Shown here one piece after another: positions 1 through 59,886 of a stretch of 59,886 bases of DNA. How positions within the stretch are numbered: the first letter of the stretch is position 1; each line of letters opens with the position of its first letter. This DNA is from Chromobacterium piscinae. GTDB taxonomy: Bacteria > Pseudomonadota > Gammaproteobacteria > Burkholderiales > Chromobacteriaceae. The DNA is taken from positions 1 through 59,886 of the forward strand of contig NZ_JAJOHV010000067.1 in assembly GCF_021129175.1 (NCBI RefSeq), written 5' to 3'. A program made the position numbers and the translations under genes. Under the pieces are notes generated by a model. The model ran no database searches, was not told the DNA's origin, and saw only the letters and a program-made list of their open reading frames with translations.

Positions 1-66
1 GCGGAGTCGCAGCGCTTGGGACTGACGAAGCTGGGCATCGTCGGGTCGGAACAGTTCTTGCAATAG
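1..66 (+). CDS. C-terminal 21 residues of an upstream protein (partial)
   Basis: Frame 1 is open from the first base to a TAG stop at 64-66 and encodes a short tail containing LGLTKLGIVG. This resembles the C-terminal end of ExbD/TolR-type proteins, which often finish with a Gly-Leu-Thr-Lys-hydrophobic-Gly segment, but 21 residues are too few to identify a family. A rho-independent terminator follows 23 bases downstream, which supports a real gene end here. Confidence 0.45.
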   Translation, partial: AESQRLGLTKLGIVGSEQFLQ

Positions 67-89
67 ACGGTCTGTAAGGATCGGACAGG

Positions 90-117
90 AAAGGCAGCTT
101 CGGCTGCCTTTCTTTTC
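90..117 (+). terminator. Rho-independent terminator
   Basis: A perfect 9-bp stem (90-98 with 103-111) closes a TTCG tetraloop and is followed by a T-rich tract. It ends transcription of the upstream partial gene and insulates the M13 peptidase gene. Confidence 0.85.
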
Positions 118-141
118 TCGAAGCACGCATGGAGAAGTTCA

Positions 142-2145
142 ATGAAGATGAAAGCGTTGGCGTTGGCTCTGCTGCTGGCAGGCCAGGCATGGGCGCATGG
201 CGTATCCGGAATCGATGCCGCTAATTTCAATTCCAGCATTCGTCCGCAGGACGATATCTATCTGGCCGTCAACGGCAAGTGGCTCGATACGCATGAAATT
301 CCGGCCAGTGAATCCTGGAGCGGCGCGTTCAAGGATCTGCGGGATCTGAGCGAAGCGCGGAGCCGCGAATTGATCGAGCAGGCTTCGGCTGGCCAGGCGA
401 AGGATGGCAACGCGCAGAGGATCGGCGTCGCTTACGCCAGCTTCATGGATGAGGCCGCGGCGGAGAAAAAGGGCTTGCAGCCGATCGAACCGGATCTGCA
501 GGCGATCACCCTGCTGGCGAGCCGCAATGAGCTGTTGAAATTGATCGGCGGCGGGCAGTCCGGCAACGTCAAGCTGCCGCTGGCCTTGTATGTGGGGATA
601 GACGCCCGCGACGCCACCGCTTATTTGCCTGACCTGTACCAGAGCGGGCTGCTGATGCCTGATCGAGACTACTACTTGAGCAAGGATGCGCGTTTCGCCA
701 AAGCGCGGGATGCCTATCAGGTTTATCTGAGCCGCTTGTTCCGCCTGGCTGGGTATGCACAGCCGGAGAAGCGCGCTAAACGGGTGATCGCGCTAGAAAC
801 CAAATTGGCTCAGCTGCAGCGCAGCAGAGTGGAAAACCGCGACCCGCAGAAAACCTACAACAAGACGACGCCGGCTCAATTGGCCAAACTGGCGCCCAAG
901 CTTGATTGGCAGGGCTTTCTGTCCGCGGCCGGGATGTCCGGGATCTCCGCGCTGAATGTCAGCCAGCCCGAGTACGTGGCGGGCCTGGCTCAGCTGCTGC
1001 GCAAGGAGCCGTTGCTGAATTGGCAGGATTATCTGATCGCGCATACGCTGGACGGCTATGCGCCATACCTGAGCAAGGCGATGGTCGATGCCCGTTTCGA
1101 TTTCCACGGCAAGGCCTTGTCCGGCACGCCAGAGCAGCGGCCGCGCTGGAAGCGGGGCGTGCAGTTGGTGGAGTCATCCTTGGGTGAGGCGTTGGGACAG
1201 TTGTATGTGTCCAAGTATTTCCCGCCGGAACACAAGCGCAAGATGGAGGAGCTGGTCGGCAATCTGATGCAGGCCTATCGTCAGAGCATCGATGGCTTGA
1301 GCTGGATGAGTCCGGCGACCAAGCAGGCTGCGCAGGTCAAGCTGTCCAAATACATGTTGAAAATCGGTTACCCCGATCATTGGCGCGATTATTCCGGCCT
1401 GGAACTCAAGTCCGATGATCTGGTGGGCAACGTCAAGCGCGCTAATCAGTTCGATTACCAGTGGCAGCTGTCGCATCTGGGCAAGCCGGTGGACCGGACG
1501 GAATGGGGCATGACGCCGCAGACGGTCAATGCCTATTACAATCCTTCCCAGAATGAGATCGTGTTCCCAGCCGCCATTCTGCAGCCGCCGTTCTTCAATG
1601 CCGCGGCGGACGATGCGGTCAATTACGGCGGCATCGGCGCGGTGATCGGGCATGAGATCAGCCATGGCTTCGATGATCAAGGCAGCCAGTTCGATGCCGA
1701 CGGCAATCTGCGGGACTGGTGGACGGCAGAGGACAAGGCGCGCTTCCATGAGCTGACCAGCAAGCTGGTTGCGCAATACGACGCGTACGAGCCGCTGCCG
1801 GGCAAGCACATCAACGGCAAGCTGACCCTGGGAGAGAATATCGCCGACAACGTGGGTCTGCAGATCGCCTACAAGGCTTATCAGCTGTCGCTGGGTGGCA
1901 AACCCGCCCCGGTGATTGACGGCATGAGCGGCGATCAACGCTTTTTCTATGGCTTTGCCCAGGTTTGGCGCGGCAAGACTCGGGATGAAGCCATGTTGGC
2001 CAGGCTGGTATCCGACCCTCATTCGCCGGATGCGTTCCGGGCGATCGGCGCCACCTCGAACAGCGATGCTTTCCAGCACGCTTTCGAAGTGAAGCCGGGA
2101 GACAAGATGTATAAGCCGGAAGATCAGCGCATTCGCATCTGGTAA
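142..2145 (+). CDS. M13 family zinc metallopeptidase (neprilysin/PepO-like)
   Basis: A 667-residue M13 peptidase, which cleaves oligopeptides in the envelope or outside the cell. The N-terminus MKMKALALALLLAGQAWA is a typical Sec signal peptide cleaved near AWA-H, so the enzyme is periplasmic or secreted. The zinc site is intact: HEISH at residues 504-508, followed by GFDDQG, and the third ligand in GENIAD with Glu565 and Asp569. The substrate-binding NAYYNPSQNEIVFPA segment lies about 35 residues before the zinc motif, as in neprilysin. Length matches bacterial M13 enzymes (about 650-700 residues). It is transcribed alone between two terminators. Physiological substrate cannot be told from sequence. 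Confidence 0.93.
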   Translation: MKMKALALALLLAGQAWAHGVSGIDAANFNSSIRPQDDIYLAVNGKWLDTHEIPASESWSGAFKDLRDLSEARSRELIEQASAGQAKDGNAQRIGVAYASFMDEAAAEKKGLQPIEPDLQAITLLASRNELLKLIGGGQSGNVKLPLALYVGIDARDATAYLPDLYQSGLLMPDRDYYLSKDARFAKARDAYQVYLSRLFRLAGYAQPEKRAKRVIALETKLAQLQRSRVENRDPQKTYNKTTPAQLAKLAPKLDWQGFLSAAGMSGISALNVSQPEYVAGLAQLLRKEPLLNWQDYLIAHTLDGYAPYLSKAMVDARFDFHGKALSGTPEQRPRWKRGVQLVESSLGEALGQLYVSKYFPPEHKRKMEELVGNLMQAYRQSIDGLSWMSPATKQAAQVKLSKYMLKIGYPDHWRDYSGLELKSDDLVGNVKRANQFDYQWQLSHLGKPVDRTEWGMTPQTVNAYYNPSQNEIVFPAAILQPPFFNAAADDAVNYGGIGAVIGHEISHGFDDQGSQFDADGNLRDWWTAEDKARFHELTSKLVAQYDAYEPLPGKHINGKLTLGENIADNVGLQIAYKAYQLSLGGKPAPVIDGMSGDQRFFYGFAQVWRGKTRDEAMLARLVSDPHSPDAFRAIGATSNSDAFQHAFEVKPGDKMYKPEDQRIRIW

Positions 2146-2174
2146 AGCGAATAGTGGCTGAAGAGTAGGGTTGA

Positions 2175-2217
2175 ACGCGGGCAAGCGCTGGAATGAGCGC
2201 GCTTGTCTGCGTTTTCT
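2175..2217 (+). terminator. Probable terminator after the M13 peptidase gene
   Basis: A 14-bp stem (2175-2188 with 2199-2212, including two G-U pairs) has a 10-base loop and is followed by TTTCTTGT. It lies about 30 bases after the peptidase stop codon. Confidence 0.6.
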
Positions 2218-2334
2218 TGTTATGGGCAGTGCGCGCAATGCGCGGCATTGTTTGCCTTGAGTTGCTTGAAGAGGAGCGATCAATAATCTGGCAATGGTAT
2301 TGCTGTAATTGGTTTCGGTGCATACACTTCGTTG

Positions 2335-3177
2335 ATGCACAAATTCATGCCTTTCATACTTGTCGCAGTCCTAACCGCTTGCGATTCGCATCAAATCAAT
2401 CAGATAGCAAAATCTCCGGAAGTGAAACAGTTGGCCGCTTTGGGCGAGTCCATCCTGTCATCGGCGGCATCGCAGCAATCCGGCGCCGCGCCATCCCCAG
2501 TCAAGGCCGAGCCCTTGGTTAGCGGGGGCAAGGCGATCGGCCATCGCGACTTCGCCGCCGCCAAGCGCATTTTGCCGCGCGTGTACTCAGGCATGGAGGT
2601 GGACTTCTATTGCGGTTGCCGCTATCAGGGCAAGGCGGTCGATTGGCAGTCTTGCGGTTACCAGCCGCGCAAGTCCGAAGCGCGCGCCAGCCGCATCGAG
2701 TGGGAGCATGTGGTGCCGGCTTGGGTGTTGGGACACCAGCGCCAGTGCTGGCAGCAGGGCGGCCGCAAGGCCTGCGGCGATCAGGACCCGTTGTTCCAGA
2801 TGGCCGAGGGCGATCTGAACAATCTGGTCCCGGCGGTGGGCGAAGTTAACGGCGACCGTGCCAATTTCGCCTACGGCGCCTGGGAGATTCATCCCCGGCC
2901 CATTTATGGGCAGTGCCAATCGCTGGTGGATTTCAAGCAAAAGCGGTTCCAGCCGCGGGAAGAGGTGCGCGGCGCGGCGGCGCGCATTACCTTGTACATG
3001 CATCAGCGCTATGGTTTGAGAATGAGTCAGCAGGACCGTCAGTTGATGTGCGCATGGGCGCGGCAACATCCGGTGGATGAGTGGGAGCGCCAGCGCAACA
3101 AACGCATCATGCAATGGCAGGGCGAGGGCAATTTCCTGGTTTCCCAGCCGGAGGAATTGAGCAGGGTTTGCGGCTGA
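2335..3177 (+). CDS. Endonuclease I family nuclease (EndA/Dns-like), probable lipoprotein
   Basis: A 280-residue secreted DNase of the endonuclease I family. The hallmark is RIEWEHVVPAWVLG near residues 121-134; the His in EHVVPA is the general base in Vvn/EndA enzymes. Conserved N-N-L-V-P and R-N/D-F blocks and several Cys (CGC, CWQQGGRKACGD) expected to form disulfides follow. The N-terminus ends in LVAVLTAC, a lipobox, so it may be lipid-anchored rather than free. I chose the ATG at 2335 over the TTG three bases earlier; there is no strong Shine-Dalgarno. Likely roles are extracellular DNA degradation for nutrients or biofilm turnover. It is convergent with the porin gene and shares a terminator with it. 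Confidence 0.88.
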   Translation: MHKFMPFILVAVLTACDSHQINQIAKSPEVKQLAALGESILSSAASQQSGAAPSPVKAEPLVSGGKAIGHRDFAAAKRILPRVYSGMEVDFYCGCRYQGKAVDWQSCGYQPRKSEARASRIEWEHVVPAWVLGHQRQCWQQGGRKACGDQDPLFQMAEGDLNNLVPAVGEVNGDRANFAYGAWEIHPRPIYGQCQSLVDFKQKRFQPREEVRGAAARITLYMHQRYGLRMSQQDRQLMCAWARQHPVDEWERQRNKRIMQWQGEGNFLVSQPEELSRVCG

Positions 3178-3196
3178 TCCGCTTTATCTCGACGAT

Positions 3197-3226
3197 AAAA
3201 AACGCCACGGCATGCCGTGGCGTTTT
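3197..3226. terminator. Bidirectional terminator between endonuclease and porin genes
   Basis: A perfect 30-base palindrome (15-bp arms, no spacer) begins with five A and ends with five T. It can act as a terminator on both strands for the convergent endonuclease and porin genes. Confidence 0.92.
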
Positions 3227-3248
3227 TGATTTTCAGATCGAACCAGAC

Positions 3249-4457
3249 TTAGAACGAAACCTTCATGCCCAGGCCGAAGGCTTGCGGGCTGCTGCCTGCG
3301 CCAAGGGTATTTTTGCTGGCGTCGGCAGAGTTGATGGTGTCGTATACCGGATTATTGGCAAAGTTGGCATTTGCCTTGGCATTATTGGTGATCTTGGTGT
3401 AGTAAGCCAGCAGCTGAGTGGTCTTGGACAGATTGTAAGTGCCGCCCAGAATCCACTGTTTGGCCTTGTAGTCGTCGCCATTGGTGCCTGCGGAGACGTT
3501 CTTCAGGCTACCTAATTGACCATAGGCCAGCTTGATGGAGGCTGCGCCGAAGTCTTGGCCCAATGCAATTTGCCAGTCATCTTGTTTCAGCTGCGAGCCT
3601 GCGGCGTTGTCGTAAGTGGCCCACTCATAAACACCACCAATGTACGTGCCGAAATCAAACTTGTAGCTGCCGGCGATGTTGTACAGGCTGACGTTTTTGC
3701 CGGAATAGCCGGTCTTTACGGAGTTGGAGTTGCCAGACACTGCGCTGTCATAGCGGCGATCCCAGCCAGTGCTCAAATTCAAGCTTTGCCAGTTGTATGC
3801 CAAGCCAAGGGACAGACGTTTGGCATCGGTAGCTGAGCCATTGCTAGGTGTGGATAGATCGGTTACACGTGCTTCATCCACGCCCCAAGAGGCTCCGAGC
3901 TGGAAGCCGGACCATTTTGGTGAATACCATTGGATAGAGTTCTTCAGGCGTTCTTCGCCACGGCCGTTCACCGAGGACTTGCCGAAGTTGTCTGCTGTTG
4001 TGTTCACCATGACGTCGATGCCCAGCGCGCTATTGCTGCTGCCGGACAACGTCTTGTATGCAGAATCATAGTTACCCAACAGCACCTTGCCGAAGTCAGC
4101 GCTTTCGAGGCCAACGAAGGTATTGCGGGTTCCAAGCGTTGCAGACTGGCCGGCATCATTGGTGCCGCCTTGCTCGAAATTGCGCAGGCTGCTTTCCACT
4201 TGCCAGATGGCCTTCAGGCCATTGCCCAGATCCTCGTTGCCTTTGAATCCAATACGGGAGTTGTGGTCAACGATACGAGTGCGGGTATTGTACGGAGTGA
4301 AAGTCACGCCATTGTTGCTGCTGGCGGGCGTGCTTGTGCTGGCCTTGGTGGACTCAATGCCTGCGCTCAGGAAGCCATAGATGGTGACGTCGGCGTGAGC
4401 TGCGACCGGTATGACGAAAAGCGATGCAACGATTGCTGCCAGATTCTTCTTTTGCAT
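3249..4457 (-). CDS. Betaproteobacterial trimeric porin
   Basis: A 402-residue outer-membrane porin of the Gram-negative porin family typical of Neisseriales and Burkholderiales. It begins MQKKNLAAIVASLFVIPVAAHA, a signal peptide cleaved before DVTIYGFLSAGIE, the standard mature N-terminus of these 16-strand barrels. Amphipathic beta strands recur throughout, NSRIGFKGNEDLGNGLKAIW is the family block, and the chain ends in Phe (GMKVSF), the outer-membrane targeting signal. The ATG at 4457 was chosen because TTGGAG lies 6 bases upstream; a TTG there is the ribosome-binding site rather than a start. It allows diffusion of small hydrophilic solutes. A long stem-loop lies in its leader. Confidence 0.93.
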   Translation of the reverse strand: MQKKNLAAIVASLFVIPVAAHADVTIYGFLSAGIESTKASTSTPASSNNGVTFTPYNTRTRIVDHNSRIGFKGNEDLGNGLKAIWQVESSLRNFEQGGTNDAGQSATLGTRNTFVGLESADFGKVLLGNYDSAYKTLSGSSNSALGIDVMVNTTADNFGKSSVNGRGEERLKNSIQWYSPKWSGFQLGASWGVDEARVTDLSTPSNGSATDAKRLSLGLAYNWQSLNLSTGWDRRYDSAVSGNSNSVKTGYSGKNVSLYNIAGSYKFDFGTYIGGVYEWATYDNAAGSQLKQDDWQIALGQDFGAASIKLAYGQLGSLKNVSAGTNGDDYKAKQWILGGTYNLSKTTQLLAYYTKITNNAKANANFANNPVYDTINSADASKNTLGAGSSPQAFGLGMKVSF

Positions 4458-4489
4458 GATGAACTCCAAGTCAAGTCTGTGGTTCTGTT

Positions 4490-4545
4490 GTGAAGCAGTG
4501 AAGAGACCGTGTCCGGTTTTGGCAACGCTTGCACGGCTGCTTCAC
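4490..4545 (-). promoter_or_regulatory. Long stem-loop in the porin 5' leader
   Basis: GTGAAGCAG at 4490-4498 pairs perfectly with CTGCTTCAC at 4537-4545, and CCGTG at 4507-4511 pairs with CACGG at 4532-4536, separated on one side by an 8-base bulge. The structure ends about 33 bases before the porin start codon and has no T-run, so it looks like a leader RNA fold rather than a terminator. The rest of 4546-4632 shows no gene. Confidence 0.45.
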
Positions 4546-4632
4546 GACTTTGTATTAGTTTAGCCACAGAATATGACGGGAGTGTTGCGAAGACTGGTAA
4601 AAAGAGTGGTGTCGATGAGACGCCTGTTGCGA

Positions 4633-4947
4633 TTATGCCGAAAACTTGTTCGGATAGACCTCATCGATCAGTGTCCGACAATCGACTACGCGCAGATCAT
4701 TGTCTTTTGCAAAGTCCATCAGGAACTGAAAGATTTGCGGATAGATTTTTTCCAGCTTCTTGTCCACGGCGACGCAGCGCACGCCCTCCAGCAGCATGGG
4801 GCGGACAAAGGCATGGTAGGACAGCTTCTGATTGGTGTCGAAGGAGGCCAGGATGCCCGCCAGTCGCTCAGCCCAATCGCTGGGGCGGAAAGTGCGGCCT
4901 TCTGAGGTCAGGCCCTGGATCACGATTTCGTACGGATTGCAGATCAT
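4633..4947 (-). CDS. DUF3579 domain protein
   Basis: A 104-residue protein matching the DUF3579 family, small cytoplasmic proteins largely confined to betaproteobacteria and of unknown function. Recognisable blocks are the start MICNPYEIVIQGLTSEGRTFRPSDWAER, the central LSYHAFVRPM and the end VVDCRTLIDEVYPNKF. There is no signal peptide or membrane segment. It is transcribed leftward on its own between the porin and dinG; the 117 bases between its start and the dinG stop hold no gene. The ATG at 4947 is the only good start. Function is unknown; the family assignment is from pattern recall. Confidence 0.85.
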   Translation of the reverse strand: MICNPYEIVIQGLTSEGRTFRPSDWAERLAGILASFDTNQKLSYHAFVRPMLLEGVRCVAVDKKLEKIYPQIFQFLMDFAKDNDLRVVDCRTLIDEVYPNKFSA

Positions 4948-5064
4948 GGCGGTGGAACCAGTGTGTTTGCTTTTGGTGTAGCCTGTTTTGTTGTCCGTGC
5001 TAAGACGTTTTTTCTAGGCCGACGACTTTTACTTATGCGAAAGTTTCGTGATCATACCTGAAAA

Positions 5065-7188
5065 TCATATGCGCTTGAATGGCGGCAGCGAAGCCAGCAG
5101 CTTTTTGCCGTAACTTTGTCGCGTCAAGCGGTTGTCCAGAATGGTCACCCGACCGTAATCGCGTTCGGTTCTGATCAAACGGCCCACGGCTTGAACCAGC
5201 TTGATCGACGCTTCCGGCACTGTCAGCTCGATGAAGGGGTTGCCGCCGCGCTTCTCGATCCAGCGGGACAGCGTTTTGCCCACCGGGTCGTCCGGCATCG
5301 CGAACGGCAGCTTGGCGATGATCACGTGCACGCAGCTCTCTCCCGGCAGGTCCAGTCCTTCCGAAAACGAATCCAGCCCGAAAATCACGCTGGCCTGCTG
5401 GTCTTTCAGCCGCTGGTGATGGGTGTTCAGCAGTGTGCGCTTGGGAATGTCGCCCTGGATCAACAGTCTGTCCCGCAAGTCCGCGGGCAGACCTGAGCCC
5501 ACTTCCTGCATCTGTTTGCGTGATGAGAACAGCACCAGCGTGCCCACCGGCTCTTTCAGGTCGATCAGCTTGGGCAGCCATTCGATGATTTCGCGGGTAT
5601 GGCCGCCGGGGTCTTTGGGGCTGGCCAGCAGCGGCGGCAGGTAGAGCTCGCCCTGTTCGTCGAAGTTGAACGGCGATTCCAGCGCCATGCAGCTGACCTT
5701 GGGCAGCCATTTCAGGCCAGTCTGCGACAGCAGCAGCTCGAAATCGCCGAGCGAGCGCAGCGTGGCCGAGGTGAGGATGGCGCCGGCGGCGCGGCGCCAC
5801 AGCGTGGCGGCCAGGCTGGCGGCGGCGCTGACTGGCGAGGCCGAGAACAGGTAGTCGCCCTTGCCCTCGGCGCGGCGGGTGATCCATTTAGCGATCGGCG
5901 GCGCGTTTTCCGGGGTTTCGGTATCGAACAGATCCCATACGGCCATCAGCTGTTCGGCGCGGCCGATCAGGAAACCCAATTCGGTAGCGGTTTTGTCCAG
6001 ATCCACATCCCCGCTCTTGTCCTTGCGGGCCTCGGATAGCGCGTTGCCCATATCATCCAACTGTTTGGACAGCGCGCGGGCGGAAATCGCCATATTGGCC
6101 GCCGAGGTTTTCAGCCGTTCCGGCAATACGCCGTCTTCGATCAGCCAGGAGGGTTCCAGATTGTCGCTGCTGGCGGCCAGCGAGTCTTCGCTGCCCAGCA
6201 GCCATTGCCATTCGGTCAGCGTCTCCACGCAGGCGGCGGCGGAGTCGATGGCATTGCTGGCCAGTTCGGCCTTGCCGGTGTGCGCTTCGGCGTGCACGAC
6301 CACCGCGCCCACCTTGTCCAGCCAGCCCAGCGCCTGGCCCAGCGAGTGCTCGGCGGCGAACTGGTTGACCGCCTTCTTCGCCAGATGGTGCGCCTCGTCT
6401 ATGCAGTAGAAGCTTTCTTCTGGGGCGGGCAGGATCACGCCGCCTCCCATCGAGACGTCGGCCAGCATCAGGTCATGGTTGGCCACTACCACATCGACGT
6501 TTTCAAGGGTGTCGCGGGCGAGGTAGAACGGGCATTCGACGCGGTTGGGACAGGCGGTTTTCAGGCAGCCGTGGCGGTCATTGGTGACGCGCGCCCACAA
6601 GCCGTCTTCCACGATGCTGTCCCAGGTGTCGCGGTCGCCGTTCCATTTGCGGTAATGGAAGGCGTCGGCCATCGCGCTCAGCGCGTCCAGCTCGGCCTGT
6701 TCCGGCTTGTGGTCCCACAGCGCCATCATCGGGTCGGGCTGCAGCAGGCTCTGCTGCGAGTGCTGGGCGGTGAGGCCGTACAGGCGATACGGGCACAGAT
6801 AGCGGCCGCGGCCCTTGGCCAGAGCGAAGGTCAGCGGCAGACCGCTGTTTTCGACGACGAAGGGCAGGTCGCGGTTGACCAGTTGTTCCTGCAGCGCCAC
6901 GGTGGCGCTGGTGACTACCAGCTTTTTACCGCGCGCGCGCGCCATCACGCCGCCAGCCAGCAAATAGGCCAGGCTCTTGCCGACGCCGGTGGGGCCCTCG
7001 ATCACCGTAATGCTTTCGCCTTCGCGCTCCGGCCAGTCGTCGCCGACCTTTTCCTGGGCGCGCGACAAGGCATTGGCGATTTCAGCCAGCATGCGGCGTT
7101 GCGAGGCGCGCGGCCGGAAGCCCGGCAGGCGGTCGGAAATGGCGCGGTAATGGTCGCGGATTGAGTCTTTTTCGGCGTCGGTCAGCAT
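5065..7188 (-). CDS. dinG: ATP-dependent DNA helicase DinG (Fe-S, DEAH)
   Basis: A 707-residue superfamily 2 helicase of the XPD/DinG group that unwinds 5'-tailed duplexes, R-loops and related structures during replication stress. Walker A GPTGVGKS is at residues 65-72 and the DEAH box near 264-267. The iron-sulfur domain is marked by Cys in GRYLCPYR and three in HGCLKTACPNRVECPFY, the spacing expected for a 4Fe-4S cluster. Late motifs GLDSFSEGLDLPG and QAVGRLIRTERDYG complete the helicase core. Length fits E. coli DinG (716). The start at 7188 gives MLTDAEKD, matching the family start; longer in-frame starts are unlikely. A TACAAT -10-like box lies only 8 bases upstream of the ATG, so the mRNA may have almost no leader. 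Confidence 0.93.
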   Translation of the reverse strand: MLTDAEKDSIRDHYRAISDRLPGFRPRASQRRMLAEIANALSRAQEKVGDDWPEREGESITVIEGPTGVGKSLAYLLAGGVMARARGKKLVVTSATVALQEQLVNRDLPFVVENSGLPLTFALAKGRGRYLCPYRLYGLTAQHSQQSLLQPDPMMALWDHKPEQAELDALSAMADAFHYRKWNGDRDTWDSIVEDGLWARVTNDRHGCLKTACPNRVECPFYLARDTLENVDVVVANHDLMLADVSMGGGVILPAPEESFYCIDEAHHLAKKAVNQFAAEHSLGQALGWLDKVGAVVVHAEAHTGKAELASNAIDSAAACVETLTEWQWLLGSEDSLAASSDNLEPSWLIEDGVLPERLKTSAANMAISARALSKQLDDMGNALSEARKDKSGDVDLDKTATELGFLIGRAEQLMAVWDLFDTETPENAPPIAKWITRRAEGKGDYLFSASPVSAAASLAATLWRRAAGAILTSATLRSLGDFELLLSQTGLKWLPKVSCMALESPFNFDEQGELYLPPLLASPKDPGGHTREIIEWLPKLIDLKEPVGTLVLFSSRKQMQEVGSGLPADLRDRLLIQGDIPKRTLLNTHHQRLKDQQASVIFGLDSFSEGLDLPGESCVHVIIAKLPFAMPDDPVGKTLSRWIEKRGGNPFIELTVPEASIKLVQAVGRLIRTERDYGRVTILDNRLTRQSYGKKLLASLPPFKRI

Positions 7189-7347
7189 GGGCGCGATTGT
7201 ACCGCATGCGACCGTTGTGCGCCTGCATAATGACGGCGGGCACAAGATGTGGATAGGATAGGAGACAAACAAAAATACAGAACAGCGCGTACGTCCGGAC
7301 AGACGCTAAAAACAAGTGCGCGGCAAACAGCAAGAGGAGAAACCTTC

Positions 7348-9306
7348 ATGAAACCCGTTAGCCGCGTTGTCGTGGTCAGCGACGATGTGACATGGCAGGC
7401 CGAAGTGCTGGCCGGTCTGGGAGCCGCCGCGGTGCGGCTGGAGAATCCATTTGGCTTGACCTTCGTCCCCGCCTGCACCACGGCGGAGACGATGGATCTG
7501 ATCGCCCGCGACGGCGAAGTCCAGGTGGTATTGGTGGATCGGCAGCTGAAAGGCACCGCCAACGGCGAGGCCGCGGCCCAGCTGGCGAACCGCATCAGCG
7601 ATTTTCGCCCGGAGATATCGCTTTACGTCTTCTTGCAGGACGACGACGAGCGGGCGCTGGTGGAAGAGCTGGCCAGCCATGCGGTGGATGGCTATTTCTA
7701 TCGCGACGAGGCCGATTTCAACGGCTGGTTCCGCATTCTGGTGGCGGAGCTGGCGGAAAAGTCGGCGACGCCGTTCTACGACAAACTCAAGCAATACGTG
7801 CGGATGGCCAAGGATTCCTGGCACACGCCCGGCCATTCCGGCGGCGATTCGCTGAAAGGCAGCAACTGGGTCGGCGATTTCCACGATTTCGTCGGCGAGC
7901 ACCTGTTGCGGGCGGATTTGTCGGTATCGGTGCCGATGCTGGATTCGCTGCTGCACCCGACCGGCGTCATCGCCGAGGCGCAGATGCTGGCGGCCAAGGC
8001 CTTCGGCGCGCGCAAGACCTATTTCGCCACCAACGGCACCTCAACCTCCAACAAGGTGATCTTCCAGACGCTGCTGGCGCCGGGCGACAAATTGCTGCTG
8101 GACCGCAACTGTCACAAGTCGGTGCATCACGGCGTGATCCTGTCCGGCGCGCGGCCGGTGTATCTGGATTCGTCTATCAATCGCCAGTACGGCATCTTCG
8201 GTCCGGTGCCCAAGACCACCATCTACCAGGCGATTGACGACAATCCGGACGCGAGGGTGCTGATTCTTACCTCTTGCACCTACGATGGCCTGCGTTACGA
8301 CCTCAAGCCCATCATCGAGGCAGCGCATGAGAAGGGCATCAAGGTGATCGTCGACGAGGCCTGGTATGGTTTCGCGCGCTTCCACCCCGCGTTCCGACCG
8401 ACGGCGCTGGAATCGGGCGCCGACTACGTGACCCAGAGCACGCACAAGGTGCTGTCGGCGTTCTCGCAGGCCAGCATGATCCACGTCAACGACCCGCGTT
8501 TCGACGAGCACCTGTTCCGCGAAAACTTCAATATGCACGCGTCCACCAGTCCGCAGTACAGCCTGATCGCCAGCTTGGACGTGGCGCGCAAGCAGGCGGT
8601 GACCGAGGGTTACCGTTTGCTGGACCGCACCTTGAAGCTGGCGCAGGAGCTGCGCGAGAAAATCAACTCCACCGGCGCTTTCCGCGTGCTGGAACTCGAC
8701 GATCTGCTGCCGCCGGAGGTGCAGGAGGACGGCATTCTGCTGGATCCGACCAAGTTGACGGTGGATTTCAGCCGTTCCGGCTTCACCGCCGACGAGCTGC
8801 AGCAGGCGCTGTTCGAGCGCTACAACATTCAAGTGGAGAAGTCGACGTTCAGCACCATCACGCTGCTGTTAACCATAGGCACCACCCGCAGCAAGCTGTC
8901 CCGCCTGTACGACGCGATGCTGCGCCTGGCCAAGGAGGGGCGTCCGCCGCGGGCGTTGGGGCGCATGCCGGAAATTCCGCATTTCTCGCGCCTGGCCTGC
9001 CTGCCGCGCGACGCTTTCTACGAGGCCGGCGAGCGCTTGCCGCTGCTGGACGACGACGGGCGGCCGAATCCGGCGCTGAGCGGGCGGGTGTGCTGCGACC
9101 AGATCGTGCCGTATCCGCCCGGCATTCCGGTGCTGGTGCCGGGACAGGTGGTGGACGACACCATCCTGGCCTATCTGGCGCGGCTGCAGAAGACGCAGAA
9201 AAGCATTGAAATGCATGGTTTGGCAGAGGACGGCGGCGAATTCTATCTGCGCGTGCTGAAGCCGCAGGAGCTGGCGGAATTGCCGGGACGCAGTTTGTTC
9301 AATTGA
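7348..9306 (+). CDS. Orn/Lys/Arg decarboxylase (class III PLP, fold I)
   Basis: A 652-residue basic amino acid decarboxylase. Residues 1-130 form the response-regulator-like wing domain, followed by the PLP domain. The PLP lysine is K367 in TQSTHKVLSAFSQ, and DEAWYGFARFHP carries the conserved Asp that pairs with the pyridine nitrogen. HTPGHSGG near residue 165 is another family block. The ATG at 7348 is preceded by AGAGGAGA. It removes CO2 from arginine, lysine or ornithine to give agmatine, cadaverine or putrescine; which one cannot be decided from sequence. It is about 50-100 residues shorter than E. coli CadA/AdiA/SpeC. Its place just before argF and argG suggests a link to arginine/ornithine flux and feeds substrate to the polyamine cluster at 35.6-43.2 kb. 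Confidence 0.88.
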   Translation: MKPVSRVVVVSDDVTWQAEVLAGLGAAAVRLENPFGLTFVPACTTAETMDLIARDGEVQVVLVDRQLKGTANGEAAAQLANRISDFRPEISLYVFLQDDDERALVEELASHAVDGYFYRDEADFNGWFRILVAELAEKSATPFYDKLKQYVRMAKDSWHTPGHSGGDSLKGSNWVGDFHDFVGEHLLRADLSVSVPMLDSLLHPTGVIAEAQMLAAKAFGARKTYFATNGTSTSNKVIFQTLLAPGDKLLLDRNCHKSVHHGVILSGARPVYLDSSINRQYGIFGPVPKTTIYQAIDDNPDARVLILTSCTYDGLRYDLKPIIEAAHEKGIKVIVDEAWYGFARFHPAFRPTALESGADYVTQSTHKVLSAFSQASMIHVNDPRFDEHLFRENFNMHASTSPQYSLIASLDVARKQAVTEGYRLLDRTLKLAQELREKINSTGAFRVLELDDLLPPEVQEDGILLDPTKLTVDFSRSGFTADELQQALFERYNIQVEKSTFSTITLLLTIGTTRSKLSRLYDAMLRLAKEGRPPRALGRMPEIPHFSRLACLPRDAFYEAGERLPLLDDDGRPNPALSGRVCCDQIVPYPPGIPVLVPGQVVDDTILAYLARLQKTQKSIEMHGLAEDGGEFYLRVLKPQELAELPGRSLFN

Positions 9307-9343
9307 ATGCTTGTCAGGCAGGAGGATTTCCGATAAATATAAC

Positions 9344-9356
9344 AAATGTCGCATTT
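9344..9356. repeat. Short palindrome in the decarboxylase-argF intergenic region
   Basis: AAATG-TCG-CATTT is a perfect 5-3-5 inverted repeat in an AT-rich stretch within the 189-base gap between the decarboxylase and argF. It could be a regulator site or weak terminator; no family match is clear. Confidence 0.25.
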
Positions 9357-9428
9357 CTGTAAATCATGCCTTTGTATTTGCAGGGGGCGATATTTGTAAA
9401 GTGACTTGAGATTAGCGTGTAGTAATGT

Positions 9429-9483
9429 GCCGTTGCGCATGAAACCACCTCTCGGTGTTGCACGCGCAGCGGCCTCTTTTTTT
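9429..9483 (+). promoter_or_regulatory. Terminator-like leader hairpin (candidate attenuator) before argF
   Basis: GCCGTTGCGC at 9429-9438 pairs over ten positions (one G-U) with GCGCAGCGGC at 9464-9473, and the 3' arm is followed by CTC and seven T (9477-9483). A second small stem CACC/GGTG sits in the loop. The whole unit has the form of a rho-independent terminator, yet ends only 12 bases before the argF start codon. Either it terminates readthrough from the decarboxylase gene or it attenuates argF. Confidence 0.6.
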
Positions 9484-9495
9484 GATTGGAGCATC

Positions 9496-10419
9496 ATGAC
9501 GTCCGTAAGGCATTACCTTCAGTTCAGCGACCTTTCTCCCGACGAGTACCATCATCTCTTCGAGCGAAGCCGGGTTCTGAAGCGACGACAAAGCGCCGGC
9601 GAGTTGCATCGGCCGCTGGTCGGCAAGGTGATGTCCATGGTGTTCGAAAAGAATTCCACCCGTACCCGCGTCTCTTTCGAGGCCGGCATGGCGCAGCTGG
9701 GCGGCCACGCGATGTTCCTGGACACCAAGAGCTCGCAGATCGGCCGCGGCGAGCCGATCGAGGACACGGCGCGCGTGCTGTCCCGGATGAGCGACATCAT
9801 CATGATCCGGACCTTCGAGCAGGGCCTGGTCGAGCGGCTGGCCGCGCATTCCCGCGCGCCGGTGATCAATGGCCTGACCAACGAGTACCACCCGTGCCAG
9901 ATATTGGCCGACATCTTCACCTATGTGGAGCGGCGCGGTTCGATCAAGGGCAAGACCGTTGCCTGGATCGGCGACGGCAACAATGTATGCCGCACCTGGC
10001 TGCAGGCCGCGCGCGTGCTCGGCTTCAAGCTGAGGGTAGCGTCGCCGCTTGGTTACGAGCTGAAGCCGCTGGACGGCCATTATTACGGCTCGGACGTGCT
10101 GGAACTGACCCAGGATCCGGTACGCGCCGCGCATGGCGCCGACATCGTCACCACCGACGTGTTCACCAGCATGGGCTTCGAGGCCGAGCAGAAGGCCCGC
10201 CAGGAGGCTTTCTCCGGCTACCAGGTGACGGCGGAGCTGATGAAGCATGCCAAACCGGACGCGCTGTTCCTGCACTGCCTGCCCGCGCATCGCGGCGAGG
10301 AGGTGGCGGCCGAGGTGATAGACGGTCCGCAGAGCGTGGTCTGGGAAGAGGCTGAAAACCGCATGCACGTGCAAAAGGCCCTGATCGAATATCTGTTGCT
10401 GGGGCACCGCGAGGACTGA
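9496..10419 (+). CDS. argF: Ornithine carbamoyltransferase
   Basis: A 307-residue cytoplasmic enzyme converting ornithine and carbamoyl phosphate to citrulline, step six of arginine synthesis. The carbamoyl phosphate loop [12 protein letters not shown] lies at about residues 52-63, HPCQILAD in the middle and the ornithine loop [11 protein letters not shown] near the end; all are intact. The start [13 protein letters not shown] was chosen because it matches the family start and has GGAG upstream; in-frame ATGs further upstream lie inside the leader hairpin. Length is normal. It is followed 47 bases later by argG, forming an arginine unit. Confidence 0.96.
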
Positions 10420-10466
10420 GTCCCGCCCGGCAATCGATAAACAAACAACGAGTGGAAAGAGAAGCA

Positions 10467-11693
<1,227 letters not shown>

Positions 11694-11716
11694 TATAATT
11701 GATTAATACCGTTGAC

Positions 11717-11742
11717 ATGGCGGCCATCCGGCCGCCATTTTT
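11717..11742 (+). terminator. Rho-independent terminator after argG
   Basis: A perfect 9-bp stem ATGGCGGCC/GGCCGCCAT with an ATCC loop is followed by a five-T tract, 24 bases after the argG stop. Confidence 0.9.
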
Positions 11743-11775
11743 CGTTCTTTAAGCAGGCAAAGAGAGGCGTTGCGC

Positions 11776-12675
11776 ATGCGGGCGAGCAGCTGGATACCGT
11801 GGGTTTTCGTCGTGTTGTGGAGCACTGGCTTCACCGGCGCCAAGCTCGGCTTGCCGTATTGCGGGCCGTTTACTTTCCTGGCGATCCGGATGGCGCTGAC
11901 CTTGCTGTGCTTCGCGGCGTTGCTGGCCGTGCTGCGCCCTGCATGGCCGACGTTCGAGCAGGCGCGGCGGCAGTGGGTGAGCGGCGGCATGCTCCATGGC
12001 GGCTATCTGGGTTGCCTGTTCGCGGCGATCAAGTTGGGCGTGCCAGCCGGCCTGGCGGCGCTGATCATGGGCATGCAGCCATTGTTGACCGCCCTGATTT
12101 CCTGGCGGCTTGGCGAGAAACGTTTTCGCGCTATCCAATGGCTGGGCATGGCGTTGGGGCTTGCCGGCACGGCGCTGGTGATCGCGGGCAGCCAGGGCGT
12201 AGCCCTGGCTGGCGGCGCCGGCGCGGCCTTCGTGATCGCCGGCTTGCTGCTGATTACCGGCGGCACGCTGTACCAGCGCTACCGCGGCGGCGGCGCGCAT
12301 CCGGTCGCGGGCGCGTTTCATCAGTATCTGTCCGCGCTGGCGGTGACTGGCGCATTGGCCTTGCTGTTCGAGCGGGGAGTGCCGGTGGTGTGGAGCGGGG
12401 AGTTCATCTTCGCCTTGGGCTGGAGCGTGACGATGTTGTCGGTGCTGGCGGTTCTGCTGTTGTTGCGCATGCTGCGCGACGGTGATGTCAGCCGGGTGGC
12501 GGCCTACCTCTATCTGGTGCCGGGTCTGACAGCCGTCCAGGCCTGGTGGTTGTTCGACGAGCGCTTGAGCCCGGCCGCGATGGGGGGTATCGTACTGGCA
12601 GCCGTCGGCGTGGTCTTGGTGCTGCGCGGCGGGGATTTTCGTTTACCGGGCCGCCTGAAGAGCGGTCGGAACTGA
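11776..12675 (+). CDS. EamA/DMT superfamily transporter
   Basis: A 299-residue inner-membrane protein of about ten transmembrane segments arranged as two EamA repeats, the pattern of drug/metabolite exporters such as RhtA and YdcZ relatives. Features include the opening WVFVVLWSTGFTGAKLGLPY (family FxWGxxF-like start), a proline/glycine-rich hinge, and the second repeat ending in FDERLSPAAMGGIVLAAVGVVLVLRGG, where the E near the beginning of the last helix pair is typical. The ATG at 11776 follows AGAGAGG. Substrate is unknown. It is followed 16 bases later by the DUF2788 gene, probably in one operon. Confidence 0.85.
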   Translation: MRASSWIPWVFVVLWSTGFTGAKLGLPYCGPFTFLAIRMALTLLCFAALLAVLRPAWPTFEQARRQWVSGGMLHGGYLGCLFAAIKLGVPAGLAALIMGMQPLLTALISWRLGEKRFRAIQWLGMALGLAGTALVIAGSQGVALAGGAGAAFVIAGLLLITGGTLYQRYRGGGAHPVAGAFHQYLSALAVTGALALLFERGVPVVWSGEFIFALGWSVTMLSVLAVLLLLRMLRDGDVSRVAAYLYLVPGLTAVQAWWLFDERLSPAAMGGIVLAAVGVVLVLRGGDFRLPGRLKSGRN

Positions 12676-12691
12676 GCAGAGGCGGAGAAAC

Positions 12692-12895
12692 GTGTCGGAA
12701 GAGCAATTCACCAATATTTCGCTGGTGGTGTGCCTGACTGGGCTGATCATTTTCATGGGCTTCATCATCTGGGACTTGGGCAAGAAGTCCAAGGCCGGAA
12801 AGACTGGCATGATCGTTTTATTTCTGGTGCTGGGGTTTGGCGTCACCGGATTTGTCTTCAAGAACATCCTGGTGGAGTTTATGCTGAGCAAGTAG
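12692..12895 (+). CDS. DUF2788 small membrane protein
   Basis: A 67-residue protein with two predicted membrane helices (about residues 8-27 and 38-60) joined by a short basic loop GKKSKAGKTG. This layout and the IIWDLGKKSKAGK block match DUF2788, a betaproteobacterial/gammaproteobacterial family of unknown function. The start is GTG at 12692 with GGCGGAG upstream. It sits at the end of the EamA transporter unit and is followed by a terminator. Confidence 0.8.
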   Translation: MSEEQFTNISLVVCLTGLIIFMGFIIWDLGKKSKAGKTGMIVLFLVLGFGVTGFVFKNILVEFMLSK

Positions 12896-12941
12896 GCATG
12901 GCTGTGGATTTGGGCGGAAGGTTTCGCCCGGCTGAAGGTTT

Positions 12942-12980
12942 AAAAGCCAAGCCCCGCATTGCGCGGGGCTTGGCTTTTTT
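12942..12980. terminator. Bidirectional terminator
   Basis: A 16-bp stem (12942-12957 with 12963-12978) carries A-run and T-run flanks. It serves the rightward DUF2788 unit and probably the leftward small gene that ends at 12988. Confidence 0.92.
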
Positions 12981-12987
12981 CAGAGGG

Positions 12988-13248
12988 TCAGGCGATTTTG
13001 GCGCAGAGCGCCGTGTCGGTTCTGGGCTTGCGGACCTCCGGATGGTCAATGCGCACCACCTGCATCATCGCCATGTCCTTCAGGCGACGGCGCAAGGGAT
13101 GAGTGTCGGCCGCGGCCTCAACAATGCCCTCGGCTTCGTCTGCTGAAGCCTGCTGATTATCCTGAATCTGCTGCTTCTCGAACCAGGTCAGGGGGCGCTG
13201 CAGGATGGCCTCCAACGGCTCATCCAGTTCGAAGTTGCTGTCAAGCAT
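12988..13248 (-). CDS. Hypothetical protein, 86 residues
   Basis: I do not recognise this small soluble protein. It is acidic in the middle (ADEAEGIVEAAADTH) with a basic stretch PLRRRLKDMAMMQVVRIDHPEVRKPR and no signal peptide or membrane segment. The start at 13248 was chosen because AGAGGTGAG lies 5-8 bases upstream; a GTG nine bases earlier falls inside that ribosome-binding site. The good Shine-Dalgarno and the shared terminator support a real gene. Function unknown. Confidence 0.65.
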   Translation of the reverse strand: MLDSNFELDEPLEAILQRPLTWFEKQQIQDNQQASADEAEGIVEAAADTHPLRRRLKDMAMMQVVRIDHPEVRKPRTDTALCAKIA

Positions 13249-13491
13249 GGCACTCACCTCTTTGGAAGGGGTCTCCGCCTTTGGCTGATGGCTGGGGCGG
13301 GCTGAACATTGCCCTTGTATCTTACGAGGCTAGAAGGGTTTTGTTTATAAGTAGGAACCGCTAGTTTTACGAGGAATGTCCGGAAGAACAGTAATTTAGC
13401 GCGCTTGTCCGACAGTGTAATCTGTCAGCGGGCTGCGGCGGGCGATGATCGGTAAGCTGATCCTGTATTCATGACAGGAGGACTGATCATC
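13249..13491. other. Intergenic region with divergent promoters
   Basis: This 243-base gap separates the leftward 86-residue gene from the rightward holin-like gene. It is AT-richer than its surroundings and has a direct repeat TTACGAGG at 13322-13329 and 13367-13374. No coding sequence or RNA gene is evident. AGGAGG at 13476-13481 is the ribosome-binding site of the next gene. Confidence 0.4.
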
Positions 13492-13782
13492 ATGTTTGGC
13501 AAGCTGCGCGATTACCGCTTGTATGTGCTGACTCTGCCCGCTTTGGCGGGTTTGTGCTGGATAGACCGCGTCGTCGCCGTCACCTGGCTGCAACTGGGCC
13601 TGGCCTTGCCGGTGCTGGTGGGCGTGGCGTTGCTGCTGCGCAAGGTGTTGTTCCATTCCGATGTCAGCCAGGCGGCCGATCTGGCGCTGGCTTCGCCGGT
13701 GGGGGCGTCGCTGGTGGTGCTGGCCGACAGGCTGTTCATGGCCGCCGTGTTGCTGGCGGGCGTGCTGTGGCTGCGGGGCTGA
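13492..13782 (+). CDS. Small membrane protein, holin-like
   Basis: A 96-residue protein with three likely membrane helices (about residues 10-25, 30-50 and 70-94) and a polar segment HSDVSQAADLA between the second and third. Size, topology and position directly before a peptidoglycan-cleaving enzyme resemble a phage holin, but I cannot place it in a named holin family. ATG at 13492 was chosen over ATG at 13471 because AGGAGG lies between them. Its stop overlaps the start of the transglycosylase, suggesting translational coupling. Confidence 0.6.
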   Translation: MFGKLRDYRLYVLTLPALAGLCWIDRVVAVTWLQLGLALPVLVGVALLLRKVLFHSDVSQAADLALASPVGASLVVLADRLFMAAVLLAGVLWLRG

Positions 13783-14396
13783 GCGTTGGCGCTCTGGCCT
13801 TGCTGCCGCTGTTGAATGCCGCCGCGACGCAGCATTGGCCTGACATGCCGTCGCGTTCCGTGCTGGCGGCCCAGGTGGAGCAGGAGAGCGGATGGTGCGA
13901 GCGGGCGGTGCTGAAGACTTCCCGCGAGTACGGCGCCGGGCTCGGCCAGTTCACCAAGGCGTATCGGGAAGATGGCGGCGTGCGCTTCGACGCGATCCGG
14001 GAGATGGCGGCGCGCCATCCGGAGCTGCGGGGCTGGGGCTGGCAGAACGCCTTCGATCCTCATTATCAGCTGACGGCGATGGTGCTGAAAAATCGCGATA
14101 ACTATCGGCTGATACGCTGGGCCGAGGGCGAAGACCGGCTGGCGATGATGGACGCCGCCTACAATTCCGGCTTCGGCTCGGTGCTGCAGCGCCGCCGCTT
14201 GTGCGCCAATATGACGGCTTGCGATCCGGCGCGCTGGTTCGGCGGGCTGGACAAGGCCAGCGGCCAGTCCAGGCGCAGGCAGGCCGGTTACGGGCAGTCG
14301 TTCGCCGACATCACCAACACCCATGTCCGCAACGTGATGGTGGTCAGAAGGGGCAAGTATCGGTCCTATTTCGGCGAAGTGGTCGGGTCGCGTTGA
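13767..14396 (+). CDS. SLT-type lytic transglycosylase
   Basis: A 209-residue protein with all three SLT lysozyme-like motifs: QESGW with catalytic Glu40, YGAGLGQF around residues 54-61, and AYNSGFG. It would cleave the MurNAc-GlcNAc bond of peptidoglycan to an anhydro end. The proposed start is GTG at 13767, giving a hydrophobic N-terminus LSVGALALLPLLNAAA that may export or anchor the enzyme; it overlaps the preceding gene by 16 bases. The start is inferred, since the frame is open further upstream only in the shadow of the first gene. Partner: the holin-like protein. Confidence 0.75.
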   Translation: MAAGLSVGALALLPLLNAAATQHWPDMPSRSVLAAQVEQESGWCERAVLKTSREYGAGLGQFTKAYREDGGVRFDAIREMAARHPELRGWGWQNAFDPHYQLTAMVLKNRDNYRLIRWAEGEDRLAMMDAAYNSGFGSVLQRRRLCANMTACDPARWFGGLDKASGQSRRRQAGYGQSFADITNTHVRNVMVVRRGKYRSYFGEVVGSR

Positions 14397-14484
14397 ACCG
14401 GGCGGCGCTCTTGGGGGCGCTGTCTTTCGCGCGTCGGCTTGCCGGGCGCTTATGGTAGAATCACCGGTTTCGCTTTGCGCCGGG

Positions 14485-14513
14485 ATTGCAAAATGCCGGC
14501 TTCGGTCCCATCT
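14485..14513 (+). promoter_or_regulatory. Candidate sigma32 (heat-shock) promoter for the BPH-hslO operon
   Basis: ATTGCAA at 14485-14491 matches five of seven positions of the sigma32 -35 CTTGAAA, and TCCCATCT at 14506-14513 matches seven of eight of the -10 CCCCATNT, with a 14-base spacer, within the accepted range. It lies about 38 bases before the BPH start codon. Consensus is recalled from E. coli; function is inferred. The surrounding gap 14397-14550 holds no gene. Confidence 0.5.
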
Positions 14514-14532
14514 TGAAGGACTGTTTTCAAGA
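14511..14532 (+). repeat. Inverted repeat at the expected BPH transcript start
   Basis: TCTTGAA (14511-14517) and TTCAAGA (14526-14532) form perfect 7-bp arms with an 8-base spacer, 18 bases before the BPH start. It could be a regulator site or a 5' RNA hairpin affecting translation. Confidence 0.5.
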
Positions 14533-14550
14533 ATATGACAAGGTAGCCGC

Positions 14551-15141
14551 ATGACAACCATCGTGGCCGTGCGCAAGGGCGACCAGATCGCCATCGCCGC
14601 CGACAGCCAGACCACTTTCGGCGACGATCAGAAGCTTCTCGCGCCGTACGACTGTTTCCACAACAAGATTTTCCGCCACGGCGACAACTATCTGGCCGTG
14701 TCCGGCTCCGCAGCGCACGACCTGGTGCTGCAGGGCGCGTTGAAAGAGCTGAAGAAAAAGGATTTGAGCAGCCGCCAGGGCATCTTCGAAACCTTCCGCA
14801 AGCTTCACCCCAAGCTGAAAGACGCGTTCTATCTGCGTCCGGAGGAAGATGAAGAAGATCCGTACGAATCCAGCCAGATGATGGTGGTGATCGCGAACGC
14901 GCACGGCATTTTCGGCGTGTATCCGATGCGCGAGATCTACGAATTCTCCCGCATCTGGGCAATCGGTTCGGGCCGCAAGTTCGCGATGGGCGCGATGCAC
15001 GCGGTCTACGACCAGGATCTGTCCGCCCGGGAAATCGCCGAAATCGGCGTGCGCGCCGGCTGCGAATTCGACGTCAGCTCCTCGCTGCCGATGTCTGTCT
15101 ACACCGTTGAAGCGGCCGCCGGGGCGGCCAAGGAAGCATGA
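14551..15141 (+). CDS. bph: Proteasome-like Ntn-hydrolase, BPH type (betaproteobacteria proteasome homologue)
   Basis: A 196-residue HslV/proteasome-fold protein. After removal of the first Met, the N-terminus TTIVAVRKGDQIAIAADSQTT closely parallels HslV (TTIVSVRR...GDGQAT): the nucleophile is Thr1, Asp17 is in place, and Lys38 in HNKIF sits where HslV has Lys33 after a five-residue insertion. SGSAAHDLVLQGAL matches the HslV GFAGG region. The family would form a double-ring threonine peptidase. It is not HslV itself: the sequence is longer between the core strands and no hslU ATPase is adjacent. Its TGA overlaps the ATG of hslO (ATGA), so the two are one operon. Activity, partner ATPase and substrates are unknown. 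Confidence 0.85.
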   Translation: MTTIVAVRKGDQIAIAADSQTTFGDDQKLLAPYDCFHNKIFRHGDNYLAVSGSAAHDLVLQGALKELKKKDLSSRQGIFETFRKLHPKLKDAFYLRPEEDEEDPYESSQMMVVIANAHGIFGVYPMREIYEFSRIWAIGSGRKFAMGAMHAVYDQDLSAREIAEIGVRAGCEFDVSSSLPMSVYTVEAAAGAAKEA

Positions 15142-16022
15142 ATATGAACCATCACGACAAACTGCAACGATTCCTGTTCGACGGCGCGCCGGCGCGCGGC
15201 GCGCTGGTGCGCCTGGACGGCGCCTGGCAGCAGGTGCTGGCGCGGCGGGCCTACCCGCAGGCGCTCAAGACCGTGCTGGGCGAGATGATGGCGGCCTCGG
15301 TGCTGATGGCGGCCAACTTGAAGTTCGACGGTTCGCTGATTCTGCAGATCCACGGCACCGGCGCGCTGAAGCTGGCGGTGGTCGAGTGCAACAACGACCG
15401 CACCGTGCGCGCCACCGCCAAGTGGGATGGCGAGCTGGATGACAAGCCGCTGGCCGAGCTGCTGGGCGAGGGCGGCAAATTCGTGCTGACGCTGGAGCCG
15501 CGTCTGGACAAGAACCAGACCTGGCAAGGCATCGTGGCGCTGGAGGGAGATTCCGTCGCCCGGATGCTGGAAAACTACATGCTGCGCTCCGAGCAGCTGG
15601 ACACCGCGCTGATCCTGGCCAGCGGCGGCAATACCGCCGCCGGCATGCTGCTGCAGCGTCTGCCGGAAGGCCATGGCGAGGCCGAGGGCTGGGATCGCGT
15701 CCAGATGCTGGGCCGCACGCTGAAGGCGGAAGAGCTGCTGGAGCTGGGCGCCGAGGACATTCTGCATCGTCTGTTCCATGAGGAGCAGGTGCGGGTGTTC
15801 GAGCAGGAAACCGTCAGCTTCAACTGCAACTGCTCGCGCGAGCGCGTCAGCAATATGCTGACCATGCTGGGCGGCCAGGAAGTGGGCGATGTGCTGCTGG
15901 AGCAGGGAAGCGTGGAAATCGTCTGCGACTACTGCAACCAGCGTTATGTGTTCGATGAGGAAGACGTCAACCAGTTGTTCGACTACGACGTGGTGGCGGC
16001 GGCGCGCGAAGCGCGCCATTAA
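15138..16022 (+). CDS. hslO: Redox-regulated chaperone Hsp33
   Basis: A 294-residue holdase chaperone activated by oxidation and unfolding. The C-terminal zinc centre is intact: CNC at Cys230 and Cys232, and CDYC at Cys263 and Cys266, the CxC-x(27-32)-CxxC arrangement of Hsp33. GEMMAASVLMAANLKFDG and GALKLAVVECNNDRTVRATAKW are typical core blocks. The start overlaps the BPH stop by four bases. Pairing a chaperone that holds oxidised, unfolded proteins with a proteasome-like peptidase suggests joint heat/oxidative stress control. A terminator follows. Confidence 0.96.
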   Translation: MNMNHHDKLQRFLFDGAPARGALVRLDGAWQQVLARRAYPQALKTVLGEMMAASVLMAANLKFDGSLILQIHGTGALKLAVVECNNDRTVRATAKWDGELDDKPLAELLGEGGKFVLTLEPRLDKNQTWQGIVALEGDSVARMLENYMLRSEQLDTALILASGGNTAAGMLLQRLPEGHGEAEGWDRVQMLGRTLKAEELLELGAEDILHRLFHEEQVRVFEQETVSFNCNCSRERVSNMLTMLGGQEVGDVLLEQGSVEIVCDYCNQRYVFDEEDVNQLFDYDVVAAAREARH

Positions 16023-16040
16023 TGCCCGCAACTTCCGTTC

Positions 16041-16067
16041 AAAAAAGCCGCGCATGCGGCTTTTTTT
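16041..16067 (+). terminator. Rho-independent terminator after hslO
   Basis: A perfect 11-bp stem with six-A and seven-T flanks and a GCAT loop lies 18 bases after the hslO stop. Confidence 0.93.
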
Positions 16068-16155
16068 GTATTTTCTTAAGTCGAAATTGGGCGTGAAAAT
16101 TAACTGACCTGTTTTGTTGTTTAAGATCACGATCCGGCCTTAAACACAATATTCA

Positions 16156-16168
16156 ATATCAGTGATAT
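16156..16168. promoter_or_regulatory. Palindrome upstream of the collagenase gene
   Basis: ATATCA-G-TGATAT is a perfect 6-1-6 palindrome in an AT-rich stretch 66 bases before the collagenase start. It is a candidate operator; I do not match it to a known regulator. No gene is seen in 16068-16234. Confidence 0.35.
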
Positions 16169-16234
16169 CCATTATGCTTCGCGACGCTTGGCCAATTAGC
16201 CTGGCGTCATTTGAACAAGCCATTGGATGACTGA

Positions 16235-18907
16235 ATGAATACAACAACACTACCGCGTCGGTATCGGGCGTGGGGACTTTCCGTGATGGTGCCGCTGGCC
16301 TTGTCCGCTTGCCTGACGACGACAGGCGGCGAACAAGCCGGCGTGCAGCAACCCGCGCCTCAGGCCAATCAGCCCAGCGCGCGCTATTCCTCCCACTCTC
16401 CGGCCTTGTCGGAAAAACCGGATTACCCGCACGGCCTGCCGCCGGCTGCGCCGGATAACGGCGGCGCGCAGCCGCCGGCCAAACCTCAGGGCCAGCAAGG
16501 CCAGATCGCGCGCAAGGCGGCCCGGATGGATGTCGCCGCGCCGGCCTATGCCGACTGCGACGAGGCCAAGCTCGGCCAGCTGTCCGGCCAGGCGCTGGTG
16601 CGTTACGTGGCCAGCGTGGACGGCACTTGCATGAACCGCCTGTTCCAGGCGGACAACTTCAGCTACCGCGTGGTGTCGCCGGCCAATATGCAGCTGGTGG
16701 CGGCCGAAGCGCGCCAACGCGCGACCGCCTGGGATGGGCAGAACGCCAATGGCCTGTGGCCGCTGGCGGTGTTCCTGAAGGCGGGTTACTTCCTGCAGTA
16801 CAGCCACGCCAAGGAAGTGGGCGACTACGGCCCGGCAGTGGATCAGCCGGTGATGCAGGTGGTGGAGGCGATGGCCGCCAATCCGGCGCTGTGGAACGTC
16901 AAGGCCATCGACAGCCGCGGCGACCGCGACGCCTGGTTCCGCGAGCGCGATGCTAGGCAGAGCGTGGCGGAAACGCTGATCCTGGCCGATTCGGTGCGCA
17001 AGGCCGAGTATGCGCTGCCGCTGCTGAACCGCTTCTTCGGCCGCTACAACGCCGCCGCCAAGGATAATTGGGCGCGCTTCGCGCTGCATCCGATGCAGAC
17101 GCTGCTGTTCAATATGCATTACCAGCCCGAGTTCGCCCAGAAGGTGGAAAAGGGCCAGCTCGACGGACTGGTGGCCAGCCTGGCAGGGCTGACTCGCGCC
17201 GGCCAGCCGGCTTTCGCCGACGAGCAGATGTTCCTCAACACCCTGCGCGAAACCGGCCGCTTCATGCAATACCCGCGCACCGCGCCGCAAGCTGAATCCG
17301 CCGTCGCCCTGCATCTGAAGGGCGAGAAGTTCGGCGCCGCCTGGGCCGAGGCCGTGTACGCGCTGAAGAAGATGGGCAAGGTGCCGTGCGAACGCTACGG
17401 CATCTGCCAGGCCGAGCAGGAGCTGCGCGCCAGCCTGTTCCCCAACCGCTGGAGCTTCGACAACGGCAAGCTGGTGTTCGAAACCCCGCTGAGCCTGGCC
17501 GAGGTGGAGCCGCTGTACTATGCGATGAAGCAAGTGCAGACCCAGCTGTTCCGCGTGGCCGGCACCAAGGAGGCGGTGGCGAACGATCCCAATGAAAAGC
17601 TGAAGATGGTGATCTACGGCACCAAGACCGCCTACCAGCGTTTCCAGGGCCTGCTCAATGAGCTGTCCACCGACAACGGCGGCATCTACATCGAGAAGGA
17701 CGGCACTTTCTACACCTTCCAGCGCGAAGTCCCGCGCGAAAGCTATCTGACCCTGGAAGAGCTGGTGCGCCACGAGTATGTGCATTATCTGTCCGGCCGC
17801 TACATCCAGCCGGGCATGTGGGGCACGTCCGAGTTCTACCGCGACGACCGCCGCATGCCTTGGTACGACGAAGGCTTTGCCGAATTCATGGCCTGGAGCA
17901 CTTCGCGTGACGGCATCAAGGTGCGCGGCCACGTGGTGGACGTGGTGGCGAACGGCTGGCCGAACAGCTTCCTGGAGCCGTCCCGCATCATGCGCTCCAG
18001 CTATAGCGACGGCTGGGACTTCTACAGCCACTCCGCGCTGTGGTTCTACTATCTGAACCAGCAGCAGCCGGGCAAGATCGCCGACATCCTGGCCTCGCTG
18101 CGCGCCGACGACGTCAAGCGTTTCGACGCGCTGGTGAACAGCATGGGCGGCGACGCCGCGCTGGTGTCGGGTTTCCGCCAGTACGTGGATCAGCAGGTGC
18201 AGTTGGCCAAGTCCGGCCAGATGGGCAACACCTCCACCGCCGAAGGTGTGGACTGGGTGGCCAAGGACAAGTGGCAGGCCGGCGACGCTTCGGTGGTGGA
18301 AGCCGCGCTGCGCCGCTCTCTGCCGGTGGGCTGCCAGGTGTGGGCCGATGGCGAAACCAGCGCGCTGCGCCGCTTCGAGTGCGGCGGCACGTTGCCGCTG
18401 TCCGCCAGCGACAACACCCGCGCGCGCCAAGAGCTGGACAAGCTGCTGGACGGCGCGCTGCAGAGCCTGGTCAAGACCTCGGGCCTCAACAATCTGATGG
18501 CGACCAACTGCTCGGCCACCGACTACGACTTCAAGCGCAAGACCGCGGTGCTGCGCTGCGAAGGCCCGCTGGGCCCGGCCGGCAGCGCCAAGCCGCAGCC
18601 GCCGCAAACCGGCGAGCTGAACTTGGCCAAGCTGAGCTACGGCGGCCCGGCGCGCTGCTTGCGCGGCCAGTTTGAAGGCGTGGGCGGCGTCGAGCGCTAC
18701 CAACTGGTGCAAGCGCCGCAGCTGGGCCGCGCGGCGGTGTCCGACTGGGGTTCGTTCACCTATCGCCGCGACCTCGACCAACCGGGCGTGGCCGACAAGA
18801 TGACCGTCCGTCTCAGCAAGGGCGCGCTGGTGCGCGATGTGGTGGTGGAGCTGAACGCTACCCCGCGCGACATGCCTGAAGAGCAGTGCTGGGCGCAGGC
18901 GGGTTGA
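16235..18907 (+). CDS. M9 family microbial collagenase, lipoprotein
   Basis: An 890-residue metalloprotease of the Vibrio-type M9 collagenases, which cut triple-helical collagen and gelatin. The N-terminus ends in VPLALSAC, a lipobox, followed by a proline/glutamine-rich linker to about residue 95. The activator-like M9 N domain runs roughly 105-420 and the peptidase domain 430-660, with zinc site HEYVH at 513-517 and the third ligand Glu546 in EGFAEFMAWS. No PKD or collagen-binding PPC repeats are obvious in the last 200 residues, unlike clostridial enzymes. It is a plausible virulence or scavenging factor. Transcribed alone, ending at a shared terminator. Confidence 0.93.
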   Translation: MNTTTLPRRYRAWGLSVMVPLALSACLTTTGGEQAGVQQPAPQANQPSARYSSHSPALSEKPDYPHGLPPAAPDNGGAQPPAKPQGQQGQIARKAARMDVAAPAYADCDEAKLGQLSGQALVRYVASVDGTCMNRLFQADNFSYRVVSPANMQLVAAEARQRATAWDGQNANGLWPLAVFLKAGYFLQYSHAKEVGDYGPAVDQPVMQVVEAMAANPALWNVKAIDSRGDRDAWFRERDARQSVAETLILADSVRKAEYALPLLNRFFGRYNAAAKDNWARFALHPMQTLLFNMHYQPEFAQKVEKGQLDGLVASLAGLTRAGQPAFADEQMFLNTLRETGRFMQYPRTAPQAESAVALHLKGEKFGAAWAEAVYALKKMGKVPCERYGICQAEQELRASLFPNRWSFDNGKLVFETPLSLAEVEPLYYAMKQVQTQLFRVAGTKEAVANDPNEKLKMVIYGTKTAYQRFQGLLNELSTDNGGIYIEKDGTFYTFQREVPRESYLTLEELVRHEYVHYLSGRYIQPGMWGTSEFYRDDRRMPWYDEGFAEFMAWSTSRDGIKVRGHVVDVVANGWPNSFLEPSRIMRSSYSDGWDFYSHSALWFYYLNQQQPGKIADILASLRADDVKRFDALVNSMGGDAALVSGFRQYVDQQVQLAKSGQMGNTSTAEGVDWVAKDKWQAGDASVVEAALRRSLPVGCQVWADGETSALRRFECGGTLPLSASDNTRARQELDKLLDGALQSLVKTSGLNNLMATNCSATDYDFKRKTAVLRCEGPLGPAGSAKPQPPQTGELNLAKLSYGGPARCLRGQFEGVGGVERYQLVQAPQLGRAAVSDWGSFTYRRDLDQPGVADKMTVRLSKGALVRDVVVELNATPRDMPEEQCWAQAG

Positions 18908-18933
18908 TTGGTTCCTCTTTATTGGAGAACTAG

Positions 18934-18960
18934 AAAAGCCGGGTTCGCCCGGCTTTTTCT
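18934..18960. terminator. Bidirectional terminator between collagenase and patatin genes
   Basis: Stem AAAAGCCGGG/CCCGGCTTTT with a TTCG loop lies between the convergent genes; A and T flanks allow use on both strands. Confidence 0.9.
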
Positions 18961-18985
18961 TTGGTCCGCGGCAAGGTTCAGGCGT

Positions 18986-20059
18986 TTACAGCGGTTGCAC
19001 GGCGATGGAGCCGGGCTTCTCCAGCCATTCCAGGAAAGCGTCGCCCAGCCGCTGGCTTTCCGCCGTGGCGGCGCGCCAGTGCTGGCGGCGCAATTCGTCG
19101 CGTCCCAGGTAGCGGCGGAAATCCTTGCGGTCAGGCAGGCGGCGGCCGGGGAGGGCGGCCAGGTAGTCGCGCGACGGCGTCAGCAGCACGGTATTGGCGT
19201 GATTGGCGGCGCCGGGCTTGCGCCAGGGCAGCGGCTTGTCGAACCATCCGGGCACGATGCGGTCGGTGAAGTGCGGATACAGCGCGATGTCGTCGCCGTG
19301 GGCGAAGGGGAAGTCGATGTGGTAATCGGTGAGCCCGCCGTCGCGGTAGATCGCCGCCGGCGCGTCCGGCAACTGCACGCCGTGCAGCACGCCGGGTATC
19401 GCCACCGTGCCCATCAGCGCCTGTTCCAGATTTCCGGCGGCTAGCGGATAGAGCCGGGTTGGAATGGCGTCTGTCGGCTGGAAGCGCAGCGCGCTGCGCG
19501 GATCGTGGCAGATCACTCGGCTGAAGCTATGGCGGATCAGCGGGCGGGAGACGGCGTTCAGCGCCGCCGCCAGCGCCAGCCCGGGCAGCAGCGAGGATTT
19601 GGCCTCGCGGTTGGCCAGCCCGCGCGATTGCACCAGCAGCAGGCTCAGCCGGTGATGGGGATGCGCCAGGATGTGTTCGAAACCATCCGGTCCCAGGATG
19701 TCATGCAGCATCCGCCGCGTCTGCGCGGTGATCTGGGCGACGGTGACGTCGGGATGGTAATGCTCCTCGGTGTAGCGCTCGGCCAGCCGCGCCAGCGCCT
19801 GGGCGGGATCCGGCTGCAGCGCGCAGGCGAAGCGCCAGCCGCCTATCGACGCGCCCACCAGTTCGCGTTGCCGCGGCGCGCCGACCAGCCAGCCGAACAC
19901 CGCCTGGTCCAAACCGGTGAGGCCTACGGCCTTGGGGCCGCCGGCCGCGCCGGGAAGCATGCCCACCTGGGAGGGGTGGAGTCCCTGTTGCAGCAATTGG
20001 CGCGCGCGGGCGCCGGCCTTGATCACGAGCGGGGCTTGGCGGATATGAATGGCGGTCAT
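18986..20059 (-). CDS. Patatin-like phospholipase
   Basis: A 357-residue protein with patatin signatures: glycine-rich oxyanion stretch PGAAGGPKAVG at 36-46, nucleophile Ser71 in GASIGG (GxSxG) and the catalytic Asp in YRDGGLTDYH. These form the Ser-Asp dyad of lipid acyl hydrolases. No signal peptide is visible at the chosen start MTAIHIRQAPL, so it may be cytoplasmic or exported without cleavage. Start 20059 was preferred because family similarity begins there and the longer upstream frame reads into non-coding sequence. Substrate unknown. It is divergent from the GAF gene. Confidence 0.85.
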   Translation of the reverse strand: MTAIHIRQAPLVIKAGARARQLLQQGLHPSQVGMLPGAAGGPKAVGLTGLDQAVFGWLVGAPRQRELVGASIGGWRFACALQPDPAQALARLAERYTEEHYHPDVTVAQITAQTRRMLHDILGPDGFEHILAHPHHRLSLLLVQSRGLANREAKSSLLPGLALAAALNAVSRPLIRHSFSRVICHDPRSALRFQPTDAIPTRLYPLAAGNLEQALMGTVAIPGVLHGVQLPDAPAAIYRDGGLTDYHIDFPFAHGDDIALYPHFTDRIVPGWFDKPLPWRKPGAANHANTVLLTPSRDYLAALPGRRLPDRKDFRRYLGRDELRRQHWRAATAESQRLGDAFLEWLEKPGSIAVQPL

Positions 20060-20071
20060 TACGATATAAAG

Positions 20072-20094
20072 TGGCGAAATGGCGAAATGGCGAA
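20072..20094 (+). repeat. Three tandem copies of an 8-base unit
   Basis: TGGCGAAA occurs at 20072-20079 and 20080-20087, with a third copy lacking the last A at 20088-20094. The array lies 13 bases upstream of the patatin start in the divergent promoter region. Too few copies to claim phase variation. Confidence 0.5.
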
Positions 20095-20172
20095 GCGTGG
20101 TCGGGTTTGATATCCTGTGGCGTTTCGAATTCAAGCGCGCTCCGGCGCGCCGCTGTTCAGGAGTCCTCCCCC

Positions 20173-20895
20173 ATGATACCCGCAAGCCAACTGACCGACT
20201 ATCTGCGAGAGCAGGCGCTGAAACTCGACATGACCGAACTGCAGATCGCAGTGATGACATTGCAGGCTGTGATCGCCGTGAGCAAGCCGACTCCCAGCCG
20301 CGACCTGTACCGCTACAAAGTGCCCAAGCTGGGCGAGGGCGGCAGCTGCTCGCTGTTCGACGAACTGGACGAAACCCCGTACGACCTGCGCGTGGTGCTG
20401 GGCGTGGAAACGCCGGAAACCACCGCTGGGCTGGTCAACCTGAATGCCTTGTTGGACTCGGTCAACGCCAAGATCGGCGCCGACTGGCTGGGCATCTACC
20501 GCAAGATCGGCAGCGGCAAGAACGCGGTGCTGGTCAAGTTGGCCTACAAGGGGGTGGAAAGCCGCGCCGAGTTCCCGTTGACGGAAGAGTTCGCCGAGTT
20601 CAGCAACAACAGCCGCGTGGGCCTCACCGGCTGGGCTGTGGTGGTGGACGACGTAGAGCAATGGCGCGCCGAGGGCGGCGGCTACTACGAGTGCGATCCC
20701 AAGGTGAAAAGCGAGATCTGCCTGCCGGTCTTGCGCAGCGACGACAACGTGCTGGGCATCATCGACGCCGAGTCGTTCACCGCCGGCCACTTCACGCCGG
20801 AGCGCCAGGTATGGCTGGCGGCGCTGGCCATTGTGCTGCCGCAGATCCTGATCAATCTGCCGCCGCTTGAAAACGGGGAAAGCCTCCCCAACTAA
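20173..20895 (+). CDS. GAF domain protein
   Basis: A 240-residue soluble protein. The N-terminal third is helical (DYLREQALKLDMTELQIAVMTLQ), and residues about 90-225 form a GAF-like fold with ADWLGIYRKIGSG, LVKLAYKG, GWAVVVDDV and the signature ICLPVLRSDDNVLGIIDAESF. GAF domains bind small molecules or sense redox; the ligand here is unknown, and no effector domain is attached. ATG at 20173 has AGGAG upstream. It may share a promoter region with the divergent patatin gene and be followed by ribA after a weak terminator. Confidence 0.82.
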   Translation: MIPASQLTDYLREQALKLDMTELQIAVMTLQAVIAVSKPTPSRDLYRYKVPKLGEGGSCSLFDELDETPYDLRVVLGVETPETTAGLVNLNALLDSVNAKIGADWLGIYRKIGSGKNAVLVKLAYKGVESRAEFPLTEEFAEFSNNSRVGLTGWAVVVDDVEQWRAEGGGYYECDPKVKSEICLPVLRSDDNVLGIIDAESFTAGHFTPERQVWLAALAIVLPQILINLPPLENGESLPN

Positions 20896-20906
20896 GCATC
20901 ATCACA

Positions 20907-20925
20907 GGCCGCCGCGCGGCCTTTT
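20907..20925 (+). terminator. Weak terminator after the GAF gene
   Basis: A 6-bp GGCCGC/GCGGCC stem with a three-base loop is followed by four T. It ends 31 bases before ribA and may only partly stop transcription. Confidence 0.5.
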
Positions 20926-20955
20926 CGCATTGCATTCCTCAGCGTTGGAGAAGTC

Positions 20956-21573
20956 ATGTCGCCGCACCCGCAACCCGCTCCCGAACCCATTATCCAGTAC
21001 ATCGCCAGCTGCAAGCTGCCCACGCCGTGGGGGGAGTTCGCCATGCATGGCTTCGAGGAGGAGAGCGGCCAGGAGCATGTGGCGCTGACGCTGGGCGAGG
21101 TGGGCGACGGCCAGCCGGTGCTGGCGCGGCTGCACTCGGAATGCCTGACCGGCGACGCGCTGTTCTCCTTGCGCTGCGACTGCGGCTTTCAGCTGGAGGC
21201 GGCGATGGAGGCGATCAGCAAGGCCGGCCGCGGCGCGCTGCTGTATCTGCGCCAGGAAGGCCGGGGGATCGGCCTGATCAACAAGATCCGCGCCTACAAG
21301 CTGCAGGATGGCGGCGCCGATACGGTGGAGGCCAACGAGCGGCTGGGCTTCCCGGCCGATATGCGCGATTTCCGCATCGCCCGCCACATGCTGGAGCATC
21401 TGGGCATAGGCAGCGTCAAAGTAATGACCAACAATCCCCGCAAGCTGGCCACGCTGGAGAGTGCCGGCATCAAGGTGGTGGAGCGCGTGCCGCTGCAAGT
21501 GGGCCGTAATCCGTACAATGACCGTTACCTGGACACCAAGGCCGCCAAGCTGGGGCATATGCTGTTCAAGTAA
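20956..21573 (+). CDS. ribA: GTP cyclohydrolase II
   Basis: A 205-residue enzyme that opens GTP to 2,5-diamino-6-ribosylamino-pyrimidinone phosphate, the first step of riboflavin synthesis. Zinc ligands are in [18 protein letters not shown], and the active-site block [20 protein letters not shown] is intact, as is [16 protein letters not shown]. Single-domain length matches E. coli RibA (196), so it is not fused to RibB. It sits directly upstream of the tmRNA gene. No FMN riboswitch was seen upstream. Confidence 0.95.
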
Positions 21574-21622
21574 ATGGCGTTTGGCGGCGATGACCGGACT
21601 CGCCAAGCGATGATAGTTGTAA

Positions 21623-21628
21623 TATAAT
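21623..21628 (+). promoter_or_regulatory. -10 element of the ssrA promoter
   Basis: A perfect TATAAT lies 15-20 bases before the mature tmRNA 5' end, in the only AT-rich stretch between ribA and ssrA. No good -35 hexamer was found at 16-18 bases upstream. Confidence 0.6.
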
Positions 21629-21642
21629 GAACATTCTTATCT

Positions 21643-22007
21643 GGGGGCGACCTGGTTTCGACGGGGGTTGCGAAGCAGATGAGGGCATACCGGGATTTCA
21701 GTCACCCCGTAAAACGCTGAATTTATATAGTCGCAAACGACGAAACTTACGCTCTAGCAGCCTAACGGCCGGCTAGACACTACAACGGTTCGCAGATGGG
21801 CCGGGGGCGTCAAAACCCTGTAGTGTCACTCTACATCTGCTAGTGCTGTTCCGGGTTACTTGGTTCAGTGCGAAATAATAGGTAACTCGCCAAAGTCCAG
21901 CCTGTCCGTCGGCGTGGCGGAGGTTAAATCCAAATGACACGACTAAGTATGTAGAACTCACTGTAGAGGACTTTCGGACGCGGGTTCGATTCCCGCCGCC
22001 TCCACCA
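21643..22007 (+). ncRNA. ssrA: Transfer-messenger RNA (tmRNA)
   Basis: A 365-base tmRNA that rescues stalled ribosomes. The 5' end GGGGGCGACCTGGTTTCGAC and the 3' end CGCCTCCACCA pair into the acceptor stem, with a G-U at the third pair as in alanine tRNA; the T arm GGGTTCGATTCCC precedes the 3' end and CCA is encoded. The tag reading frame runs from a GCA resume codon at 21733 to TAA at 21763-21765 and encodes ANDETYALAA, a typical proteobacterial degradation tag. SmpB is not in this window. Confidence 0.97.
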
Positions 22008-22013
22008 GTTTCC

Positions 22014-22038
22014 AGCCCCGGCTTTCGCCGGGGCTTTT
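22014..22038 (+). terminator. Rho-independent terminator after ssrA
   Basis: Stem AGCCCCGGC/GCCGGGGCT with a TTTC loop and four T lies 7 bases after the tmRNA 3' end. Confidence 0.88.
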
Positions 22039-22150
22039 CATTGCCTGAAAAGGCGTTCTGTAAAAGCGACAGCTGCTGAGAGGCAGCTTGTTCTGCATCA
22101 AGCAATCATGCCATTGATATTTTCTTCGATGACCCAATTCGGCAAACTTT

Positions 22151-22173
22151 AACATGTGTTAAATATGCATTTT
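22151..22173 (+). promoter_or_regulatory. Candidate NsrR site upstream of nirK
   Basis: The 11-1-11 segment here matches 16 of 22 positions of the recalled E. coli NsrR consensus (AAGATGCATTT n AAATGCATCTT), with the right half matching 9 of 11. It overlaps a palindrome TTTAACA-TG-TGTTAAA at 22148-22163. NsrR is the nitric-oxide-sensing repressor that controls nirK (aniA) in Neisseria. No gene was seen in 22039-22275. Confidence 0.4.
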
Positions 22174-22275
22174 AAGGCGGGCCTTTGCGCCCACGGTGTC
22201 AGTCTGGCGTGTCCGGCGGCTGTGTCCTTGCTGCATTCGCCCCCGGCTCGCCGATATCAGGCGAGGAGTGTTGCG

Positions 22276-23706
22276 GTGAAAAGATTGCTGAAGAACGGAT
22301 TTTCCATGTCCGGCGTTTTGGCGGCGGCGCTGTCCTGTTTGGCCGCGCCGGCGGGCGCAGGGCCCTTGCCGATCGTCCATCAGACGCTGGTGGCACCGCC
22401 CATGATGCCGCCGCCGATCACGCGCAAGACGCCGGCTCGGGTGGTGGTGGATTTGACGGTGGAGGAGGTGGAGCGCGAGATCGCGCCGGGTTCTCGCTAC
22501 ATGTTCTGGACCTTCGGCGGCACGGTGCCGGGCAAGATGATACGGGTGAGGACCGGCGATACCGTGGAGCTGCATCTGAAGAATCTGGCCAGCAACAAGC
22601 TGCCGCACAACATCGACCTGCACGCGGTCACCGGGCCGGGAGGCGGCGCGCCGCAGACGCTGGTGGCGCCGGGCAATCAGGCGGTGTTCAGCTTCAAGGC
22701 GCTGAATCCGGGCCTCTATGTCTACCACTGCGCCACTGCGCCGGTGGGCATGCACATCGCCAACGGCATGTACGGCATGATTTTGGTGGAGCCGGAAAAG
22801 CCGCTGCCCAAGGTGGATCGCGAGTACTACGTGATGCAGGGCGAATTCTACACCGGCACCGGGTATCGGGCCGGCGGGCTGCAGCCCTTCGATATGCAGA
22901 AGGCGATAGATGAAAAGCCGACCTATGTGCTGTTCAACGGCGCTGACCGCGCGCTGGCCGGCAACAAGGCGCTGACCGCAAAGGCCGGCGAGAAGGTCCG
23001 AATCTATTTCGGCGTCGGCGGGCCCAATCTCGCTTCCAGTTTCCACATCATCGGCGCGATCTTCGACAAGGTGTACAACGAGGGCAGCGCCCATTTCCAG
23101 CGCAATGTGCAGACCACGATGGTGCCCGCCGGCGGCTCGGCCATCGTCGAGTTCACGCCCAGGGTGCCGGGCAGCCTGACCCTGGTCGACCACTCGCTGA
23201 CGCGGGCCTTCAACAAGGGGGCGATCGGCCTGTTGACGGTCAGCGGCCCCGAGCGGCCCGGCATCTATTCCAAGGGCGTGATCAGCGCGCTGGGCGCGGC
23301 GTCGCCGGTGTCGGCGAAACCTTCCCCGGGCGAAGACGCGCCGGTCAACGCCGAGCCGCCGCAAACGCATGAAGCCGCGCCGACCGATCATGGCCGGGCG
23401 GTCTTCAGCAAAAACTGCGTGGTCTGCCACCAGGCCAATGCCCAGGGGCTGGATGGCGTGTTCCCGCCGCTGGCCAATTCCGATCTGATCCAGAAGCGTC
23501 CGCTGGAGGCGGCCAGGATCATCCTGGGCGGCCGCGCGGGACCGATCACCGTCAACGGCGTCAATTACAACGGCGTGATGCCCGCGCTGGACTTGTCGGA
23601 TCAGGAGGTGGCCGACGTGCTCAACTATGTCAGCACGCAATTCAACCATGGCAAGCCGGTGGTCACGGTGGATGAGGTGAAGACGCTGCGGGCGCAGCGG
23701 CAATGA
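22276..23706 (+). CDS. nirK: Copper nitrite reductase fused to a C-terminal cytochrome c domain
   Basis: A 476-residue periplasmic enzyme that reduces nitrite to nitric oxide. After a signal peptide (cleavage near AGA-G) come two cupredoxin domains with PHNIDLHAVTG (copper ligands and catalytic Asp), YHCATAPVGMH with type 1 copper ligand Cys152, and SFHIIGAIFD. A linker of about 40 Pro/Ala-rich residues leads to a class I cytochrome c domain with CVVCH at 381-385 and a methionine ligand likely in GVMPALD. Three-domain NirK of this order is known, for example in Ralstonia pickettii. GTG at 22276 was chosen because GAGGAG lies 7 bases upstream and a clean signal peptide follows. First gene of nirK-nirV-SCO. 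Confidence 0.93.
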   Translation: MKRLLKNGFSMSGVLAAALSCLAAPAGAGPLPIVHQTLVAPPMMPPPITRKTPARVVVDLTVEEVEREIAPGSRYMFWTFGGTVPGKMIRVRTGDTVELHLKNLASNKLPHNIDLHAVTGPGGGAPQTLVAPGNQAVFSFKALNPGLYVYHCATAPVGMHIANGMYGMILVEPEKPLPKVDREYYVMQGEFYTGTGYRAGGLQPFDMQKAIDEKPTYVLFNGADRALAGNKALTAKAGEKVRIYFGVGGPNLASSFHIIGAIFDKVYNEGSAHFQRNVQTTMVPAGGSAIVEFTPRVPGSLTLVDHSLTRAFNKGAIGLLTVSGPERPGIYSKGVISALGAASPVSAKPSPGEDAPVNAEPPQTHEAAPTDHGRAVFSKNCVVCHQANAQGLDGVFPPLANSDLIQKRPLEAARIILGGRAGPITVNGVNYNGVMPALDLSDQEVADVLNYVSTQFNHGKPVVTVDEVKTLRAQRQ

Positions 23707-24479
23707 GCGCGCGCCTGGCGCTCGCGCTGGCGTGTTGCGGGCTGTTGGCGTGGCATGCGGCGCGGGCCGCCGATTATGAGGCGGTATCCGGCGGGGCTTT
23801 TCGCAGCGCTTTGTCTCCGGATGGTGCGACCGTGGTGGTCAAACCATACCGGCTGAGGGCGAGGCCAGTCACCAACGGCGAGTTCCTGCGCTTCGCGCAG
23901 GCGCATCCGGCATGGCGGCGCGGGGTGGTTCCCGCCCTGTATGCCGGGGGTGGATATCTCGCCGACTGGCGCGCCGCTGACGACTTTGGCGATCTGCCTG
24001 CAGATGCGCCGGTCACCCGCGTTAGCTGGCATGCGGCGCGCGCCTATTGCCGCAGCGAAGGCGCGCGCCTGCCCGCGTGGTATGAGTGGGAGATGGCGGC
24101 GGCGGCCGATGCCGGACGCCGTGACGCCCGCGACGATCCGCAGTGGCGGGCGCGCATTCTGCAATGGTACGCGCAGCCGACTGGACGGCTGCTGGCGCCG
24201 GTGGGGCGGGAGCTCAATGTCTGGGGCGTCAGCGACTTGCATGGCTCCATCTACGAGTGGGTGGAGGATTTCAACGGCCTGTTCGTCACCAGCGACAGCC
24301 GATCCCAGGGAGAGCAGCGCACGCTGGCCACCTGTGGTGCGGCGGCCTTGTCGCTGGGAGATAGGGAAAACTACGCGATCCTGATGCGTATCGCGATGCT
24401 GGCGGCGCTGAACGCCGCCGACACCGTGGGCACGGTGGGCTTTCGCTGCGCCAGGAATGAATCGGAGGAAAGACCATGA
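23703..24479 (+). CDS. nirV: NirV-like formylglycine-generating-enzyme (SUMF1) family protein
   Basis: A 258-residue exported protein of the SUMF1/FGE fold. A signal peptide (to about residue 22, ARA-AD) precedes the blocks VTNGEFLRFAQAHP, PVTRVSWHAARAYCRSEGARLPAWYEWEMAA, GVSDLHGSIYEWVEDF and VGFRCAR, the usual order of the family. NirV homologues sit next to nirK in several denitrifiers, though their role is not settled; copper-site maturation has been suggested. Its ATG overlaps the nirK stop (ATGA), so translation is coupled. Confidence 0.85.
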   Translation: MSARLALALACCGLLAWHAARAADYEAVSGGAFRSALSPDGATVVVKPYRLRARPVTNGEFLRFAQAHPAWRRGVVPALYAGGGYLADWRAADDFGDLPADAPVTRVSWHAARAYCRSEGARLPAWYEWEMAAAADAGRRDARDDPQWRARILQWYAQPTGRLLAPVGRELNVWGVSDLHGSIYEWVEDFNGLFVTSDSRSQGEQRTLATCGAAALSLGDRENYAILMRIAMLAALNAADTVGTVGFRCARNESEERP

Positions 24480-25051
24480 GGAGACGGAAAAGCGGCCTGG
24501 CCGCATGTTTGCTGGCGCTGGCCTCGAGCGGGGGCTGGGCGGGAAATGATCTGCCGGGCGATTCGTTGTACCGGCTGGACGCGCCGCTGACCACGCAGCG
24601 CGGCGACGCGCTGCAGTTCTCGGATCTGGTCGGCAAGCCGGCGCTGATCACCATGTTCTACGGCGATTGCAAACTGGCTTGTCCGATCGTGATGGAGGGT
24701 GTGAAATCCATCATCGCCGCGCTTCCGGCCAGGGACAGGGATCGGGCGACGGTGTTGATGGTGAGCCTGAATCCGGGGGCGGACACGCCGGCAAGTTTGT
24801 CGCATCTGGCGGGCGAGCACGGAATCCAGGCGCGGAACTGGCTGCTCGCGGTAGGCAAGTCGGATGAGGATACTCGAGGCGTTGCCGCGGCACTGGGCAT
24901 ACGCTACCGACGGCTGGAAAGCGGCGAGATCAATCATTCCACCCGCATTGTGGTGACGGATAAGGAAGGCAGGATTATAGCCTCCACCGAAGAGATCGGG
25001 CCTAAGCCCGATCTGGTGGTGGTCCAAAAGTTGCGTGCATTGCTGAAATAG
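24476..25051 (+). CDS. SCO1/SenC-family copper chaperone
   Basis: A 191-residue thioredoxin-fold protein with a signal peptide (AGN near residue 23). The copper-binding CxxxC is CKLAC in MFYGDCKLACPIVMEG and the third ligand is His in INHSTRIVVTD. SCO proteins deliver copper or reduce cysteines for copper enzymes such as the CuA site of cytochrome oxidase; here the operon suggests service to NirK. Its start overlaps the nirV stop. It ends 17 bases before the convergent hypothetical gene. Confidence 0.88.
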   Translation: MRRRKSGLAACLLALASSGGWAGNDLPGDSLYRLDAPLTTQRGDALQFSDLVGKPALITMFYGDCKLACPIVMEGVKSIIAALPARDRDRATVLMVSLNPGADTPASLSHLAGEHGIQARNWLLAVGKSDEDTRGVAAALGIRYRRLESGEINHSTRIVVTDKEGRIIASTEEIGPKPDLVVVQKLRALLK

Positions 25052-25068
25052 CGGAATGCCGCCGCTGT

Positions 25069-25596
25069 CTATGCTGCAGGGGTTCCGTCTTGCGTATGGA
25101 AAGCGGCGTCGTCGCCTGCTGCTTGGCTCAGCGCCTCCATCAGCGCCGCAAGCTCCTCTGAGGGGAGCGTGAATATGCAGGGAAGCATCAGGCCGCCTGG
25201 CGGTCTGGATTTGCCCGAGTCTTTGGTGCGTTGGTAGCAAACATAGGTTTGCCCCATGCCGAGACGGATGACGCCGATGTGCTCGATTTCTTTCCAGCGC
25301 GTAGCGCGTTGTATGCGCTTCCTGCCGCCGGTGAGTTGGAATCCGGTTTCGTCCAGGCGAATCTGTGGCGGAGTGCGATTGCCCCAGCTTGCCAGCGCGG
25401 CAAGGGGAGGAAAGGCGGCGCCGCCGGCCAGCCAGCCCCAATGGGGGATCAGTAGATACATCAGCGCGGACAGTATGGCGAACGTGAAAATCGCCAGCAT
25501 CATGTTTCGATGATGGCGAGGAGATGATTGGAGCGTGAGCGGCAGCTCAACGGCGACTTCATCGTCGTTCAAGGCGAGGTCGAAGAAGGTTTGCAT
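25069..25596 (-). CDS. Hypothetical membrane protein, 175 residues
   Basis: I do not recognise a named family. Residues about 30-75 form two adjacent membrane helices (MMLAIFTFAILSALMYLLI and WGWLAGGAAFPPLAALAS), followed by a soluble domain with RLDETGFQL and RATRWKEIEHIGVIRLG, the pattern of bacterial PH-like/YcxB-type domains that follow two helices. The last 40 residues resemble a helix (SEELAALMEALSQAAG). It follows the 58-residue gene with two bases between stop and start, so the two are probably co-transcribed. Confidence 0.65.
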   Translation of the reverse strand: MQTFFDLALNDDEVAVELPLTLQSSPRHHRNMMLAIFTFAILSALMYLLIPHWGWLAGGAAFPPLAALASWGNRTPPQIRLDETGFQLTGGRKRIQRATRWKEIEHIGVIRLGMGQTYVCYQRTKDSGKSRPPGGLMLPCIFTLPSEELAALMEALSQAAGDDAAFHTQDGTPAA

Positions 25597-25597
25597 T

Positions 25598-25774
25598 TTA
25601 GGACTCGTGGTCTTGTGAATGAAGCGAATGTTCTAGCAGCCATTGCTCCAGTGCGCGCAGTTCCTGAGCGTTCACGGGATCTATGGCGTGGAGGGAGGCG
25701 CCGTAGGCCAGATCGACATGAATATTGATGCGCTGATTTCGATACAGGCATAGCAGTATATCGGCCTCAGACAT
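25598..25774 (-). CDS. Hypothetical protein, 58 residues
   Basis: A small acidic soluble protein, MSEADILLCLYRNQRINIHV onward, with a helical C-terminus (NAQELRALEQWLLEH). The ATG at 25774 has GAAGG upstream at a short distance. The frame is open further upstream, across the end of the DUF2459 gene, without another good start, so the N-terminus is uncertain. Its stop lies next to the start of the 175-residue membrane protein. Function unknown. Confidence 0.5.
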   Translation of the reverse strand: MSEADILLCLYRNQRINIHVDLAYGASLHAIDPVNAQELRALEQWLLEHSLHSQDHES

Positions 25775-25878
25775 TATGCCTTCGTTCAGCACGGTCAATC
25801 GCCGCGTTTCATCGACGCGGGCTATGTTTGTCTGAGCGTCTCGATTTCCAGGCTGGAGAATGGTGGACTGTATGCCAT

Positions 25879-26568
25879 TTATTTCTCCAACTGCCAAAAC
25901 AGGGGCTGGACGAAAGGGGACCACAGCGCGGTGCGCACGCCGGCCGAGGCCAGCGCGTCGCGCGTCCATTGGTTGCAGGTGATGATGGGGTTGTAGCGGC
26001 CATGGGCGGCGTAGAAGGCGTCGTTGTCGCCGTAGTGATAACCCTTTTCCTGTCGTGCCTGGCCGTTGGCGTCGACAGGCGCGCTGCGGCGGATGAAGTC
26101 TGCCAGCCGGCGATATTGTTCCGGGCTGAGCAGAATGCGCCGGGTGTCTTTGCCTTCCGTCGGCTGGGACAGGTATTCCACGTGCAGCACGCTTTGGTCG
26201 AAAGCCAGCGCGGCCAAGGCTTTGCCGGCGCTCAGGTCTTCCCAGTTTTGAATGGTCAGGAAGAATACCTTGCTGCCCCAGCCGATGGAGATATAGGGCG
26301 AGCGCGCGTATTGATCGGGGCGGCGGATGTGTTCAGGAGGAAAGGCGGCGGACCAGTCCATCGCGTCGGTTTTGACCGGCATGATCAGGCTGGTGTGCAC
26401 GCCATTGCTGTCCAGATAGATGGGGATGCCGCCTGCGGAAGGCTGCCAGCCGCGGTTGGCGGGCAGCCAGCCCAGCGCCAGCGCGGCGAGCAGGTAGCAG
26501 ATCAGTAGCGCGGGAATAACCAGCAGCAGGCGCAGAAGGTGGCGAAAGGCGATGCCGGAAATGTGCAT
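25879..26568 (-). CDS. DUF2459 (TIGR02117-like) family protein
   Basis: A 229-residue protein with one N-terminal membrane helix (about residues 9-32), the rest facing the periplasm. Family blocks are IPIYLDSNGVHTSLIMPV, YISIGWGSKVFFL and the late YNPIITCNQWTRDAL, whose Cys and upstream His (GVHTSL) suggest an NlpC/papain-like Cys-His arrangement. The family is described as found near urease genes in some genomes, but no urease genes lie here. Catalysis has not been shown to my knowledge. A good sigma70 promoter lies upstream. Confidence 0.8.
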   Translation of the reverse strand: MHISGIAFRHLLRLLLVIPALLICYLLAALALGWLPANRGWQPSAGGIPIYLDSNGVHTSLIMPVKTDAMDWSAAFPPEHIRRPDQYARSPYISIGWGSKVFFLTIQNWEDLSAGKALAALAFDQSVLHVEYLSQPTEGKDTRRILLSPEQYRRLADFIRRSAPVDANGQARQEKGYHYGDNDAFYAAHGRYNPIITCNQWTRDALASAGVRTALWSPFVQPLFWQLEK

Positions 26569-26610
26569 GGTGTTGGCGAGCTTGTCGGGTATCGGACATC
26601 AGGGGAGTCT

Positions 26611-26640
26611 TATTTACCTTGGGTTGCGGTGGGCTGTCAA
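26611..26640 (-). promoter_or_regulatory. Sigma70 promoter of the DUF2459 gene
   Basis: On the minus strand TTGACA (26640-26635) is followed after 18 bases by TAAATA (26616-26611), about 43 bases before the start codon. The rest of 26641-26742 has no gene. Confidence 0.6.
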
Positions 26641-26742
26641 ATATCCATTTTCATTTCTCTGGCTGGGGTTTGGGACGCGCGCAAGGAGAGTGACATCCAT
26701 GGTTTGGCATGGTTGTGGCGCAGCGCTGGCGGCCGGAATGCG

Positions 26743-26768
26743 AAACACCCCGCCTTGGCGGGGTGTTT
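26743..26768. terminator. Terminator of the TRIC/UPF0126 gene
   Basis: A 12-bp palindromic stem AAACACCCCGCC/GGCGGGGTGTTT with a two-base spacer lies just after the stop of the leftward UPF0126 gene. Confidence 0.8.
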
Positions 26769-26778
26769 GCTTCGGGAG

Positions 26779-27393
26779 TCAGTGGTGGTCGTGCCGGTAG
26801 GCGAACACCGGGAGCTGCCATTCGCGCCACAGCGCGACCAGGCGCAGCGCCAGGCCGAAGGCGAAACTGGCGATCACGTTCCAGTCATGGGGCATGGCCA
26901 GATGGTTCAGGCCCAGGTATAGGATGGCCACCAGCAGCGACACGCTGGCGTACAGCTCGCGGCGGAATACGATGGGCACGCGGTTGCACAGCACATCGCG
27001 CAGAATGCCGCCGGCGATGCCGGTGATCATGCCGGCCATCACGATGATGACCGGGTGGTAGCCCATGCCCAGCGCCACGTCGCAGCCGATGATGGTGAAC
27101 GCCACCAGGCCCAGCGCGTCCAGGATCAGGAACAGGCGGTTCAGATGGCGCATGTAGCGGGCGACCAGGACCGCGGCCAGGCCGCCGGCCACCACCAGCA
27201 GCACGTATTCCGGATGCTGGGTCCAGCCTATCGGATAGCGGCCCAGCACGATGTCGCGCACGGTGCCGCCGCCCAGCGCGGTGAGGAAGGCGATGACGGC
27301 TACGCCGAAAATGTCCATGTGGCGGCGGCCGGCCGCCAGCGCGCCGGTCATCGCTTCCGCGGTGATGGCGATCAGGTAGATCAGGGTCAGCAT
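26779..27393 (-). CDS. TRIC/UPF0126 family membrane channel, riboswitch-controlled
   Basis: A 204-residue inner-membrane protein with seven helices in two repeats, each carrying a glycine-rich kink: ALGGGTVRDIVLGRYP and AGGILRDVLCNRVP. These paired GGxxRD motifs define the UPF0126 (YicG-like)/TRIC family of trimeric ion channels. Bacterial relatives have been linked to cation or glycine movement. The leader contains a tandem glycine riboswitch, which argues for a glycine-related transport role here. ATG at 27393 has no strong Shine-Dalgarno, in keeping with RNA control of translation. Confidence 0.9.
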   Translation of the reverse strand: MLTLIYLIAITAEAMTGALAAGRRHMDIFGVAVIAFLTALGGGTVRDIVLGRYPIGWTQHPEYVLLVVAGGLAAVLVARYMRHLNRLFLILDALGLVAFTIIGCDVALGMGYHPVIIVMAGMITGIAGGILRDVLCNRVPIVFRRELYASVSLLVAILYLGLNHLAMPHDWNVIASFAFGLALRLVALWREWQLPVFAYRHDHH

Positions 27394-27544
27394 GATGAAA
27401 TCTTATGGGGGTGGAACGATGGAACGCCAGCCGGAGGGATGGCGCGCGGATGACGGAAAACGGAAATGAGGCGCGAAAGGCTCGCGCCGAGGCATGGATG
27501 AGCGGACAAGGCAAACTCCTGGACGGTTTCCGGGTTGGGTAACA

Positions 27545-27727
27545 GCCTCTCCCCTTGTCCTTTTACCTGAGAGTTGCGCGGCCTTTGGCCGCTTGCCCCT
27601 TCGGTGGGCCGCGCGGGACGGCCTCTCTCCAATCGGCTTGAATCGATACTGCGCTGCGGTACGTTTGCCTGAGCGATTATGGGAGCTTGCGTCTTCGGCG
27701 GGGGCATGGCCCCTCTCTCCCGCAGAA
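27545..27727 (-). promoter_or_regulatory. Tandem glycine riboswitch
   Basis: Read on the minus strand, aptamer 1 (about 27727-27648) has GCGGGAGAG, CCGAAGACGCAAGC and CAGGCAAACGTACCGC; aptamer 2 (about 27632-27545) has GGAGAGAGGCC, CACCGAAGGGGCAAGC, CTCTCAGGTAAAAGGAC and GGGGAGAG. These are the conserved core strings of glycine aptamers in the usual two-aptamer layout with a short linker. About 150 bases separate it from the TRIC start; that stretch contains a GGCGCGA/TCGCGCC hairpin but no clear T-run terminator, so control may act on translation. Confidence 0.95.
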
Positions 27728-27732
27728 CCGGA

Positions 27733-27761
27733 ATATTAGCTTTCGCTATTGCAATAGTCAA
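27733..27761 (-). promoter_or_regulatory. Sigma70 promoter driving the glycine riboswitch transcript
   Basis: On the minus strand TTGACT (27761-27756), a 17-base spacer and TAATAT (27738-27733) place transcription start near 27726, exactly at the 5' edge of aptamer 1. Confidence 0.75.
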
Positions 27762-27762
27762 T

Positions 27763-27790
27763 GCGGGAACCGAGTCGCCCCGGTTCCCGC
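27763..27790 (-). terminator. GC-rich hairpin after the DUF3141 gene
   Basis: A perfect 10-bp stem GCGGGAACCG/CGGTTCCCGC with an 8-base loop lies 8 bases after the DUF3141 stop. It lacks a T-run; downstream sequence is the riboswitch promoter. It may be a weak terminator or a 3'-end stabiliser. Confidence 0.5.
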
Positions 27791-27797
27791 GCATGGC

Positions 27798-30404
27798 TTA
27801 CGCCTTGCCTCGCTTGCCGGGCACGGAGGCGACCGTAGACGCACTTGGCGCCTGGCCGTTGGCCTTGCCCGCGGGCTTTTTCGCGGCGCTCGTCCGCGTG
27901 GCGGGCTTGGCTATCGGCTTGATTTCCTCCGATGTCGGCTTCGGCGCGGCGGGCTTGGCGGCTTTTACCGGCGTTTTGGCTGCCGGCGAGGGTTTCGCCG
28001 TGGCCGGTTTGCTTGTCGGAGTGGTCTTGCGCGCTGCCGGCTTGACGGTTTTGGCCGATGGTTTGGCGGCGGATGCAGGCTTCGCCGGGGCAGCTTTGCT
28101 TGTCGCGGCCTTCGCGGAAACGGTTTTGCCGGAGGCGGGCTTGGCCACGGGGAGCGAAACGGCGGGAGCGGCCTCGACCGGGACCGGCGAGAGGACCGCA
28201 GGCTCCGCTTCAGCCCGAGCTGCGGGAGAGGCGGCGTGGATCGCGGCGTCGAGCTCCAGCGTTTTGGCCACCTCATTCAGCCGCGACTGGTGCTCGGCCG
28301 GAATGGGACCGTTCAGCGCCATCAAATCGCGGGCCAGCAGCCAGGCCTGATGGCGGCGACGGGCATCCGGCAGCAGCAGGGGCAGGCCGCGCAGCGCGCG
28401 CGGCGCGTCCAGCCGTACCAGCGCCACCTGATGGCGGACGATGTCCTTCAACTGCATCAGCGTCAGCGGATACTCGTGGCGCACGTCGCGCATCACCCGG
28501 CGGATGGCGTTGAACGGCCGCTCGTCCACTACGCCGATGCCGATGCTGACGTAAAGCAGCAGCCGCACGAAGCCGTCGGCCAGCGTGCCTTGCTCGAAGC
28601 TGGGGTCCAGCGCTTCGCGCTTCAGGCGCGCCAGTTCCCGGGTTTCCCAGGTCAAGGCTTGGTTGCGCGGCTCGCCGGCGGGGGCGACGCCGACCAGGGT
28701 GGCGAGCTGCGGAGATTCGTAGACGGCGCGGAACAGCTGCTCTTGCGCGGCGTCGCGCAGGTCGCGGTAGTGGTCCAGCGACTGGACGATGAAGCCGGAC
28801 AGCTGTTCCTGCCATAGCCACAGCGGATTGTCCGCCGCGACGGGCCGGCGTTGCTCGCGCACCTTGGCTGCGAGGTCCGGCAGCCACCATAGCCACGGGT
28901 TTTTCGGCGAGACCAGCGTCCGCTCTAGGCGGGCGGGGTGCAGCTCGCGTAGCAGGCGGGCGCTGGCCTCATTGCTGGCGGCGCGCAGCGCGGGGGAGAC
29001 GTAGCGGTCGTACACGCCTTGGTTGATCTCGGACACGCGCTTCACCACCTCGAACGCGCGCTCGTCGTCGCGGCCGTCGTCCAGCGCCAGGATGTCGGAC
29101 ACGTCGCGGGCCTCGAAGCGGATGATGTAGCGCCCCTCGATGTATTCCTGGCCGGGCGCGTCCGGCGCGATGTCCTCGATGATGGCCTCGTACAGGCCGG
29201 GCGCCAGCACGTCGACCAGGTCCAGCGCGCTGGCGAATTCGCTGTGTTCCTTGTTGGCCACGCCGGCGGACACGAAGATGCCCAGGTGGCCGACCTTGTT
29301 GTGCAGGCAGTAGACGATGGTCTGCTCGTTGTTGCGGATGTCCTCGACGTTGTCGTAGAGGTCGGCGATCCAGTTCAGCGCCTGCTGCGGCGGCGTGATG
29401 TTGTCGCCCCAGGAGGCGAACACCATGATGGGCGAGCGGATGTTGCGCATGTCTACCCGCACCTTGCCGTCGTGGCTGGTGATCTTGCCGTGCACCAGCT
29501 CGTTGCCGACGAACAGCTTCTGGGCGATCCACTCCATTTCCGCCTTGTTCAGCAGGTAATGGCCGCCCCACCAGCGCTCGAAATCCAGGTAGCGCTGCGG
29601 TTCGGTGTCCACCTTGGCGTACAGATTGTAGGACTTCTTCCACAGCGTGTTGGCCGGGTCCAGCTTTTCGAAATTCTCCACCAGGTGGGCGCCGTCGAAA
29701 TGGCCGTTGCCCAGGTCGCCGGCCAGCGAGGCGGTCCAGGTGCCGCCGGTCAGTCCGCCGGCGTAGCGCATCGGATTCTTGCCGCGCACGCCGGCCCAGT
29801 AGGACAGAGGCGATCCGGCCAGCAGGATGGGGCCGACCAGTTCCGGCGCGACGGACGCGAGCATGGCCAGCGCCCAGCCGCCCTGGCAGTTGCCGATCAC
29901 GAAAGGCTTGCCGTCGCTGTCCGGATGCAGCTCGTTGACGCGCTTGAGGAAATGCCCCTCGGCCTTGGCCACGCTTTCTATGGTCTGGCCAGGCACCGGC
30001 TGCGGGAAGAACATCACGAAATAGCAGGGGTGGCCTTGCTGCAGCGCGATGCCGATCTCGCTGTCCATCTTGAAGCCGCCGATGCCGGGGCCGTGGCCGG
30101 CGCGCGGGTCGATGACGACGAAGGGGCGCTTGGCGGGATCGGTGGGCGGGCAGGCTGCGGGCGGCACGATGGCCGCCAGTGCGTAGTTGGCCGGGTCGGG
30201 GAGTTCCCGGCCGTCCATGATGATCCGGTAGTCGAAGACCAGCACCGGCGGCTTGCCGCTCTCGCAGTGCTCCAGATAGGTGGCGCCGCGCCGGTACAGC
30301 GTATCCCAGTACAGGACGCCGCGCTGGCAGGCGTCCAGCCAGTAATCAAACAACGGTTGAGGAAACGGGAGCTTCCCGCCTTGAACTGCAGCAGTCGACC
30401 ACAT
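27798..30404 (-). CDS. DUF3141 protein: PhaC-like alpha/beta hydrolase with histone H1-like tail
   Basis: An 868-residue protein. Residues about 80-390 look like an alpha/beta hydrolase resembling polyhydroxyalkanoate synthase: the nucleophile elbow is GNCQGGWA with Cys173, where PhaC also uses Cys, followed by a lid-like region and an Asp/His segment (FASWGDNITPP, CLHNKVGHLGIF). Residues 400-720 are helical and family-specific. From about residue 730 to the end is a low-complexity Ala/Lys/Pro/Ser tail with AAKP, AKPA and TSKPA repeats, as in histone H1-like proteins and the PhaF phasin. Family length without the tail is about 730-760. Start ATG at 30404 has AAGGGG upstream. Function unknown. 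Confidence 0.82.
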   Translation of the reverse strand: MWSTAAVQGGKLPFPQPLFDYWLDACQRGVLYWDTLYRRGATYLEHCESGKPPVLVFDYRIIMDGRELPDPANYALAAIVPPAACPPTDPAKRPFVVIDPRAGHGPGIGGFKMDSEIGIALQQGHPCYFVMFFPQPVPGQTIESVAKAEGHFLKRVNELHPDSDGKPFVIGNCQGGWALAMLASVAPELVGPILLAGSPLSYWAGVRGKNPMRYAGGLTGGTWTASLAGDLGNGHFDGAHLVENFEKLDPANTLWKKSYNLYAKVDTEPQRYLDFERWWGGHYLLNKAEMEWIAQKLFVGNELVHGKITSHDGKVRVDMRNIRSPIMVFASWGDNITPPQQALNWIADLYDNVEDIRNNEQTIVYCLHNKVGHLGIFVSAGVANKEHSEFASALDLVDVLAPGLYEAIIEDIAPDAPGQEYIEGRYIIRFEARDVSDILALDDGRDDERAFEVVKRVSEINQGVYDRYVSPALRAASNEASARLLRELHPARLERTLVSPKNPWLWWLPDLAAKVREQRRPVAADNPLWLWQEQLSGFIVQSLDHYRDLRDAAQEQLFRAVYESPQLATLVGVAPAGEPRNQALTWETRELARLKREALDPSFEQGTLADGFVRLLLYVSIGIGVVDERPFNAIRRVMRDVRHEYPLTLMQLKDIVRHQVALVRLDAPRALRGLPLLLPDARRRHQAWLLARDLMALNGPIPAEHQSRLNEVAKTLELDAAIHAASPAARAEAEPAVLSPVPVEAAPAVSLPVAKPASGKTVSAKAATSKAAPAKPASAAKPSAKTVKPAARKTTPTSKPATAKPSPAAKTPVKAAKPAAPKPTSEEIKPIAKPATRTSAAKKPAGKANGQAPSASTVASVPGKRGKA

Positions 30405-30484
30405 TGCAACCCCTTGTTCTTGAACGGTAGGAAAAGACGCGATGCGACGGCCCGTTGAGAGCCCTGGCCGTCACTGTACTCGTT

Positions 30485-30560
30485 ATTTGCTGCGATGCAA
30501 TAAATGCGAATGGTCTGGCGACGATGTGTGGCGCGCAGCCCTCAATTTGTTGCGGTGCAA
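30485..30560. repeat. Two TGC-rich direct repeats upstream of the DUF3141 gene
   Basis: ATTTGYTGCGRTGCAA occurs at 30485-30500 and 30545-30560, identical except for two transitions and spaced 60 bases (about six helical turns). Each contains a TTG(C/T)...GCAA inverted element. The first lies about 80 bases before the DUF3141 start; the second overlaps the end of the GNAT gene. They resemble TGC-rich operators such as those described for the PHA regulator PhaR. Confidence 0.5.
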
Positions 30561-31081
30561 ACAAGGGTTCGAGTCGCGGCGGCCGCTTCCAGTTCCTTCA
30601 CCATCACCACGCTGGCGTAGGCTTTGTCCGGCCATTGCAGCGGCGCTTCGACGCGGTAGCCGCGCTTGAGGTAACGCTCCACCAGATGGGTAGCGGGTTC
30701 GGCGGTGTCCAGGCGAATGCGGCGATAGCCCTGGTGGCGGGCCCAGTCCTCGGCGGCGTCCATCAGCCGCGAGCCCAGTCTTTGCCCTTGCCAGGCGGGA
30801 TCAACGGCAAACTGCATCAGCACCGCGCCGTCCGGCTGGCGGAATTGCGGACAGGACGAGGCGGGCCGCGGATGATGCACCGTAACCGTGCCGACCAGCT
30901 CGTCTCCATGCCACGCCAGCAGGCAGTAGCCGCCAGCGATGCGGCGGCGGGTGACGGCCGCGCGCTGGTCCACCGCGGTGTAACGCAGGCCCATCGCCGC
31001 CAGCTGGGCGTAGGCGCGGTGCAGCAGCGCGGTCAGTTGTTCGATCGAGTCGGTTTCGGCCAGCGGGCGCAGCGTGAACAT
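30542..31081 (-). CDS. GNAT family N-acetyltransferase
   Basis: A 179-residue GNAT acetyltransferase that moves an acetyl group from acetyl-CoA to an amine. Motif A is in LMQFAVDPAWQGQRLGSRLMDAAEDWARHQGYRRIRLDTA (Q-x-x-G-x-G/A region QRLGSR), and the earlier strand GDELVGTVTVHH is typical. Substrate cannot be predicted. It lies 43 bases downstream of the LysR regulator on the same strand and may be co-transcribed with it. Confidence 0.85.
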   Translation of the reverse strand: MFTLRPLAETDSIEQLTALLHRAYAQLAAMGLRYTAVDQRAAVTRRRIAGGYCLLAWHGDELVGTVTVHHPRPASSCPQFRQPDGAVLMQFAVDPAWQGQRLGSRLMDAAEDWARHQGYRRIRLDTAEPATHLVERYLKRGYRVEAPLQWPDKAYASVVMVKELEAAAATRTLVCTATN

Positions 31082-31124
31082 GTCTTCGGCAATCCTGTAT
31101 GGAAAAGCGGGACTGAAGCAATTG

Positions 31125-32066
31125 TCATGCCGGGCGGATATCGGCGCGCTGCCAGTCGCCGGCCATCTCTTCGCTGATCAACTGCTCCGAGACGAAATCG
31201 ATGAAGGCGCGCACCGCCGGCGACAAGCCGCGCCGGGTGGGGAAGGCCGCATGCAGGATGCCCCAGGGGAAGTCGTACTGCGGCAGGATGTGCCGCAGCC
31301 GTCCATCCGCGAGCGCCTGGTGGCAGACGTTGGCCGGCAGCGCGGCGACCCCGACGCCGGCGGCGGCGGCTTCCAGCAGCACGATCATATCGTCGGTCAT
31401 CAGCCGCGGCGCGTCCAGGTGGATGGTGTAGCTCTGGCCGACATTGTCCAGCAACACCCATTGGCCGCGGCCGTCCGGCCGGCTCATGGTCAGCGCCGGC
31501 AGCGCGGCCAGCCGCTCCGGCGTCTTCGGCTCGCCATGGATTTCGAGGAAGGCGGGGCTGGCCACCAGGATCACCCGGCTTCTGCCCAGCCGGCGCACCA
31601 CCAGGCTGGCGCTGTCTTCGATCACGTTGCGGACCCGGATCGCCACGTCCACGCCTTCCTCCACCAGGTCAACCCGGCGGTTGGTGGAGTCCAGCGTGAC
31701 CCGCACCTGCGGGTGAAGGGCGAGAAACCGCGGCAGGACCAGGCTGAGCATGGTCTTGCATAGCAGTTCCGGGCAGCTGACGCGGATCAGGCCGCGCGGC
31801 TCGGCGCTGCTGTGCAGCACCGCTTCGTCGGCGGCCTCGGCTTCAGCCAGCATGGCCTGGCAGTGCTGGTAGTACTGACCGCCGATCTCGGTCAGCGACA
31901 GCCGGCGCGTGGTTCGCTGCAGCAGGCGCACGCCCAGCCTGGTTTCCAGTTCGGCCACGCGGCGGGACAGTTTGGATTTGGGAATGCCCAGAACCCGTCC
32001 GGCAGCCATGAAGCCGCCGTGTTCGACGACTTTGGCGAAATACAGGAGATCGTTCAGGTCCTGCAT
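31125..32066 (-). CDS. LysR-type transcriptional regulator
   Basis: A 313-residue LysR regulator. The N-terminal winged helix is MQDLNDLLYFAKVVEHGGFMAAGRVLGIPKSKLSRRVAELETRLGVRLLQRTTRRLSLTE, and residues 90-300 form the effector-binding domain. It is transcribed away from azoR, the usual arrangement for a LysR protein controlling its divergent neighbour. A T-N11-A box could not be fixed in the 107-base gap (32067-32173), which otherwise holds no gene. The inducer is probably a quinone, azo or electrophile, by analogy with azoR regulators. Confidence 0.92.
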   Translation of the reverse strand: MQDLNDLLYFAKVVEHGGFMAAGRVLGIPKSKLSRRVAELETRLGVRLLQRTTRRLSLTEIGGQYYQHCQAMLAEAEAADEAVLHSSAEPRGLIRVSCPELLCKTMLSLVLPRFLALHPQVRVTLDSTNRRVDLVEEGVDVAIRVRNVIEDSASLVVRRLGRSRVILVASPAFLEIHGEPKTPERLAALPALTMSRPDGRGQWVLLDNVGQSYTIHLDAPRLMTDDMIVLLEAAAAGVGVAALPANVCHQALADGRLRHILPQYDFPWGILHAAFPTRRGLSPAVRAFIDFVSEQLISEEMAGDWQRADIRPA

Positions 32067-32173
32067 GATTGTCTCGCTGATGGAACAATGTTTTCGATTT
32101 TAGCAGACTAGTCCAGATTGTTGCGGATATCTATCATCCACTCATCGCAATCGAACCCCGAAGGAACCGAACC

Positions 32174-32782
32174 ATGAAACTGCTCCACCTCGACTCCAGC
32201 ATCCTTGCCGACAACTCCGTGACCCGCGAACTGTCCGCCGTCGTCGCCGACACCCTGCGCCAGCGCCACGCCAATGTGGAAACCAGCTACCGTGACCTGG
32301 CCGCCAACCCGATCGCCCACCTGTCCGGCGAGATCGTCGGCGCGCGTTTCGCCCCCGAGTCCGACTGGACCGCGACCCAGCGCAGCGAAGCCGCGCTCAG
32401 CGAGCAGCTGATCGAGGAATTCATCGCCGCCGACGTGCTGGTGATCGGCGCGCCGATGTACAACTTCTCGATCCCGACGCAGCTGAAGAGCTGGATCGAC
32501 CGCGTGGCCGCCGCCGGCCGCACTTTCAAATACACCGAGAACGGCCCGGTGGGCCTGGTGCCGAACAAGAAGGTGGTGCTGGTGTCCGCTCGCGGCGGCG
32601 TGCACAGCAGCGAGCAGGGCAGCCTGATGGATTTTCAGGAGGATTACGTTGTGAAGGTGCTGGGTTTCCTGGGCGTCAGCGACGTGGAGATCATTCGCGC
32701 CGAAGCCATCGGCATGGGCCCGGACAAGCGCGCCACTTCCATTCACCTGGCCAAGGAGGCCATCGCCAAGTTGGCGCTGTAA
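32174..32782 (+). CDS. azoR: FMN-dependent NADH-azoreductase
   Basis: A 202-residue flavodoxin-fold quinone/azo reductase that uses NADH to reduce quinones and azo dyes by two electrons. Family blocks are the start MKLLHLDSSILADNSVTREL (phosphate loop of FMN), APMYNFSIPTQLKSWIDRVAAAGRTFKYTENGPVGL and the SARGGVHS loop contacting the flavin. The length matches E. coli AzoR (201). GGAACC upstream of the ATG is only a fair ribosome-binding site. Probably controlled by the divergent LysR gene. Confidence 0.94.
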   Translation: MKLLHLDSSILADNSVTRELSAVVADTLRQRHANVETSYRDLAANPIAHLSGEIVGARFAPESDWTATQRSEAALSEQLIEEFIAADVLVIGAPMYNFSIPTQLKSWIDRVAAAGRTFKYTENGPVGLVPNKKVVLVSARGGVHSSEQGSLMDFQEDYVVKVLGFLGVSDVEIIRAEAIGMGPDKRATSIHLAKEAIAKLAL

Positions 32783-32797
32783 TACCGGCTGGCCATG

Positions 32798-32828
32798 AAA
32801 AAGCCCGGCTTTCGAGCCGGGCTTTTTT
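32798..32828. terminator. Bidirectional terminator after azoR
   Basis: A 13-bp stem AAAAAGCCCGGCT/AGCCGGGCTTTTT with a TTCG loop separates the convergent azoR and solute-binding protein genes. Confidence 0.93.
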
Positions 32829-32837
32829 GCGTCCATG

Positions 32838-33650
32838 TCATTCCAGCGGCTGCTTCAGCACTTGATCCACGCTGGCTTCGCTCAAGTAGCGGCGCAGGAT
32901 CGCGCGCAAGGCGCCGTCGCGGTACATCTTGCGCAGCTCCTGGTGCCAGAGCTCGGCGGCGGCCGGCGTGAACCGCGCCTTGCTCAGCGCGATGGAGCCG
33001 GCGATGGTTTCGCCGTCGGGGAAGAAGTCGCGCGCGTTGACCAGTTGCTCGGCGTGGTGGGCGCGAAACCATGGGTCGTAGCTGATGGGGTGCGCGAGAA
33101 CGACGTCTACCAAACCGTTGACCAGCATGCGGTACAGGTCGTCTTCGCTTTCCGCGATCACCAGCTTGTGTTGCTGGGCGAGGTCGTTCAGCAGCCGATC
33201 CTGGGCGGGGCTGTGTCGATAGCCGCGTATCGCTCCCCAGCGCAGGGAGGAGGACCTGAGCAGGTCGTCGAGCGAGTCGGCCCGGCTGGCGCGCGGCAGC
33301 AGCACCATGTTCTTGCTGTGGTTGTAGGGATACAGCCACAGATAGCGCTGGCGCTCCGGCGTGATCAGGGTGGAGGAGCCGATGTCCGCCAAGCCGAGTT
33401 CCAGTTGCTTGAGCGCGCGGATGCGCGGGTAGTCAGTCTCCGCGCGGATCGGGCAATCCAGCCGCCGCGCCAGCTCGCGCACCAGGTCGACATCGTAGCC
33501 CTTTCCTTGGTGGTAGGCGACGCCGAAATCATAGTAGGCGATGGCCAGCGGTCCCTGCGGGCAGGCGGGATTGCCAGCCTGGGCGGTTAGCGGCAGGAGG
33601 AGCGGAATCAGCCAGCCGGCCAGGCGCTGTAGGAAGGGGGTGCGCATCAT
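32838..33650 (-). CDS. Periplasmic solute-binding protein (SBP_bac_3 type), paralogue 1
   Basis: A 270-residue exported protein with a signal peptide (to about residue 26, AQA-G). The mature N-terminus NPACPQGPLAIAYYDFGVAYHQGKGYDVDLVRELARRLDCPI has the ligand-pocket layout of family 3 binding proteins, and SEDDLYRMLVNGLVDVVLA and FFPDGETIAGSIALSKARF follow. Two Cys (NPACP and DCPI) may form a disulfide. Its start overlaps the stop of the next paralogue (ATGA), so the pair is co-translated. No permease or ATPase is adjacent. Ligand unknown, perhaps an amino acid. Confidence 0.85.
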   Translation of the reverse strand: MMRTPFLQRLAGWLIPLLLPLTAQAGNPACPQGPLAIAYYDFGVAYHQGKGYDVDLVRELARRLDCPIRAETDYPRIRALKQLELGLADIGSSTLITPERQRYLWLYPYNHSKNMVLLPRASRADSLDDLLRSSSLRWGAIRGYRHSPAQDRLLNDLAQQHKLVIAESEDDLYRMLVNGLVDVVLAHPISYDPWFRAHHAEQLVNARDFFPDGETIAGSIALSKARFTPAAAELWHQELRKMYRDGALRAILRRYLSEASVDQVLKQPLE

Positions 33651-34444
33651 TCCAGCGGCTTCTGCATCATCTGCTTAGCGGCGCTCTCGTTCAGATAGCG
33701 GCGCAGGATGTCGTACAGGCTGCCGTCCTGATACATCTTCAGCAGCTCCTGATGCCATTTCTCGGCGGCGGCGCGGCCGAAGCGCGCCTTGCTCAGCGCC
33801 AGGCCGCTGGCGACCATGTCGGTTTCCGGATACAGGTCCAGCACCACGATCTGGCCGGCGTTGGGCAGCTCGCGCAGCCAGCGTCCGTAGCTGAACGGCT
33901 GGGCGAAAATCGCGGTGACCACGCCGCTGTTCAGCATCTTGTACAGATCGTCCTCGTCAGTGGCGATCACCACTTTGCGCTGGGCGCTCAGTTCTTCCAG
34001 CAGCTTGTCTTGCGAGGGGCCGTGATGGTAGCCGCGTATCGCTCCCCAGCGCAGCGCCGGGTCTTCGCGCAGCGCGGCCAAGGTTCTGGCCTGGACGGCC
34101 GGGTTCAGCAGCACCATGTTCTTGGTGTGGTTGTATTGGTAAATCCATGAGTATTGCAGCCGGTCCGGCGAGGCCAAGGTGGAGGGGCTGACGTCTATCT
34201 GTCCGCTGGACAGCATTTTCAGCGCGCGCAGCCGGGGCAATTCGGTCTCGCTGGCGATGGGGCAGCCCAGCCGGCGGGACAGCTCCCTGACCATGTCCAC
34301 ATCGTAGCCCTTGCCGTCGCGGTAGGCGGCGCCGATCTTGTAGTAGCCGATCTTGAGCGGGCCGTTGGGGCAGGCCGGGTTGGCCGCGGCCAGGCTGGTC
34401 GCGGAGAGCAGCAGGGCAAGTAAGGGTGGAATGTTTCGCCGCAT
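33647..34444 (-). CDS. Periplasmic solute-binding protein (SBP_bac_3 type), paralogue 2
   Basis: A 265-residue exported homologue of its neighbours, with signal peptide MRRNIPPLLALLLSATSLAAA and mature start NPACPNGPLKIGYYKIGAAYRDGKGYDVD. Shared blocks with paralogues 1 and 3 are RALKMLSSGQIDVSPSTLASPDRLQYSW, NHTKNMVLLNPAVQARTLAAL, RWGAIRGYHHGPSQDKLLEEL and DEDDLYKMLNSG. The ATG at 34444 was chosen because AGAGGTGAC lies 7 bases upstream. Its stop overlaps the start of paralogue 1. Confidence 0.85.
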   Translation of the reverse strand: MRRNIPPLLALLLSATSLAAANPACPNGPLKIGYYKIGAAYRDGKGYDVDMVRELSRRLGCPIASETELPRLRALKMLSSGQIDVSPSTLASPDRLQYSWIYQYNHTKNMVLLNPAVQARTLAALREDPALRWGAIRGYHHGPSQDKLLEELSAQRKVVIATDEDDLYKMLNSGVVTAIFAQPFSYGRWLRELPNAGQIVVLDLYPETDMVASGLALSKARFGRAAAEKWHQELLKMYQDGSLYDILRRYLNESAAKQMMQKPLE

Positions 34445-34549
34445 TTGGTATGTCACCTCTGAATATTGCTTCTTCTTCCCCTGGGCATATCGCTGACACA
34501 CCGGTTTTCATTGCCGCCGCAGGCCTGGGCGTGGACGGCTTGGCTATCG

Positions 34550-35356
34550 TCAGAGAACCGGCGCGCGCAACAGGTAGTCCGTGGTTTCCTCGCTCAGGAA
34601 GCGGCGGAATATCTCGCGCAGGCTTCCGTCGCGGTACATTTTTTTCAGTTCCGCGTGCCAGAGTTCGGCCGCCGACTCAGGAAAACGTTTTTTGCTGAGC
34701 GCCACGCCGCCGGCAGTCGCTTCGACATCGGGAAACAGATCCAGCACGAGGACTTGCTTGCGGATGCCGGGCGCCTGGAGCCAATCGTCATAACTGGTCG
34801 GGTGCGCAAGCGCGCCGGTGATCACGCCGGTAGTCAGCATTTTGTACAGATCATTTTCATCGATGGCCGTCACCACCTTGTTTCTTTTCGCCAGCTCGGC
34901 CAGCAACTGGTCCTGCATCGGGCTGAATTTCCAGCCGCGGATCACCCCCCATCGGAGTTTCGGATCGTTCGGCAAGGCGGCCAGCGTGCGGGCCTGAACG
35001 TCCGCGCGCAACAGCACCATGCTTTTGCTGTGTTTGTAGGTGTAGATCCAGGCGTATTGGAGGCGGTCCGGCGTAGGGGTGGCGGAGGTGGCGATGTCGA
35101 TTTCGCCGATTTGCAGCAGCTTGAGGGTGCGGATCCATGGAAAGACGCTTTCGCTGGCGATGGGGCAATGCAGGCGGCGCGCGATTTCGCGTATCAGGTC
35201 CACGTCGTAGCCTCGTCCATCGTGGTAGGCCAGGCCATATTCGTAAAATCCCACTTTTGGCGGCCCGGAGGGGCAGGCGGGATTGCTTTCCGTCGCATGG
35301 GCAAAGGTCGTCAGCCATAACAGGCCGACAAGGACAAGTCTGTAGATTCGCTGCAT
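34550..35356 (-). CDS. Periplasmic solute-binding protein (SBP_bac_3 type), paralogue 3
   Basis: A 268-residue exported homologue, signal peptide MQRIYRLVLVGLLWLTTFAHA, mature start NPACPSGPPKVGFYEYGLAYHDGRGYDVD. It keeps the two conserved Cys and the LLQIGEIDIATSATPTPDRLQYAW block. It is separated from paralogue 2 by 105 bases containing no gene, so it may head the three-gene unit or be transcribed separately. The start at 35356 gives a clean signal peptide; a Shine-Dalgarno is not clear. Ligand unknown. Confidence 0.83.
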   Translation of the reverse strand: MQRIYRLVLVGLLWLTTFAHATESNPACPSGPPKVGFYEYGLAYHDGRGYDVDLIREIARRLHCPIASESVFPWIRTLKLLQIGEIDIATSATPTPDRLQYAWIYTYKHSKSMVLLRADVQARTLAALPNDPKLRWGVIRGWKFSPMQDQLLAELAKRNKVVTAIDENDLYKMLTTGVITGALAHPTSYDDWLQAPGIRKQVLVLDLFPDVEATAGGVALSKKRFPESAAELWHAELKKMYRDGSLREIFRRFLSEETTDYLLRAPVL

Positions 35357-35597
35357 GCTAACGCGCCATCCGGAAGTCTTTGATTTCAATCATAGCCGCG
35401 CTGTCGGCGGCTGCTACCCCCGGCTGGAGGCGGCAAGGGCGCTTGTCGAGCCAGGCGCGGCGGCTTTGGGATGGGCTAAGCGGAAAAGCGGGCGAGATGG
35501 ATGCTCTGCGATGGGATGCGGCCGGCTTGGAGAGGGCGCCATCCGGCGCGGGCGGGACAGGCCGCCGGCCGGGACGGAACCCGGCCGGCGCGAAGGA
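35357..35597. other. Intergenic region between solute-binding genes and puuC
   Basis: These 241 bases hold no convincing gene. The main structure is a perfect 10-bp hairpin at 35564-35589 (GCCGGCCGGG / CCCGGCCGGC, 6-base loop) just after the puuC stop, without a T-run; it may end or protect the puuC transcript. The remainder includes the promoter region of the third solute-binding gene. Confidence 0.5.
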
Positions 35598-37085
35598 TTA
35601 CAGCTTGATCAGCGTGCTCTTCAGCTCGGTGTATTTCTCCAGCGCGTGCAGCGATTTGTCGCGGCCGTTGCCGGATTGCTTGTAGCCGCCGAAGGGGAAG
35701 TTCATGTCGCCGCCCTCGTCATAGCAGTTCACCCACACGGTGCCGGCGCGCAGGCGGCGCGACACCTGGTGGGCGGTGCTGACGTTGGAGGTCCACACCG
35801 CGGCAGCCAGACCGTAGGCGGTGTCGTTGGCGATGCGGATGGCATCGTCCAGCTCGCTGAAGGTGATCACCGACAGCACTGGTCCGAAGATCTCCTCGCG
35901 GCAGATGGTCAGATCGTCGCTCGGGCAGTCGAAGGCGGTGGGCTCGATGAACAGGCCCTTGTCGGTGTGCACGGCCTTGCCGCCCAACAGCAGGTTGGCG
36001 CCTTCGCTCAGACCCTTGTCGATGTAGTTCAACACCTTACGGTACTGGATCTCGTCGACGATGGCCCCCATGCTGGTGGCCGGATCGAGCGGATCTCCGG
36101 GGAAGAAGCCGGCGGCGGCTTTCTTGAACTCCTCGAGGAAGCGCTCCTTGATGTCCTTGTGCACCAGCACGCGGGAGCCGGCGGTGCAGACCTCGCCCAT
36201 ATTGTAGAAGATGCCGCTGGCGGCGGAACGCGCGGCGCGGGCCAGGTCCGGGCAGTCCGGCAGGATGATGTTGGGCGACTTGCCGCCCAGCTCCAGCCAC
36301 GCCCGCTTCAGATTGGACTGGGCGGCGTAGCCGGCGATCAGCTTGCCCACATTGGTGGAGCCGGTGAAGGCGACGCAGTCGACGTCCATGTGCAGCGCCA
36401 GCAGGCGACCGACGTCGCCGGCGCCGGGCAGCACTTGGAAGATGCCGTCCGGGATGCCGGCCTGTTTGGCCAGCGCGGCGACGCGGATCGCGGTCAGCGG
36501 CGATTTCTCCGACGGCTTGACGATGACGGCGTTGCCGGCGGCCAGCGCCGGGCCGAATTTCCAGCTCGCCATCAGGATGGGAAAGTTCCACGGCACCACC
36601 GCGGCCACCACGCCTATCGGCTCGCGGGTCACCAGACCGACCAGTTTGGGATCGACCGGCACCACTTCGCCCCCCACCTTGTCTATCGCCTCGGCGAACC
36701 ATTCCACGCAGTAGGCGGAGGCCGGCACGTCGACGGCTGTGGTGTCGCCGATGGGTTTGCCGGCGTCCAGCGTCTCCAGCAACGACAGCTCGTCGGCGTG
36801 CTCGCGAATCAGCGCGGCGAAGCGCTTGAGCACGGCGGCGCGCTTGAGCGGCGCGAGTTCGGACCAGACGCCGGATTCGAACGCGCGGCGGGCGGCCTTG
36901 ACAGCGGCTTCCACGTCGGCTTCGCCGCAGTGGGCGATCTCGGCCAGCTTGGCGCCGTTGGCTGGGTTGACGCAATCGAAGCGCTTGTCCTCGGCGGCGG
37001 CGCGGTATTCGCCATTTATGAAGGCGCGGCCTTCAATCTTCAGTTCTGCTGCAAGTTGCTTCCATTCGGCGTGACTGCGGGCCAT
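35598..37085 (-). CDS. puuC: Gamma-glutamyl-gamma-aminobutyraldehyde dehydrogenase
   Basis: A 495-residue NAD(P)-dependent aldehyde dehydrogenase, the same length as E. coli PuuC. It contains the cofactor segment VPWNFPILMASWKFGPALAAGN, the GSTNVGK turn, catalytic Glu in LELGGKSPNIIL and catalytic Cys300 in GEVCTAGSR, and ends KYTELKSTLIKL like PuuC. In the gamma-glutamylated putrescine pathway it oxidises gamma-glutamyl-aminobutyraldehyde to gamma-glutamyl-GABA. It lies at the left edge of the polyamine cluster and is read toward the solute-binding genes, with the VOC gene and puuR behind it. Confidence 0.9.
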   Translation of the reverse strand: MARSHAEWKQLAAELKIEGRAFINGEYRAAAEDKRFDCVNPANGAKLAEIAHCGEADVEAAVKAARRAFESGVWSELAPLKRAAVLKRFAALIREHADELSLLETLDAGKPIGDTTAVDVPASAYCVEWFAEAIDKVGGEVVPVDPKLVGLVTREPIGVVAAVVPWNFPILMASWKFGPALAAGNAVIVKPSEKSPLTAIRVAALAKQAGIPDGIFQVLPGAGDVGRLLALHMDVDCVAFTGSTNVGKLIAGYAAQSNLKRAWLELGGKSPNIILPDCPDLARAARSAASGIFYNMGEVCTAGSRVLVHKDIKERFLEEFKKAAAGFFPGDPLDPATSMGAIVDEIQYRKVLNYIDKGLSEGANLLLGGKAVHTDKGLFIEPTAFDCPSDDLTICREEIFGPVLSVITFSELDDAIRIANDTAYGLAAAVWTSNVSTAHQVSRRLRAGTVWVNCYDEGGDMNFPFGGYKQSGNGRDKSLHALEKYTELKSTLIKL

Positions 37086-37129
37086 GCTGCTCTCCTCGTC
37101 GAGTGATGTTGTTGAGCGGAATTAAGCTT

Positions 37130-37522
37130 TCAGGCTGAAACGGGACTGCAAAGTTCGATCAGCGCGCCGTCGGGCGCGCGCACGTAGGACACGGTTTGTC
37201 CCCAGGGTTTTGTTTTCGGCGGCGACAGCTCGACCGCGCCGTGGGCCAGCGCCTTCGCGTGGGCGGCTGCCACATCGCCGGTGACCAAGCCGATCTCCAT
37301 TCCCAGCGGTTTGGCGGATTCGTCGGCGCGGACGTGGCCGTCGGGGAGATTGCCGGCGGCCAGCTCATGCTGGGCGAAGGACAGCGTGGTTTCGCCGGTG
37401 TCCAGCTCGCCGTAGGTTTCGGATTCGTGCAGGAATTTGCGCTTGAAGCCGAAGGCGGATTCGAAGAAGCGCAGCGAAGCCGGCACGTCCGGCACGTAAA
37501 TAATGGTGTAAGCCAGCTTCAA
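37130..37522 (-). CDS. VOC (glyoxalase/bleomycin resistance) family protein
   Basis: A 130-residue vicinal oxygen chelate protein. Two beta-alpha-beta modules are visible, with MKLAYTIIYVPDVPASLRFFESAFGFKRKFLHES opening and VSYVRAPDGALIELCSPV closing; the last Glu is a usual metal ligand. Reaction unknown. It lies between puuR and puuC in the same direction, with short gaps on each side (16 and 44 bases), suggesting co-transcription and perhaps a role with reactive aldehyde intermediates. Confidence 0.87.
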   Translation of the reverse strand: MKLAYTIIYVPDVPASLRFFESAFGFKRKFLHESETYGELDTGETTLSFAQHELAAGNLPDGHVRADESAKPLGMEIGLVTGDVAAAHAKALAHGAVELSPPKTKPWGQTVSYVRAPDGALIELCSPVSA

Positions 37523-37538
37523 GACGTTTCCCCTCTGT

Positions 37539-38084
37539 TTAGAATGTGGGCGGCGAACTGGCGCTCACCACCTCGCAAATGTCGTCGCCGACATTGCGGA
37601 AGCGATGCGGCAGCTTGCTGTCGAAGTAGTAGGCGTCGCCCGGGCCCAGCACCCGGCTCTCGCTCCCCACCGTCACTTCTATGCTGCCGCGGATGATCAC
37701 GCCGCCTTCCTGGCCTTCGTGCTCCAGCATGTCCGGACCGGTGTCGGCGCCGGGCACGTAGCGTTCGCGCAGGATGGCGATGTCGCGCTTGTCGTGGGCG
37801 GTGCCCACCAGCATCAGATTGATGTCGTCGTTGCCGAGGTTGGGCAGCTCGTCCGCCTGGTAGAACACGCGCGGCTGCGCCGGCTCGGCGTCGAAAGTGA
37901 AGAATTCTGCCAGGGTGATCGGCAATCCTTCCAGCACCTTCTTGAGGGAACTGACCGAAGGGCTTACCCGGTTCTGTTCGATCAGAGAGATGGTGCCGTT
38001 GGTGACGCCCGCGCGTTTGGCCAGCTCTCTTTGCGACAATCCGAACCGCGTTCTGACCATTCTCAAGCGTGCGCCGACATCCAT
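37539..38084 (-). CDS. puuR: PuuR-like HTH-cupin repressor
   Basis: A 181-residue regulator with an XRE-type helix-turn-helix in residues 5-60 (RTRFGLSQRELAKRAGVTNGTISLIEQNRVSPSVSSLKKVLEGL) and a C-terminal cupin domain (about 105-175; EHEGQEGGVIIRGSIEV...GDAYYFDSKLPHRFRN). This architecture and length match PuuR, the putrescine-responsive repressor of polyamine degradation. It is placed divergently from ald-spuABC, so it likely controls both arms from the 212-base intergenic region. Confidence 0.9.
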   Translation of the reverse strand: MDVGARLRMVRTRFGLSQRELAKRAGVTNGTISLIEQNRVSPSVSSLKKVLEGLPITLAEFFTFDAEPAQPRVFYQADELPNLGNDDINLMLVGTAHDKRDIAILRERYVPGADTGPDMLEHEGQEGGVIIRGSIEVTVGSESRVLGPGDAYYFDSKLPHRFRNVGDDICEVVSASSPPTF

Positions 38085-38167
38085 TCTTCCTGCTCCATCA
38101 GTATGTTAATAATTTTAGACAACTGCGGCATTGTAGCGCGATAGAAGGCAAATGTGCTTGCTGCGTC

Positions 38168-38212
38168 GCAAAATCGAATATCTTTGCAACGGCCAGATTT
38201 TATAGTCAGAAT
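38168..38212 (+). promoter_or_regulatory. Candidate promoter/operator of the ald-spuABC operon
   Basis: TTGCAA at 38184-38189 and CAGAAT at 38207-38212 are separated by 17 bases. An inverted repeat GCAAA (38168-38172)/TTTGC (38183-38187) overlaps the -35, a good place for a repressor such as PuuR. Hexamer matches are only four of six each. No gene lies in 38085-38296. Confidence 0.35.
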
Positions 38213-38296
38213 CAAGTTGAAAGGGCAAGCGCGATGTGAATTTTCTTAAACGGCGTTTGTCTGCCTGTACAGGGCAAAAACCAGTTGGAGACGACT

Positions 38297-39421
38297 ATGT
38301 TGATCGGCGTTCCGAAGGAAATCAAAAACCATGAGTACCGCGTGGGTCTGACCCCGTCCGGTGTCCGCGAGCTGGTGGCGAACGGGCACAAGGTACTGGT
38401 GCAGACCCACGCGGGTCTCGCGATCGGCTTTACCGACGAGCAATACATCCAGGCCGGCGCATCCATCGCTTCCAACGCGGAAGAGGTGTTCGAGCGCGCC
38501 GACATGATCGTCAAGGTCAAGGAGCCGCAGCCGGTGGAATGCCGGCTGCTGCGCCCGGGCCAGATTCTTTTCACTTATCTGCACTTGGCGCCGGACCCGG
38601 AGCAGACCAAGCTGCTGATCGAGTCCGACTCGGTGGCCATCGCCTACGAAACCGTCACCGACGAGCGCGGCGGCCTGCCGCTGCTGGCGCCGATGTCCGA
38701 AGTGGCCGGCCGGATGGCGATCCAGGCCGGAGCGCACGCGCTGGAAAAGGCGCAGGGCGGCCGCGGCGTGCTGCTGGGCGGCGTGCCCGGCGTGGCGCCG
38801 GCCAAGGTGGTGGTGATAGGCGGCGGGGTGGTGGGGCTGAATGCCGCGCGGATGGCGATGGGCGCAGGCGCCGACGTCGCCATCCTCGATAAATCGCTGG
38901 CCCGGCTCAAAGAGATAGACATGGTGTTCGGCGGCCGCATCAAGACTCTGATGTCCAACGGCGCCAACATCGACGACAGCATCCGCGACGCCGATCTGGT
39001 GATCGGCGCGGTGCTGATTCCCGGCGCGGCCGCGCCCAAGCTGGTGACGCGCGCGATGCTGAAGACGATGAAGCCGGGCGCGGTGCTGGTGGACGTGGCG
39101 ATAGACCAGGGCGGCTGTTTCGAGACCAGCCGGGCCACCACCCACCAGGACCCGATCTACACCGTGGACGGCATCGTCCACTACTGCGTGGCCAATATGC
39201 CGGGCGGCGTCGCCCGCACCTCCACCCAGGCGTTGACCAACGCCACGCTGCCGTACACGCTGGAGCTGGCCAACAAGGGTTGGCGCCAGGCGCTGCTGGA
39301 CAACGCCCACCTGCGCAACGGACTTAACGTCTGCCGCGGACGGGTCACCTACCAGGCGGTGGCGCGGGACCTGGGCCACGCTTACGTCGATCCGATAGAG
39401 GCCATCAAGGCCGCAAGCTGA
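38297..39421 (+). CDS. ald: Alanine dehydrogenase
   Basis: A 374-residue NAD-dependent enzyme that interconverts alanine and pyruvate plus ammonia. The start [26 protein letters not shown], the [14 protein letters not shown] block and the Rossmann motif [23 protein letters not shown] are those of L-alanine dehydrogenases. ATG at 38297 has TTGGAG upstream. It leads the operon with puuD, puuA and spuC; since SpuC uses pyruvate as amino acceptor, Ald would return the resulting alanine to pyruvate and release ammonium and NADH. Confidence 0.95.
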
Positions 39422-39438
39422 TAGGAGCGCAGCAAGCC

Positions 39439-40194
39439 ATGTCGCAAGCAATGATAGGCATCCCGTGTGATCTGAAAATGATCGGCCTGCTGCCGTTTCA
39501 CGCGGTGGGCGACAAATACATCGCCGCCGCGGCCGGCGGAGCGGGCGGCCTGCCGGTGTTGATTCCGTCGCTGGGGGACGACGCGCTGTTGCGCGCCACG
39601 CTGGCGACGCTGGACGGCGTGCTGCTGCCGGGCTCGCCGTCCAATGTGGAGCCTCGCCATTACGGCGGGCCGGCCAGCCGCACGGGCACGCTGCACGATC
39701 CGCGCCGCGACGCCACCACGCTGCCTTTGATCCGCCTGGCGCTGGAGGAGGGCGTGCCGCTGCTGGGCATCTGCCGCGGTTTCCAGGAGATCAACGTCGC
39801 GCTGGGCGGAGAGCTGCACCAACACGTGCAGGAAGAGCCGGGTCTGCGCGACCACCGCGAGGCGGAGGGCGACGACATCGCCGCGATGTACGCGCCGGCG
39901 CACCGGGTGGATTTCGTCGAAGGCGGTTTGCTCGCGGAATGGTCCGGCGCGCGCGAGGCGATGGTCAATTCTCTGCACCAGCAGGGCATCAAGCGGCTGG
40001 CGCCCAGTCTGATCGCCGAGGCGCACGCCGAGGACGGACTGGTGGAGGCCTACCGCGTGCGCAACTCCAAAGGCTTCGCCTTCGCCGTGCAATGGCACCC
40101 AGAATGGCTGTACTGGGACAATCCGTTGTCCCAGGCCATCTTCCATGCCTTCGGCGAGGCTTGCCGGATGAGGAGGGAAAGCCGCAAGGGATGA
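39439..40194 (+). CDS. puuD: Gamma-glutamyl-GABA hydrolase (class I glutamine amidotransferase fold)
   Basis: A 251-residue peptidase C26-type hydrolase that releases GABA and glutamate from gamma-glutamyl-GABA, the last step of the gamma-glutamylated pathway (SpuA in Pseudomonas). The nucleophile is Cys112 in LLGICRGFQEINVALGG; the His-Glu pair is in FAVQWHPEWL. DGVLLPGSPSNVEPRHYGG is the family's early block. It follows ald by 17 bases. Confidence 0.93.
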   Translation: MSQAMIGIPCDLKMIGLLPFHAVGDKYIAAAAGGAGGLPVLIPSLGDDALLRATLATLDGVLLPGSPSNVEPRHYGGPASRTGTLHDPRRDATTLPLIRLALEEGVPLLGICRGFQEINVALGGELHQHVQEEPGLRDHREAEGDDIAAMYAPAHRVDFVEGGLLAEWSGAREAMVNSLHQQGIKRLAPSLIAEAHAEDGLVEAYRVRNSKGFAFAVQWHPEWLYWDNPLSQAIFHAFGEACRMRRESRKG

Positions 40195-40306
40195 ATCCCA
40201 TACGCGCCGGACGAGGAACCCGGCGCGAGTCTCGATGACTCATAAAGTAGCACCTCCCGATCCAGAGCCGCAGCCCAGCGGCCGGGGAGACCATAGAGGA
40301 AGCGTT

Positions 40307-41641
40307 ATGAATCACCAGATCAACGAGTGGTTGCGAGAGCACCGCATCACCGAAGTGGAATGCATCGTGCCGGACATGACCGGCATCGCCCGTGGAAAGA
40401 TCGTGCCCAAGGACAAGTTCGTTTCCGATCCGGAAATGCGCCTGCCCGAGGCGGTGCTAATCCAGACCGTGACCGGCGACTATCCAGACGACAGCCTGCT
40501 GGACCTGACCGATCCCGACATGGTGCTGGAGCCCGATCCGAACACGCTGCGCTACGTGCCGTGGGCGGTGGACCCGACGGCCCAGCTGATTTACGACTGC
40601 TGCCGCGCCGACGGCAGCCCGGTCGACGTGGCGCCGCGCAATGTGCTCAAGCGCGTGCTGGGCCTGTTCGACGAGATGGGTCTGGAGCCGGTGCTGGCTC
40701 CGGAGATGGAGTTCTACCTGCTGTCGCCGAATCCCGACCCCGACATCCCGCTGGCCGCGCCGATCGGCCGCACCGGCCGGGCGGAGTTCGGCCGCCGTTC
40801 CTATTCGATCGACGCGGTCAACGAGTTCGACCCGTTGTTCGAGGACATCTACGATTACTGCCACGCGCAGAATCTGGAAGTGGACACGCTGATCCATGAG
40901 ATCGGCACCGCGCAGATGGAAATCAACTTCCTGCATGGCAACCCGCTGGACTTGGCCGACCAGGTATTCCTGTTCAAGCGCACCGTGCGCGAGGCTGCGT
41001 TCCGTCATAATATGTACGCCACCTTCATGGCCAAGCCGATGGAGAACGAGCCTGGCAGCGCCATGCACATCCACCAGAGCCTGGTGGACAAGAACACCGG
41101 CCGCAACGTGTTCACCAACGAGGACGGCAGCCCGTCCGACATCTTCTTCCACTTCATCGCCGGCCTGCAGAAATACGTGCCGCAGACCATGCCGCTGTTC
41201 GCTCCCTACGTGAACTCATTCCGTCGTTTGTCTCGCTACACCGCGGCGCCGACCAATGTCGAATGGGGTTACGACAACCGCACCGTGGGCCTGCGCATCC
41301 CGCACTCGTCGCCGGCCGCGCGCCGCATCGAAAACCGGGTGCCGGGCGTGGACGTCAATCCCTACATCGCCATCGCCGCCACGTTGGCCTGCGGCTACCT
41401 GGGCATGGTGAACAAGCTGCGGCCGACCGAGCCCAGACAGACTGACGCCTACGAACTGCCTTACCAATTCCCTAACAGCTCGGAAGAATCGCTGCTGCAG
41501 CTGGCCGGCTGCAGCGAGATCGCCGAGGTGCTGGGGCCGCGCTTCGTCAAGATGTACGTGGCGATGAAGGAAAAGGAGTTCGCCGAGTATTTCCGCGTGA
41601 TCAGTCCGTGGGAGCGCAAGTTCCTGCTGCTGCACGTGTGA
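40307..41641 (+). CDS. puuA: Gamma-glutamylpolyamine synthetase (glutamine synthetase family)
   Basis: A 444-residue glutamine synthetase fold enzyme that ligates glutamate to putrescine or other polyamines with ATP (PuuA/SpuB). N-terminal beta-grasp region starts INEWLREHRITEVECIVPDMTGIARGK; catalytic blocks include EMEFYLL, EIGTAQMEINF and GSAMHIHQSL, and NVEWGYDNRTVGLRIPHS near the ATP site. It is not a biosynthetic GlnA: the loop for regulation by adenylylation is absent and it sits in a catabolic operon. ATG at 40307 has AGAGGAAG upstream. The 112 bases before it hold no gene. Confidence 0.93.
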   Translation: MNHQINEWLREHRITEVECIVPDMTGIARGKIVPKDKFVSDPEMRLPEAVLIQTVTGDYPDDSLLDLTDPDMVLEPDPNTLRYVPWAVDPTAQLIYDCCRADGSPVDVAPRNVLKRVLGLFDEMGLEPVLAPEMEFYLLSPNPDPDIPLAAPIGRTGRAEFGRRSYSIDAVNEFDPLFEDIYDYCHAQNLEVDTLIHEIGTAQMEINFLHGNPLDLADQVFLFKRTVREAAFRHNMYATFMAKPMENEPGSAMHIHQSLVDKNTGRNVFTNEDGSPSDIFFHFIAGLQKYVPQTMPLFAPYVNSFRRLSRYTAAPTNVEWGYDNRTVGLRIPHSSPAARRIENRVPGVDVNPYIAIAATLACGYLGMVNKLRPTEPRQTDAYELPYQFPNSSEESLLQLAGCSEIAEVLGPRFVKMYVAMKEKEFAEYFRVISPWERKFLLLHV

Positions 41642-41718
41642 TGCGCGGATCATCCGCGCAAGGTTAGAATCGCGGAACAGACAGGACAAACGAATAGAAC
41701 GACGCCGCAGGCGCAGGA

Positions 41719-41740
41719 GGGGCGGGCAAGGGCCCGCCCC
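41719..41740 (+). repeat. GC-rich hairpin between puuA and spuC
   Basis: A perfect 9-bp stem GGGGCGGGC/GCCCGCCCC with an AAGG loop and no T-run lies in the 125-base gap. It may stabilise the upstream mRNA or reduce readthrough into spuC. Confidence 0.5.
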
Positions 41741-41766
41741 GTCGGAGAAAACTGGAAGGAAGTGTT

Positions 41767-43146
41767 ATGCAGAAGCAACGTACGACCAGCCAATGGCGCG
41801 AACTGGATGCCGCCCATCACCTGCATCCGTTTACCGATACCGCATCGCTGAACCAGGCGGGCGCGCGCGTGATGACGCGCGGAGAAGGCATCTATCTGTG
41901 GGATTCGGACGGCAACAAGATCATCGACGGCATGGCCGGCCTATGGTGTGTGAACGTCGGCTACGGCCGCAAGGATTTCTCCGAGGTGGCGCGCCGCCAG
42001 ATGGAAGAGCTGCCGTTCTACAACACCTTCTTCAAGACCACGCATCCGGCGGTGGTCGAACTGTCCCGCCTGCTGGCCGAAGTGACGCCAGCCGGCTTCG
42101 ACCACGTGTTTTACACCAACTCCGGCTCCGAGTCGGTGGACACCATGATCCGCATGGTGCGCCGCTACTGGGACGTGCAGGGCAAGCCGGAGAAGAAGAC
42201 GCTGATCGGCCGTTGGAACGGCTATCACGGCTCCACCATCGGCGGCGCCAGTCTGGGAGGCATGAAGTACATGCATGAGCAGGGCGATCTGCCGATTCCG
42301 GGCATGGCCCATATCGAGCAGCCGTGGTGGTACAAGCACGGCAAGGACATGACGCCGGACGAATTCGGCGTGGTGGCCGCGCGCTGGCTGGACGAGAAGA
42401 TCCAGGAGATCGGCGCCGACAAGGTGGCCGCTTTTGTCGCCGAACCCATCCAGGGCGCTGGCGGGGTGATCATACCGCCAGCCACCTACTGGCCGGAAAT
42501 CGAGCGCATCTGCCGCAAGCACGATGTGTTGATTGTGGCGGATGAAGTGATCTGCGGTTTCGGCCGCACCGGCGAATGGTTCGGCCATCAGCATTTCGGC
42601 TTCCAGCCTGACCTGTTCACCGCGGCCAAGGGCTTGTCGTCGGGCTACTTGCCGATCGGCGCGGTGTTCGTCGGCAAGCGCGTGGCGGAAGGCCTGATCG
42701 CCGGCGGCGACTTCAACCACGGCTTCACCTATTCCGGCCATCCGGTCTGCGCCGCGGTGGCGCACGCCAATGTGGTGGCGCTGCGAGACGAGGGCATCGT
42801 CCAGCGCGTCAAGGACGACATCGGTCCTTACATGCAGAAGCGTTGGCGCGAGACCTTCAGTCAGTTCGAGCACGTGGACGACGTGCGCGGCGTCGGCCTG
42901 ATCCAGGCCTTCACGCTGGTGAAGAACAAGGCGAAGCGCGAGCTGTTCCCTGATTTCGGCGAGGTCGGCACGCTATGCCGCGACATCTTCTTCCGCAACA
43001 ACCTGATCATGCGCGCTTGCGGCGACCATATCGTATGTTCGCCGCCGCTGGTGATGACGCGAGCCGAAGTGGATGAAATGCTGGGGGTGGCGGCGCGTTG
43101 CCTGGCCGAGTTCGAGCAGGCGCTGAAGGCGCGCGGACTGGCCTAG
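41767..43146 (+). CDS. spuC: Polyamine:pyruvate aminotransferase (class III PLP)
   Basis: A 459-residue class III aminotransferase closely matching SpuC: the start QWRELDAAHHLHPFTDTASLN, VYLWDSDGNKIIDGMAGLWCVNVGYG-like segment, VADEVICGFGRTGEWFG with the cofactor Asp, and PLP lysine K288 in FTAAKGLSSGYLPIG. It transfers the amino group of putrescine (or its gamma-glutamyl form) to pyruvate, giving alanine and an aminoaldehyde for PuuC. Here it takes the role that the oxidase PuuB has in E. coli; no puuB or puuP lies in the cluster. GGAAGGAAG precedes the ATG. A terminator follows. Confidence 0.92.
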   Translation: MQKQRTTSQWRELDAAHHLHPFTDTASLNQAGARVMTRGEGIYLWDSDGNKIIDGMAGLWCVNVGYGRKDFSEVARRQMEELPFYNTFFKTTHPAVVELSRLLAEVTPAGFDHVFYTNSGSESVDTMIRMVRRYWDVQGKPEKKTLIGRWNGYHGSTIGGASLGGMKYMHEQGDLPIPGMAHIEQPWWYKHGKDMTPDEFGVVAARWLDEKIQEIGADKVAAFVAEPIQGAGGVIIPPATYWPEIERICRKHDVLIVADEVICGFGRTGEWFGHQHFGFQPDLFTAAKGLSSGYLPIGAVFVGKRVAEGLIAGGDFNHGFTYSGHPVCAAVAHANVVALRDEGIVQRVKDDIGPYMQKRWRETFSQFEHVDDVRGVGLIQAFTLVKNKAKRELFPDFGEVGTLCRDIFFRNNLIMRACGDHIVCSPPLVMTRAEVDEMLGVAARCLAEFEQALKARGLA

Positions 43147-43164
43147 CGCCGGCTATGCTGGTGT

Positions 43165-43191
43165 GGGGGCGGCCTCGCCCCCGCCTTTTTT
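43165..43191 (+). terminator. Rho-independent terminator after spuC
   Basis: Stem GGGGGCG/CGCCCCC with a GCCT loop is followed after four bases by six T, ending the ald-spuABC operon. Confidence 0.85.
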
Positions 43192-43208
43192 GCAGGGAAT
43201 GAAGCGGG

Positions 43209-43248
43209 TTGATACAATTCCACCCGCTTTTTCTATTATTTCTATAAT
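43209..43248 (+). promoter_or_regulatory. Candidate promoter of the motAB operon
   Basis: TTGATA at 43209-43214 is followed after 19 bases by TATTAT (43234-43239); a perfect TATAAT also lies at 43243-43248. Both are 70-80 bases before motA. I did not find a flagellar sigma28 match in this gap. Confidence 0.4.
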
Positions 43249-43318
43249 GAATTGCAAAAAGGCATGCTGTAATACAAATAACGGCATGAGGCAATAAAAC
43301 AAATACAGGACTTGGCGC

Positions 43319-44173
43319 ATGTTCGTCGCAATCGGGTATCTCATCATTCTGGGCTCGGTGCTTGGGGGCTTCATCGCTGCGGGGGGACATGTCGCCGCGC
43401 TGATGCAACCGCTGGAGGTCGTGATGATCGCCGGCGCGGCCATTGGCGCTTTCGTCGTCGCCAATGGCGGCGCGCCGCTGAAGGCCACCACCAAGGCGCT
43501 TCCCACCGTATTCAAGGGCAGTTCCTACGGCAAGGCTTTCTACATGGATCTGTTTTCCTTGCTGTTCGAGATACTGACCAAGGTGCGCAAGGAAGGCCTG
43601 ATGTCGATCGAAGCCGACGTTGAAAATCCCGAATCCAGCCCGGTTTTCTCCAAGTACCCCACCGTCATGCATGACCACCATGTGGTCGAGTTCATTTGCG
43701 ACTACCTGCGGCTGATGGTTGGCGGCAACCTCAACGCCTTCGAGATCGAGAACCTGATGGACGTCGAGATCGAAACCCACCACCACGAGGGCGAGGTGCC
43801 TGTGTCGGCGGTCAAGGGCCTGGCCGACGGCCTGCCGGCTTTCGGTATCGTGGCCGCGGTGATGGGCGTGGTGCACACGATGGAATCAGTGGGCGCGCCG
43901 CCGTCCGAACTCGGCATGCTGATCGCGCACGCGCTGGTGGGCACCTTCCTCGGTATTTTGCTCGCCTACGGCTTCGTCGGCCCGCTGGGCACCATTCTTG
44001 AGCACAAGCTGGCCGAGGGCACCCGCGTCTATCAGACGATCAAAGTCACGTTGCTGGCCAGTCTGAACGGCTACGCTCCGCAGGTGGCGGTGGAGTTCGG
44101 CCGCAAGGCGCTGTCCTCGATGGACCGCCCGTCGTTCAAGGAACTGGAAGATCACGTCAAGCAGAAGAAATAA
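43319..44173 (+). CDS. motA: Flagellar motor stator protein MotA
   Basis: A 284-residue inner-membrane protein with four helices (about residues 2-20, 35-55, 170-190 and 202-225) and a large cytoplasmic loop that contacts the FliG rotor. GLADGLPAFGIVAAVMGVVHTM and LVGTFLGILLAYGFVGPLG hold the conserved prolines (one in LADGLPAFG) and channel-lining residues. With MotB it forms the proton-driven stator. Four bases of context and 18 bases to motB indicate one operon. Confidence 0.96.
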   Translation: MFVAIGYLIILGSVLGGFIAAGGHVAALMQPLEVVMIAGAAIGAFVVANGGAPLKATTKALPTVFKGSSYGKAFYMDLFSLLFEILTKVRKEGLMSIEADVENPESSPVFSKYPTVMHDHHVVEFICDYLRLMVGGNLNAFEIENLMDVEIETHHHEGEVPVSAVKGLADGLPAFGIVAAVMGVVHTMESVGAPPSELGMLIAHALVGTFLGILLAYGFVGPLGTILEHKLAEGTRVYQTIKVTLLASLNGYAPQVAVEFGRKALSSMDRPSFKELEDHVKQKK

Positions 44174-44191
44174 GCCGGGCAGGGGACAGAA

Positions 44192-45109
44192 ATGGCCGAT
44201 GAATCGCAACGACCGATAATCGTCAAGAAAATCAAGAAGGGGGGGCACGGCCATCACGGCGGCGCCTGGAAAATCGCCTATGCCGACTTCGTGACGGCGA
44301 TGATGGCGTTCTTCCTGTTGATGTGGCTGCTGGGGTCCGCGTCGCAAGGCACCTTGAGCGGGATTTCCGAATACTTCAAGACGCCGCTGAAAGTCGCCAT
44401 GTCCGGCGGGGCGGGCGCGGGCGACGCCACCTCGGTGATCAAGGGCGGTGGCAACGATCTGACCAAGCAGGCCGGCCAGGTCAACAAGGCCGGCTCCAAG
44501 CAGGAAGAGATCATGCAGAAGCAGAAGGAGCAGGCCAGCCTGAACCAACTGCAGCAGAAAATCCAGCAGACCATAGACCAGAGCGATCTGTTCAAGCAGT
44601 ACAAGAACCAGCTGAAGCTGGAAATGACGCCGGAAGGGCTGAAAATCCAGATCGTCGACGAGCAGAACCGGCCGATGTTCGATTCCGGCAGCTCGCGCAT
44701 GCTGCCGCATACCCGGGTGCTGCTGCAGCAACTGGCTTCGGAACTGAACCAGCTGCCCAACAGGATCAGCATTTCCGGCCACACCGACGCCAAGCCTTTC
44801 GCCGGCGGACAAGGCGGCTACAGCAACTGGGAGCTGTCGGCCGACCGGGCCAACACCGCCCGCCGCGAGCTGGTGGCCGGCGGCCTCTCCGAGAACAAGA
44901 TCCTGCGCGTGGTGGGCTTGTCGTCCGCCAATCCGCTGATCAAGAGCGATGTATTCAGCCCTGAGAACCGCCGCATCACCATCGTGGTGCTGAACAAGGA
45001 CGCCGAGTCGTCGATACTCAACGACGGGTTCAAGCCGCAGATGAATCAGGAAGTGATAGGCGGGCCGCAGCAAGGCGGCGAAGCGGCTCCGCAGCCGAAC
45101 GAGCCCTGA
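44192..45109 (+). CDS. motB: Flagellar motor stator protein MotB
   Basis: A 305-residue stator protein. A basic cytoplasmic N-terminus (IIVKKIKKGGHGHHGG) precedes one membrane helix, AYADFVTAMMAFFLLMWLLG, with the proton-carrying Asp32 at the same position as in E. coli. Residues about 150-275 form the OmpA-like peptidoglycan-binding domain (ISISGHTDAKPF...LSADRANTARREL...NRRITIVVL). Asp rather than a sodium-type signature supports a proton stator. The stop is 4 bases before the methyltransferase start. Confidence 0.96.
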   Translation: MADESQRPIIVKKIKKGGHGHHGGAWKIAYADFVTAMMAFFLLMWLLGSASQGTLSGISEYFKTPLKVAMSGGAGAGDATSVIKGGGNDLTKQAGQVNKAGSKQEEIMQKQKEQASLNQLQQKIQQTIDQSDLFKQYKNQLKLEMTPEGLKIQIVDEQNRPMFDSGSSRMLPHTRVLLQQLASELNQLPNRISISGHTDAKPFAGGQGGYSNWELSADRANTARRELVAGGLSENKILRVVGLSSANPLIKSDVFSPENRRITIVVLNKDAESSILNDGFKPQMNQEVIGGPQQGGEAAPQPNEP

Positions 45110-45113
45110 GCGC

Positions 45114-45854
45114 ATGAGGCGGCTGCGCCATCCGCTGCTTCAATTGCTCGCCTGCGTCGGCGCTTGGATTTTCATCGCGCCGGCTTTGCATTTGTTGCCT
45201 TGGGCCGCGCTGCAGGGGCTGTTGGCGGGCTTGTGCGCCGTCGCCTTGCGCTTGCCGGGCTGGCAGCGCCTCGCGCATGGATTGTTCATGCCTGCGGTGG
45301 CGCTGGCCAGCCTGGCTGGCGTCGCGCCGGGCTGGTACCTGGCGGCGTTGCTGCTGACGCTGGCTCTGGGGCGCAACGCGCTGGTGGAGCGGGTGCCGCT
45401 TTACCGTTCCGCGGCCGCGGTGGCGGAACGGCTGGCGGAGCGGCTGGCCGGCGGCGTGTCTTTGCTCGAGGCCGGCTGCGGCGATGGCCGGCTGGCCCTG
45501 CAATTGACGCTTCGCCGGCCGGACCTGCGCATGCTGGCATTGGAGAATGCTCTGGGTAGCTGGCTGCTGGCCCGTTTGCGTTGGTGGCGGGCAGGGCGGC
45601 CAGTCCGACTGGTGTTTGCCTGCCGCAATTTTTGGAGCGAGGATTGGGGGGGGTATGACGCGATTTACGTGTTCTTGTCGCCGGAGCCCATGCCTAGGGT
45701 CTGGAGCAAGTTCGTTGCCGAGGGCCGGGCCGACAGCCTGCTCATCAGCAACACCTTTTCCGTGCCCGGCATCGAACCGGACGAATGCATTCCTCTCGAC
45801 GGCCCTTTGCAAAAAGAACTATTGATCTGGCACCATCCAAATGGACCTCGATAA
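45114..45854 (+). CDS. Membrane-anchored SAM-dependent methyltransferase-like protein
   Basis: A 246-residue protein. Residues 1-85 are very hydrophobic, forming two to four membrane helices (LLACVGAWIFIAPALHLLP and APGWYLAALLLTLALG). The rest is a short class I methyltransferase core with motif I LLEAGCGDGRLALQL near residue 120, then MLALEN and YDAIYVFLSPEPM. Similar proteins exist in Neisseriales/Burkholderiales without known function. It begins 4 bases after motB and overlaps the HDOD gene by 14 bases, tying it to the stator operon. The core is short, so activity should not be assumed. Confidence 0.75.
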   Translation: MRRLRHPLLQLLACVGAWIFIAPALHLLPWAALQGLLAGLCAVALRLPGWQRLAHGLFMPAVALASLAGVAPGWYLAALLLTLALGRNALVERVPLYRSAAAVAERLAERLAGGVSLLEAGCGDGRLALQLTLRRPDLRMLALENALGSWLLARLRWWRAGRPVRLVFACRNFWSEDWGGYDAIYVFLSPEPMPRVWSKFVAEGRADSLLISNTFSVPGIEPDECIPLDGPLQKELLIWHHPNGPR

Positions 45855-47160
45855 CTGGACCAAGACCATCGCGGAACGGCGGTGGCCGATTCTGCCCGAC
45901 ACGTTGTTGGAGCTGCGCGACGCTTGCGCCCGCCACAGCGATCTGATCAATTTCACCGACCTGGCCAATCTGTGCCTGTCCGATCCTTTTCTGCTGCTGG
46001 ATCTGTTCCGGGTGGTGGGCAATTCGCGCGCGCTGCAGCGCAACGAGAGCATCCCCGCGGTGGAGCAGACGCTGCTGCTGATGGGGTTGGAGGCGGTGGT
46101 GGTGCGTTTCAATCGCATCGAGCCGCTGGACGCCGCCGAGGGCAAGTTGGACGCGGATGTTTACGAAGCGGTTGGCGACTGGATGGCGCGCAGCCGGGTG
46201 GCGGCCCTGATCGTCAAGGAGTGGCTGTCCATCATGGGCGATTTGAAAGTAGAGGACTGCTTCGTCTCCGCGCTGCTGTACAACCTGCCGGCCTGCATCT
46301 ACATGATTCAGCGCAACCGCTTGCCGGACAAGCCGCTGCTGCAGGAGATGTCCGAGGCGTTCAACGCCGATTACGGCAAGATCCTGCAATCCTTCGTGAA
46401 GCACATGCCGCTGCCGAGCGGATTCAACACGCTGTTGGGGCCGGGCGTGCCCAACAAGCGGCGCCAGTTGCTGAAGCTGGCCATTGCCACGGCGAACTCG
46501 CTGGATCATGGCATCGCGCGCAGCACCTGGCTGGTGGGGGTGGACACCGCGGCCAAGATGATCAATTGCATGCCGGAGATGGCTTACAACGCCGTGGTGC
46601 ATGCCGCGCTAAAGGTGGCTAAGCGTCCGCATGTGGTCGGCTATACCTTCCCGGCGCGCGCGCTGCTGCTGCTGACCGATAACGGCAAGAAGCCGGAAAT
46701 GAAGAAGGCTCAGGCGCTGTCCGACGCCGACCAGCTTGAGAATGCGATTCGGGAGTCGATACGCTTTCTGGCCAACGATCTCAAGTTCGAACGCGTGCTG
46801 TATTACCATTACGAGCACGATCTGCACGCGTTGAAGCTGCGCTATCAGGTAGGCGTGGAGGCGGACAACCCGCTGCGCAAGCTCCAGGTGGAGCTGGAGC
46901 CGGGCAGCTTCTTCGGCGTGTTCACCGGCAAGCCGCAAAGCTTCCACGCGCCGTCCGATGTCCGCCAGCAGCTGAGCCGGCGTTATGAGGACGAATTCTT
47001 CCAGCACATCGGCGACGGCGAATTCGCGCTGATGACCTTGTTCGGCGGACACAGGCTCGGCGGCGTGTTTTATGTCGACAACGCGCGCACCGGCCGCGCG
47101 ATAGACGACGCTACCTACCATCGCTTCAAGGATCTGATCAGCCGACTGGCCCAGCATTGA
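45841..47160 (+). CDS. HDOD-GAF domain protein
   Basis: A 439-residue soluble protein. Residues about 15-220 form an HDOD domain, seen in PILPDTLLELRDACARHSDLINFTDLANLCLSDPFLLLDLFRVVGN and SALLYNLPACIYM; HDOD domains lack the HD metal residues and act in signalling. Residues about 295-435 form a GAF-like sensor (LKFERVLYYHYEHDL ... FALMTLFGGHRLGGVFYVDNAR). HDOD proteins influence motility or cyclic di-GMP signalling in several bacteria. Its overlap with the methyltransferase and proximity to motAB suggest stator or motility control. Confidence 0.8.
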   Translation: MDLDNWTKTIAERRWPILPDTLLELRDACARHSDLINFTDLANLCLSDPFLLLDLFRVVGNSRALQRNESIPAVEQTLLLMGLEAVVVRFNRIEPLDAAEGKLDADVYEAVGDWMARSRVAALIVKEWLSIMGDLKVEDCFVSALLYNLPACIYMIQRNRLPDKPLLQEMSEAFNADYGKILQSFVKHMPLPSGFNTLLGPGVPNKRRQLLKLAIATANSLDHGIARSTWLVGVDTAAKMINCMPEMAYNAVVHAALKVAKRPHVVGYTFPARALLLLTDNGKKPEMKKAQALSDADQLENAIRESIRFLANDLKFERVLYYHYEHDLHALKLRYQVGVEADNPLRKLQVELEPGSFFGVFTGKPQSFHAPSDVRQQLSRRYEDEFFQHIGDGEFALMTLFGGHRLGGVFYVDNARTGRAIDDATYHRFKDLISRLAQH

Positions 47161-47225
47161 TGCAAGAAGGCGCGGGGGCGGGTAAACTCTGCCCCTTCGC
47201 TTAGCGCCGCATCGGCAGAATCGAC

Positions 47226-48023
47226 ATGCATCACATCTCCAAGACCATCACGTCTCCCCACAACGACGAAGTCAAGGCGCTGGCCAGATTGGTCCAGCAC
47301 AGCCGCGACCGCCGCAAGGAAGGCGTGATGGTGTTGGAGGGCATCCACCTGGCCGAATCCTGTCTGCAGGCGGGCGGCATCTTGTCGCGGGTCTATCTGA
47401 ACGAGGCGATGGCCGGCAAGCCGGAAGTGCAGAGGCTGCTGGCTGGCTTGCCCGCCGGGTGCGCGGTGATCGCGATGCCTGAAGCGGTGATGGCCAAGGT
47501 GACAGCGCTGTCCAGCGCCGGCGAGCTGCTGGCGCTGAGCCCGCGGCCGAGCCCGGAGCAGCCGCCGGCGGCAGCCGCCCGGGTGTTGCTGGAAGACATC
47601 CAGGACCCGGGCAATCTAGGTACCATCCTGCGCACGGCCGCCGCGGCCGGCGTGTACGACGTTTTCCTGTCCAAGGGCTGTGTGGACGTGTTCTCTCCCA
47701 AGGTGCTGCGCGCTGGCATGGGCGCGCATTTCGCGCTGCGCATACATGAGCACGCCGACCTCGCCGATGAGCTGCGCCGCTTCGGCGGACGCCGGCTGGT
47801 CACGCATCTGGAGGGTTCCAGCTCCTTGTACGGTCATGACCTGACCGGGCCGGTGGCCTTCGTGTTCGGCAACGAGGGAGCGGGCGTCAGCGACGCGCTG
47901 CTGGCGCTGGCGGACGCGCGCATCCGCATCCCGATGCCCGGCCACGCGGAGTCGTTGAATGTGGCGATGGCGGCGACGATCTGCCTGTTCGAGCGGGTGA
48001 GGCAGCAGGAAAAGCCGGCCTGA
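47226..48023 (+). CDS. SpoU/TrmH-family RNA methyltransferase
   Basis: A 265-residue trefoil-knot (SPOUT) 2'-O-ribose methyltransferase. The N-terminal substrate-binding domain (HNDEVKALARLVQHSRDRRKEGVMVLEGIHL) resembles RlmB/TrmH relatives, and the knot motifs are LLEDIQDPGNLGTILRTAAAAG, VFVFGNEGAGVSDALL and IPMPGHAESLNVAMAATICLFE. It modifies rRNA or tRNA; the target is not predictable. It starts 65 bases after the HDOD gene and is convergent with the PrpF-like gene. Confidence 0.9.
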   Translation: MHHISKTITSPHNDEVKALARLVQHSRDRRKEGVMVLEGIHLAESCLQAGGILSRVYLNEAMAGKPEVQRLLAGLPAGCAVIAMPEAVMAKVTALSSAGELLALSPRPSPEQPPAAAARVLLEDIQDPGNLGTILRTAAAAGVYDVFLSKGCVDVFSPKVLRAGMGAHFALRIHEHADLADELRRFGGRRLVTHLEGSSSLYGHDLTGPVAFVFGNEGAGVSDALLALADARIRIPMPGHAESLNVAMAATICLFERVRQQEKPA

Positions 48024-48074
48024 CGCGGCATCGGCCGCGCTCCGCTTGCTTTCATGTCCGGCCGGCAGGACAGC

Positions 48075-49184
48075 TCAGTCCAGCGGGATGAACACCTCGC
48101 CGCGCATCAGCGGACGCGCGGTGCGGGTCAGCACCACCTCGTCCACTTTCCAGCCCAGCGAATCCAGGCCCAGCACGGCTTCCAAAGTCAGCCGGCCGCT
48201 GGGGTGGCTGAAGGTCAGCGGCATGCCGCGCACGGGTCCGCCGGCCAGTTCGGCCGGCAGCGTGCCCTCGGTCGCGCAGGCGCAGGCGAGGGCGATGGCG
48301 TCGGTGCCGGGATAGGCGGGATGCAGCTTGCCCATCGACAGCGCGCGGGCGTGCAGCGCGCAGTCCGGATCGCCGTCTTGCGACAGGAAGCTGATCTTGG
48401 GCGTGGCCGGATATTCGCGTCCGGCGGCGAAGATGTCATCGGCCAAGCCGATGGCCACCGTGGCGGCGGCGCGCGCCATCTCCAGCCGGCGCATGATGGC
48501 GGGATCGATCTCGGCGGCGGTTTCGCGGCCCTTCAGGCCGAAGTCGCGGGCGCGGACGAACAGGGTGGGGTTGCCGGCGTCTATCAGCGTGGCGTCCACC
48601 TGGCTGCCGTCGGGCAGCTTCAATTTGTCCATCAGCAGGCCGGTGGGGAACATCTCGCTGCAGTCGCCGGCCGGATCCAGATAGCGCAGCCGGATTGGCG
48701 CGCCGGGGAAGGCGACGCCGTCGATGAGGAAGTCGCCCTGCCAGACGGCCTGGCCTTCGAATATTTCCAGTTCGGCCAGGATGCGTTTGCCGACATTGGC
48801 TTGCCAGATGGCGATGGTGGCGACGCCGTCTTCCGGCCGGGCCAATTTTTCCATCACCGCGAACAGCGGCACGGCGGCGGCAAGGTTGCCGCAATTGCCG
48901 GACCAGTCTATCCGCGCCTCGTCGGTGAACACGTGGCCGAACAGCGCGTCCACGTCGCAATCGTCGCGGCGGGAAGGGCTGACGATCACCACCTTGCTGG
49001 AGCGGGTGGTGCCGTTGCCCAGGCCATCGGTTTGCCGGCCGTAAGGATCGGGACTGCCGATCGCGCGCAACAGCAAGCTTTGCCATTGCTCGGTGTCGTC
49101 GGGCAGCGCGTCGGCCCGGATGAACAGGCCCTTGCTGGTGCCGCCGCGCATCAGCGTGGCGGGAAGGCGATAGTCAGTGTCCAT
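48075..49184 (-). CDS. PrpF family isomerase-like protein
   Basis: A 369-residue protein of the PrpF (DUF453) family, diaminopimelate epimerase fold. The start DTDYRLPATLMRGGTSKGLFIRADALP, FGHVFTDEARIDWSGNCGNLAAAV and INAGNP-like IDAGNPTLFVRA are the family blocks; the first Cys active-site region is in SGNCGN. True PrpF isomerises 2-methylaconitate in the methylcitrate cycle, but here no prpB/C/D genes are present. ATG at 49184 has GGGAGGAGG upstream and overlaps the cca stop by one base. Substrate therefore uncertain. Confidence 0.85.
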   Translation of the reverse strand: MDTDYRLPATLMRGGTSKGLFIRADALPDDTEQWQSLLLRAIGSPDPYGRQTDGLGNGTTRSSKVVIVSPSRRDDCDVDALFGHVFTDEARIDWSGNCGNLAAAVPLFAVMEKLARPEDGVATIAIWQANVGKRILAELEIFEGQAVWQGDFLIDGVAFPGAPIRLRYLDPAGDCSEMFPTGLLMDKLKLPDGSQVDATLIDAGNPTLFVRARDFGLKGRETAAEIDPAIMRRLEMARAAATVAIGLADDIFAAGREYPATPKISFLSQDGDPDCALHARALSMGKLHPAYPGTDAIALACACATEGTLPAELAGGPVRGMPLTFSHPSGRLTLEAVLGLDSLGWKVDEVVLTRTARPLMRGEVFIPLD

Positions 49185-50407
49185 CAGTCCTCCTCCCATT
49201 CCTCCTTGCATTTGGAGATGACGGCGATGCGCGCGGCGTCTATCGTGGCCGGGATGGAGGCCTTGTCGGCGCAGCCGGCGGCTATGGCGCCGGCATCAAT
49301 TTGCAGCGTAGCAGCCAGTTGCGCGCGCAGGTAGTCCTTTTGCGGGTAGGCCGCGTTTTCAAAGCTCAGCCGGCCGCGGGCATCGGCCAGGCAGGCGTCC
49401 AGCATCAGCAGGAAACGTTCTGGCCGGCGCAGCGCGTCGCAGTCCTTGAGCATGCGCAGCACCGTTTCCGGTTTCAGCTCCAGCGCCCGGTGGACCTTGG
49501 TGTGATGCACCACGGTGATGTGGGCGAGGTCGCGGCAGTCGTTGGGCACGCGGAGCCGGCGGCACAGCTCGGACAGCGGCGCGATGCCGCCTTCCTCGTG
49601 GCCGATGTGGCGCGGAAGCACGTCGGCCGGCGTCAGCGCCTTGCCCAAGTCGTGGCCCAGCGCGGCGAAGCGCACCGCCAGCGGCTGGCCGGCCGCCGCG
49701 GCGTAGTCCAGCACCCGCATCACGTGGTCGCCGCAATCTATCTCGGGGTGATAGTCGGCGCGTTGCGGCACCCCGAACAGCGCGTCCACCTCGGGCAGGA
49801 TGCGCGCCAGCGCGCCGCACTCGCGCAGCGTCAGGAACATTCGCGACGGCTTGTCTTCCATCAGCCCCTTGGCCAGCTCCTGCCACACCCGCTCAGCGAC
49901 CAGCGCGTCCGCCTCGCCGTCGTCCACCATCTGCCGCATCAGCGCCATGGTTTCCGGCGCGACCGCGAAGTCGAAGCGGGCGGCGAAGCGCGCCAGCCGC
50001 AGGATGCGCACCGGGTCTTCGGCGAAGGCCGGGCTGACGTGGCGCAGCAGGCGCGCCTTCAGGTCTTCCTGGCCGCCGTACGGGTCGGTCAGGCTGCCGT
50101 CGGCCGCCTCGGCGATGGCGTTGATGGTCAGGTCGCGCCGGGCTAGATCCTCTTCCAGCGTCACATCGGGCGAGGTGTGGAAGGTGAAGCCGTGGTAGCC
50201 CCTGGCCACCTTGCGCTCGGTGCGGGCCAGCGCGTATTCCTCATGGGTTTCCGGGTGCAGGAACACCGGGAAGTCCTTGCCCACCGGGCGGTAGCCCTGC
50301 GCCAGCATGTCATCCGGGGTGGCGCCCACCACCACCCAATCCCGGTCCTTGACCGGGAGGTTCAGCAAGCGGTCGCGCACGGCGCCGCCGACGATGTAGA
50401 TTTCCAT
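49184..50407 (-). CDS. cca: CCA-adding tRNA nucleotidyltransferase
   Basis: A 407-residue class II enzyme that adds or repairs the 3' CCA of tRNA. The nucleotidyltransferase head shows GGAVRD at residues 7-12 and the metal-binding Asp21-x-Asp23 in [18 protein letters not shown] and [17 protein letters not shown] follow. An HD domain is present ([22 protein letters not shown]), as in E. coli Cca, suggesting phosphohydrolase activity. The start at 50407 matches the family start; the longer frame upstream lies within the preceding gene. It follows the NDUFA9-like gene by one base. Confidence 0.95.
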
Positions 50408-50408
50408 C

Positions 50409-51350
50409 TCAGCGCGCCGCCTTCGCGCGGTAGCGTGACGCGGTAGCGTTGCGGCCGCGGCCGGCCAGCCAATCAGGCGCCAGCGCCGACAGCGCGGCGG
50501 GCTCGAAGCCCAGCAGGCTGGACGGGAAAGGCTGGTCGCTGACGTTGTCCCATTGCAGCGAGCGCACATTGTCGCGGCTCATCAGCGTCGGGCCCGGCAG
50601 CCATTCCATCAGCGCCGCCTGCAGCATGGCCAGGCTGTCTGGCAGGCCGACTACCGGGCGGGGATGGCCGCTGGCGCGGCCGGCCAGCCGGGCCAGATCG
50701 GCCAGGGTATGGATCTCAGGGCCGGCCAGATCCAGTTTCTTGCCCACGGTTTCCTTGCGCGCCAGGCATTCGCACGCGGCGCGGGCGACGTCGTCCACCC
50801 ATACCGGCGCCATTTTGCACCCGGCGCCGGCCAGCGGCAGCACCGGCAGCATCTTTTGCAGGTCGGCGAACATATTGAGAAAGGCGTCGTCGCGGCCGAA
50901 CACGACAGACGGGCGCAATATGGTCCAGTTTAGTCCGCTGGATTCCACCGCCAGCTCGCCCAGCGCCTTGGTCTGCTGATAGTCGCTGGGCGCGTCCTGG
51001 GCAGCGCCCAAGGCGCTGATGTGCAGCAGCCGACGCACGTTCTGCCGCCGGCAGGCGGCGACGATCTTTTCCGGCAGCTGGGCGTGGGCTTTTTCAAACT
51101 GTGCCCGGCTGCCGTGCAGGATGCCCGCCATGCTGACCACCGCGTCGTGGCCATCGACCAGCATGGCCAGCTGGGCTGGGTCGTGGATGTCGACCGAAAC
51201 CAGCTCGGCCGACGGCAGCACGCGGAAACCGGGCGGCGGGGCGCGGCGGCTGGCGATGGTGAGCCGGTGGCCGCGGCTGGCCAACTGGGCGGCGAGATGG
51301 CGGCCGATGAAGCCGCTGCCGCCTATCAGGCAAATTCTCTGCGAGGTCAT
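50409..51350 (-). CDS. NDUFA9-like NAD(P)-binding short-chain reductase family protein
   Basis: A 313-residue atypical SDR protein related to the complex I NDUFA9 subunit. The Rossmann motif is [23 protein letters not shown], with [23 protein letters not shown] providing the YxxxK-like site and [20 protein letters not shown] the usual following strand. It binds NAD(P); substrate is unknown, and these proteins occur widely in betaproteobacteria, often next to cca or slt. It lies 10 bases after slt in the same direction. Confidence 0.88.
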
Positions 51351-51360
51351 GTCGTTTTCC

Positions 51361-53250
51361 TCAGCGCGCCGGCACGATTCCCATGCGGTTTCTCAGGGAG
51401 ATGTTGGCATGGCCGAAGGTGCTGGAGTAGTAGGCGGCGTTGGCCATCACCTTCTGCACGTAATCGCGCGTCTCGCTGAAGGGAATGGTTTCGGCGTAGA
51501 TGGTGCCGTCCAGCGCGCGGTCGGCCTGCCAGTTGCGGGCGCGGCCGGGGCCGGCGTTGTAGGCGGCGGTGGCCATCACTTGGTTGCCGGACAGGTTGTC
51601 CAGCACGTAGCGCAGATACCAGGTGCCGAGCTGGACATTGGTGTCGATGTCGTTGACCGCGAAGTGGGTGAGGCCGATCTTCTTGGCCGCCCACTTGGCG
51701 GTGGCCGGCATCAGCTGCATCAGGCCGGAAGCGCCGACGCCGGAGCGGGCCATGGTGATGAAGCGGCTTTCCTGGCGGATCAGGCCGTAAACCCAGGCGT
51801 CGTCGATATCCAGCTGGCGCGCGTATTTCTGCGTGACTTCGCGGTAGGGCGTCAGGTAACGCAGCGAGAAATCGTGTTCTTCCTTGGTGCGCTCGGCGCT
51901 GTAGATCGCCATGTCGTAGAAGTTTTCCTTGCGCGCGATCTCGGCGGCGGCCAGCAGCTCCATATCGTTGCGGCCGCGCATCGCCCAGCGCCATTCGCGC
52001 TGCGCGTCGGTGCGGAACTCCGGCTTGGTGTAGATTTCGGCGACGCTGAGCAGCGCCAGAGAGCGGCGAACGGCCGGGTCGGCCTTCATCCGGGCGACGT
52101 CGTCGCTGCTCGGGCCGGTTTTGCTGGCGGACGCGGATAGGCTGTTGCCCAGCTCTTCCAGCGACAGCAGCGCGTAATAGTTGTGGCCGACGCTGGCCTG
52201 GCTGAACAGCGGAGCTGCTTCGGCCGGCTTGCCTTGCTGCTTCAGCGAGCGGGCCAGCCAGTAGCGCCAGGCAGGCTTGGCGGCCAGCTCCTGAGGCATG
52301 CGGCGGATGACGCCGTCCAGCTGGCTCCATTGCTCCAGCCGCAGCGCCGAGCGCGCCCACCATTCCCATTGGTCAGTGGTCAACTGGCGCGGGTCGGCTT
52401 TTTCAAACCATTGCAGCGCCTGGCCGGCCTGCTGCTTGCGGGCGGACAGCAGCGCCAGCTGGCCCCAGCCGAAGCCGGCGCGGTCGGGCGTCAGTTGGCT
52501 TTCCACGCGGGACAGCATCGCCGCCGCGCCGTTCAGATCGGTCTTGCCCTTGCGCACGGTGTCGTAGAGGATGGCTTCCTGGCCGCCCGGGGTGTCCGGG
52601 CTGGCGAGAGAGGGCTTGTTGAGCGCGGCGTTGTCCAGCGGCAACTGGGTGTCGCTGGCCAGCTGGCGTGCCTGGGTGAGGTAGTTGCCGGCCAGCAGCA
52701 GGCGGGCGCGGCGCCACAGCCAGTCCTGGCTTAGCGCGCCGCGGGCATAGGCCATGTCTATCAGCCGGTTGCAGCCATCCGGCGCCGGCTTGCCTTCCAG
52801 GAACCGGTCCAGATTGCCCGGTTTTTGCCCCTGGCGCATTTGCAGCAGCTCGCCGTAGCAGCTCGATTCCTCATCGCGGCCTTCGGGCGGCAGCTTTTTC
52901 CATTCATTGGCGAAGGCGGCCCAGTCTTCGCGCAGGCCCAGTTTCTTCACCCATTCATTGCGTATCCGTTCCGGCATCAGGCCTTCCGGCGTCCGGGCCA
53001 GGAAGCGCAGCACCTGGGCGTCGTCGTTGCGGTCCAGCGCCTTCCAGGTTTGCCAGTATTCCGGATAGTCCTTCAGCGGGTAATTGTCGGGCAGCTTGTC
53101 GCCCAGGCTGGCCAGTTTGGCCAGATCGTTGGCGCGGAAGGCGTCGCGGGCGGCGAGCAGGGCGTCGTCGGGGCCGGCCAGCGCAGGCAGGGCGGCGCCC
53201 AGGGCCAGGGTCAGGCCCGCCAGGCGGATGGGGGTGGTCAAAGCTTTCAT
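51361..53250 (-). CDS. slt: Soluble lytic murein transglycosylase
   Basis: A 629-residue periplasmic enzyme. Signal peptide (to about residue 25, ALA-GP) leads into a long helical superhelix domain (about 30-430) and a C-terminal SLT catalytic domain with GLIRQESRF (catalytic Glu494), GVGASGLMQLMPATAKW and MATAAYNAGPGR. This matches Slt70-type enzymes, which cleave peptidoglycan from chain ends during turnover. It heads the leftward unit slt, NDUFA9-like, cca, PrpF-like, in which gaps are 10, 1 and -1 bases. Confidence 0.94.
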   Translation of the reverse strand: MKALTTPIRLAGLTLALGAALPALAGPDDALLAARDAFRANDLAKLASLGDKLPDNYPLKDYPEYWQTWKALDRNDDAQVLRFLARTPEGLMPERIRNEWVKKLGLREDWAAFANEWKKLPPEGRDEESSCYGELLQMRQGQKPGNLDRFLEGKPAPDGCNRLIDMAYARGALSQDWLWRRARLLLAGNYLTQARQLASDTQLPLDNAALNKPSLASPDTPGGQEAILYDTVRKGKTDLNGAAAMLSRVESQLTPDRAGFGWGQLALLSARKQQAGQALQWFEKADPRQLTTDQWEWWARSALRLEQWSQLDGVIRRMPQELAAKPAWRYWLARSLKQQGKPAEAAPLFSQASVGHNYYALLSLEELGNSLSASASKTGPSSDDVARMKADPAVRRSLALLSVAEIYTKPEFRTDAQREWRWAMRGRNDMELLAAAEIARKENFYDMAIYSAERTKEEHDFSLRYLTPYREVTQKYARQLDIDDAWVYGLIRQESRFITMARSGVGASGLMQLMPATAKWAAKKIGLTHFAVNDIDTNVQLGTWYLRYVLDNLSGNQVMATAAYNAGPGRARNWQADRALDGTIYAETIPFSETRDYVQKVMANAAYYSSTFGHANISLRNRMGIVPAR

Positions 53251-53379
53251 TTGCGTTCCGTCTGTTGGGGTCTCCGCGCCGACTGGCGGCGCGGCGGCGG
53301 CGGGGCGTCCCGCGCGCTCAATGCTTATTTCAATATGACAGGCCGCGGCGCGGAGCGCTCGCTTTCATGGCCCGCGTTT

Positions 53380-53778
53380 TCAGGCCGTCGGCGCGGCCTG
53401 GTAGAACTCGATCGGCAAGCCGTCCGGATCGGCGCAGAAGAAAAAACTCGCGCCGGTGTATTCGTCCACCCTGATGCCTTCCACGCTCACGCCTTGGTCT
53501 TGCAGATGGCCGCGCATCGCTTCCGCGTCGTCGCAGGCTAGCGCCAGGTGGCGCAGGCCGCAGGCTTCCGGCCGGCTGGGACGGGGCGGCGGGGAGGGGA
53601 AGCTGAACAGTTCGATCTGGCCGCCGCCCGGCAGCGCCAGGTCCAACTTCCAGGACAGTCTTTCCTCGCGCCAGTTCTCGGCGATGACTTTAAAACCGAG
53701 CGCGCGGCAGTAGAAGTCGCGCGAGCGCGCGTAGTCGGACGCGATGATGGCGACGTGGTGCAGGCCGGTGATATGCAT
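53380..53778 (-). CDS. VOC family protein, GloA2/YaeR-like
   Basis: A 132-residue vicinal oxygen chelate protein. MHITGLHHVAIIASDYARSRDFYCRALGFKVI opens with a His metal ligand, GLRHLALACDDAEAM supplies the second His, and FCADPDGLPIEFYQ the last Glu. The sequence resembles E. coli YaeR/GloA2. Reaction unknown. It is divergent from the peroxiredoxin-glutaredoxin gene; the 129 bases between it and slt hold no gene. Confidence 0.88.
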   Translation of the reverse strand: MHITGLHHVAIIASDYARSRDFYCRALGFKVIAENWREERLSWKLDLALPGGGQIELFSFPSPPPRPSRPEACGLRHLALACDDAEAMRGHLQDQGVSVEGIRVDEYTGASFFFCADPDGLPIEFYQAAPTA

Positions 53779-53865
53779 GGCTGTTGAGGCTGGGTGTTGC
53801 CGGATGCCGCCATTTTAGCGTCGCTGCGGGCGGGCTGCCCAGCGGCGGAGATGGGCATTGAAAAA

Positions 53866-53937
53866 GACAATCAAAAGTCTTGTGACAATCAATTAGACGA
53901 ATTTTGCCTTGGCTATCAGAATGCACCCATCGATAGC
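53866..53937. repeat. Repeats in the promoter region of the peroxiredoxin-glutaredoxin gene
   Basis: A direct repeat GACAATCAA occurs at 53866-53874 and 53884-53892, and an inverted repeat GCTATC (53912-53917)/GATAGC (53932-53937) lies closer to the gene. Spacing does not fit the OxyR consensus. They are candidate operators. No gene lies in 53779-53970. Confidence 0.35.
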
Positions 53938-53970
53938 TAACAACCGCAGTCAACCCTCAAGGAGATAGCC

Positions 53971-54702
53971 ATGCTGCAAAATCGTGAAGGCCAACGCGTA
54001 CCGAACGTCACTTTCCGCATCCGTGAAAACAACGAGTGGAAGAATGTCACCACCGCCGAGCTGTTCGACGGCAAGACCGTCGCCCTGTTCTCGCTGCCGG
54101 GCGCGTTCACCCCGACCTGCTCGTCCACCCACCTGCCGCGCTTCAACGAACTGGCGCCGTCCTTCTTCGCCAACGGCGTGGACGCCATCCTGTGCGTGTC
54201 GGTCAACGACACCTTCGTGATGAACGAATGGGCTAAGGACCAGGAAGCGCAGAACATCGTGATGATCCCGGACGGCAACGGCGACTTCACCGAAGGCATG
54301 GGCATGCTGGTGGACAAGCAGGACCTGGGCTTCGGCAAGCGCAGCTGGCGCTACTCGATGCTGGTCAAGGACGGCGTGGTGGACAAGATGTTCGTCGAGC
54401 CGCAAGAGCCGGGCGATCCGTTCAAAGTGTCCGACGCCGACACCATGCTGAACTACATCAACCCGGCCGCCAAGAAGCCTGACCAGGTCGTGGTGTTCAC
54501 CAAGGTTGGCTGCCCGCACTGCGCCCGCGCCAAGGCCGTGCTGGCCGAAAACGGCTACGACTTCGTCGAAGTCCCGCTGGACAACAAGATCCGCGGCAAG
54601 GTGCTGGGCGCGGTGTCCGGCGCGATGACCGCTCCGCAGGTGTTCATCAACGGCGAGCTGATCGGCTCCGCCGACGAAGTGGAAAAGCGCTTCGCCAAAT
54701 AA
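53971..54702 (+). CDS. Hybrid peroxiredoxin-glutaredoxin (Prx5-Grx fusion)
   Basis: A 243-residue cytoplasmic peroxidase. Residues 1-160 are a Prx5 domain with peroxidatic Cys50 in [15 protein letters not shown], and residues 170-243 a glutaredoxin with CPHC at 181-184 and the [13 protein letters not shown] glutathione-binding block. Such hybrids, for example in Haemophilus and Neisseria, reduce peroxides with glutathione without a separate glutaredoxin. AAGGAGA precedes the ATG. A terminator follows, and a flavoprotein disulfide reductase lies next downstream. Confidence 0.95.
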
Positions 54703-54750
54703 GACGTTCGACTCCGGCGGCTTCGGGCCCTGACGCCGCCGGATGGCTTG

Positions 54751-54777
54751 GGCCGGTACTCCTGCCGGCCGTTTTTT
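54751..54777 (+). terminator. Terminator after the peroxiredoxin-glutaredoxin gene
   Basis: Stem GGCCGG/CCGGCC with an 8-base loop is followed by six T, separating the hybrid peroxidase from the flavoprotein. Confidence 0.75.
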
Positions 54778-54783
54778 CCAGCC

Positions 54784-54833
54784 GGGATGCGGGACGGCAT
54801 GCTCGCCATGCGCAGCGTGCCGCGCCGCATCCC
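54784..54833 (+). repeat. Large stem-loop in the flavoprotein leader
   Basis: GGGATGCGG (54784-54792) pairs with CCGCATCCC (54825-54833) and, inside, CGGCA (54795-54799) with TGCCG (54818-54822). It lies 22 bases before the start codon and may affect mRNA stability or translation. Confidence 0.4.
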
Positions 54834-54855
54834 CGCCAGATAGAGGATAAGAACC

Positions 54856-56244
54856 ATGAAAACCATCCACATCGACGTAGCCGTCATCGGCGCCGGCACA
54901 GCCGGCCTTGCCGCCTACCGCGCCGCCAAGGCCGGCGGCGCCTCTGCCCTGATCATAGAGGGCGGCCCTTACGGCACCACTTGCGCCCGGGTCGGCTGCA
55001 TGCCGTCCAAGCTGCTTATCGCCGCGGCCGAGGCCGCCCATCACGCGAGCCATACCGAACTGTTCGGCGTGCATGTGGATGGCGAAGTCCGCATCGACGG
55101 CCGCGAGGTGATGGCCCGCGTCAAGAGCGAACGCGACCGTTTCGTCGGCTTCGTGGTGCGCAGCGTGGATGGCATTCCGGCTGAGGACAAGCTGCCTGGC
55201 TATGCCCATTTCGTCGACAACACCACGCTTCAAGTCGATGACCACACCATCGTCCAGGCCAAGCGGGTGGTGATCGCCACCGGCTCGTCGCCGGCCATTC
55301 CCGCGCCGTTCAAGGCTTTCGGCGACCGGCTGATCGTCAACGACGACGTGTTCGACTGGGACACGCTGCCGCAAAGCGTGGCGGTGTTCGGCCCCGGCGT
55401 GATCGGTTTGGAGCTGGGCCAGGCGCTGGCGCGGCTGGGCGTGAGGGTTAAGGTGTTCGGTGCCCGAGGCGGCGTGGGGCCGCTGAGCGATCCGGCGGTG
55501 CGCGAATACGCCCGCCAGGCATTGTCCGAACAGTTCTATCTGGACCCGGACGCCAAGGTGCTGGAAATGGCCTGCGACGCTGACGCCGCGCGCATCCGCT
55601 ATGTCAATCTGGACGGCGAAGAGGTAGAGGAGCGTTTCGATTACGTGCTGGCGGCCACCGGCCGCGCGCCCAATGTCCGCGGCCTGGGACTGGAAAACAC
55701 CAGTCTGAGGCTGGATGCCGGCGGCGTGCCGCTGTTCGACGCCAAGACGCTGCAGTGCGGAGATTCCCCGGTATTCATCGCCGGTGACGCCAACAACATC
55801 CTGCCGTTGCTGCACGAAGCGGCCGACGAGGGCAAGACGGCCGGCGCCAACGCCGCCGCCTACCCGGCGGTATCCGCCGGCCTGCGCCGCTCCACCATCG
55901 CGGTGGTGTTCTCCGATCCGCAGATGATGATGGTGGGCAGCCGCTTCGCCGATCTGCAGATGGGCAGCTTCGTCACCGGCGAGATCAGCTTCGAAGACCA
56001 GGGCCGCAGCCGGGTGATGGGTATCAACAAGGGCCTGTTGCACGTGTACGCCGACAAGGCGACCGGCCGATTCCTGGGCGCGGAGATGATAGGCCCGCGC
56101 GCCGAGAACCTGGCCCACCTGCTGGCCTGGAGCCATCAGCAGGGGCTGACCATCGCGCAGATGCTGGACATGCCGTTCTACCATCCGGTGATAGAAGAAG
56201 GCCTGCGCACCGCGCTGCGCGACGCGGCGGCCCGCCTGACTTGA
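54856..56244 (+). CDS. Dihydrolipoamide dehydrogenase-like FAD disulfide reductase
   Basis: A 462-residue class I pyridine nucleotide-disulfide oxidoreductase. FAD motif IGAGTAGLAAYRAAKAGG begins at residue 11, the redox pair is Cys43/Cys48 in TTCARVGCMPSK, the NAD motif is VAVFGPGVIGLELGQALARLG, and GDANNILPLLHEAADEG is the second FAD block. The partner-subunit base is in MPFYHPVIEEGLRTAL, keeping HP and Glu. It resembles Lpd more than glutathione reductase, but no 2-oxo acid dehydrogenase genes are nearby, so it may serve another disulfide, possibly one linked to the adjacent hybrid peroxidase. Confidence 0.85.
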   Translation: MKTIHIDVAVIGAGTAGLAAYRAAKAGGASALIIEGGPYGTTCARVGCMPSKLLIAAAEAAHHASHTELFGVHVDGEVRIDGREVMARVKSERDRFVGFVVRSVDGIPAEDKLPGYAHFVDNTTLQVDDHTIVQAKRVVIATGSSPAIPAPFKAFGDRLIVNDDVFDWDTLPQSVAVFGPGVIGLELGQALARLGVRVKVFGARGGVGPLSDPAVREYARQALSEQFYLDPDAKVLEMACDADAARIRYVNLDGEEVEERFDYVLAATGRAPNVRGLGLENTSLRLDAGGVPLFDAKTLQCGDSPVFIAGDANNILPLLHEAADEGKTAGANAAAYPAVSAGLRRSTIAVVFSDPQMMMVGSRFADLQMGSFVTGEISFEDQGRSRVMGINKGLLHVYADKATGRFLGAEMIGPRAENLAHLLAWSHQQGLTIAQMLDMPFYHPVIEEGLRTALRDAAARLT

Positions 56245-56258
56245 GGCGGAATGCAATG

Positions 56259-56284
56259 AAAAACGGGGCGAAAGCCCCGTTTTT
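56259..56284. terminator. Bidirectional terminator
   Basis: A perfect 11-bp stem AAAAACGGGGC/GCCCCGTTTTT with a GAAA loop lies between the convergent flavoprotein and MFS genes; it touches the MFS stop codon. Confidence 0.93.
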
Positions 56285-57597
56285 CATCCTCGCTTCAGCA
56301 GCGCGCGCGCCCAGCTGAAGCGCTCGCGCCAGATCACCGGCGCGCGCCAGGCCAGGTGGGCGGTGGCCAGGATGTTGAGCGCGGCCACGGCCAGCAGCAG
56401 CATGGAGATGCTGTCGTACCATTTCAGCATCAGCGCGCTGCCGATGGCGGCGGCCACCATGTAGAAGCCGTTGATGATGTTGTTGGCTGCTACGGCCTGC
56501 GAGCGGAAGGCGTCCGGGCTGCCGGTCTGCAGCCAGGTGTACAGCGGCACGGTGAAGAAGCCGCCGAAGAAGCCCAGCAGCGTCACGTCCACGATGGCGC
56601 GCCAGCTGCCGGCCTTGGCCAGGAACGCCGGCAGCGCGGCCAGCGGGCCGTGGTAGGACGGCATCGCGCCTAGCGCCAGATCGCCGCCGAACACCGTCAT
56701 GCCGGCGCTGCCGAGCAGCACGATGCCCAGCTGCAGCTTGCCGCGCGACAGCTTGGCGCAGGCGATGGAGCCCGCGCCGATGCCGATGGAGAACAGCGCC
56801 AGCAGCAGGGTGTAGACATCGGCGTCGCCGCCCAGGTGCAGCCGGGTGAAGGTGGGCAGCTGGGTGGTGTAGACCGCGCCCATCAGCCAGAACCAGGAAA
56901 TGCCCAGTATCGAGCAGCGCACATCGTGGATGCGCCAGGCTTCGCGGATCAGCCGCACCGAGTCTCCGAGGAAATTCCACGACAGCTTCAGGTGCGGCGC
57001 GCCGGGCGCGACCGAAGGCATGGTGGCGCTGCTGAAGTAGCCGAGGATGGCGACCAAGAGCAGCGCGCCGACGATCAGCAGCGCGCCGCTGTGGGTGAGC
57101 AGGCTGCCGCTGAGCTGGCCCAGCAGGATGGCGAGAAAGGTGCCCATCTCGATCAGGCCGGTGCCGCCCACCAGCTCATGCTCTTTCAGGTATTGCGGCA
57201 GCACCGAGTATTTCAGCGGGCCGAAGAAGGCCGAGTGCACGCCCATCAGGAACAGCGCGGACAGCAGGATGGCGGCGGATTTCAGCAGGAAGCCGGCGCC
57301 GGCCACCAGCATGATGACGATTTCGGCCAGCTTGATCATGCGCGCGATGCGCGCCTTGTCGTAGCGCTCGGTCAGCTTGCCGGCGCTGGCGGAAAACAGG
57401 AAGAAGGGCAGGATGAAGATGCCGGCGGCCAGATTGACCAGCTGCTGCGGCGGCATGCCCATCATTTCCAGGCCATGGAAGCTGATCAGCACCACGATGG
57501 CGGTTTTCAGCATATTGTCGTTGAAGGCCCCCAGAAACTGGGTGCCGAACAAGGGCAGGAAGCGCCGGGTGGCGAAGAAGGAGAAGTCAGCTTTCAC
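56284..57597 (-). CDS. MFS transporter, LplT-like (lysophospholipid transporter family)
   Basis: A 437-residue inner-membrane protein with about 12 helices. The opening FLPLFGTQFLGAFNDNMLKTAIVVLISF is the hallmark of the LplT branch, which flips lysophospholipids for re-acylation by Aas; other members are fused to an acyltransferase and acyl-ACP synthetase. Here it stands alone, and no plsC/aas gene lies in the window. Start is GTG at 57597; the Shine-Dalgarno is weak. The nupC gene lies upstream on the same strand behind a terminator. Confidence 0.82.
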   Translation of the reverse strand: MKADFSFFATRRFLPLFGTQFLGAFNDNMLKTAIVVLISFHGLEMMGMPPQQLVNLAAGIFILPFFLFSASAGKLTERYDKARIARMIKLAEIVIMLVAGAGFLLKSAAILLSALFLMGVHSAFFGPLKYSVLPQYLKEHELVGGTGLIEMGTFLAILLGQLSGSLLTHSGALLIVGALLLVAILGYFSSATMPSVAPGAPHLKLSWNFLGDSVRLIREAWRIHDVRCSILGISWFWLMGAVYTTQLPTFTRLHLGGDADVYTLLLALFSIGIGAGSIACAKLSRGKLQLGIVLLGSAGMTVFGGDLALGAMPSYHGPLAALPAFLAKAGSWRAIVDVTLLGFFGGFFTVPLYTWLQTGSPDAFRSQAVAANNIINGFYMVAAAIGSALMLKWYDSISMLLLAVAALNILATAHLAWRAPVIWRERFSWARALLKRG

Positions 57598-57611
57598 GAT
57601 GGCCGGTTATG

Positions 57612-57647
57612 AAAAAGGCGGGAACCGCATGCTAACGGATTCCCGCC
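57612..57647 (-). terminator. Terminator after nupC
   Basis: On the minus strand GGCGGGAA/TTCCCGCC forms an 8-bp stem, extended by an inner CCG/CGG, and is followed by five T, 22 bases after the nupC stop. Confidence 0.85.
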
Positions 57648-57669
57648 TCGCTGTCAGTCGCGGCTCAAA

Positions 57670-58971
57670 TCAGAACAGCGACAGCCACAGGCCGCTGGCG
57701 GTGGCGGTCATGAAGCCGGTGAGGATGGATGCCGCCAGCGCGCGCATGCCGATCTGGGCCAGTTCCTGCTGCCGTTCCGGCGCCAGCGCGCCGATGCCGG
57801 CCACGCAGATGCCCACCGACGACAAGTTGGAGAAGCTGGCCAGCGCGAAGGTGGAGATCATCACCGTCGGCGCCGACAGTGTGCCGGCGGCCTTCATCTT
57901 GGCCAGGTCCATGTAGGCGATGAACTCGTTGAGCACGATCTTCTGGCCCAGCAGGCTGCCGACGCCCAGCGTCTCGTTCCAGCCGATGCCCATCAGGAAG
58001 GCGAACACGCGGAACACCTGGCCCACCAGGTATTGCAGCGTCAGGCCGTCGAACATGCCGTGGGTGGACGCCTGGATGGCGGCGTTGACGCCCAGCAGCT
58101 CGCCCAGGCCGTCCTTCACCAGGAAGTTGGCCAGCGCGATCAGGGCTACGATGGCCAGCAGGATGGTGGCGACGGCGGCGGCCATCTTCATGCCGTCCAG
58201 CGCGCCGGTCACCACCGCGCTGACGAAATTGCCCTCGCTCTTTTCCTTGGACGACTGCAGCTTGCTGCTGGACAGCGCCTCGGGCGTGGTTTCCGGGAAC
58301 ATGATCTTGCAGAACACCACCGCCCCGGCCGCGTTCATGCAGGAGGCGGTCAGCAGATAGGTGGCGAAGCGCGCCTGTTCGGCCGTGTCCGATCCGCCGA
58401 GGAAGGCGACGTAGGCCGCCAGCACGCCGCCGGACAGCGTGGACATGCCGGCGATCATGATGCAGGCCAGCTCGGAGCGGGTCATGTGGCGGATGTAGGG
58501 GCGGACCAGCAGCGGCGCCTCGGTCTGGCCGAGGAAGATGTTGGCGGCGGCCACCACGCTTTCCGGGCCGGAGATGCCCATGCTGCGCTTCATCGCCCAG
58601 GCCAGGCCGGCGACCACGCGCTGCAGGATGCCGAAATGGTAGAGCAGGGCGCTGAAGGCGGAGAAGAAGATGATCACCGGCAGCACGGTGAAGGCGAACA
58701 GGAAGCCCAGTTTGCCGCTGGGTTTGGCTAGATCGCCGAAGATGAAACCCGCGCCGTCGCCGGCGAAGCTCAGCACCTTGGCGAAGCCGGCGCCGAAGGC
58801 GGAGACGCCGTGGTGGACGGCGGGCACGTAGTTGATCAGCAGGAACAGGCCGTTCTGGATGGCGAGGCCGATCAGCACGGTGCGCCAGTTGACGGCGCGG
58901 CGGTTGGTCGAGAACAGGTAGGCGGCGGCGACGAGAAGCAGCATGCCGGCCAGTGCTTGGATGGTATTCAC
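57670..58971 (-). CDS. nupC: NupC-type concentrative nucleoside transporter (CNT family)
   Basis: A 433-residue inner-membrane nucleoside/proton symporter with about ten helices. Family blocks are GQTEAPLLVRPYIRHMTRSELACIMIAGMSTLSGG (hairpin and nucleoside-binding region), FGLTLQYLVGQ-like, GVGSLLGQKIVLNEFIAYMDL and FALASFSNLSSVGICVAGIGALAPERQQELA. The GQTEAP motif contains the Gln and Glu that bind nucleoside. The start is GTG at 58971 with AAGGG five bases upstream. Cation specificity is inferred only. Confidence 0.93.
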   Translation of the reverse strand: MNTIQALAGMLLLVAAAYLFSTNRRAVNWRTVLIGLAIQNGLFLLINYVPAVHHGVSAFGAGFAKVLSFAGDGAGFIFGDLAKPSGKLGFLFAFTVLPVIIFFSAFSALLYHFGILQRVVAGLAWAMKRSMGISGPESVVAAANIFLGQTEAPLLVRPYIRHMTRSELACIMIAGMSTLSGGVLAAYVAFLGGSDTAEQARFATYLLTASCMNAAGAVVFCKIMFPETTPEALSSSKLQSSKEKSEGNFVSAVVTGALDGMKMAAAVATILLAIVALIALANFLVKDGLGELLGVNAAIQASTHGMFDGLTLQYLVGQVFRVFAFLMGIGWNETLGVGSLLGQKIVLNEFIAYMDLAKMKAAGTLSAPTVMISTFALASFSNLSSVGICVAGIGALAPERQQELAQIGMRALAASILTGFMTATASGLWLSLF

Positions 58972-59083
58972 GGAGGCCCTTGGACTAGCGATGGGCGGCG
59001 TGTCGGCGCCCGTCCAGTCAGGGATGCCTTCCGCCGCGCCAAATCATGATTGGCTAATGCTTGAAGGCGCGGCATTTTACAGC

Positions 59084-59113
59084 AAAAGGCCATCTCCCTG
59101 AAAGGGAAATGGC
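59084..59113 (-). terminator. Terminator after ccoS
   Basis: On the minus strand an 11-bp stem with one mismatch (59113-59103 with 59099-59089) is followed by CCTTTT. It ends the cco unit 46 bases after the ccoS stop. The rest of 58972-59158 shows no gene; it should hold the nupC promoter. Confidence 0.65.
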
Positions 59114-59158
59114 TCGGACTTGCGCATTTTACCCGGATGGCGTGCCGGGCTTGGCGCG

Positions 59159-59329
59159 TCAATGCTGCGGCTTGTCGTCTTCGTGAGTGGCGTCGTCGTC
59201 CATCAGGATGCGATGGGCGGGGCCTTGCATGTCGTCGAACTGGCCGGAGCGGGTGGCCCACCAGAAAATGGCGCCGATCACGAAGACCAGCACCAGGCTG
59301 AGCGGGATGAGCAGGTAGAGGCTTTCCAT
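59159..59329 (-). CDS. ccoS: cbb3-type cytochrome oxidase assembly protein CcoS
   Basis: A 56-residue single-helix membrane protein: MESLYLLIPLSLVLVFVIGA, then FWWATRSGQFDDMQGPAHRI and an acidic tail MDDDATHEDDK. The sequence SGQFDD(M/L)xGPAHRIL is the CcoS signature. CcoS is needed to insert cofactors into cbb3 oxidase, the high-affinity terminal oxidase used at low oxygen. The start overlaps the stop of the copper ATPase by one base (TGATG), the usual ccoI-ccoS arrangement. Confidence 0.93.
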   Translation of the reverse strand: MESLYLLIPLSLVLVFVIGAIFWWATRSGQFDDMQGPAHRILMDDDATHEDDKPQH

Positions 59330-59886
59330 CAGGGATTCCGTTTGACGAGACGCAGCGCGTTGCCGACTACCAGCAGCGAGCTCAGTGCCATGCCCAGGCT
59401 GGCCAGCCAGGGCGTGACGTGGCCCAGCACCGCCAGCGGCAGCGCGACGACATTATACCCGGCCGCCCAGATCAGGTTCTGCCGGATCACCGCCAGCGCG
59501 CGCCGGCTGACAAGCAGAGAGTCGGCGATCAGGCTCAGCCGGTCGCCCATCAGCACCATGTCGCCGCTGGCGCGGGCGACGTCGGTGCCGCCGCCCATGG
59601 CGATGGATACGTCGGCGCGTGCCAGCACCGGCGCGTCGTTGACGCCGTCTCCCACCATCAGCACCCGCCTGCCCTTGGCCTGCAGCGCGGCGACGTAGGC
59701 GAGCTTGTCCTCCGGCGTCGCGCGCGAGCGCCACTGCTTGATGCCGAGTTTGGCGGCCAGGCCGGCCACCGGGCCTTCGCCGTCGCCGCTGAGCAGATGG
59801 ACGGCCAGCCCGCGGCGGGACAGCTCGGCCACCAGCGCCGCGGCGTCGTCGCGGCAGGCGTCGCCGATGGCGAAGCGGGCCTGCAC
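59329..59886 (-). CDS. ccoI: CcoI-type copper P-type ATPase, C-terminal part (runs off the window)
   Basis: The last 185 residues of a heavy-metal P1B ATPase. The window starts within the ATP-binding/P domain (VHLLSGDGEGPVAGLAAKLGI), then ATPEDKLAYVAALQAKG and the hinge motif VGDGVNDAPVLARADVSIAMG, followed by the two last membrane helices. The N-terminal metal-binding domain, the CPC channel motif and the DKTGT site lie beyond base 59886. Linkage to ccoS identifies it as CcoI, which supplies copper to cbb3 oxidase, rather than a resistance CopA. Confidence 0.9.
   Translation of the reverse strand: MQARFAIGDACRDDAAALVAELSRRGLAVHLLSGDGEGPVAGLAAKLGIKQWRSRATPEDKLAYVAALQAKGRRVLMVGDGVNDAPVLARADVSIAMGGGTDVARASGDMVLMGDRLSLIADSLLVSRRALAVIRQNLIWAAGYNVVALPLAVLGHVTPWLASLGMALSSLLVVGNALRLVKRNP

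Follow-up and report, generated by a model that had tools for sequence, protein, structure and literature searches.

The window (the whole 59,886-nucleotide stretch of Chromobacterium piscinae DNA that was analysed) carries two plus-strand open reading frames, for a betaproteobacterial proteasome homologue (BPH) and for the redox chaperone Hsp33 (hslO), with a promoter-like motif on one side of the pair and a terminator on the other (Table 1). The four bases ATGA at 15138-15141 are common to the end of BPH and the start of hslO, which confirms the four-base overlap described in the initial annotation. An alternative in-frame hslO start at 15144 is better spaced from the AAGGA and would leave a 2-nt gap. 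BPH and hslO are close-coupled neighbours whichever hslO start applies. Directly beyond the hslO terminator (window 16235-18907) lies an M9 collagenase-type peptidase (PF08453, PF01752), and 8 of the 11 named loci of Chromobacterium type likewise carry such a gene 3' of hslO.

Table 1. Features of the BPH-hslO locus, in window coordinates
Feature	Position	Strand	Basis
sigma32 (RpoH)-like motif TTGCAA-N15-CCCATCT, 5' of BPH	14486..14513	+	pattern match, alignment of loci
BPH (betaproteobacterial proteasome homologue), 196 aa incl. Met; Thr1, Asp17, Lys38, Gly51, Ser139; acidic loop EEDEEDPYESS	14551..15141	+	sequence comparison
Shine-Dalgarno-like AAGGA for hslO, within BPH 3' end	15130..15134	+	sequence reading
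hslO, Hsp33 redox chaperone, 294 aa, C-X-C ... C-X-X-C zinc/redox motif; alternative start ATG 15144	15138..16022	+	profile matches
Intrinsic terminator, directly 3' of hslO	16041..16066	+	terminator scan, RNA fold

We compared the first protein with the solved BPH chains and with HslV. It matched 5ovu_A (E 3e-54 over 190 residues) and 5ovs_A (E 4.6e-39), its best HslV match was far weaker (E 3.8e-5), and it fell short of two NCBIfam HslV cut-offs by 97 and 119 bits (39.5 bits against 137, and 38.3 against 157.75). Judged by these matches it is a true BPH, as had been proposed from the DNA alone, and not an HslV. The proposed active site was also borne out: Thr1, Asp17 and Lys38 align with Thr1, Asp17 and Lys33 of HslV, so that the Lys33 equivalent is Lys38 here (Lys37 in Td-BPH; PMC5777263). 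The Asp and Lys were retained in all of the 133 aligned BPHs, and Thr1 in 127 of them, with Ser in the other six. A long acidic pore loop is present (PEEDEEDPYESS), where the HslV alignment shows a gap. Estimated crudely and without gaps from five close relatives, the dN/dS of BPH was 0.027-0.046, and the crude values for hslO were 0.079-0.227, with BPH lower in 5/5 comparisons. By this estimate BPH is under strong purifying selection.

The hslO product scored 255 bits against PF01430 and 287.7 bits against the NCBIfam HslO equivalog (cut-off 244), and with its redox motif present it is classed as a regular Hsp33. The cysteine motif was retained in 157 of 159 HslO rows adjacent to BPH (rows that overlap in genomes), and both misses came from one genome cut at a contig end. 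It was equally retained in 40/40 HslO not beside BPH, loci that were hand-picked from the listed best HslO matches (20 BPH-negative and 20 BPH-positive genomes). When the adjacent (n=63) and non-adjacent (n=40) sequences were compared, a single column, residue 180, distinguished them at a threshold of our own setting, and we rejected this one column as a docking signature.

We then surveyed the spread of the pair. BPH was found in 60 of the 61 genomes of the window's family (f1), the lone miss (G025) being probably a contig gap. Across the order, 152 of 399 sampled genomes had it, spread over 28 families. The 140 BPH loci fetched comprised 20 from f1 and 120 from the 139 BPH-positive genomes of other families (the 19 left out include both f6 genomes); score cut-offs and adjacency thresholds were set by us. 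On the same strand, hslO follows BPH directly in 57 of these loci and after a YhcH/DUF386 gene in six; one locus ends at a contig edge, and 76 are without hslO at that place. BPH was followed by hslO in all loci of f1 (20/20), f5 (12/12), f14 (3/3), f22 (10/10) and f32 (5/5), in 8/11 of f38, and in f51 in 5/5 loci that had flank, a further one lying at a contig end. The order BPH-hslO was thus seen in 7 of the 27 examined families, and in none of 20 further families. The initial annotation had suspected a meaningful link between the two genes, and the adjacency, spanning seven families and not only close relatives, bears this out. With short loci added, adjacency was seen in all 50 f1 genomes examined (of 60 BPH-positive), the 4-nt overlap being identical in 35, and therefore we do not attribute the pair to chance. 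A wider sample of the class had a BPH match at E <= 0.001 in 51 of 369 genomes (the window's own included, several weak); no hslO was within the flank in the 29 BPH loci from other orders of the class, one of these flanks being only 279 nt.

The pairing itself is already known. Fuchs et al. 2017 gave argG, pyruvate dehydrogenase and Hsp33 as BPH contexts, with Laribacter hongkongensis for the last (PMC5777263), where the same gene pair forms one operon. It is the one BPH-Hsp33 example in their main text, and no family-wide survey was found in the sections consulted. What the present survey adds is the extent of the pairing. The BPHs of Thiobacillus denitrificans and Cupriavidus metallidurans (5OVS/5OVT/5OVU; PMC5777263) belong to the same family over their full length and share the active-site residues, the acidic loop and the absence of an adjacent ATPase, although they stand in the argG and PDC contexts and the window's BPH stands with hslO. 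For the new homologues of a 2021 survey, the part of that paper on them gives no telling genomic context.

No ATPase adjoins BPH in the window; its neighbour is hslO. The absence of an adjacent hslU or other ATPase had been noted at the outset and was upheld; hslU sits beside hslV elsewhere in the same genome, on contig C48. Since the genome encodes hslV-hslU elsewhere, BPH is no stand-in for a missing HslVU. HslVU is homologous to BPH and has the same catalytic residues; it differs in the weak match and the loop gap mentioned above and in being separately encoded here. In E. coli, HslVU is a heat-shock gene.

BPH might still be the partner of a general ATPase (HslU, ClpX or another), the link to hslO being merely regulatory. 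HslU scored over its cut-off in 66 of the 71 BPH genomes of the block families, as would suit such a partnership; however, four genomes retained BPH although no HslU of theirs reached the cut-off, namely G260 (single contig), G127 (8 contigs), G060 (160 contigs) and G420, and a fifth genome, G215, had a contig-end fragment. In G260, G127 and G060 the BPH-hslO pair was present. Published pull-downs from C. metallidurans, made with and without nucleotide, gave no partner and did not find HslU, and Fuchs et al. 2017 report no candidate ATPase (PMC5777263). A general ATPase partner is for us very unlikely, and an HslU-type ATPase as the sole partner of BPH is unlikely on the same two grounds.

To describe the 5' side of the pair, we scored the upstream region against the sigma32 consensus CTTGAAA-N(11-15)-CCCCATnT, as quoted in PMC6699477. 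The window's site matched at 11/14, and such sites are enriched across f1: at least 11/14 was reached in the 70-nt upstream stretch in 32 of 50 f1 loci, as against 0.35% of 6000 random window stretches, the f1 loci being mutually related and so not independent events. Elsewhere this level was reached in 2/6 loci of f51 and in 3/114 of other families, with none in f5, f14, f22 or f32, and outside f1 and part of f51 the motif is thus rare. When 200 nt upstream were scored, at least 11/14 was seen in 47% of 99 hslO-context loci vs 3.2% of shuffles, and in 9% of 34 argG, 7% of 14 Hsp15, 20% of 5 GluQ, 0/15 PDC and 0/9 other loci. When 28 loci from the genus and from its sister genus were aligned, window included, the site was recognisable in most, usually 54-85 nt before the BPH start; in several f1 loci the best site lay elsewhere (about -121 to -143) or was poor.

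The pattern TTGNAAN(12-16)CCCATNT, which was composed after the site had been seen and is therefore fitted to it, had 9 matches in the 5.0-Mb genome, the BPH site among them, and the reversed-pattern control had 1. One of the other eight, a 14/14 sigma32-type site, precedes what we take to be a peroxiredoxin-like gene (G000:C58:127622-127649, L332; named from its sequence), and the rest precede no recognised stress gene at its proper start. As positive controls in the same genome this peroxiredoxin site, dnaK (12/14, with a poor -10) and a presumably fxsA-like frame (8) made a weak set; a ClpB-like gene, read from a wrong start, was discounted. A palindrome, CTTGAA-N8-TTCAAG (14512-14531), was rejected as a candidate element, since among the aligned loci only the nearest relative, L012, keeps it.

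On the 3' side, the terminator scan gave 3 sites in the region vs 2.1 in shuffles and proves little by itself; the hairpin after hslO had a predicted fold of -15.1 kcal/mol (z -3.4), and a terminator-like site was found 3' of hslO in 27 of 36 f1 loci in our own scan, which had no shuffle control. With the sigma32-like motif 5' of BPH and the terminator-like hairpin after hslO, the unit is probably limited to BPH and hslO. It is also probably heat-shock controlled in the window's family, as far as the motif can tell. Against heat-shock control stands the wording 'constitutively expressed' in a section heading of Fuchs et al. 2017 (PMC5777263). Neither 'promoter' nor 'Hsp15' nor 'hslR' occurs in their main text. 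A literature search of open-licence papers found no expression or interaction data for the BPH-hslO pair; in the passages seen of two C. violaceum proteomics papers, one had Hsp33 in its reference list and the other had no mention of it.

BPH neighbours were clustered and then named with Pfam and NCBIfam. In most f38 loci the order is gluQ-BPH-hslO-Hsp15-like; f23 and f17 have BPH-Hsp15-like (with 2.4 kb between the two in one f23 locus), and f48 has gluQ 5' of BPH, mostly with another gene between. The Hsp15-like (hslR) gene has a Pfam S4 domain and scored 97 bits against the Hsp15 model (cut-off 148), and since this is below the cut-off, 'Hsp15-like' is the safer name. Among the 40 hslO loci not adjoining BPH, the Hsp15-like gene was found in 13, gluQ in 9 and both in 3; as these genes stand beside hslO in loci lacking a BPH neighbour, the chaperone block exists without BPH. 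We infer that BPH was inserted into a gluQ-hslO-hslR block. In E. coli, hslO likewise lies beside hslR (Hsp15-Hsp33), in the order hslR-hslO, which is reversed relative to the betaproteobacterial hslO-Hsp15-like pair, and to our knowledge the E. coli locus is without BPH. Plasmids bearing hslR together with hslO have been described (PMC9789031).

In two other contexts BPH stands apart from hslO. The argG context (34 loci, nine families) has argG 5' of BPH, mostly in the order argF-argG-ppnP-BPH-yajQ; the PDC context (15 loci, seven families) has aceE/aceF/lpd around BPH, and in four of its loci an overlapping marker frame hid the BPH label. We placed the contexts on a BPH tree of 133 rows, in which 8 rows and the window stand for f1, four named rows are included and rows that were short or broken are excluded. 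A single branch separates the PDC group from the remainder, and 2 changes are needed for the argG group. If unlabelled rows are ignored, the block/argG/PDC labels need 2 changes, the minimum possible, and the hslO versus non-hslO label needs 3. The hslO context occupies two places, a large clade of f1/f5/f14/f22/f32/f51, and f38. Rooting with HslV was rejected, as the HslV branch had 7-10 changes per column and joined inside one family. The chaperone block could be the ancestral context on this unrooted tree.

These contexts bear on whether the neighbourhood is passive, with BPH hitch-hiking in housekeeping operons (hslO, argG, PDC) and its adjacency to hslO functionally silent. The three contexts are dissimilar and each belongs to particular parts of the BPH tree, as a vertically inherited insertion would give. 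BPH-hslO nevertheless persists in seven families while the outer neighbours differ, and the window's family adds the sigma32-like motif and the tight spacing. We regard silent adjacency as improbable. Some functional link between BPH and hslO is suggested by the dN/dS of BPH, below that of hslO in every comparison, and by the retention of Thr1 in 53/53 hslO-context rows.

argF and argG themselves lie at window 9496-11693, 2.9 kb 5' of BPH. We rejected them as the relic of an argG-BPH operon, in the sense of a family trait, since both genes were absent from the 20 f1 loci fetched with 6-kb flanks and from 44 named hslO-type loci (flanks up to 8 kb, some contig-cut). The nearest relatives were read with 1.5-kb flanks only. 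One of them, L014, retains the transporter gene found after argG in the window, so that the upstream placement of argF-argG may be common to the closest species.

The initial annotation had gone further and proposed a dedicated two-part system, a stronger claim than that of Fuchs et al. We considered it as a machine in which Hsp33, as the oxidised holdase or in its reduced unfolding form, would hand clients directly to the BPH ring and replace an ATPase. Adjacency and overlap across seven families, a BPH without a known unfoldase and the redox motif of nearly all BPH-adjacent HslO rows are in keeping with such a hand-over. There is also a precedent, as Hsp33 targets EF-Tu for degradation by Lon and reduced Hsp33 unfolds EF-Tu (PMC8614738), although the same paper describes the opposite too, Hsp33 protecting EF-Tu under oxidative conditions, and a hand-over to Lon requires no genetic linkage. 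The published pull-downs came from a PDC-context and not an Hsp33-type species (PMC5777263), which leaves room for a partner in the latter.

HslO was found in 317 of the 399 genomes of the order. Both proteins occurred in 130 genomes, HslO without BPH in 187, BPH without HslO in 22 and neither in 60. This co-occurrence (odds ratio 1.9, p 0.02, ignoring relatedness) was set aside as too weak to count as evidence. The 22 of 152 BPH genomes in which HslO was not detected argue against a dedicated machine (three were rechecked: G082 and G304, both single-contig, and G141), as do the 187 genomes with HslO and no BPH. In G025, of the window's genus, neither gene was found, and we rejected a joint loss, since the contig that bears the downstream marker stops some 1.5 kb past that marker, at the expected operon site. 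The single distinguishing HslO column, the equal retention of the cysteines in HslO away from BPH, the argG and PDC contexts and the YhcH gene that splits the pair in six f5 genomes stand against it as well. In published assays, neither peptides nor casein were cleaved by purified BPH, and a role as an oxidative-stress protease was considered by Fuchs et al. 2017, who found carbonylation patterns unchanged (PMC5777263). The dedicated two-part system therefore lacks support, and we hold a direct hand-over to be unlikely.

Together, these results point to shared stress control over a dedicated two-part machine. As a whole, we find it reasonably likely that the locus is a compact sigma32-type unit whose products are co-expressed stress proteins working in parallel. 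The stretch 14486-16066 would then be a single transcription unit of two genes, driven by a heat-shock (sigma32)-type promoter and making BPH and Hsp33 together, and the coupling would keep their dosage together. BPH would be an intact self-compartmentalising threonine peptidase within the gluQ-hslO-hslR (Hsp15-like) chaperone block of betaproteobacteria. In the same stress, Hsp33 would hold unfolded or oxidised proteins, while BPH, presumably an acidic tetradecameric double ring that lacks a known unfoldase, would remove a narrow class of unfolded clients. Heat-shock induction, protease activity of BPH and action in parallel rather than jointly are what we infer. The Hsp33 context was independently linked to stress by Fuchs et al. 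2017 (PMC5777263).

Related to the proteasome and without an assigned job, BPH was inactive in the published assays considered here. The survey singles out a lineage for work on it, the Chromobacteriaceae type with a Thr1-type BPH coupled to hslO, predicts heat-shock control in that lineage and points out that the negative pull-down in print came from a different context; taken together, this makes BPH function directly testable. In Hsp33-type lineages, the component that BPH lacks, one that would feed and activate it without ATP, might be Hsp33, triggered by redox and heat and threading clients into the acidic ring. We see this as a long shot; if true, it would explain the in vitro inertness of BPHs from species with unlinked Hsp33.

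Some further neighbours were recorded. The YhcH/DUF386 gene that parts BPH and hslO in f5 (L089, L090, L092, L094, L097 and L105) is N-acetylneuraminate anomerase-like, below the cut-off of that model. A divergent class-II glutamine amidotransferase (PF13230) was seen 5' of BPH, mostly adjoining, in 18 f1 loci (L064-L081), and was not found upstream of BPH in L082 and L083.

We also looked at the first residue of BPH outside the hslO context. In the other orders of the class, all 29 BPHs read (L342-L370) start with Ser1, which agrees with the published Thr/Ser split; in the section concerned, Fuchs et al. 2017 place Ser1 only outside the Betaproteobacteria (PMC5777263). Inside the betaproteobacterial order, we observed Ser1 in L174, L167, L192, L195, L269, L271 and L274-L278, some of them from Rubrivivax/Burkholderiaceae/Burkholderiales metagenome records. 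Three f29 genomes (G175, G213 and G392) had two BPH matches each, and the copies read in G213 and G392 were Ser1 and lay outside the argG context.
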